Of a stretch of DNA of 32,832 nucleotides, positions 1 to 32,832 are shown one piece after another; position 1 is the stretch's first letter, and each line of letters opens with the position of its first letter. The stretch covers positions 1-32,832 of the forward strand of contig VXZK01000358.1 in the NCBI GenBank assembly GCA_009845545.1. Reading direction: 5' to 3'. The position numbers and the translations under genes were made by a program. This DNA comes from Candidatus Poribacteria bacterium (lineage in GTDB: Bacteria; Poribacteria; WGA-4E; WGA-3G). Below the pieces are notes generated by a model, which was not told where the DNA came from, ran no database searches, and worked only from the letters and a program-made list of their open reading frames with translations.

Positions 1-22
1 AAATTGCATTAGCACTTATTTT

Positions 23-355
23 TTACACGAACCGATCAATTGTGAGAAATCCCAGATTAGATATTTGATTATGACTTGCTTGATAGCGTGCCCAATTTTC
101 ACGGAGTTTTTTCGGGCAGAGGACAAGAACGCGTTCGTTTCGCAATTCAAAGAACTTTATCACCGCGAGGGCGGTGTATGTTTTTCCTAAGCCGACACTG
201 TCTGCTAAAATACAACCGTTGTGTCGTAATAGGCGGGCAATTACGCTTTTGGCCCCATCTTTTTGAAAACCGTATAATTTGTTCCAAATTTTCGTGTCGT
301 ATAGATGTAGGTCTTCAAGGGTCTGTTCGTCTATTTTGTTGAGGGAGTGTTGCAT
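23..355 (-). pseudogene. 5' fragment of an SNF2/DEAD-like superfamily 2 helicase, ended early by TAA
   Basis: 110 aa with helicase N-terminal motifs: YGFQKDGAKSVIARLL (Q-like), ADSVGLGKTYTA (Walker A/motif I), VLVLCPKKLRENW (motif Ia). Stops at TAA (23-25) long before motifs II-VI; in-frame reading continues KISANAI to the window edge. Confidence 0.55.
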
Positions 356-614
356 CTTTTCATAGGCATAGATGGTTCGGCTTTATTTGATTTTTGCTGG
401 GTGTTTTATCCTGTGCCTTGAAAGATACCAAAAACAGGTTTTTTGTGTCAAAAAGATACCAAGGCGAATGTCATATTTGGGTTGTTTCGGGTTTTATGCA
501 AGATATTTTCTAACTTGTTTTTAGTGTAGTATAATTATACTATGTTTTTATGCGGGTGTCAAATTTTTTTAGTGGATAAACAGGGCGATTCAGTTTTCGG
601 TTTTTCACGCATTT

Positions 615-673
615 TGCCAAGCAAAACACTCGCTCTTACAGCACAGAGATCGCGAGTAAAACTCGCTCCTACA
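615..673 (+). repeat. REP-like hairpin repeat, one degenerate plus one good copy
   Basis: Good copy at 648-673, GATCGCGAGTAAAACTCGCTCCTACA, with stem GCGAGT/ACTCGC (652-657 / 661-666). Degenerate copy CACTCGCTCTTACA at 627-640. Confidence 0.6.
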
Positions 674-773
674 ATAGGTTGGTGACAAGATTTTGCGTAA
701 AACATGGATTTGTGGTATACTATTGCAGAACCGAAAGCATTTTGCTATTTGCAGTGAACTTGGAGGAAATTGC

Positions 774-1748
774 ATGCATACACCACCAGAAAGAAAGTGG
801 GATGGAACGGTTGTCCGCTACCCGGATCCGGCGATTGAGGTACTGGATTCCCGTTTTGGAGAATATAAGATTGGCAACTCCGTTGTTGAACTTCTGTGGA
901 CAGGGTCGCGCTGGGCAGAGGGACCTGTTTGGTTCGGTGATGGCGGGTATCTGCTTTGGAGCGATATTCCGAACAACAGGATTCTGAAATGGGAGGAATC
1001 CACTGGTCAGGTAAGTACCTATCGAAAACCGTCAAACTATAGCAACGGGCATACCCGCGATCGGCAGGGAAGGCTTATCAGTTGTGAGCACGGCGCACGA
1101 CGCGTCACACGCACAGAATACGACGGAACAATTACAGTGCTGATGGACAATTTTGACGGTAAACCGCTCAACGCCCCGAACGATGTCGCGGTGCATCCTG
1201 ATGGCGGTATCTGGTTTACGGATCCCGGATACGGGATTATGCTCAACTACGAAGGCCATATCGCCGAGTTTGAATTGCCGACCTGCGTTTATCGTCTCAA
1301 CCCTGATACTGGGGAAGCAACCGTAGCGACGGCTGAACTCGAGAAACCGAACGGTATCTGCTTTTCGCCCGATTATGATAAACTCTATATCGTTGATACC
1401 GGCGTTACGCATACAGACGGAACGCCGCGGTATATCTATGTCTACGATGTCATAGACGGCGAGCGGTTGGGCAAACAAGAGGTATTCTGCGATATGGCTC
1501 CCGGCATTGCTGATGGTATTCGATGCGATGTTGATGGAAATCTGTGGGCGAGTGCTGGCTGGGTTGGTGATGGTTACGATGGCGTGCATGTCTTTGCCGC
1601 TGACGGCACAATTATTGGCAAAATCCATCTTCCTGAAATCTGTGCGAACCTCTGCTTTGGTGGCGTAAAACGGAACCGGCTGTTTATGATGGGTAGTCAA
1701 TCGCTCTATTCGGTTTATGTGGAAGCGCAAGGCGTGCCGCTGTTTTAA
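774..1748 (+). CDS. SMP-30/gluconolactonase/LRE family protein
   Basis: Motifs WAEGPVWFGDGGYLLWSDIPNNRI, NGHTRDRQGRLISCEHGARRVTR, NAPNDVAVHPDGGIWFTDPGYG. ATG at 774 preceded by GGAGG-like RBS (762-767); the upstream in-frame start at 693 is less likely. Confidence 0.9.
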   Translation: MHTPPERKWDGTVVRYPDPAIEVLDSRFGEYKIGNSVVELLWTGSRWAEGPVWFGDGGYLLWSDIPNNRILKWEESTGQVSTYRKPSNYSNGHTRDRQGRLISCEHGARRVTRTEYDGTITVLMDNFDGKPLNAPNDVAVHPDGGIWFTDPGYGIMLNYEGHIAEFELPTCVYRLNPDTGEATVATAELEKPNGICFSPDYDKLYIVDTGVTHTDGTPRYIYVYDVIDGERLGKQEVFCDMAPGIADGIRCDVDGNLWASAGWVGDGYDGVHVFAADGTIIGKIHLPEICANLCFGGVKRNRLFMMGSQSLYSVYVEAQGVPLF

Positions 1749-1762
1749 TCAGGGTTAAACAA

Positions 1763-1786
1763 TCGCGAGCACAACTCGCTCCTACA
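1763..1786 (+). repeat. REP-like hairpin repeat, same family as 648-673
   Basis: TCGCGAGCACAACTCGCTCCTACA; stem GCGAG/CTCGC; ends with the same CTCGCTCCTACA. Confidence 0.6.
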
Positions 1787-1804
1787 GAAGAGGACGTTTG
1801 AAAA

Positions 1805-2629
1805 GTGGTGGCGTTGATGAACACATTAGAACATATTGACTGCCCTATATGTGAACAGGACATGGCAGAACCGCTTTTTGATAAAGACTCCCTGTCAGTG
1901 GTTATTTGCAAGCAGTGCCGGTTGCGGTATGTGAATCCAAGAGTCAGCCGTCAGACGCTTGAGGCAGCGTACACCGAGACCTATTATCCTCCTGATAAAG
2001 TGGAGCGTATTCGTACGGATAGCATGGAGTGGTTGCAGATGACCGAACGCCTCATAGAGTTGGAGGAACAACATCCAAGCAAAGGACGATTGTTGGATGT
2101 GGGGTGTGGCATCGGTACTTTTCTCCATCTATCTCGTGAACACGGGTGGGAACCGTACGGGATTGATCCGTCTAAGAGCGGGAGTGCGTTTGCACAGGAA
2201 AAGTATAAACTTGATGTACGGTGTGCAGATATCTTTGAGGCAGCCTTTCCGTCAGCGTATTTCGACACGATTGTGCTTTACCATGTGTTAGAACATATTT
2301 CCGAGTTGAATCCGTTCCTCAGTGAGTTACGTCGTGTTCTGAAACCGGGAACTGGTACCTTAGTTATTGAAGTACCGAATGGTGAGAGTCTACAGAGTCG
2401 GCTTCAGAAAGGGGATTGGCCGTACGTCCATCCACACGATCATCTCTACTATTTTTCTGCGTATTCCTTGCCGAAGTTGCTTCGGAAGCACGGGTTTGAT
2501 GACGTTACATTGGGTAAGCCGAAGCGCGTGAGTCCAATCACAGGTCTCCGTTTCATACTCCGTCAAGCGGCAACAGCCACGTTAGTTCGGTTTCATTTAG
2601 GTACAGTGATTCGGGTGTATGCGAGTTAG
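1805..2629 (+). CDS. class I SAM-dependent methyltransferase with N-terminal zinc-ribbon-like Cys motif
   Basis: CPIC...CKQCRLRYVNPR at the N-terminus; SAM motif LLDVGCGIGTFLHLSREHGWEPYGIDPS; VLYHVLEHISEL; LKPGTGTLVIEVPN. Start GTG 1805 or ATG 1817. Confidence 0.88.
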   Translation: MVALMNTLEHIDCPICEQDMAEPLFDKDSLSVVICKQCRLRYVNPRVSRQTLEAAYTETYYPPDKVERIRTDSMEWLQMTERLIELEEQHPSKGRLLDVGCGIGTFLHLSREHGWEPYGIDPSKSGSAFAQEKYKLDVRCADIFEAAFPSAYFDTIVLYHVLEHISELNPFLSELRRVLKPGTGTLVIEVPNGESLQSRLQKGDWPYVHPHDHLYYFSAYSLPKLLRKHGFDDVTLGKPKRVSPITGLRFILRQAATATLVRFHLGTVIRVYAS

Positions 2630-2655
2630 TGTGTGTCTCATAAACCATTTGCCAG

Positions 2656-2687
2656 AACCCCCTAAATCCCCCTTATCAGGGGGACTT
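2656..2687. repeat. dispersed intergenic hairpin repeat AACCCCCTAAATCCCCCTTATCAGGGGGACTT
   Basis: Near-identical second copy at 18334-18364; stem TCCCCC/GGGGGA with loop TTATCA. Confidence 0.7.
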
Positions 2688-2696
2688 GAAATATAT

Positions 2697-3167
2697 CTAT
2701 GAAGATGTAGGTTTTTGATAAGTGAATGTTTGAATGACATCGTTCATGAGGAGACGCTGTGCGATGGTCTCAATGACCTCAGCGTTCAAGGCACCTGTTA
2801 GCCAGTACTTATGTCCGGTCCGGACGGTGGTGACACCGGTGATGCCTAAATCGTTGATGCCTTTGACGGTGCTATCGCCAACTGCGTCGGTAACGCCGGG
2901 TTTGAATTGTACTTCAAGTGTCCAACCTTTTGCGGTGTCATTTTGCGTAGCAAAGGTGTATGTTTGTGTGATCGGATCGGCGAGGAGTTCGGAACCAATT
3001 CGGTCAATACTTTGTGTGTCAAGAGAGCCTTCAATCCAATAGACTGTAGCTGTACGGACTGAATCAACATCACTGATACCGAGGTCAGCAATATCCTCAA
3101 GGATGCCCTGCCCAACGGTATCGGGGACTTCAGGTTTATAGTAGACTTCAACTTTCCAGTTTTCCAT
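2697..3167 (-). CDS. tandem-duplicated PurS-like protein (two PurS-type domains)
   Basis: Two alignable halves: WKVEVYYKPEVPDTVGQGILEDIADLGISDVDSVRTATVYWIEGSL... and WTLEVQFKPGVTDAVGDSTVKGINDLGITGVTTVRTGHKYWLTGAL... Each resembles PurS (KPGV.D..G, VR.G..Y.L, LL.N.VIQ.Y.). Confidence 0.75.
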   Translation of the reverse strand: MENWKVEVYYKPEVPDTVGQGILEDIADLGISDVDSVRTATVYWIEGSLDTQSIDRIGSELLADPITQTYTFATQNDTAKGWTLEVQFKPGVTDAVGDSTVKGINDLGITGVTTVRTGHKYWLTGALNAEVIETIAQRLLMNDVIQTFTYQKPTSS

Positions 3168-3259
3168 ATTTTAATTTATGGTCCTTGCTCATTTTTCTCC
3201 GTTGTCGGAAGATGGAAGTCGGATTCGATTTTGGACAACGGACAAAACCGATCAACCTA

Positions 3260-4087
3260 ATGGTAAAAAAACAGATGAATATTTTAGTTTTCGGGGCACA
3301 TCCAGATGATTGTGATATTAAAGCCGGCGGTGTTGCTGCCCTATATTTACAACAGGGACACCGTGTTAAGTTTGTCTCCGTTACAAACGGAGATGCTGGC
3401 CACCACGAAATGGGTGGCGTTCCGTTGGCGCGGCGACGCTACGCTGAAGCACAAGCCGCTGCTGAAGTTATCGGCACCCTTGAATATGAACTGCTTGATA
3501 ATCACGATGGCGAACTGATGCCGACATTGGAAAACCGCTATCAGATTATTCGCGCCATTCGCGAATTCCGTCCAGATTTGATTATGACCCATCGACCGAA
3601 CGATTACCATCCGGATCATCGGTATACGTCAACGTTGGTACAAGATGCAGCGTATATGGTTACCGTGCCGAATATTTGTGCCCTCACGCCACATCTGAAG
3701 AAAAATCCTGTTATCGTCTATTTGAGTGACGGTTTCATGAAGCCCTATCCGTTCACGCCAGATGTCGTTGTCGGTATCGACGCTGTTATTGAACAAAAGA
3801 TTGACATGCTTCACTGCCACGTATCGCAGTTCTATGAATGGCTTCCGTACAATAGCGGCACATTGGACGCTGTTCCGCCTGATGCTTCGGCACGGCGCGC
3901 CTGGCTGAGTGAACGGCTCTTAAATCGTTTTCGCGTGACAGCCGAAAAGTATCGCGATGTGCTCATAGCCCTCTATGGCGAAGAAGTAGGCACACACATC
4001 GAGTATGCTGAAGCATTTGAAGGCTGTGAGTACGGGACATCACTGACAGCAGAAAACCTATCGACTCTCTTTCCATTTTTCCAATAA
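3260..4087 (+). CDS. PIG-L (LmbE-like) family deacetylase
   Basis: NILVFGAHPDDCDIKAGG, VTNGDAGHHEMGG, RPNDYHPDHRYTS. Start ATG 3260 or 3275; the ORF-track TTG at 3185 is less likely. Confidence 0.9.
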   Translation: MVKKQMNILVFGAHPDDCDIKAGGVAALYLQQGHRVKFVSVTNGDAGHHEMGGVPLARRRYAEAQAAAEVIGTLEYELLDNHDGELMPTLENRYQIIRAIREFRPDLIMTHRPNDYHPDHRYTSTLVQDAAYMVTVPNICALTPHLKKNPVIVYLSDGFMKPYPFTPDVVVGIDAVIEQKIDMLHCHVSQFYEWLPYNSGTLDAVPPDASARRAWLSERLLNRFRVTAEKYRDVLIALYGEEVGTHIEYAEAFEGCEYGTSLTAENLSTLFPFFQ

Positions 4088-4106
4088 GGAGTTTTGTCTT
4101 AAATAC

Positions 4107-4370
4107 ATGCCAACAGAACAAGCCAGTGCCAAGACGCTTATGTATATTGTCTGCGTTATTGGTCTCATCTTTGCGATTGTTATGGTTATCCTCTTCTTCA
4201 ACGCTGCGCCTGCGCGTTCTAATATTGAGGTGCATCGCGGCTCAGAGGAAGCGGTTGAGTGTCTGAAATGTCATTTAAGAGGCGATGAAAAATCACCGAC
4301 GATGCCACATCTGAATCTCGGTAGGTGCAACCTCTGCCACGGACTATCGAAGGAGGAGAAACAAGAGTAA
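4107..4370 (+). CDS. small membrane-anchored di-heme c-type cytochrome-like protein
   Basis: N-terminal TM helix (MYIVCVIGLIFAIVMVILFF), then CLKCH and CNLCH heme c motifs with an intervening PH. Confidence 0.7.
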   Translation: MPTEQASAKTLMYIVCVIGLIFAIVMVILFFNAAPARSNIEVHRGSEEAVECLKCHLRGDEKSPTMPHLNLGRCNLCHGLSKEEKQE

Positions 4371-4386
4371 GTAATTCGGTGCGGTT

Positions 4387-5292
4387 TCAAGTCGGAGTTA
4401 CCTTGGTTTGAGATCGGAGTCTCGCCTTAATTCCTACCCAAGTGATATTGTCTTCTGCTTCGCTTATGACCTGAAGACATTCAAATCGATTTGCTTCTAA
4501 AGCCGATTGAACTTGTGCGAGTTCAGTCTCCAGAATCCCAGAAAAGATGACGATTCCTGCGGGGTGTAGTCTCGGTGTGCACTCTGGAATGATCGGAAGG
4601 ATCACATTTGTTAAGATGTTGCCGATGATGAGATGGTATTTACTGTCAACATCTTTGAGTCCATCGCCTTGAGCTAAGTACACCTGTTGTGTCACAGCAT
4701 TTGTTTGGAAATTCGCTGCTGCGATAGGGGTTGCCGTCGGATCGATTTCAATTGCGTCAACCTGTTTCGCGCCTAATTTGATAGCGGCAATTGTTAAGAT
4801 ACCGGACCCCGTTCCGATGTCCGCAATGTGGTGGAAGGGTTCGACAGTGTGTTCTAACAATTCGAGGGAGAGTCGGGTGGTAGGGTGGTATCCCGTGCCG
4901 AACGCCATGCCTGGGTCAAGTTGGATTAAAACGTCTGTTTCGTTGTGAAGGGAATCGTGCCACGAGGGTACGATGAAAATCCGTTCTCCGACCCGTTGCG
5001 GTGGGAAAGCTGCTTTCCAGGCTTCTTCCCATTTCTCAGATTTGACGTGTTTTAAGTCAATTGTAGCCGGGTCTGTCTGAATCTCCCAGGTTGGAAGTTC
5101 CGCGAGAAAGTCTTTAAGCTTTTGCACGCGTGCGCCGACTCTATCATCTAATGGATAGTAGGCAATCAACTGTACATTAGGGGTATCGTTCTCCTTGAAT
5201 TCAACACCGGTTGCACTCATCTCAAAGAGACAGTTAGCGACAGTCTCGGCAGCGTTGTATGAGGTAGTTACCGTAATTTTTGCCCAATCCAT
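4387..5292 (-). CDS. prmA: ribosomal protein L11 methyltransferase
   Basis: LDPGMAFGTGYHPTTRLSLELLE, IADIGTGSGILTIAAIKLGAK, GNILTNVI; lies directly downstream of dnaJ as in many bacteria. Confidence 0.93.
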   Translation of the reverse strand: MDWAKITVTTSYNAAETVANCLFEMSATGVEFKENDTPNVQLIAYYPLDDRVGARVQKLKDFLAELPTWEIQTDPATIDLKHVKSEKWEEAWKAAFPPQRVGERIFIVPSWHDSLHNETDVLIQLDPGMAFGTGYHPTTRLSLELLEHTVEPFHHIADIGTGSGILTIAAIKLGAKQVDAIEIDPTATPIAAANFQTNAVTQQVYLAQGDGLKDVDSKYHLIIGNILTNVILPIIPECTPRLHPAGIVIFSGILETELAQVQSALEANRFECLQVISEAEDNITWVGIKARLRSQTKVTPT

Positions 5293-5340
5293 TTTCAGGT
5301 CCCCACGTGCATACGCTGATGGGAATTGAACCGTTCTCTA

Positions 5341-6453
5341 TTAGGATTCTTCGTCGTCATGCCGGCCGAGCAATTTGCCCCAAAAGCCGTGTTCATGGTG
5401 GTAAGATTCACCGCGGAGTTTTGCGAATTCCTCTAATTTCCTTCGCTGTTCCTCATTCAACTGTTTTGGGGTCTCAATTTCCATTTCAACAACCAAGTCG
5501 CCTGAATAAGAGCGTCTGTAATGGGGTACCCCTTTATTCGGGATACGCAGGCGTGCCCCGTATTGTGTGCCGGGCGGAATATTGAGTTCTTCGCGTCCAT
5601 GAACGCCTTGAACTTCGATTTTTCCACCGAGTGCGGCTTGGACGAACGAAATTTTGGCGGATGTAATGAGATCGTTTCGGTCGCGTTCAAAACGTTCATG
5701 GGGTGCGACCTTGATCACAACAAATAGGTCGCCCGGAGGTGCGCCGTTGGTTCCCGCTTCACCTTCACCGGTTAATCGGTATTTAAAACCGGTATCAACG
5801 CCTTTATCCACATTAAACTTAATCTCCTGTGTATTTCGGACGAGACCTTTTCCGGTACAGGATGGACAGGGTTCTTGAATGATTTCACCTTCGCCGCGGC
5901 ATTGCGGGCAGGTCCGGGACATTGTAAAGAAGCCTTGGGATTGGCTGACTTGACCTCTGCCGTAGCATTGCGGACACGTTATCACTTGCGTCCCTTTCTT
6001 TGCGCCGCTGCCGCTGCATTCGGGGCAGGTTTCAACGCGAGGCACCTGAATTGTGGTCTCTTTGCCGTGGATAATATCTTCGAGGGTTACTTCAAGGTTG
6101 TATTGTAAGCTGCGTCCGCGTTGTGGTCCACGTTGCCTGCCACCGAGTCCGCCGAAGATGTCTCCAAAGACATCGCTGAAAATATCGTCTAAATTCACAC
6201 CGAACCCGCCAAAATCGCTGCCCATGCCCTCGAGTCCGGCATGACCGAATCTATCGTACTGTTGCCGTTTCTCAGTGTTGCGCAGGACCTCATAAGCCTC
6301 TGTAGCTTCCTTAAATTTATCTTCGGCTTCTTTATCGTCAGGGTTTTTATCTGGATGAAATTGGATGGCAAGTTTGCGATAAGCCTTTTTTATTTCGTCT
6401 GCGTCGGCATCGCGATTGACATCCAACACCTCATAGTAGTCGCGTTTTTGCAT
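5341..6453 (-). CDS. dnaJ: chaperone protein DnaJ
   Basis: J domain with HPD ([15 protein letters not shown]), G/F region, four CxxCxGxG-type zinc motifs. Confidence 0.98.
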
Positions 6454-6474
6454 TATATCCTCCCTTTTTTGTCC

Positions 6475-7320
6475 TTATTCAGCAGCATCAGTTTCCTCCG
6501 TATCATCTGCGGTATCATTTGATGTTTCTTCTTCTTTCGCCGGTCCCTGTGAAACGACTACTTGCGAGGCGCGTAGCACACGGGTATGTAACATATAACC
6601 ACGCCGGAATTCCTCAATCACTTTTCCGTCTGGCACGTCATCCGATGGGGTAACAAGGAGTGCCTCATGCTGATTTGGATCAAATGTTTCACCAACCGCT
6701 ACGATTGGTGCCAATCCGTGGGTTTTGAGCGCATCCAATAACTGTTTGTGAACCAGTTGTACACCCTCATTAAAGGTTGTGAACGCTGGCGTGCTTTCTT
6801 CAACTTTCTCAGTTACACTTTTAATAGCGGCTTCCAAACTATCCAGCACCGGTACCATTCCCTCAAGGATGCCTTCGTTAGCGAACTTGAGTTGCCGCTG
6901 ATAATCGGTTTGTAAGCGTTTTTTAGTGTTCTCAGCTTCCGCTGCTGTACGTAGGAGGCGATCGCGTTCCGCTTTATATTCTTGATGAACTGCTTGCACA
7001 GCAGTCTCTACCTCTTTATCAATCTCTGCCTGCAATAGTTCTTCACGTTCTGTTTCGTATTGATCACGCACGCGTTGGACAATCGCCTCTACCTCATCCT
7101 TAACCTGCGATGTAAGGTTGGTAGCAGTTTCTTCTACCGGAGAAATCCGTTCTTCGATCTCTTGTTTGACTTCTGATTTGATAGTATCAAGAGCCACCTC
7201 CGCGATTTCCCGCATGCGGGTGACAAGCGTTTTTTCTTGCCCCTCTTTATTGTCGGCGGAATCGTTATCTGAAGATTCTTCTACTTCTGCTTCTATTTTT
7301 ATTTTTTTAACTTCAGCCAT
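6475..7320 (-). CDS. grpE: GrpE nucleotide exchange factor with long N-terminal coiled-coil extension
   Basis: ENTKKRLQTDYQRQLKFANEGILEGMVPVLDSLEAAI ... GVQLVHKQLLDALKTHGLAPI ... FDPNQHEALL ... EFRRGYMLHTRVLRASQVVVSQG. Confidence 0.93.
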   Translation of the reverse strand: MAEVKKIKIEAEVEESSDNDSADNKEGQEKTLVTRMREIAEVALDTIKSEVKQEIEERISPVEETATNLTSQVKDEVEAIVQRVRDQYETEREELLQAEIDKEVETAVQAVHQEYKAERDRLLRTAAEAENTKKRLQTDYQRQLKFANEGILEGMVPVLDSLEAAIKSVTEKVEESTPAFTTFNEGVQLVHKQLLDALKTHGLAPIVAVGETFDPNQHEALLVTPSDDVPDGKVIEEFRRGYMLHTRVLRASQVVVSQGPAKEEETSNDTADDTEETDAAE

Positions 7321-7378
7321 TATGAAGTTCCTTTATTTTTTGAAATGCGTGTCTGAAAAGCACGCGTAAGACCATATT

Positions 7379-8125
7379 TTAAGCGTGAATAGCGTTGGCG
7401 AAATCTTTCATTAATTCAAAGGAGCCATTTTTTTCGAGCACATTGCCTGTGACGATGAAATCGGCACCTGCTTTCACTTTTTCTGCAGCGATTTTCGGTG
7501 TACGAATGCCGCCACCGACGATTAATGGAATGCTGATTTGGTTTTTCACAGCGGAGATCATCTGGTCAGGTACAGGCTGCGCTGCCCCGCTGCCTGCCTC
7601 TAAATATACCATTTGCATGCCGAGATATTCCGCAGCCAACGCGTGTGGTCCCGCGATATCCGGCTTATCGCGTGGAATAGGTGCCGTCCCGCTCATAAAT
7701 TCGACAGCGGTTCTGTTGCCACCCTCAATAAGCATATAACCGGTCGGGATAGGTTTAAGGGCATAGCGCTGTATCCACGGTGCTGCCTTAACTTGTTCGC
7801 CAATGAGATAGTTCGGGTTGCGTCCACTAATCAGACTGATATAGAGAATAGCGTCTGCATGTGGTGTAAGATGCATTGAATCACCCGGGAAAAGCACGAT
7901 AGGGAGTTCCGTCTCCTGCTTGAGTGCTTTCGCAATTGGATGCAAATCGTTTGTTAAAAAGCTGCCGCCTAACAAGATAGCATCTGCGCCAGCCTGCTCG
8001 ACCGCCACTGCGAGTTTGGCACATTTATCGACTTCGCACTGCTCCGGATCGATTAAAACAAAATAACCAGCGTTATGCTTTTTTAGCACCACATTGAAGT
8101 AGTCGAGAACCGAATTTGATCTCAA
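7379..8125 (-). CDS. geranylgeranylglyceryl phosphate synthase (GGGPS/PcrB family)
   Basis: FVLIDPEQ, AILLGGS, LFPGDSMHLTPHADAILYISLISGRNPNYLIGEQV, MVYLEAGSGAAQPVP, IVGGGIRTPKIAAEKVKAGADFIVTGNVLEKN. Apparent TTG start at 8125. Confidence 0.9.
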   Translation of the reverse strand: MRSNSVLDYFNVVLKKHNAGYFVLIDPEQCEVDKCAKLAVAVEQAGADAILLGGSFLTNDLHPIAKALKQETELPIVLFPGDSMHLTPHADAILYISLISGRNPNYLIGEQVKAAPWIQRYALKPIPTGYMLIEGGNRTAVEFMSGTAPIPRDKPDIAGPHALAAEYLGMQMVYLEAGSGAAQPVPDQMISAVKNQISIPLIVGGGIRTPKIAAEKVKAGADFIVTGNVLEKNGSFELMKDFANAIHA

Positions 8126-8238
8126 ATGCGATGTGTCCTTTTCATCTAATCGTTAAATTTTGGCTTGCAAACTGGGATTTTTTAGAGATTTGCGCGCCGC
8201 CTACTCTTTTAGAATTGTACCATATTTTCGGCGATTTG

Positions 8239-9456
8239 TCAAATGCTACACTGTCGCGCCACCTCATAGAGCAGAACACCTGCTGCGACTCCTACATTGA
8301 GCGATGATTGTCCAGATGCCATCGGAATACGGACGAGTTCTGTACAGGACGCTCGCGTTTCAGGAGACAATCCCATATTCTCATTGCCAACAACAACAGC
8401 GGTAGGCAGCGAGAATTTCGTGGTGTATAACTCTTTTTCTGCATTGGATGTTCCGCCTAATACACTCCAGCCTGATAGACGTAGTGTCTCAATCGCGGCA
8501 CCGATATCTGTTGCATAGTACAACGGTAAACGTCCAACCGCGCCTCGTGACGCACGCACACAGTTTTTATGAAACGGACTCGCGCCTATATGACTCAGCA
8601 GGACGGCGGATACTCCGACTGCATCTGCTGTCCGCAATGTCATACCCAAATTGTCTGGGTTTACGATGTTCTCAGCGATGAGTATTGTACATCCGGGACT
8701 AAAGTGAAAATTGGGTTGACCGGATTCTGACAAAAAGTGCCGAAAGTTAAAGTATACCGATGCTATAACTGGTGGTACCGGGCGGTTTGTAGTGACTGAA
8801 CCCATCACACCATGGTTAACTTGGTAACAGGAAATATTATCGGCAGATGCTCGCTTTAAGAGACTTTGCCCTTCCGATGTTTCAAAGAGGGCAGTGGTAT
8901 AAAGGATTCTCTCAATAGGGAGTCCGTCTCTAATTGCCCGTTCTACCATCAGATCTCCTTCGACAACAAATTGCGAATATTCAAGTTTGCCCTTCAAGGT
9001 GGCTAATTTACGCATATCTGCGGCAACTGCATCTTTGCGTTTAGAAATAGTTCGCTGCTCTACTACAGCACTTCCGCGTTTAATACCGCGATAAAATCTT
9101 CCATCATCTGTATGAACAAATTCACCTTCTAAGACATCGTGTATTCCGTTGTCCATCCACTTTTCTGTTAGGTGGAACATTCCGGAGCATCGTCTTGGAA
9201 AAGCCAAGAGCAGTTCTCTCAGACTTCGCTCGGTCATGGCAGTAAGATAGACTTGATAATCAGTATCAAAGGTGGCCCCTTGTGTCATTAGTAAGACTCC
9301 ATCGAACTTCTGCCAACCTGCGGTAAGCACCTGATAATTTTGGTGCCATTCACCTGTCTTAGAAAAGGTGTGGTACGCCTGTTTAAAGTGAGAGACGACC
9401 GTAGCATCGGGATTTTCTTTTTCTAAGAAAGCAATGACTTCATCGTAGTTTATCAT
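8239..9456 (-). CDS. TrmH/SpoU family RNA 2'-O-methyltransferase with extra N-terminal domain of about 150 aa
   Basis: C-terminal SPOUT motifs: ENIVNPDNLGMTLRTADAVGVSAVLL, VVGNENMGLSPETRASCTELVRIPMASGQSSLNVGVAAGVLLYE. ATG at 9456 overlaps the UbiA stop (ATGA). Confidence 0.9.
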   Translation of the reverse strand: MINYDEVIAFLEKENPDATVVSHFKQAYHTFSKTGEWHQNYQVLTAGWQKFDGVLLMTQGATFDTDYQVYLTAMTERSLRELLLAFPRRCSGMFHLTEKWMDNGIHDVLEGEFVHTDDGRFYRGIKRGSAVVEQRTISKRKDAVAADMRKLATLKGKLEYSQFVVEGDLMVERAIRDGLPIERILYTTALFETSEGQSLLKRASADNISCYQVNHGVMGSVTTNRPVPPVIASVYFNFRHFLSESGQPNFHFSPGCTILIAENIVNPDNLGMTLRTADAVGVSAVLLSHIGASPFHKNCVRASRGAVGRLPLYYATDIGAAIETLRLSGWSVLGGTSNAEKELYTTKFSLPTAVVVGNENMGLSPETRASCTELVRIPMASGQSSLNVGVAAGVLLYEVARQCSI

Positions 9457-10301
9457 AGAAAGGTTCCGAGATAGATTGCACCGAGTCCGACGAATATATC
9501 CCACTTCATCCAGCGTTGGATGGCGGTACAACTCTCTTTGGAAGCATCACGTAACAGGCGGATAGCACATCCGATCAGGACCAAATCGACACCGAGTACA
9601 ACTGCCAACAGATAATGCCATGAATACCCGCTAAAAAGGTAGGGGATAGGACTGAATAGAATAACCAACCCCATGAAACCGATAGCTGTCTTTACAGCGA
9701 GTTGTGGGTTGAGAATGGCGAGTGTTTTCACACTGTTTTTCAAGTCGCCTTCTGTATCTTCAAGGTCTTTGATAATTTCTCGCGCTGTTGTGAACAGGAA
9801 CGCAAAGATTGCTGGAATCAGTGTGCCTTGCACCGAATCTATCGCGATGCCGCCAGAGATAAAGGTTAAACCGGTTAAACTGCTCACGACTAAATTGCCG
9901 ACAAATGGTATACGTTTCAGCCAGCGTGCGTAAGTCGCGAGTGCGGCGAATACGAGAATTGCAATCGCTGTTGCGTTTCTATTAATAAGTGTCCCCAAAT
10001 AGATACCGATAGCAACAAGAATCACCGCAAAAATCAGTGCATCTACGCGCCGAATGCGTCCAGAAGGTAGCGGTCGTCGTGGTCGATTAATTTGGTCAAT
10101 GTTATAATCGGAATAATCGTTTATGGCGTTCCCAGCAGAAAGCATGATGAATGCGGCGATAGAAACCAACCAAAGCCGAATGTCAACAAGATTTTGGATG
10201 GTGTCTTGGCTGGCGAACATCCCACCGAGCCATGCGGAGATAAAAGCGATAATTCCGTTAAGAGGGCGCGTCAGTTCAAGATATGCGAACAGCGTTTTCA
10301 T
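9453..10301 (-). CDS. UbiA-family prenyltransferase, (S)-2,3-di-O-geranylgeranylglyceryl phosphate synthase-like
   Basis: LTRPLNGIIAFISAWLGG, NAINDYSDYNIDQINRPRRPLPSGRI, FLFTTAREIIKDLEDTEGD. Start ATG 10301 (MKTLFAYLELTRPLN). Confidence 0.85.
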   Translation of the reverse strand: MKTLFAYLELTRPLNGIIAFISAWLGGMFASQDTIQNLVDIRLWLVSIAAFIMLSAGNAINDYSDYNIDQINRPRRPLPSGRIRRVDALIFAVILVAIGIYLGTLINRNATAIAILVFAALATYARWLKRIPFVGNLVVSSLTGLTFISGGIAIDSVQGTLIPAIFAFLFTTAREIIKDLEDTEGDLKNSVKTLAILNPQLAVKTAIGFMGLVILFSPIPYLFSGYSWHYLLAVVLGVDLVLIGCAIRLLRDASKESCTAIQRWMKWDIFVGLGAIYLGTFL

Positions 10302-10391
10302 TTCCGAGATTTTGACTCCCAGTTTATTATGGTAGATTTCAGAATTAAGCAAGTTTAAAGATGAAACGGACGTTTTTGATCTTCGGATGGA

Positions 10392-10415
10392 TTGGAAGGT
10401 TGGAAGGTTGGAAGT
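10392..10415. repeat. 8-bp tandem repeat (TTGGAAGG)x3
   Basis: TTGGAAGG TTGGAAGG TTGGAAGT read directly. Confidence 0.6.
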
Positions 10416-10467
10416 GCGGGAGATAGCCAAAATGGCGGTTCTTCCCCCCTTCCTGTCAGGAGTGCTG

Positions 10468-11514
10468 CTATGATTCATCCTCTAACTCTTGAAGCTTTGC
10501 TTCGAGTTCTTCCATGCGTTTCTGGAGTTTTGCGAATTCAGGGAGCAGTTCTGGGAGTTTTCGGGTTGCGGCGTGAATTCGTAATTCCTGCTTATGCGGG
10601 CGCGCTGGAAATCCGGAGAGGTGACTTCCGGCAGGCATATCTTTTGTAACCGCGGATTTCGCGTAAACGACGCTGTCATCCCCAAGCGTTAGATGTCCTG
10701 CAGCCCCGCCGTGTCCTGCGATATTGACTCGATTGCCGAGCGTGGTACTTCCAGCGATACCAACTTGTGCGGCGAGGCAGCAATCTTCGCCGATCACAAC
10801 GTTGTGCGCGATTTGGACAAGATTATCCAACTTCGTGCCACGTTTGATGAGTGTTTCCGAAAGCGTTGCCCGATCAATGGTCGTATTAGCACCAATTTCG
10901 ACATCATCTTCAATAACGACAGTCCCAATCTGCGGAATCTTGTGGTGTCGGTTGCTGACCGGCGCGAATCCGAAACCGTCACTTCCAATAACAGCGCCAC
11001 AGTGGATAATCACTCGGTCTCCAATTGTGACTTCCTCTCGGATATTCACGTGTGGATAGATAAGCCCATCAGCCCCGATTTTAGAGCCTTCACCGATATA
11101 GACGAAAGGTTGAATGACGGTGTCATTGCCAATTTCAACGTTGTCAGCGATGTAAGTAAACGCTTGAATTGAGACGCGCTCACCGAGTTTGACGTTCTTA
11201 CCTAAAATTGCTGTTTCATCAACCCCTGGAAATGCGCGATGGTTTTTGTCCCATGAGAACATCTCCAAAACTTTAACGAAAGCCCAATAAGGATTATCAA
11301 CGCGAATCGTCGGCTTTCCATTGCCAGAGACACCGCGCCCAATAATGATAGCCGCGGCTTGGGTTGTCGCGATAGCGGCGAGATACTTCGGATTAGCAAC
11401 AAAGGTAATCTGAGTCGGGAGCGCCTCGTTGATTCCAGAAACTCCTGTAATTTCAATCTCACCATCGCCAGAAAGATCTCCATTGAGGTGTTCACAAATT
11501 TCTTTGAGTTTCAT
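10468..11514 (-). CDS. lpxD: UDP-3-O-acylglucosamine N-acyltransferase
   Basis: Left-handed beta-helix hexapeptides; VIIHCGAVIGSDGFGFAP, QIGTVVIEDDVEIGANTTIDRATL, LDNLVQIAHNVVIGEDC, GFPARPHKQEL. Confidence 0.96.
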   Translation of the reverse strand: MKLKEICEHLNGDLSGDGEIEITGVSGINEALPTQITFVANPKYLAAIATTQAAAIIIGRGVSGNGKPTIRVDNPYWAFVKVLEMFSWDKNHRAFPGVDETAILGKNVKLGERVSIQAFTYIADNVEIGNDTVIQPFVYIGEGSKIGADGLIYPHVNIREEVTIGDRVIIHCGAVIGSDGFGFAPVSNRHHKIPQIGTVVIEDDVEIGANTTIDRATLSETLIKRGTKLDNLVQIAHNVVIGEDCCLAAQVGIAGSTTLGNRVNIAGHGGAAGHLTLGDDSVVYAKSAVTKDMPAGSHLSGFPARPHKQELRIHAATRKLPELLPEFAKLQKRMEELEAKLQELEDES

Positions 11515-11594
11515 AGGTACCTACCCTAATCCTTTCTCCGTGGCTTTGATTCGTTTTACATTCATACGACGGAGTTGAGCCTATGCGTGTAACG

Positions 11595-12149
11595 TTATTC
11601 AGGATTTTCGCCATTTTCATTCATCAAGTCGGTTAACCGCTTTGTTAGATCGTATTTCTCTTTGACATAAAGCGTGATGAGCCGTTTTTCGAGAATGATG
11701 TCATAGTTGTCGTCTTTACCGACTTTGATAATTAGGTCTTCAAGACTTTTGTAAATCGGTTCGAGCAATTCCCGCTCTTTTTCAATGAGTGCTTGCTGAC
11801 CCACTTCTCGTTCGCGTTGGTATTCCTGCTGTTTCTGGAGGATTTCGTTGTTCAAATCCGCAGTTTGTGCTTCTTCAACGAAGAGTTCCGTTTTGGTTTT
11901 CTTCTCTTGCAGCGTAAGGATTTCTTGGCCTATTTTTTCCAATTTTTTCTGGAGTTTTTCGCCTGCTGCTCTGAGCGTTTCGGTCGCCTTCGTCGCTGCT
12001 GCGGATCCTTTTAGGACCTCTTCTGTGTTCACGACCCCGAATTTGAAGGCTTCCTGTCCAATACTTCCGGAACTGAAACAGAAAGCGACGGCAGAAATAA
12101 TTAAGAGAGTTAAGCGTGCTTCAGAAGCACCCAACCGAAATGATTTCAT
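11595..12149 (-). CDS. OmpH/Skp family periplasmic chaperone
   Basis: Signal-like N-terminus, FGVVNTEEVL, long coiled coil, IYKSLEDLIIKVGKDDNYDIILEKR; sits between bamA and lpxD. Confidence 0.88.
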   Translation of the reverse strand: MKSFRLGASEARLTLLIISAVAFCFSSGSIGQEAFKFGVVNTEEVLKGSAAATKATETLRAAGEKLQKKLEKIGQEILTLQEKKTKTELFVEEAQTADLNNEILQKQQEYQREREVGQQALIEKERELLEPIYKSLEDLIIKVGKDDNYDIILEKRLITLYVKEKYDLTKRLTDLMNENGENPE

Positions 12150-12312
12150 AATTAGTTATCCTTCTTCCTAAGAAAGAGATTTGTGGACTCATTCTCTGAA
12201 GCCGCAGTAATTACTGCGAAGCATTCGAGTATATGAGTGTCTCCATATTTCCTCACTTATTTTAGCGAAGTGTTTAAACAGATGGTTATCCACCCGTAAT
12301 TTCAATATTTTG

Positions 12313-14802
12313 TTAGAACCCGGGGCCAACCGTGAAATGGAATCTGCCTGCGGGTTCACCGCTAAGGCGATCTAAACCGTATCCCCAACCTAACCGGGCT
12401 AACATGCCGAACATGTTAAGTCGAGCTTCAACGCCGAGTCCTTTTTTCATGTTAATTTGACTAAACGGATTTGGAACACTTTCATCCCATACTTGTCCTA
12501 TATCGAAAAATAGGGCTGCTGTAAGCTGCTGTGAAACCGGAATCCGATACTCAAGGTTCGCGAAGAAGACTTTATCACCGCCGTAAGGATTATAGGTTTT
12601 TGAACCGTCAGGAGGGTCAGGGTAAATTTCATAGTCTTCATAGCCGCGAACGGTATCTACGCCGCCGAGGAAAAAGCGTTCATAAAACAAGAAGTAGGAA
12701 TCAGTGCTTTTACTGACCATGTAGCCAGCGCGTGCGTGTACAGCGATGACATGGTTCCACCAGCCGCTATAGAACCAGCTGGTATCTGCGGAGTATTTCT
12801 GGAACTCATTATCTGCGCCTAAGATTCCGCCGGAGTATTCATAAGAAATCGTATGGGATGCGCCGCCTGTCGGATCATACAAAGAGGTTCGATAGTCTCG
12901 GGTATCTCTACCAACGGCAAAGAGGATACTCCGCGTAGAGCGATTAATCAATTCGGCATCGGGGTTATGCGCTTCAACATGTTCATTGCGAAGCCGGACG
13001 GACAGATCAATATCGTAGGCGATTGGACGACCGAGTGTTACGGATGCGCCGCGTCGTCCCCAAACGTATCTATCGTATCGATAATTAGGATTTGCTCGGT
13101 TATATAAAGCGCCGACGGTTCCGTAATAGCGTCGGAAACGTCGATTATCGTAGATGCGGGCGTTAAGTCGGGTGGGTGTTCCAAACACCCAAGGCGTTCC
13201 AAAACTGAGTTCGGCTGTATGATGGTCCCGCGTGCCTAATTCACCTTTTAGATGGACGCGATAGGCGCGTCCGAGGAGGTTGTTTTGTCCGACCTCAGCG
13301 GTGCCAAAGATTCCGCCCTCACTTCCGTACCCGCCTCCGAGGCTCAGCATTCCGGTTTGCGGTGTTTCAGCGATATTAACTCTTAAATCCTTTCGATTCT
13401 CTTCGGCAGTATCGCTGGGAACAAAGTCAACAGCCCGGATGAAAGACCCCATCTGGAACAGACGCTGCCGTGCTTTACGCAAGGCTTTCACGTCTAAGAG
13501 CTCATCGGACTCAATATCCAAAAAATCCAATTCACGTTTAACGACGTGCTCATTCGTTTTTTCGAGTCCGGTGATAATCACCTTCCCGATAATTATGACA
13601 TCCCCTTCGTTGATTCTCAAGGTAATATCAACGACGCCATCCGCCTCATTGAAGAAGGGAGTCGGTACAACTTCTGAGAGCAAATAACCTTTATCGAGAT
13701 ACGCCTGCTGCAATTTCGCGATGGATTCATCGAAGTTTCCGCGGTTGAATACCTCACCTTCAGCGGGGTCAAGCATTCTACGTATCTTTTTTTCCGAAAA
13801 CAGGTTTTTGGCACCGGCTTGCACTTCAAGCGTATAGGTGCCGATGATAAATTCGGGACCTTCGTCAACAGTGATGTCAAGCATCATACCGGTTTTGTCC
13901 TCTGTGAACCGTTTTTCGTAACCGAGTACTTTTACCTGTGCAAATCCTCTGTCCTGATAGTAGTTGCGGAGGTTTAGGGACAGATCTTCTTCCTCAAACA
14001 AAATCTGGTCAAATGGTTTACCGGTGCGAGTTTTGAGTTTCTTCTGTAGTGTCTTCTCGGAAACCAGTTCGTTTCCGATAAAATTGATCTCCTCAATTCG
14101 CACTCTCGGTCCTTCATTTATCTCAAACGTGACTTGAACAGTATTCGCCTCTGTATCATCTGTAGGACTGCTCTTATCAAGATGCGTCTGTATACCGATA
14201 AGATAATATCCTTTTTCATGGTACAGATTTTTGAGTGCTCGCTCACTTTCCCATCGCCGCCGGTCGCTGAAAATCTCATCGGGACGGAGCGTTATCTCGT
14301 TTTTCAGCTTACCCGTGTCCAAATTATCGTTTCCGATAAAGTTGATGCCAGAAATCTTAGGATTCTCAACGACCTTATATATGATTTCAAGCCCGCCACC
14401 GTCGAAGGGTTGGGTATCTACTTGGACTTCGGCAAAGAACCCTGTGTCTTTAAAAAGGCTTTTCAGGTCTTGCGTAAGGAATTCAGGTGAAACTTCATCA
14501 CCGATTTGTGTTTGAATGAGTGTACGCAACATAGCTTCAGAACCAGTCTTTACCCCTTGAAAAGAAATTTGCTTCACAATGAACATCGGGTCAACCCCGG
14601 ATTTCGCGGTATCTGCGGTGTTTTCTTTGTCCATCTCGGTAGATGGAGCTGCCTTGGGATCACCGTCCGTATCTATCTGTTTTTCTAGAGTTGGCACTTC
14701 AGGCCCAAACACTACATCCGCCTGTTCTTCGGCAACAGCAGTGGTTGCAGCAAGTCCGCCGATTAGACTGATTAAAATCAGGATGTTTTTTATTGCCTTC
14801 AT
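12313..14802 (-). CDS. bamA: outer membrane protein assembly factor BamA
   Basis: Serial POTRA-like domains, then an Omp85 barrel: FFLGGVDTVRGYEDYEIYP, VFFANLEYRIPV, FFDIGQVWD, terminal FHFTVGPGF. Start ATG 14802 followed by a signal peptide. Confidence 0.95.
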   Translation of the reverse strand: MKAIKNILILISLIGGLAATTAVAEEQADVVFGPEVPTLEKQIDTDGDPKAAPSTEMDKENTADTAKSGVDPMFIVKQISFQGVKTGSEAMLRTLIQTQIGDEVSPEFLTQDLKSLFKDTGFFAEVQVDTQPFDGGGLEIIYKVVENPKISGINFIGNDNLDTGKLKNEITLRPDEIFSDRRRWESERALKNLYHEKGYYLIGIQTHLDKSSPTDDTEANTVQVTFEINEGPRVRIEEINFIGNELVSEKTLQKKLKTRTGKPFDQILFEEEDLSLNLRNYYQDRGFAQVKVLGYEKRFTEDKTGMMLDITVDEGPEFIIGTYTLEVQAGAKNLFSEKKIRRMLDPAEGEVFNRGNFDESIAKLQQAYLDKGYLLSEVVPTPFFNEADGVVDITLRINEGDVIIIGKVIITGLEKTNEHVVKRELDFLDIESDELLDVKALRKARQRLFQMGSFIRAVDFVPSDTAEENRKDLRVNIAETPQTGMLSLGGGYGSEGGIFGTAEVGQNNLLGRAYRVHLKGELGTRDHHTAELSFGTPWVFGTPTRLNARIYDNRRFRRYYGTVGALYNRANPNYRYDRYVWGRRGASVTLGRPIAYDIDLSVRLRNEHVEAHNPDAELINRSTRSILFAVGRDTRDYRTSLYDPTGGASHTISYEYSGGILGADNEFQKYSADTSWFYSGWWNHVIAVHARAGYMVSKSTDSYFLFYERFFLGGVDTVRGYEDYEIYPDPPDGSKTYNPYGGDKVFFANLEYRIPVSQQLTAALFFDIGQVWDESVPNPFSQINMKKGLGVEARLNMFGMLARLGWGYGLDRLSGEPAGRFHFTVGPGF

Positions 14803-14855
14803 AATGAAATTTCCTCCTATGTACCGCGGGTTTTCCGCCACCTATGTGCCGGTAT

Positions 14856-15734
14856 CTATTCTGTGGTATAGATCGGAGTGCCGGAGTTATTCGCATACTG
14901 CCGGAACGCAGCGATCAGTCTCTGTGTTATCTTTCCGGGTTGCCCGTCGCCAATAGCTCGGCGGTCAATTTTCACAACCGGAATAACCTCGGCAGCAGTG
15001 CCAGTCAAAAAGCATTCATCAGCAATATAGAGGTCATGTCGTGTGAAGACGCGCTCTTCGAGGCGTATCCCGGCTTCACGTGCGATGTCTATGACACTGT
15101 TGCGGGTAACCCCCTCCAAAATGCCCATGTGTACTGGCGGCGTGACAAGCGTTCCGTTCTTTATCCAGAAGATATTGTCGCCGCTGCATTCAACGACATA
15201 GCCTTCAGCGTTGAGCATCAAAACCTCTTCCGCTCCTGCCTGTTTCCCTTCAATTTTCGCTAAGATATTATTTAGATAGTTTAACGATTTAATGCGTGGA
15301 TTAATGGCTTCAGCATAATTTCGTCGGACAGAAGCAGTTACGATCTCCAATCCGTCTTCATAGAATTTTTGTGGATATAGGACGATCTTATCTGCAATAA
15401 TTATGATGCTTGGCTTCGGACATTTATCAGGATCTAATCCTAAATCCCCGACGCCACGAGTTATAATCAATCGAATATAGGCTTCTCTGAGGTGATTTCG
15501 GCGGAGCGTCTCCAGGACGGTTTCTTTCATCGTTTCGATGGAGATCGGAATCTCTAACATAATCGACTTTGCCGAATCGTAAAGCCGTTCGAGGTGTTCG
15601 TCGAGTTTAAAGACGCGCCCGTTATAGGAACGGATGCCTTCAAACACACCATCTCCATAAAGCAAACCGTGGTCAAATACTGAGACTTTTGCCTCCGCTT
15701 TTGGTAAAAATTCTCCGTCGATATAAATCAACAT
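14856..15734 (-). CDS. ilvE: branched-chain amino acid aminotransferase (PLP class IV)
   Basis: YIDGEFLPKAEAKVSVFDHGLLYGDGVFEGIRSYNGRVFKLDEHLERL; YIRLIITRGVGDLGLDP; LNYLNNILAKIEGKQAGAEEVLMLN. Confidence 0.93.
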   Translation of the reverse strand: MLIYIDGEFLPKAEAKVSVFDHGLLYGDGVFEGIRSYNGRVFKLDEHLERLYDSAKSIMLEIPISIETMKETVLETLRRNHLREAYIRLIITRGVGDLGLDPDKCPKPSIIIIADKIVLYPQKFYEDGLEIVTASVRRNYAEAINPRIKSLNYLNNILAKIEGKQAGAEEVLMLNAEGYVVECSGDNIFWIKNGTLVTPPVHMGILEGVTRNSVIDIAREAGIRLEERVFTRHDLYIADECFLTGTAAEVIPVVKIDRRAIGDGQPGKITQRLIAAFRQYANNSGTPIYTTE

Positions 15735-15735
15735 T

Positions 15736-15766
15736 TTTTAATTATGGCCTCCTGGGCTGCCCTCCA
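15736..15766 (-). promoter_or_regulatory. recurring 5' leader/RBS-type motif upstream of ilvE
   Basis: Plus strand TTTTAATTATGGCCTCCTGGGCTGCCCTCCA; about 24/31 match to the lolC leader copy at 18211-18241. Contains AGGAGG on the minus strand. Confidence 0.4.
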
Positions 15767-15920
15767 TTACATTTCGGGCAGGTTCTGGTCATCCTCGGCT
15801 GATATTATAGCGTCAGGCAGTTTTAATAAGAAAGAAAAAACCGTTTAGATTCTGAATACGGTTGGGATTCACGGAAAATCACCGCGAAGTGTAATGGCGC
15901 AGTATCCAGGATCCCTATAG

Positions 15921-16700
15921 TCAAGCAACCTTTCCATCAACAAGTTCGACAATCCTGTCCACCTGTTGAGCAAGTTCCCGGTTGTGGGTTACGATCACAA
16001 AGGTCTGTCCAGATTTCGCGTTCAAATCCCATAGCAGTTCGAGTACGGCTTCGCTACTTCGCCGGTCAAGGTTCCCTGTGGGTTCATCAGCGAGCACGAC
16101 TTTTGGTTTATTAATCAAGGCACGTGCGATAGCGACACGTTGCCGCTCGCCGCCGGACAACTGGCTTGGGTAGTGCGAGAGCCTTTCTGAGAGTCCAACG
16201 TAGTCAAGCAGTGCTGCTGCCTCCTCATAAACGGCTTTATTGTTTGGCGTTGCAATTAAGGCGGCCATCGCTACATTTTCAAGTGCTGTAAATTCTGGTA
16301 ACAGGTGATGAAATTGAAACACAAACCCAATTTCCTTATTCCGAAACCGTGCGAGTTCGGTATCCTGCCAAGTAAAAATGTCTTGTTCATCGTATAAGAC
16401 GCGCCCTGCAGTCGGTCGGTCGAGTGTGCCGATAATATGAAGCAGTGTGCTTTTCCCAACCCCTGATGCGCCAACAACTGCCAGCAATTCTGACATATTT
16501 ACTTGAAAATCAATACCTTGAAGTACTGGCAGTTCAGTTTCGCCATCATAATAGGATTTGTGTAAATCTACAATACGGATGAGTGCTTCTGGAGTATTCA
16601 GCACAGGGTTCCTCTTTTTTTCTCCATCAGGATTTACGCAAAATTGCGCTGGGACATCTATCTTTGGTAGATTCGGTTCCAAACCGCCGCTACCAGTCAA
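15921..16700 (-). CDS. lolD: lipoprotein-releasing ABC transporter ATP-binding protein
   Basis: VVGASGVGKSTLLHIIGTLDRPTAG, VFQFHHLLPEFTALENVAM, YPSQLSGGERQRVAIARALINKPKVVLADEPTGNLD. True start may lie inside the called ORF. Confidence 0.92.
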   Translation of the reverse strand: MTGSGGLEPNLPKIDVPAQFCVNPDGEKKRNPVLNTPEALIRIVDLHKSYYDGETELPVLQGIDFQVNMSELLAVVGASGVGKSTLLHIIGTLDRPTAGRVLYDEQDIFTWQDTELARFRNKEIGFVFQFHHLLPEFTALENVAMAALIATPNNKAVYEEAAALLDYVGLSERLSHYPSQLSGGERQRVAIARALINKPKVVLADEPTGNLDRRSSEAVLELLWDLNAKSGQTFVIVTHNRELAQQVDRIVELVDGKVA

Positions 16701-16711
16701 GTGCGTAAGTC

Positions 16712-18172
16712 CTACTCATGTTGCAAGGCTTCAACCGGTTTCAGATTTGCTGCTTGCCACGCCGGGTAGAGCGTTGCGAGCCAGCAGATAATCAGCGAGA
16801 GCACATTGATAAAGATAACGAACACCCAATTGACCCTTATCGGCATCTGATGCATCTGATAGATTTGGCTAAGCCCAAGGTCTACGAATGAAATTGGTCT
16901 GACCACGGAATAAAAAAACACCCCTATTCCAATGAGCCATAAAACACCGACAGCAAATTTCCATCCACCTTTGGACCGCAGTGCGTGCTGTGACGCGATA
17001 AGGAACTGTAAGAGAATTGGCACCAGAAGTACGAGAAGATACCAGTAAGAAGGTCTCACAGCGTTGGAGCTCAGTAGCCAACAAAGTACAAGGCCTAAGG
17101 CGGTTCCTAACATTGTTCCAAGGCTCCCGATGACACTCCCTTGGATCATGAAGATTCGCATGATATTTCCGCGTGACGAACCGAGTGTTCGCAGTGTCCC
17201 AACATCTTTTGTTTTTTCCATCACCGTCATGATAAGCGTACTTGCGATGTTAAAGGAGGCAACTAAAATGATAAGTACTTCAATGATGATAGTTGCTATT
17301 TTTTCTAATCGAAGTGCCGAGAAGAGCGGTGCTTGCCTCTCCATCCATGTGATTGCGTTGGGCATCCCCTCTAAGACAGTAAATCCAGCAACATCTTCGA
17401 TGCGTGTCGCAATTCGCGGTGCTAATTCAGCATCGGTCAATCGGACGAAAATGGTATTCGCTCTGTTCTCTGCATCATACAATTTTTGGGCGGAATTTAT
17501 GTGAATCAACCCAAGATTGTTATCGTAAAACTCCATTTCGGATTCGTAAAACCCGATGACAACAAAGTTCGCCAAGTCTGGTGCGAGCATTGCCTCATTT
17601 ACTGGATGCCGTTCAAGTTTAACGAGTAACCGCAGGACATCGCCTTTGATAATACCGAGTCGAGCAGCCAAACGTCCGCCAAGAATGATGCCGCCTGTAA
17701 TTGTTTCGTCTCTGATAAACCGAGCCTTTTTAATATGCTCCGAGTTTAGGAAGTCTGTTGAGCCATCGACATACGTTGAGAAGCCAGTGACCTTGTCTTC
17801 CTGCGCTGGATCAATGCCTTTGATGATAATTACATCTTGAATGGTATCCGTGCGTTCTCGAAAAACACCTGTTTGTGTCCAAATAGCAGGTGACGCGGCG
17901 ACGACATCATCAAGTGCCTCAATGCGTTCGGTTCGTTTTTGATAGTCTTTGAAAAAACCGTAATCGATCAAACTCAAGACGACGTGTGCCTCGTTTGATA
18001 AAAATCTGTCCTTGAGTCCATGCTCAACGCCATCTAAGACAGCAATAACGAGGATGACTGTTGCGACACCGAGTGCGACACCACCGATTGAGATAACACT
18101 AATAATTGAGATAAACGACTGTTTTCGCCGAGAACGCAAATAGCGTGAGGCTACAAACCATTCAAATTTCAT
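16712..18172 (-). CDS. lolC: LolC/LolE-type ABC transporter permease
   Basis: MKFEWFVASRYLRSRRKQSFISIISVISIGGVALGVATVILVIAVLDGVEHGLKDR; VMEKTKDVGTLRTLGSSRGNIMRIFMIQG; C-terminal LATLYPAWQAANLKPVEALQHE. Start ATG 18172. Confidence 0.92.
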   Translation of the reverse strand: MKFEWFVASRYLRSRRKQSFISIISVISIGGVALGVATVILVIAVLDGVEHGLKDRFLSNEAHVVLSLIDYGFFKDYQKRTERIEALDDVVAASPAIWTQTGVFRERTDTIQDVIIIKGIDPAQEDKVTGFSTYVDGSTDFLNSEHIKKARFIRDETITGGIILGGRLAARLGIIKGDVLRLLVKLERHPVNEAMLAPDLANFVVIGFYESEMEFYDNNLGLIHINSAQKLYDAENRANTIFVRLTDAELAPRIATRIEDVAGFTVLEGMPNAITWMERQAPLFSALRLEKIATIIIEVLIILVASFNIASTLIMTVMEKTKDVGTLRTLGSSRGNIMRIFMIQGSVIGSLGTMLGTALGLVLCWLLSSNAVRPSYWYLLVLLVPILLQFLIASQHALRSKGGWKFAVGVLWLIGIGVFFYSVVRPISFVDLGLSQIYQMHQMPIRVNWVFVIFINVLSLIICWLATLYPAWQAANLKPVEALQHE

Positions 18173-18174
18173 GT

Positions 18175-18241
18175 TTTTAACTATGGGCCCTTGAGCATCG
18201 TTCCACGAGCTTTTAACTATGGTCCCCTGGGCATCGTTCCA
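18175..18241 (-). repeat. 36-bp-period tandem duplication of the leader motif upstream of lolC
   Basis: TTTTAACTATGGGCCCTTGAGCATCGTTCCA (18175-18205) and TTTTAACTATGGTCCCCTGGGCATCGTTCCA (18211-18241): 28/31 identical. Confidence 0.75.
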
Positions 18242-18257
18242 AATGTAAAGCAAAGAC

Positions 18258-18283
18258 AAATTATGCCATTTAAGGCATAATTT
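18258..18283. other. perfect 10-bp stem inverted repeat in the lolC upstream region
   Basis: AAATTATGCC-ATTTAA-GGCATAATTT. Confidence 0.65.
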
Positions 18284-18333
18284 CATTCCACGATGGTTTC
18301 TGCTTAATTCCGACCGGGTTCGAGATACGTATA

Positions 18334-18364
18334 AACCCCCTAAATCCCCTTATCAGGGGGACTT
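18334..18364. repeat. second copy of dispersed repeat AACCCCCTAAATCCCCTTATCAGGGGGACTT
   Basis: One C shorter than the copy at 2656-2687; reaches the first base of the GNAT stop codon (18364-18366). Confidence 0.7.
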
Positions 18365-18915
18365 TAAGGCAGTGAATCATAGTCTGATTTTAGCATCCCG
18401 TATCCGCTTGAATCTTCAAAGTTATCCCATTTCTTTGTATGTTGTCGGCGGCACCCTTCATAGCGCATCCCGACTTTTTCCAGCACCCGCCCAGATGCTG
18501 GATTTCGCGTGAAGTGATAAGCGTAGATTCGGTTCAACTTCAACACTTCAAAACTGTAAGCAACAACAGCGCGTGCTGCCTCTGTCGCATACCCATGGTT
18601 CCAATAAGGTTTCCCGATCCAATAACCGAGCTCAGCTCTCTCGTTTTCTTGCTCGAGTTCAAGTCCTATAGTCCCGATTAAGTTTCTGTCTGTTCTCAAC
18701 GTAATTGCGAAATTGATTGCTTCGTCTTTTCTATACGTGTCAGCACAGAAGCGAATCCATTCTTCCGCCATACCATCTTCATAAGGGTGCGGAATGCGGA
18801 GGACCATTAAAGCTACATCACGTTCACCTGCAAGGTGTTGCACATCTTGCGCGTCCTCAAGTGTGAGTGAGCGCAGTATCAGTCTCTCTGTCTGTAGTGT
18901 TGGCGCGGTTTTCAT
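18364..18915 (-). CDS. GNAT family N-acetyltransferase (RimJ/RimL-like)
   Basis: LQTERLILRSLTLEDAQDVQHL, ELGYWIGKPYWNHGYATEAARAVVAYSFEVLKLNRIYAYHFTRNPASGRVLEKVGMRYEG. Confidence 0.92.
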   Translation of the reverse strand: MKTAPTLQTERLILRSLTLEDAQDVQHLAGERDVALMVLRIPHPYEDGMAEEWIRFCADTYRKDEAINFAITLRTDRNLIGTIGLELEQENERAELGYWIGKPYWNHGYATEAARAVVAYSFEVLKLNRIYAYHFTRNPASGRVLEKVGMRYEGCRRQHTKKWDNFEDSSGYGMLKSDYDSLP

Positions 18916-19460
18916 TTTTCTCCAAACTCACTCTTTAGCATCCCGTATCCGATTAAATCCTCAAAGTTATCCCATTTTCTTATATGTTGTCGGTGACATA
19001 TTTCGTAGCGCATCCCGATTTTTTCCAGCACGCGTCCGGAAGCAGGGTTTCTTTTAAAATGTTTAGCATGAATTCGGTTTAATTTCAACACTTCAAAACT
19101 ATACGCAACAACAGCCTTTGTTGCCTCTGTGGCATAACCGCAGCCCCAATAAGGTTTCCCGATCCAGTAACCGAGTTCACCGTTCTCGTTCTCTGAATCG
19201 AGTCTAAGTTCTATACCGCCGATTAAGTTTTTGTCTATTTTGAGCGTGATTGCGAAGTTCAGTGCCTCGTCTTTTTCAAACTTACCGGAACAAGCATGCA
19301 TCCATTCCTCCGCCATCCCGTCTTCATAAGGGTGCGGCATATTCGTTAATGTTGATGCGACATCGCGATCACCTGCAAGGCATTGGACATCAGCCGCGTC
19401 TTGAAGCGTAAACGATCGAAGTATCAATCTTTCTGTAAGCAACGGTGGTGCTGTCCTCAT
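18912..19460 (-). CDS. GNAT family N-acetyltransferase (RimJ/RimL-like), paralogue
   Basis: LLTERLILRSFTLQDAADVQCLAGDRDVAS, ELGYWIGKPYWGCGYATEATKAVVAYSFEVLKLNRIHAKHFKRNPASGRVLEKIGMRYE. Confidence 0.92.
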   Translation of the reverse strand: MRTAPPLLTERLILRSFTLQDAADVQCLAGDRDVASTLTNMPHPYEDGMAEEWMHACSGKFEKDEALNFAITLKIDKNLIGGIELRLDSENENGELGYWIGKPYWGCGYATEATKAVVAYSFEVLKLNRIHAKHFKRNPASGRVLEKIGMRYEICHRQHIRKWDNFEDLIGYGMLKSEFGEK

Positions 19461-19987
19461 TTTTCTGCAAACTCACTCTTTAGGATCCTGTAACGAATCA
19501 TATCGTCTTCGGACAAATCATAAGCGTAATGCATCCCAATTTTTTGCATCACGCGTCCAGAGGCAGGATTTCGTTTAGAATAATCGGCGTAAATCAGATC
19601 AATATCGTGTTCACGAAATCCATAAGCGACCATAGCCTTTGCCGCCTCGGTGGCATATCCACAATTCCAATAGGGTTTTCCAATCCAATAGCCAAGTGAT
19701 GCATCATTATAAGGCAGGTGGTTCCGAAATGCTAATCCAACCATCCCAATCAACGTTCCGTTTGTCCTAAGTGTAATTGCGTAGTTCGCTATTGTCCCTT
19801 TTTCAAATTCTTTGTGACACCATTGAATCCACTCTTCTGCTGTCTCATCTTCACAAGGTTGTTCCATCACATCGGTTGTTGATGCCACATCGGGATGGCT
19901 GGTAAGGCGTTGTACATCGGCGGCATCTTCAAGCGTAAATGAACGGAGTCTCAAGCGTTCTGTGCGAAGTGTCGGCGCGGTTTTCAT
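19457..19987 (-). CDS. GNAT family N-acetyltransferase (RimJ/RimL-like), paralogue
   Basis: LRTERLRLRSFTLEDAADVQRLTSHPDVAST, SLGYWIGKPYWNCGYATEAAKAMVAYGFREHDIDLIYADYSKRNPASGRVMQKIGMHY. Confidence 0.92.
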   Translation of the reverse strand: MKTAPTLRTERLRLRSFTLEDAADVQRLTSHPDVASTTDVMEQPCEDETAEEWIQWCHKEFEKGTIANYAITLRTNGTLIGMVGLAFRNHLPYNDASLGYWIGKPYWNCGYATEAAKAMVAYGFREHDIDLIYADYSKRNPASGRVMQKIGMHYAYDLSEDDMIRYRILKSEFAEK

Positions 19988-19988
19988 T

Positions 19989-21461
19989 TTAATTTTCCGG
20001 ACGCATCTGTGGAAACAGGATTACGTCCCGGATAGAGTATTGGTTTGTTAGTAACATTGTCAAGCGGTCAATACCGATGCCGAGTCCACCTGTTGGCGGC
20101 ATCCCGTATTCCAATGCGCGTAGATAATCTTCGTCCACCATGAAGGCTTCATCATCGCCAGCCTCTAAGCTGCTTGCCTGCTCCAGAAAACGTTGGCGTT
20201 GGTCAATCGGGTCATTGAGTTCACTAAAAGCGTTTCCGACTTCCATTCCACAGATAAAGAATTCAAAACGTTCAACGAACTCTGGGTTGTCAGGTTTCTT
20301 CTTCGCGAAGGGTGAGACTTCGATCGGATGATCCGTTATAAATGTCGGCTGAATTAGTTTTGATTCCACAAATGTGTCAAAGAGTTCAGCGATAATTTTA
20401 CCTTTCGTCTCATCGCCTGCTAAGTCAACGCCAGCGTCAACGGCTGCCTTGTACAACTCATCTGCTGGCAGAGGCACAGGATCAATACCGCTGTGTTCTC
20501 GCACGGCATCGACCATGCTCAGTCGCTGCCAAGGTGGTGTGAGATCGAGTTCATGCTCCTGATAGGGGATCTTCGTTGCCCCATGAATAGCTTCCGCTGT
20601 ATCGGCAATTAGGGTTTCAGTGAGCTCCATAATCTGGATATAGTCAGCATAAGCCTGATAGAGTTCAAGCATTGTAAATTCAGGGTTATGGTCTCTATCC
20701 ATCCCTTCGTTTCGGAAGTCTCGTGAAAATTCATAAACCCGTTCAAATCCGCCGACGATCAGGCGTTTGAGGTAGAGTTCATTCGCGATTCGCAGATAAA
20801 GCGATTGTTCCAAAGTGTTGTGATATGTTGTGAACGGTCGAGCGTTTGCGCCCCCATAAATTGGTTGAAGTACCGGGGTCTCAACTTCAATAAAATTTTG
20901 AGCGTTGAGCATATCGCGAATCGCTTGAACGATTTGTGTTCTTTTAAGAAAAACGTCCTTCACCTCAGGATTCATGATGAGGTCGGTGTATCGTTGTCTA
21001 TAGCGTGTCTGTTTATCTTGCAAGCCGTGCCACTTTTCGGGGAGCGGTCGGATAGACTTGGAGAGGAGTTCTATGGCATCAACGAGCACCGTTAATTCGC
21101 CGGTGCGTGTTCGGAAGACTGTTCCTTCAGCGCCGACAATATCACCGGTATCAAAGCGTCGATAGATTTTATAGGGTTCCGCGCCGACTTTGTCGCGTCG
21201 GACGTAAATCTGAATTTTGCCTTCGCCATCTTGTAGATGTGCGAAGCTGCTTTTGCCGTGGTCGCGCTTTGTCATGATTCTGCCCGCGATGCGAACAGTT
21301 TGCGTTTCGTCCGGTGTCTCTTTGATATCGGCAAAATCTCGGTGAATTGCGGATGTCGTATGTGTAGGCTCGTATTTGTGCGGATACGGTTCTACACCAA
21401 ATTGGCGAATTTCGTCCAATTTGTCACGACGTTGCTGAATTAAGTCCTTTGTCTCTTCCAC
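19989..21461 (-). CDS. lysS: class II lysyl-tRNA synthetase
   Basis: RRDKLDEIRQFGVEPYPHKYEP, OB fold, VETPVLQPIYGGANARPFTTYHN, FRNEGMDRDHNPEFTMLELYQAYADY, GGLGIGIDRLTMLLTNQYSIRDVILFPQMRPE. Confidence 0.97.
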   Translation of the reverse strand: MEETKDLIQQRRDKLDEIRQFGVEPYPHKYEPTHTTSAIHRDFADIKETPDETQTVRIAGRIMTKRDHGKSSFAHLQDGEGKIQIYVRRDKVGAEPYKIYRRFDTGDIVGAEGTVFRTRTGELTVLVDAIELLSKSIRPLPEKWHGLQDKQTRYRQRYTDLIMNPEVKDVFLKRTQIVQAIRDMLNAQNFIEVETPVLQPIYGGANARPFTTYHNTLEQSLYLRIANELYLKRLIVGGFERVYEFSRDFRNEGMDRDHNPEFTMLELYQAYADYIQIMELTETLIADTAEAIHGATKIPYQEHELDLTPPWQRLSMVDAVREHSGIDPVPLPADELYKAAVDAGVDLAGDETKGKIIAELFDTFVESKLIQPTFITDHPIEVSPFAKKKPDNPEFVERFEFFICGMEVGNAFSELNDPIDQRQRFLEQASSLEAGDDEAFMVDEDYLRALEYGMPPTGGLGIGIDRLTMLLTNQYSIRDVILFPQMRPEN

Positions 21462-21538
21462 GAATTACGCCTCCTTTTCAAGGTGCTATTTTATCTCCTA
21501 ATAATTATACTTTAGTTTTCTTGATAAAGCAACCCAAA

Positions 21539-21602
21539 ATTGGCTATCGGCTATTAGCCATCAGCGGTCAGCAAAAAGGCTATCAGCCGTCAGTAATTGG
21601 CT
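21539..21602. repeat. degenerate low-complexity repeat of GCTATCGGC/TCAGC-type units
   Basis: TTGGCTATCGGCTATTAGCCATCAGCGGTCAGCAAAAAGGCTATCAGCCGTCAGTAATTGGCTG in the prfB-lysS intergenic region. Confidence 0.45.
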
Positions 21603-21606
21603 GCTT

Positions 21607-22711
21607 TTATTTTTCCTGTGCCTTCATTTTAAGATAACTCTCAATGAACGCGTCTAACGCACCATCTAACACGGCACTGACGTTTCCAGTTTCGACATTC
21701 GTGCGCAAATCCTTGACGCGTTGGTAAGGGTGCATCACATACGACCGGATTTGACTACCAAAGTTGATTTCTAAACGTTCACTCCGCTGCTTGGCAAGTT
21801 CTGCTTCCCGTTCAGCCCGATATTTTTCGTGCAGGCGTGACCGGAGCAGCTTCATAGCGATTTCGCGGTTCTTGTGCTGAGAACGCTCATTCTGACACTG
21901 AACAATAATCCCCGTCGGTTTATGTGTAATCCGAATCGCTGAGTCTGTGACATTGACATGTTGTCCGCCGGCACCGCTGGCTCGATAGGTATCTATGCGC
22001 AGGTCTTCTGCTTGAATGTCCACTTCCACTGCGTCGTCGATTTCGGGGGTAACGTCAACAGCGGCAAAAGAGGTATGTCGTCGCTTGTTAAAATCGTAAG
22101 GAGATAGACGGACGAGTCTATGTACACCCATTTCAGCCTGGAGGTAACCGTAAGCGGAGGGGCCTGTAACAAGAATCGTTGTTCCTTTGATGCCTGCTTC
22201 GTCTCCGACAGTGATGTCCACAATTTGGGTTTGATAGCCTCGTGTGTCGCACCAACGGAGGTACATCCGCATTAACATCCCCGCCCAATCTTGTGCGTCA
22301 ATCCCACCTGCCCCGGAATGGATATTGAGGATGGCGTTATTCTCATCAAATTCACCATTCAACATTAACTGGAGTTCCATCTGTTCAAGGCGACTGGTGA
22401 CACTCTCCAATCCATCTCCAATTTCCGCCTGTAAACTTGTATCGTTCTCTTCGATTGCGAGTTCAATGAGCGTCTGGATGTCTTGAATCTTGAGGTTCAG
22501 TTCCTCGTATTTGCTAACCTCATCTCGGAGGACTGCGATACGTTGATTGATTTTTTGAACGCGTTGTGTATTGCTCCAAAAGTCTGGAGCGATAGTTGCC
22601 GCCTCAAGTTCTGTTAATTCTTTTCGTTTTGTAGCGAGGTCAAAGATAACCTCCGAGTTCTAAGAGACGGGTCTGCATCTCTTCAGTTTTATTTTTTAGA
22701 TCTATAAGCAT
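21607..22711 (-). CDS. prfB: peptide chain release factor 2, with programmed +1 frameshift
   Basis: RF2 motifs IHSGAGGIDAQDWA and YRASGAGGQHVNVTDSAIRITHKPTGI. First frame ATG 22711: MLIDLKNKTEEMQTRLLELGGYL then TGA (22642-22640); +1 shift resumes as DLATKRKELTELEAATIAPDFW. Confidence 0.95.
22639..22657 (-). promoter_or_regulatory. prfB: prfB programmed frameshift site
   Basis: Minus strand GGAGGTTATCTTTGAC: internal SD-like GGAGG, then CTT TGA C, matching the known RF2 autoregulatory site layout. Confidence 0.9.
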
Positions 22712-22730
22712 ATATGACCTCCATAAATAG

Positions 22731-24398
22731 TTAAGAACGTTTACGCCATTGCCGTCTTACGAGTTGACTGCTGACCCCTCCGACACATACGAGTGCGCAA
22801 AGGATCGGAAACCAATCACCGTAGCGGGTATAAAGTGTCTGTTGACGTTCCGTAGATGAAAGCAGGGGTACGGGTGCAATAAGCACCTCCTGCGTGGCGT
22901 TCGGTGTAATCATAGGTGTCATTATCCGACCGAATTTGTCCACAATACATGTAAACCCGCCATTTGCGCAGCGGAACACTGCTATTCGATTCTCAATCGC
23001 GCGGAAAGGTGCCATCGACAGATGCAGTTCGGGGAAAGCCGTCCCCTTGAACCAAGCATCGTTCGTGAAGATTCCCATCACTCTGGCACCTTTTTGTACC
23101 GGTCTACGAAATTCGTCTGGAAACACCGATTCAAAGCAGATCGAAGCACCAATCTCTACTTTCTGCGTGTCCGTCTTATCTTTAACGATGAACACAGGTA
23201 AAAGGTTTACTGTTTTTCCATGCGCAAAGGGTTCAAACTGGATAAAATCGGGGATAAAATCCGGGAGAAGGTTTTCCAACGGTACGTACTCTCCAAATGG
23301 AACGAGGTGCATCTTCGCATAGTCTCCCTGCATCTTCCCATCTGGAGATATTGAAAGGACGCGGTTGTATATCGGTTCATTTCTTTTATCTATATCTTTA
23401 GAAAATTTGCCGATGGCTTCGTCTGTTTTTCCTCTGTTAGCGGTCCCGACGAGTATCGGCATCGCTGTATCACGGAGCATTCGAGAAAACCTTCCGTAGG
23501 ATCTCGGCCACTCGCCTGTCAATGCTCGGCTCCGAATTGATGTTTCGGGCCATACAATTAAGTCAGGTGCCTCTCGGCTCGCTTTGTATGTCAAGTTGAT
23601 GTAACGCTGCAAAATCGCTGGGAATTGATTCACATTCCATTTCTGTAGTTGCGAGACATTACCGGGGACAAGTGCGACGTTTAAAGTTTCGGTGTCTGCC
23701 GGTACTGTGGCATTTGACTCACGGTCCAACGGTTCAGCACCTTGGAGTTGGAAGGCACCGTAACCGAAACAAAAGATTGTTAAAATCACTGGAAGCACTA
23801 AAGCCCGAATTTCTTGTCGCCACTGGTTGCGGTTACAAAGCAGGGTAGCAATGCCAGCATTGAAGAGCACAACCACAAAACTGATGCCGTGTACACTGAA
23901 GAGAGAAGCGACTTGTATACCGGGTAGATTGTTCCATTGCGAGTAGCCGATACTGCCCCACGGAAATCCTGTTATCATCCAACTCCGCACCCATTCCAAT
24001 GCTGTCCAGATGCAGGCAGCGGCAAGTGGAAATAGTGCGCCGGAACGCACCGGTACACACTTCATCAGTGCGGCGAAAACTGCAAAATAGAGTCCGGTAT
24101 AACCGACAAGGAGTAGATAGGCGACTATCGTAATGAAGATATTCGCGTAGGGATAGAGAAGGGCAATAGCGGGGAGTAATCCTGCGAAAAATAGAAAACC
24201 TGTTAGATAACCGATCCAGAACGCGGACTTCCAACCTGTTGCCCGCGTGAGTGCAATGAAAAATGGCACCATCGCGATCCAAGCGAACGGATAGAGGTTT
24301 ACATTCGGGAAGCTCAGAAACAGCAAGAGTGCTGAAAGTATCGCGAGTAGCCAATGTTGGTGGCGTTTCAAAAGGTTTTCCGTAGGAGTATCCCCCAT
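22731..24398 (-). CDS. lnt: apolipoprotein N-acyltransferase
   Basis: Multi-TM N-terminus (ALEWVRSWMITGFPWGSIGYSQWN); nitrilase domain VWPETSIRS, GDYAKMHLVPFGEYVP, ICFESVFPDEFRR, FTNDAWFKGTAFPELHLSMAPFRAIENRIAVFRCANGG. Confidence 0.95.
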   Translation of the reverse strand: MGDTPTENLLKRHQHWLLAILSALLLFLSFPNVNLYPFAWIAMVPFFIALTRATGWKSAFWIGYLTGFLFFAGLLPAIALLYPYANIFITIVAYLLLVGYTGLYFAVFAALMKCVPVRSGALFPLAAACIWTALEWVRSWMITGFPWGSIGYSQWNNLPGIQVASLFSVHGISFVVVLFNAGIATLLCNRNQWRQEIRALVLPVILTIFCFGYGAFQLQGAEPLDRESNATVPADTETLNVALVPGNVSQLQKWNVNQFPAILQRYINLTYKASREAPDLIVWPETSIRSRALTGEWPRSYGRFSRMLRDTAMPILVGTANRGKTDEAIGKFSKDIDKRNEPIYNRVLSISPDGKMQGDYAKMHLVPFGEYVPLENLLPDFIPDFIQFEPFAHGKTVNLLPVFIVKDKTDTQKVEIGASICFESVFPDEFRRPVQKGARVMGIFTNDAWFKGTAFPELHLSMAPFRAIENRIAVFRCANGGFTCIVDKFGRIMTPMITPNATQEVLIAPVPLLSSTERQQTLYTRYGDWFPILCALVCVGGVSSQLVRRQWRKRS

Positions 24399-24482
24399 AT
24401 TTTATCACATTGAACTTACTTTAATTTTAAACTGCAGAATGTGATATGTCAAGAAATTTTACTGGTCCGTTTTCGTTTTCTG

Positions 24483-26681
24483 CTAAAAAAGATTCGTTTT
24501 CAATAGATGGGCGATTTTGATGAACACTATCCGCTCGGTGTCTCCGTCTACATCTCGGTTATCGTTATAGACAATAAAGAAATTGCTTTCGGGCCGATAC
24601 TCATAAGCAAAAAGTGCGAAGACTCTACGTTCTTTCTCTAACGTGAATTGAGCACTCGCTCTTGCATACATCCGCTGCGCAAATTGATAGTTCACGATGA
24701 AACGGCGCGTCCACTCCGAGAGTTGCCATTGCGTTGTCTCCGGTGCTCTTTCATGGAGTCGTTGTAGAATAAGCTCAAAACTGAGTTTAGCAGTGGGACG
24801 AATGGTAATTTCTGGACGGATAAAGAAGGTGTCTTTATTATCGCGGACACCGAAGCTGCCGGTGTTTCGGATTTGCACGTATTTTGGCGGAAACCAGCCA
24901 GCAAAAAATCGCACTGTTCTGTCAGTCAAAGGTTCGTTGTTATCGTTAACATGGTAGTACCACTCTGGGCCGAGAAGAAAAAAGATGTTATTAACACCGA
25001 GGAGTCCGCTAAAACGTGCTCTATGGTTTGTGAGTTCGCCTGCGTGGTTCACGAGTCGTTCGTATTCGGCTTCACCTCGGAGCCTTTCGAGAGTCCCTTT
25101 GTATTGTTTGTTATAGCGGCTTCTAATGACCAATCCACGTCTGTCAACGCGCGGGATAAATCCGGTTTCGGGATTAAAATGTTCTCCAATGTCTGCGTAA
25201 ACCGCATCTAACGAGAACACATTTGTCCGACGCGCGAGTTGAACAAAGATCAGATCGTCTGCCGTGCTGTCTGCCATCTTGAGTCCGCCTGCCTTCCATT
25301 CTCTGGCGTATTCCAGATTCAGATTCACGTCTGCTGGTAGTTGAACGCGGGCATCGACGCCACCGGCGCGGTCATAAGTGCTGCCGCGTTGCTTATTGAC
25401 CCCTAACAACCCAACAGATGACGTTTTTCCGAGTTCCCGCTGCAACCGAAAAACAGAGTAGTTGTAGTTCGCAAGGGGCAACTCACCTTCTTCTATCTCT
25501 TTATCTGGGTTTTCTGGTCCCGCGACGGCTTCCATAAAGGCGAGATTGTATTTGCTGAATTTTCCGATAACCTTGCCACCGCCGATCAAATCTTCGACCC
25601 GTCGGCTATAGAATAGGTCAATCGGCATCTGAAAGAGTTCGTTGCCTTCAAGGAAAAATGGACGTTTCTCAGGGAAACGGAGCGGAATATCACTGAGATT
25701 TACGAGGTCAGGATCTGCCTCAATTTGTGCGAAGTCTGGGTTTAATGTTAGATCAACTGTGAAATCTTTAATAGGATACCGCAGGTCTAATCCGGCATCC
25801 GGTTTCACTTCAACAGTTGTCTCTCCATCTCCATCTTCGGGTTGCGAGCCTTGCGGTTTTAGCGTAGCATACGGTTTGAATTTCACGGGTCGCTTCGTAA
25901 CAAGGTCAGCGATCGGGAGGTCTGTTAGTTTCCCGAATTTGGAAACAGCGTATTGACGTTCGCCGAGATCTGCCCAGGTCTGTTCTTCAGCGAGGGCTTC
26001 GTCATTTCTCCAAAAGTTTATACCCCACGTTGCGATGTCGCTTGCTTTCGAGAATCGGAGTTCGGCAAACGGAATCGCAAATTCTGCTGTCCACTTGTCT
26101 ATCTCTTTTGCTGCTTGCCCTTGCCAATCACAATCCCATGAGATAGCTGTTCCGATGCTCGATGAACCGGTGCGTCTGTTTGTGCCTTCATTAATCAACC
26201 GCCGATCGGTTTGTGTACCGAGTGGGTTCAAGGCAAAAGCATAACAATTCCTGCCGTCAAGAAAAGTGTCGATTAGCACCTCAACATGATCATCGGAGAA
26301 GAAGAAAGAGTCGCGTCGGGTTTGATTTGCTGCGAGGTTGTCCATATCGGTCTTGAAACATTCAAACGCCACATAGAGTTTATTTGCGTCGTAAACGAGG
26401 TAGATAGTCGTTGGCTGTGTCGCTGGTTCGCCGCGCTGTGGTTCAAATTGAATGAGTCCGCTGGTTTTCGCGCTATTTTGCCAGCACGTGTCATCTAATT
26501 TTCCATCAATTTTCGGTGGGGTTTCCGTTCGGATGGCTTTAATCTCTCGGTGTGTAGAAGTTTCAGCGGGTTTGTGATCTGTGTCTGCCGGAAATGCTTT
26601 CCCCACTAACACATAGAGCGCGAAATAAGTGGTCAACGTAAAAAGATATAAGTTTCCAAGCCGTGCTTTAATTGTTCGCAT
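24483..26681 (-). CDS. CBM9-like/DUF5916 family protein, probably secreted or outer-membrane
   Basis: PPKIDGKLDDTCWQNSAKTSGLIQFEPQRGEPATQPTTIYLVYDANKLYVAFECF; DDHVEVLIDTFLDGRNCYAFALNPLGTQTDRRL; FPEKRPFFLEGNELF; C-terminal beta-rich barrel-like region. Confidence 0.85.
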   Translation of the reverse strand: MRTIKARLGNLYLFTLTTYFALYVLVGKAFPADTDHKPAETSTHREIKAIRTETPPKIDGKLDDTCWQNSAKTSGLIQFEPQRGEPATQPTTIYLVYDANKLYVAFECFKTDMDNLAANQTRRDSFFFSDDHVEVLIDTFLDGRNCYAFALNPLGTQTDRRLINEGTNRRTGSSSIGTAISWDCDWQGQAAKEIDKWTAEFAIPFAELRFSKASDIATWGINFWRNDEALAEEQTWADLGERQYAVSKFGKLTDLPIADLVTKRPVKFKPYATLKPQGSQPEDGDGETTVEVKPDAGLDLRYPIKDFTVDLTLNPDFAQIEADPDLVNLSDIPLRFPEKRPFFLEGNELFQMPIDLFYSRRVEDLIGGGKVIGKFSKYNLAFMEAVAGPENPDKEIEEGELPLANYNYSVFRLQRELGKTSSVGLLGVNKQRGSTYDRAGGVDARVQLPADVNLNLEYAREWKAGGLKMADSTADDLIFVQLARRTNVFSLDAVYADIGEHFNPETGFIPRVDRRGLVIRSRYNKQYKGTLERLRGEAEYERLVNHAGELTNHRARFSGLLGVNNIFFLLGPEWYYHVNDNNEPLTDRTVRFFAGWFPPKYVQIRNTGSFGVRDNKDTFFIRPEITIRPTAKLSFELILQRLHERAPETTQWQLSEWTRRFIVNYQFAQRMYARASAQFTLEKERRVFALFAYEYRPESNFFIVYNDNRDVDGDTERIVFIKIAHLLKTNLF

Positions 26682-26831
26682 CGGTTTACGTATGCAGAGC
26701 CTCCTTTTGTTTTTTGTAGAGTCTGCTTGCGATTTTAGCGCACATCTATTTTTCTGTCAATAGAAAAGGAAGGGGCAACGGAAGTATTCTGTTTTCCCTT
26801 AATTTCGATTTTCCGTTGATAGGATATTCGC

Positions 26832-26855
26832 TGTAGGAGCGATCTCCCGGTCGCT
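26832..26855 (-). repeat. REP-like hairpin repeat, opposite orientation
   Basis: Plus strand TGTAGGAGCGATCTCCCGGTCGCT; stem GAGCGA/TCGCTC; reverse complement ends ATCGCTCCTACA. Confidence 0.5.
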
Positions 26856-27016
26856 CTTGTTTTTTTTAAATCGGAAACCAACAGCCGAAAACTGATTTGC
26901 GTTGAATTTTTCTCGTTTATGTGGTAGATTATCCAATAGATCTTATAATGATTTATTTGTCAGTTTTAGTTGGCGTATGAAAAAATGGTAAGAAGTATCA
27001 TATTGGAGCTCAACTC

Positions 27017-29542
27017 ATGACATGTTATGAAAATCTCACGGATCAACCGAAAAAGTTAGTGCTACCATGGATAATCTCCACAGCCTTTGCTGTTTTAATT
27101 TTACTACTCATCGGTGTCGGGCCACAGTACTTTTCGACTTTCCAAAAACCGTACAATTTAAATGCCACCTCGGAACCGACTGTTGAGATAATTGAAGCAC
27201 TGATTGTTTTAGACACACCATCGAAACCCGCGATTCACAATCAGACAGGAAATTTGGCTACTCCCAGTAAAAATCTCGGAGCAGGTCAGAGACTGGATAC
27301 GCCACTTTTTGCTGCAGTTGCAGCTGACGAAACCGAGCTGTTGACACCGAATTCGCAGTGGGTCCAAACAAAGGGGCCGGAAGGCGGAAGGGTAGTCAGT
27401 TTTTTCACCACAACGCCCGGTGACATTTATGCTGGAACCGCTGCAGGGCTGTATAAACTTACAGATGGAAAACAGGTATGGCAACTCACCACCAGTGAGG
27501 CACCGGAAGCATTCACTGTGTATAACGAAATCGGGTGGTGGCCGATGACAGAACGTCGCGATACCTTATACTTTGCCACCGATACAGGGGTATTCGCCTC
27601 CATAGATCGGGGCGAAACTTGGAATACGCGCGGAATGCACCCGAAAGGGCTTCCTACTGGAATAGCGATAACGGATGGTATACATGAATCGGAACCCGAT
27701 ATTTTAATCTATCTTGCTCTTGCTAACGGAATATACCGGTCCGAGGATGCTGGAAAATCGTGGCTGCCTCTGAGGGATGGTCTGGTGGGCAAAAAAATTC
27801 GCGGACTCACCACGGTAGAAAACACCGTATTCGCGGGGACCGACGATGGGCTCTATCGTCTTAAGGCAGGAACGTGGGAACGACTCTCCGTCACTCAGAC
27901 AGATAGTCGTGGACAAAAACGACCAATTCACGCCTTAGCCGTTGCGGGGTCGCGCCTCTATGCCGCTATAGGAGAGCAATTCACAAGTGAAGTTGGAACG
28001 CAGGTTGAAACAATAATGACAGGTAGTACCTGGTGGTCACTTTACCGTTCAACCGACTTGGGCGATACATGGTACGCTGTAGATCCGAGAAAAAAATTGG
28101 AGAATAAAAGAGCATTGCAAAATGGGTCTGTTGTTGAATCCTCAACGGTTGTCATAAATTTTAAAAATCCGCATCTCGCTTCTGAAACCGATCTGGCACC
28201 ATCTGTCAAGATATTCGCATCAAAAGCAAGAGTTGTCGTAAGAGACCGTCAGAATCAATATTACTCAATGGATACTGGTGAAACTTGGACATCTTTGGAT
28301 TTACACGACCTATTAGATGATCGGCAGCATGTTATTCCGTCTGTTGTGATGCTGGACGCAAATACCTTCTATATAGGTAGCGAAACAGGCATTCATCGAA
28401 CAACCGATGCCGGTCAATCGTGGCATCAATTCAACACCGGGCTTGCAAGTAGAGATGTCACAGATTTAGTCGCTGCTAACGGTAAACTCTACGCGAAGAT
28501 AACAGATGGGATTGTTACTTCAACCGACGGTGGCGAATCGTGGACACCACTTCCTATTGGTGGAATTGATAATATTACGGATTTAGCAGCATTTGACGGA
28601 AGTGTTTACGCAAGGGGCGAAAAAAATATGTTAACCCGATTTTTTCGTTTATCTATTGATGAGGATAGATTTATTGCCATTCTTGAAACTCCCAATTTTG
28701 AAAAAGTCAAGTCAGATGAACAGGAGTGGTTGAACAGAATAGAGGATCCGTTTCGGGATGCCCTTACGGAGGAGGCTAAGCAGGGCCTCGAGATCGAGAT
28801 GGATGAACCAATAGATCTTGAAGATTACGATCCGGACAAGTTAAGTGCCGCACTCAATAAGCGTTTTCAAGACTTAGATGCGATTCTCTCGTTGTCTCGT
28901 TTAGGAGACTTTGTCGTCAGAGACGAGACATACTATGTTGAACGCAGGCAGAAACTTTTTAGATGGAAACCCGGGGCGACTGTATGGTATGATACTGGAT
29001 TACCAATAGAAGAAGAACGGACGGCTCCCGCTCAGCCCAATAAAGTTCCTTATGTTCCCGGTTTTCAAGTTCAACCGGGTCTAAAATTTGCTGTGTCGGG
29101 TCAGACCATTTACGTCGGTACGGGAAATGGAGCTCTATTTCAATCGTTTGATGAAGGAGACACCTGGAACAATATTACAGCGAACCTCCCATTTCCTATT
29201 TCGGGATTCAATATCGCCTTCGCGGGATCAACCGTTTACATAGCAACCGACAAAGGTGTAATATATTCCAGAGATGGGAGCGATTGGCACGAAACAGCCG
29301 ACATGGATGGCACAATGCTGGTTATAGACAGATTTGCTGTGGATGGCACGACGGTATACGGTGTTTTAGACATCCACGCGCATCCAGAGCGATATGTGTA
29401 TCAATTGAAAGAGAATTCTGACATGTGGAAACAGGTTACACCAGAAATTATGAATCGTGTCACTTCACTCACTATTGATGACAATACGCTTTATGTAGGA
29501 ACCATTGGTCGTGGCGTGATCCGCTTTACACTCGACGAATAA
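27017..29542 (+). CDS. membrane-anchored BNR/YCF48-like beta-propeller protein
   Basis: N-terminal TM helix (LPWIISTAFAVLILLLIGVG); repeated propeller units such as GVFASIDRGETWNTRG, GIYRSEDAGKSWLPLRDGL, GIHRTTDAGQSWHQFNTGL, GIVTSTDGGESWTPL, ALFQSFDEGDTWNNI. Confidence 0.85.
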   Translation: MTCYENLTDQPKKLVLPWIISTAFAVLILLLIGVGPQYFSTFQKPYNLNATSEPTVEIIEALIVLDTPSKPAIHNQTGNLATPSKNLGAGQRLDTPLFAAVAADETELLTPNSQWVQTKGPEGGRVVSFFTTTPGDIYAGTAAGLYKLTDGKQVWQLTTSEAPEAFTVYNEIGWWPMTERRDTLYFATDTGVFASIDRGETWNTRGMHPKGLPTGIAITDGIHESEPDILIYLALANGIYRSEDAGKSWLPLRDGLVGKKIRGLTTVENTVFAGTDDGLYRLKAGTWERLSVTQTDSRGQKRPIHALAVAGSRLYAAIGEQFTSEVGTQVETIMTGSTWWSLYRSTDLGDTWYAVDPRKKLENKRALQNGSVVESSTVVINFKNPHLASETDLAPSVKIFASKARVVVRDRQNQYYSMDTGETWTSLDLHDLLDDRQHVIPSVVMLDANTFYIGSETGIHRTTDAGQSWHQFNTGLASRDVTDLVAANGKLYAKITDGIVTSTDGGESWTPLPIGGIDNITDLAAFDGSVYARGEKNMLTRFFRLSIDEDRFIAILETPNFEKVKSDEQEWLNRIEDPFRDALTEEAKQGLEIEMDEPIDLEDYDPDKLSAALNKRFQDLDAILSLSRLGDFVVRDETYYVERRQKLFRWKPGATVWYDTGLPIEEERTAPAQPNKVPYVPGFQVQPGLKFAVSGQTIYVGTGNGALFQSFDEGDTWNNITANLPFPISGFNIAFAGSTVYIATDKGVIYSRDGSDWHETADMDGTMLVIDRFAVDGTTVYGVLDIHAHPERYVYQLKENSDMWKQVTPEIMNRVTSLTIDDNTLYVGTIGRGVIRFTLDE

Positions 29543-29780
29543 AGCGGATAGACTTCGGTTTCCGCTACGAGGTTTTATAAATTAAAATATGTCGGTAATG
29601 TTATTATAAAGGACAGGTATCAATCAAGAAATCCCTCCAATCCTGAAAATCCCGCTTCTGACCACTGATAACTGATACCCATTTCTCTGAAAACCGATTG
29701 ACAGTCTCCACAATCTGTGATAAACTTCGGCTTATGTGAACGACTATCACAAGTAATTTTTACAGCGAAGGAGACTATCA

Positions 29781-30728
29781 ATGGCTAAAATCAAGGTGCT
29801 GATCGCGAGTGGGATCAGCCAAGAGGTTGCGGATATGCTGCAAGATGCCCCACCGGAGATGGAAATAAATTTTTTACCGGAAGGCCAGCAGCTCAGCGAT
29901 CACCTTTCAGATGTCGAAATTCTCTATGGAACGGTGTCCGAGGCGGCATTCCCTCATGCGAAATCCCTTCAGTGGGTCATGCAGCCTTTTGTCGGCGTGG
30001 AAGGGTCAATGTATCCTGCCTTTAAAGAGAGTGATATTACACTGATAAACAGCAGACGCTTATACGGACCCCAACTCGCTGAGCACGCGTTTGCACTACT
30101 TCTTGCTCTGACACGCGGGATTAACACACAACTCGATTTGATGCGAGATAAGGCATGGAAATGGCTGCCTTGTGTGGAAGTGGCGGGAATGACGATGGGT
30201 GTGCTGGGACTCGGTGGTATCGGTAGGGCAGTCGCACAACGCGCAAAGGCGTTTGAGTTCAACGTGCTCGCTGTCGATCCAGAACCGATGGAAAAGCCGG
30301 ACACGGTTGATGAATTGGGACAACTGGATTGGTTGCCGGAGTTTTTATCGCGTTGCGACGTTCTAACGGTCTGCTGTCCTATCACGCCAGAAACCCATAA
30401 ACTGCTATCTCATGCAGAATTCGATGCCTTACCAGAGGGTAGTTTCTTCATTAATGTCAGTCGCGGTAGGGTGGTTGACGAAGAAGCACTGATTGCGGCC
30501 CTGGAAAGCGGGAGATTGGCGGGTGCGGGGTTAGATGTCACTTACACCGAACCGTGTCCAGCAGACAATCCGTTATGGACGCTTCCGCACGTTATCTTAA
30601 CGTCCCATACCGCGGGCGCATCGCAGAACATCGCCAAACGCGCGATGGAATTGTTTATTGAGAATATGCACAAATATGTAAATGGAGAACCTTTAACCAA
30701 CGTAGTAGACAAGGAAAAAGGGTATTAA
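29781..30728 (+). CDS. D-2-hydroxyacid dehydrogenase, NAD-binding
   Basis: MGVLGLGGIGRAVAQRAKAF, CCPITPETHKLLSHAEF, FINVSRGRVVDEEALIAALESGRLAGAGLDVTYTEPCPADNPLW, LTSHTAG. Confidence 0.93.
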   Translation: MAKIKVLIASGISQEVADMLQDAPPEMEINFLPEGQQLSDHLSDVEILYGTVSEAAFPHAKSLQWVMQPFVGVEGSMYPAFKESDITLINSRRLYGPQLAEHAFALLLALTRGINTQLDLMRDKAWKWLPCVEVAGMTMGVLGLGGIGRAVAQRAKAFEFNVLAVDPEPMEKPDTVDELGQLDWLPEFLSRCDVLTVCCPITPETHKLLSHAEFDALPEGSFFINVSRGRVVDEEALIAALESGRLAGAGLDVTYTEPCPADNPLWTLPHVILTSHTAGASQNIAKRAMELFIENMHKYVNGEPLTNVVDKEKGY

Positions 30729-30764
30729 TAGTTATCAGTTGTCGGTTTTCAGTTGTCAGTAGGC
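30729..30764. repeat. TATCAGTTGTCGGTTTTCAGTTGTCAGT simple repeat
   Basis: Direct read: TAGTTATCAGTTGTCGGTTTTCAGTTGTCAGTAGGC. Confidence 0.45.
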
Positions 30765-30839
30765 GAGGTTTCCTACCCCTGTAGCCTTGTGAAACATATT
30801 CATCCGCTTATCGACTGCCCAGTCACTCAAATCCGCATT

Positions 30840-32780
30840 ATGCCTCTATCACATTCGCCTATGGATACGCCAAATCATGAAAAGATTACCGTGCGTACCA
30901 TCCTTATATCGCTGCTACTTTTGCCATTCATCTACAAATGGCACATCGAATGTGAGGCTCTCCGATATACCTTCCCAACGTTGATGGCGCCCTTCTATAG
31001 TGTTGTATTCACACTGCTGGTCATCGCGATGCTCAACATCGTTGTTAAAAAACACGCAGCGAAGCACGCGCTGACCGGCGGTGAATTGATTAGCCTCTAT
31101 GTGCTGATGTCAATCACATTGCTGTTCATGTCCTACGATATGTTTCTGCCACTCGTCTCAATTATCGTTCATGCCTTCTATTTTGGCACGCCTGAAAATG
31201 AGTGGCGCGAACTCTTCTGGAGTTATCTACCAGACTGGTTGACGATCAATGATCCGAGTGTGCTTCGGGCGTTCTATCTCGGCGACGAGCCGTTTTTTGA
31301 GACCTATTATGTGATGAAGTGGTTGATCCCGACGTTCTGGTGGTGTGCATTCACTTTTGCGCTGATTTTCGTGATGCAGTGTATCAACGTGATTTTCCGA
31401 AAACAGTGGACGGAACAGGAACGCCTCGTGTACCCGATTGTTGAACTTCCGTATCAACTTGCCTACAATACAAACCGATTCCTGCGGAGCCGGGCGATGT
31501 GGTGTGGGTTCGGCATCGCGTCAATTATCAGTCTTGTGAATGGCGTTAACATTTTTTTTCCATCAATTCCGGCTTTCCCGAATAAACATATCCCCCTCGA
31601 CGCGCTATTTACTGAAAGACCCTGGACCGCTCTGCTCCGTGGTGGGAATGCGATCATTGTCTATCCATTTGCTGTTGGACTCGGTTTCCTGATGCCGCTT
31701 GAGCTGCTCACATCGTGTCTGCTCTTCTTTTTTCTTTATAAAGTACAATATTTCGTTGCTATCCTAACCGGATTGGAGAACATCCCCGGCTTTCCTTATC
31801 CGTACGAGCAGAATATTGGTGCGTACATCGGTATCTGTGCAGTTGCCTTGTGGGGTGCACGCCGACAGGTTTGGCGGGCATTTCGCACAGCGTTTGGCGG
31901 CAGACAGGGAGCAGATGCAAAAGAACCGATGCGGTATCGGAGCGCATTTTTGGGGATCGTTTTCGGTGGAATGTTCATCATCGGATTCGCGATGCGTGGT
32001 GGCATGGCGATGTGGATTGCGGTACTCTTTTTTGCTGCACATTTTGCGACGATTGCGATCCCGTTGACGCGTATTCGTGCACAAATCGGTTTCCCTATCC
32101 ACTCAACAACCTTTATTGGACCACACCATAGCCTCGTTAGCATACTCGGTACGCGTCGGATCGGTGCACGAAACCTGACGTGGTTTTCGCTTTTTTTCTG
32201 GTTTAATCGAGACAATCGGAGCCACCCGATGCCGCACCAACTTGAAGCGTTTAAGCTTGCTGAACGGGGTAACCTCGACGTAAAGGGACTATCGCGTTTG
32301 ATGCTTATGCTGACAGTCATTGCGATGCCATTGTGCATCTTCATGCTCGTGGATACGTTTTTTGAACTCGGTGTTAATTCTGGCAAGGTGGGTGGACAGA
32401 TTAACAGTTTCGGCGGACGGGCGTATCGCTTTCTTGAGGGTTGGCTCACTTCACCACAAGATGCAAACCCAGGGCATATCACTGCAATAGGGTTCGGTTT
32501 CGCTGTTACGATCCTGCTTTCTGCTGTACGCAGTCGACTCTTTTGGTGGCCGATCCATCCGCTCGGTTATGGTGTATCTTTCCATCTGCATCTGTTTTGG
32601 GCGGCGTTTATTATCAGTGCACTCGCCAAATGGAGTGTGCTAAAATATGGTGGGCTCGGTCTCTACCGGAAAACAGTACCGCTGTTCCTCGGACTGGCAC
32701 TCGGTGATTTTGTGATGGGGAGTTTCTGGAACATTTTAAGCATTATTCTTGATAGACCGACGTATACGTTTTATTACTGA
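30840..32780 (+). CDS. DUF6785-family polytopic membrane protein
   Basis: Many TM segments; WRELFWSYLPDWLTINDPSVLRAFYLG, EQERLVYPIVELPYQL, GHITAIGFGFAVTILLSAVRSRLFWWPIHPLGYGVS. Family assigned from memory of this pattern. Start ATG 30840 or 30861. Confidence 0.75.
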   Translation: MPLSHSPMDTPNHEKITVRTILISLLLLPFIYKWHIECEALRYTFPTLMAPFYSVVFTLLVIAMLNIVVKKHAAKHALTGGELISLYVLMSITLLFMSYDMFLPLVSIIVHAFYFGTPENEWRELFWSYLPDWLTINDPSVLRAFYLGDEPFFETYYVMKWLIPTFWWCAFTFALIFVMQCINVIFRKQWTEQERLVYPIVELPYQLAYNTNRFLRSRAMWCGFGIASIISLVNGVNIFFPSIPAFPNKHIPLDALFTERPWTALLRGGNAIIVYPFAVGLGFLMPLELLTSCLLFFFLYKVQYFVAILTGLENIPGFPYPYEQNIGAYIGICAVALWGARRQVWRAFRTAFGGRQGADAKEPMRYRSAFLGIVFGGMFIIGFAMRGGMAMWIAVLFFAAHFATIAIPLTRIRAQIGFPIHSTTFIGPHHSLVSILGTRRIGARNLTWFSLFFWFNRDNRSHPMPHQLEAFKLAERGNLDVKGLSRLMLMLTVIAMPLCIFMLVDTFFELGVNSGKVGGQINSFGGRAYRFLEGWLTSPQDANPGHITAIGFGFAVTILLSAVRSRLFWWPIHPLGYGVSFHLHLFWAAFIISALAKWSVLKYGGLGLYRKTVPLFLGLALGDFVMGSFWNILSIILDRPTYTFYY

Positions 32781-32832
32781 TACCATTTCTAAATGATGTT
32801 ATAACATTATCGGTTTTCGTGAAATCTGTAGC

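Follow-up and report, generated by a model that had tools for sequence, protein, structure and literature searches.

Archaea join lipid tails to glycerol with two enzymes, the geranylgeranylglyceryl phosphate synthase (GGGPS), which makes the first prenyl-ether bond, and the digeranylgeranylglyceryl phosphate synthase (DGGGPS), a member of the UbiA superfamily, which makes the second. Solved examples are the GGGPS of M. thermautotrophicus (4mm1) and of Flavobacterium (4jej), and the DGGGPS of M. jannaschii (MjDGGGPS, 6m31). The closest bacterial system is the GGGPS–DGGGPS pair of Ca. Cloacimonetes and the FCB group (Villanueva et al., PMC7852524), in which the two genes are co-localized in a bacterium with lipid A. 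The Cloacimonetes orthologs make unsaturated archaetidylglycerol when expressed in E. coli, whereas their G1P source is unresolved, and co-localization in bacteria was reported as seemingly restricted to Cloacimonetes. Firmicutes also encode a protein of the PcrB family, but it is a heptaprenylglyceryl phosphate synthase. Here we describe a GGGPS–DGGGPS gene pair in Candidatus Poribacteria, located among outer-membrane genes, and a third archaeal-type lipid enzyme, a geranylgeranyl reductase (GGR), which is encoded by relatives and is predicted to use selenocysteine at its active site in one clade.

The analyzed window is a stretch of 32,832 nucleotides (contig VXZK01000358.1, assembly GCA_009845545.1) from a genome, hereafter G000, of 5.57 Mb, 94% complete with 2% contamination; its relatives are numbered G001 onward, and numbers beginning with L denote loci extracted from these genomes. 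The original prediction was that this window encodes a PcrB/GGGPS-family protein and a UbiA prenyltransferase, separated only by a SpoU methyltransferase and just downstream of bamA-ompH-lpxD. This observation is confirmed, both genes lying, like their neighbors, on the minus strand, where grpE, dnaJ, and prmA follow GGGPS. The UbiA stop and the SpoU start overlap (ATGA, 9456-9453). Rfam and tRNA scans of the window found nothing.

Table. Features of the window and of loci in G000 and its relatives.
Location	Strand	Feature	Observation
Window 5341..6453	-	dnaJ, downstream neighbor; syntenic context	TIGR02349, 426 bits, over cut-off
Window 6475..7320	-	grpE, downstream neighbor; syntenic context	PF01025, 6.6e-43
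Window 7379..8125	-	GGGPS, 248 aa, TTG start	PF01884 (PcrB), 1.1e-46; TIGR01769 (GGGP equivalog), 229 bits, cut-off 161.6
Window 8239..9456	-	SpoU-family RNA 2'-O-methyltransferase; conserved bystander	PF00588, 1.8e-33
Window 9453..10301	-	DGGGPS, UbiA superfamily, 282 aa	PF01040 (UbiA), 7e-42; NDYSDYNIDQINRPRRPLPSG and REIIKDLEDTEGD
Window 10468..11514	-	lpxD (lipid A synthesis), upstream neighbor; syntenic context	TIGR01853, 375 bits, over cut-off
Window 11595..12149	-	ompH/skp-like; syntenic context	PF03938, 4.4e-24
Window 12313..14841	-	bamA; syntenic context	TIGR03303, 414 bits, over cut-off
Window 18364-19987	-	Three similar GNAT-like acetyltransferase genes	In tandem
Window 22640-22660	-	prfB, classical RF2 programmed frameshift signal	GGAGG then CTTTGAC; the listed ORF 21607-22410 starts inside the gene
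L058:9127-10164 (G000 contig C123)		EgsA-like (G1P dehydrogenase-like) protein	Next to an M19 dipeptidase gene; widespread in the genus
L300:9817-9910 (G000 contig C278)		tRNA-Sec	Beside selB
L045:4005-6700 (G044)		2-oxoacid:ferredoxin oxidoreductase-like gene pair	Directly upstream of UbiA-GGR-GGGPS
L056:4283-8909		Polysaccharide deacetylase, second UbiA, CehA/McbA-type or similar-sized protein, GT2	Between lpxD and DGGGPS
L212:295-3844		Polysaccharide deacetylase, second UbiA, CehA/McbA-type or similar-sized protein	Between lpxD and DGGGPS

The GGGPS protein passes the curated GGGP equivalog cut-off, while it scores only 31 bits on the heptaprenyl model NF003197, whose cut-off is 260. Its best solved relatives are 4mm1 and 4jej, and the heptaprenyl enzymes 4nae/4naf are matched at 29 bits only, which rules out a Firmicute-type PcrB. 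For the UbiA protein, NCBIfam ranks archaeal DGGGPS-type models first, although below their own cut-offs (PRK12882, 210 vs. 296 bits; PRK12883, 183 vs. 353), which belong to narrow equivalog models. UbiA superfamily functions are hard to assign from one sequence. In a maximum-likelihood tree of 94 UbiA proteins from archaea, FCB bacteria, Chloroflexota, Gemmatimonadota, and Poribacteria, the window protein falls in a well-supported clade of 23 members (100/92) along with MjDGGGPS, methanogen proteins, and the FCB proteins, whereas the MqnP-like and CyoE proteins of the same genome, which cover menaquinone-type and heme-O prenyltransfer, lie elsewhere. In agreement with this grouping, the best PDB sequence is 6m31 (137 bits, against 30 for chlorophyll synthase), which is also the best fold match of the AlphaFold2 model (pLDDT 91). 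The two Asp-rich motifs of the superfamily, NDYSDYNIDQINRP and REIIKDLEDTEGD, are present, with N58, N61, D62, D65, D69, R174, E175, K178, D179, D182, and D186 invariant in alignment A3. Grouping with quinone or chlorophyll enzymes, which had been set beforehand as a condition that would refute the DGGGPS assignment, was thus not observed.

The same gene order occurs in relatives, including genomes assembled in one or a few contigs (G005, G010, G017, G021, and G028), which excludes chance adjacency or misassembly. Among 60 relatives, both genes are present in 50 and absent in 8, not counting a paralog at about 30% identity and a 31% stretch in G058. The two remaining genomes are incomplete assemblies: GGGPS alone occurs in G048, in which the contig ends before the expected UbiA, and UbiA alone in G058, which is 64% complete. 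Among the absences, G032 and G035 also lack lpxD and may be assembly gaps; co-absence in these two genomes and in G068 was not counted as loss, because lpxD is missing too. In contrast, G041, G043, G045, G046, and G047 keep lpxD but lack the pair and the archaeal-type GGR, while their congener G044 has all three. In G080, the locus reads lpxD, SpoU, grpE; both UbiA and GGGPS are gone from the locus although SpoU, which lies between them, stays, suggesting two separate losses. On the other hand, G072 has UbiA and no GGGPS, and is a counter-example. Overall, GGGPS is found in 73 of 85 genomes of the phylum, and the pair is nearly always kept or lost together.

A search with TIGR02032 revealed an archaeal-type GGR (217-238 bits in these genomes, cut-off 158.8) encoded between UbiA and GGGPS in G036-G040, G042, G044, G049, and G052-G054, and in the phylum-level relative G060. 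This component had been missed by the original prediction. It is present in 25 of 85 genomes, all of which except G058 also have GGGPS, and its best solved relative is the T. acidophilum digeranylgeranylglycerophospholipid reductase (3oz2, 288 bits). The ferredoxin oxidoreductase-like pair of G044 is possibly a source of reductant for this enzyme. The clusters of G052 and G060, class- and phylum-level relatives, also hold a PgaB-like polysaccharide deacetylase, a second UbiA enzyme, and a large protein (CehA/McbA-type in G052) between lpxD and DGGGPS, and that of G052 an HpnI-like GT2 as well, forming a possible wider glycolipid cluster. In the window's family, the GGR, where present, lies outside the operon, and it is mostly lost; none was found in G000. 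Pairs of these genes also lie side by side in a Chloroflexota contig of only 4.6 kb (GGR-GGGPS) and in Latescibacterota and Zixibacteria contigs (GGR-DGGGPS).

In 15 Poribacteria, the GGR gene has an in-frame TGA at codon 46, where the seven Cys-type poribacterial copies read, as well as the homologs read from archaea and other bacteria, have Cys. Because one of the two scan patterns required this Cys, the sample from outside the phylum is biased, although the other pattern did not require it. The cysteine is described as conserved in all archaeal GGRs and essential in the S. acidocaldarius enzyme (PMC10821996). Thirteen copies (L123, L124, L128-L130, L132-L135, and L156-L159) have no other stop, whereas that of G018 (L127) has an extra TAG and that of G070 (L210) appears frameshifted; these two, in the window's family, look like decaying copies and fit an ongoing loss. 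Just downstream of the TGA lies a SECIS-like hairpin of 5-7 bp (e.g., GCACAG-AGGCU-CUGUGC, with paired changes such as GUGCAG/CUGCAC), with a mean z of −2.77 against synonymous-codon shuffles in the 15 TGA genes and −0.21 in 24 Cys genes. SelB passes its cut-off in 53 of 60 genomes, including nine of the ten TGA-GGR genomes of that set (among those of family f1, only G018 and G025 were covered); it is not over the cut-off in G042, which is 80% complete, nor in G051, which has the Cys form. tRNA-Sec lies beside selB in all loci checked, including G000, in which other selenoproteins are therefore expected since it lacks the Sec-type GGR. We rejected the possibility that the TGA is a plain stop, the mark of a pseudogene, or a genetic-code change, because evolution beyond it is strongly purifying (dN/dS 0.03-0.07 where it can be estimated), because it always stands at the Cys site, and because TGA also ends some of the same genes (L130 and L133). 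The Sec forms are one clade (100/98) nested in Cys forms. A 2026 review table of 119 prokaryotic selenoprotein families lists no GGR (PMC13188914), and literature searches joining selenoprotein or selenocysteine with geranylgeranyl (reductase) gave nothing relevant. We thus regard as highly likely, although it remains a computational prediction that concerns relatives of the window's operon, that in a clade of Poribacteria Sec replaces the catalytic Cys near the flavin. It would be a new selenoprotein family and, as far as we know, the first selenoenzyme of membrane ether-lipid synthesis, having arisen once from a Cys form and having later been moved out of the operon and mostly lost in the window's own family.

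The source of G1P is unproven. The EgsA-like protein of G000 matches the EgsA model best but far below the cut-off (133 vs. 413 bits), and its distribution is independent of the pair: it is present in G032 and G035 without the pair and absent in G002, G003, G012, G018, G025, and G027 with it. A second EgsA-like family, in order-level relatives, also occurs in genomes lacking the pair. A role of the EgsA-like gene as a dedicated G1P source is thus not supported.

Taken together, these data best fit a model, to which we give a probability of roughly 0.77, in which the window encodes a true GGGPS and a true DGGGPS that would successively attach two geranylgeranyl chains to glycerol phosphate to make the archaeol precursor DGGGP, beside an ordinary bacterial lipid A and lipoprotein system. 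Family identity, phylum-wide synteny, and near-perfect co-occurrence are established here by sequence, tree, and fold comparisons, whereas catalysis, G1P stereochemistry, and the entry of the product into the membrane are inferred. In this view, the pair is the remnant of an ancestral poribacterial operon (lpxD, polysaccharide deacetylase, second UbiA, DGGGPS, GGR, GGGPS); the GGR would saturate the chains in relatives, and the window host, having no archaeal-type GGR, would make an unsaturated core or use another reductase. The interpretation first proposed, that the host may make archaeal-like or mixed ether lipids and that the physical link to outer-membrane biogenesis genes is of particular interest, is therefore supported only in part: both proteins are archaeal-type ether-bond enzymes, but production of the lipid remains an inference, and the link to outer-membrane genes is a real and conserved synteny for which we found nothing that makes it functional.

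Among alternative scenarios, the one that survives best, although it seems unlikely, is that the two enzymes make an isoprenoid glycerol ether that is not a bulk membrane phospholipid but an anchor for a surface glycan or another minor lipid. The deacetylase, second UbiA, and GT2 genes of class- and phylum-level relatives, and the location of the locus among lpxD and bamA, are in line with it, but those genes are absent from the window locus, in which 167 bases separate lpxD from UbiA, and the GGR and the Cloacimonetes expression result fit a phospholipid core (PMC7852524). Very unlikely is that the enzymes run in reverse or act in salvage of archaeal lipids from the surroundings, an idea raised for FCB bacteria (PMC6431249) and compatible with the lack of a firm G1PDH; the clustering with a biosynthetic GGR and the synthesis of the lipid by Cloacimonetes orthologs in E. 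coli (PMC7852524) argue against it. Finally, a UbiA protein of the MenA/MqnP, CyoE, or ChlG type, incidentally adjacent to GGGPS, can be practically dismissed, despite the scores below the DGGGPS cut-offs, given the tree, the PDB ranking, the fold, the paralogs, and the co-loss with GGGPS.

These results extend co-localized archaeal lipid genes in bacteria to a whole further phylum, with near-perfect co-inheritance inside a conserved outer-membrane and chaperone gene block, and thus give many genomes, some in single contigs, in which a natural mixed membrane can be looked for; lineages that lost the genes (genus g5) give natural controls for lipidomics. The linked Sec-type reductase would be a chemically informative variant of an enzyme whose essential cysteine is poorly understood. 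Compared with the Firmicute heptaprenylglyceryl phosphate synthase, the window GGGPS shares the Pfam family PcrB but only very low scores. Compared with MjDGGGPS and the M. thermautotrophicus GGGPS, the motifs are conserved, but the window proteins belong to the bacterial branch of each family and the host makes lipid A. The GGR of relatives resembles the archaeal reductases 3oz2 and 3atq in fold (TM 0.91 and 0.82), FAD motif, and Cys position, but differs in the 15 Poribacteria in which the Cys codon is TGA followed by a SECIS-like hairpin. Finally, the poribacterial pair belongs to the FCB-type archaeal lipid pathway, sharing with that of Cloacimonetes the two families, their co-localization in a bacterium with lipid A, a DGGGPS in one clade with FCB proteins, and the absence of a clear G1PDH, while it differs by the phylum, by its neighbors (bamA-ompH-lpxD upstream, grpE-dnaJ downstream), by a SpoU gene between the two, and by the GGR inside the operon in relatives, so that the remark that co-localization seems restricted to Cloacimonetes does not hold for Poribacteria.
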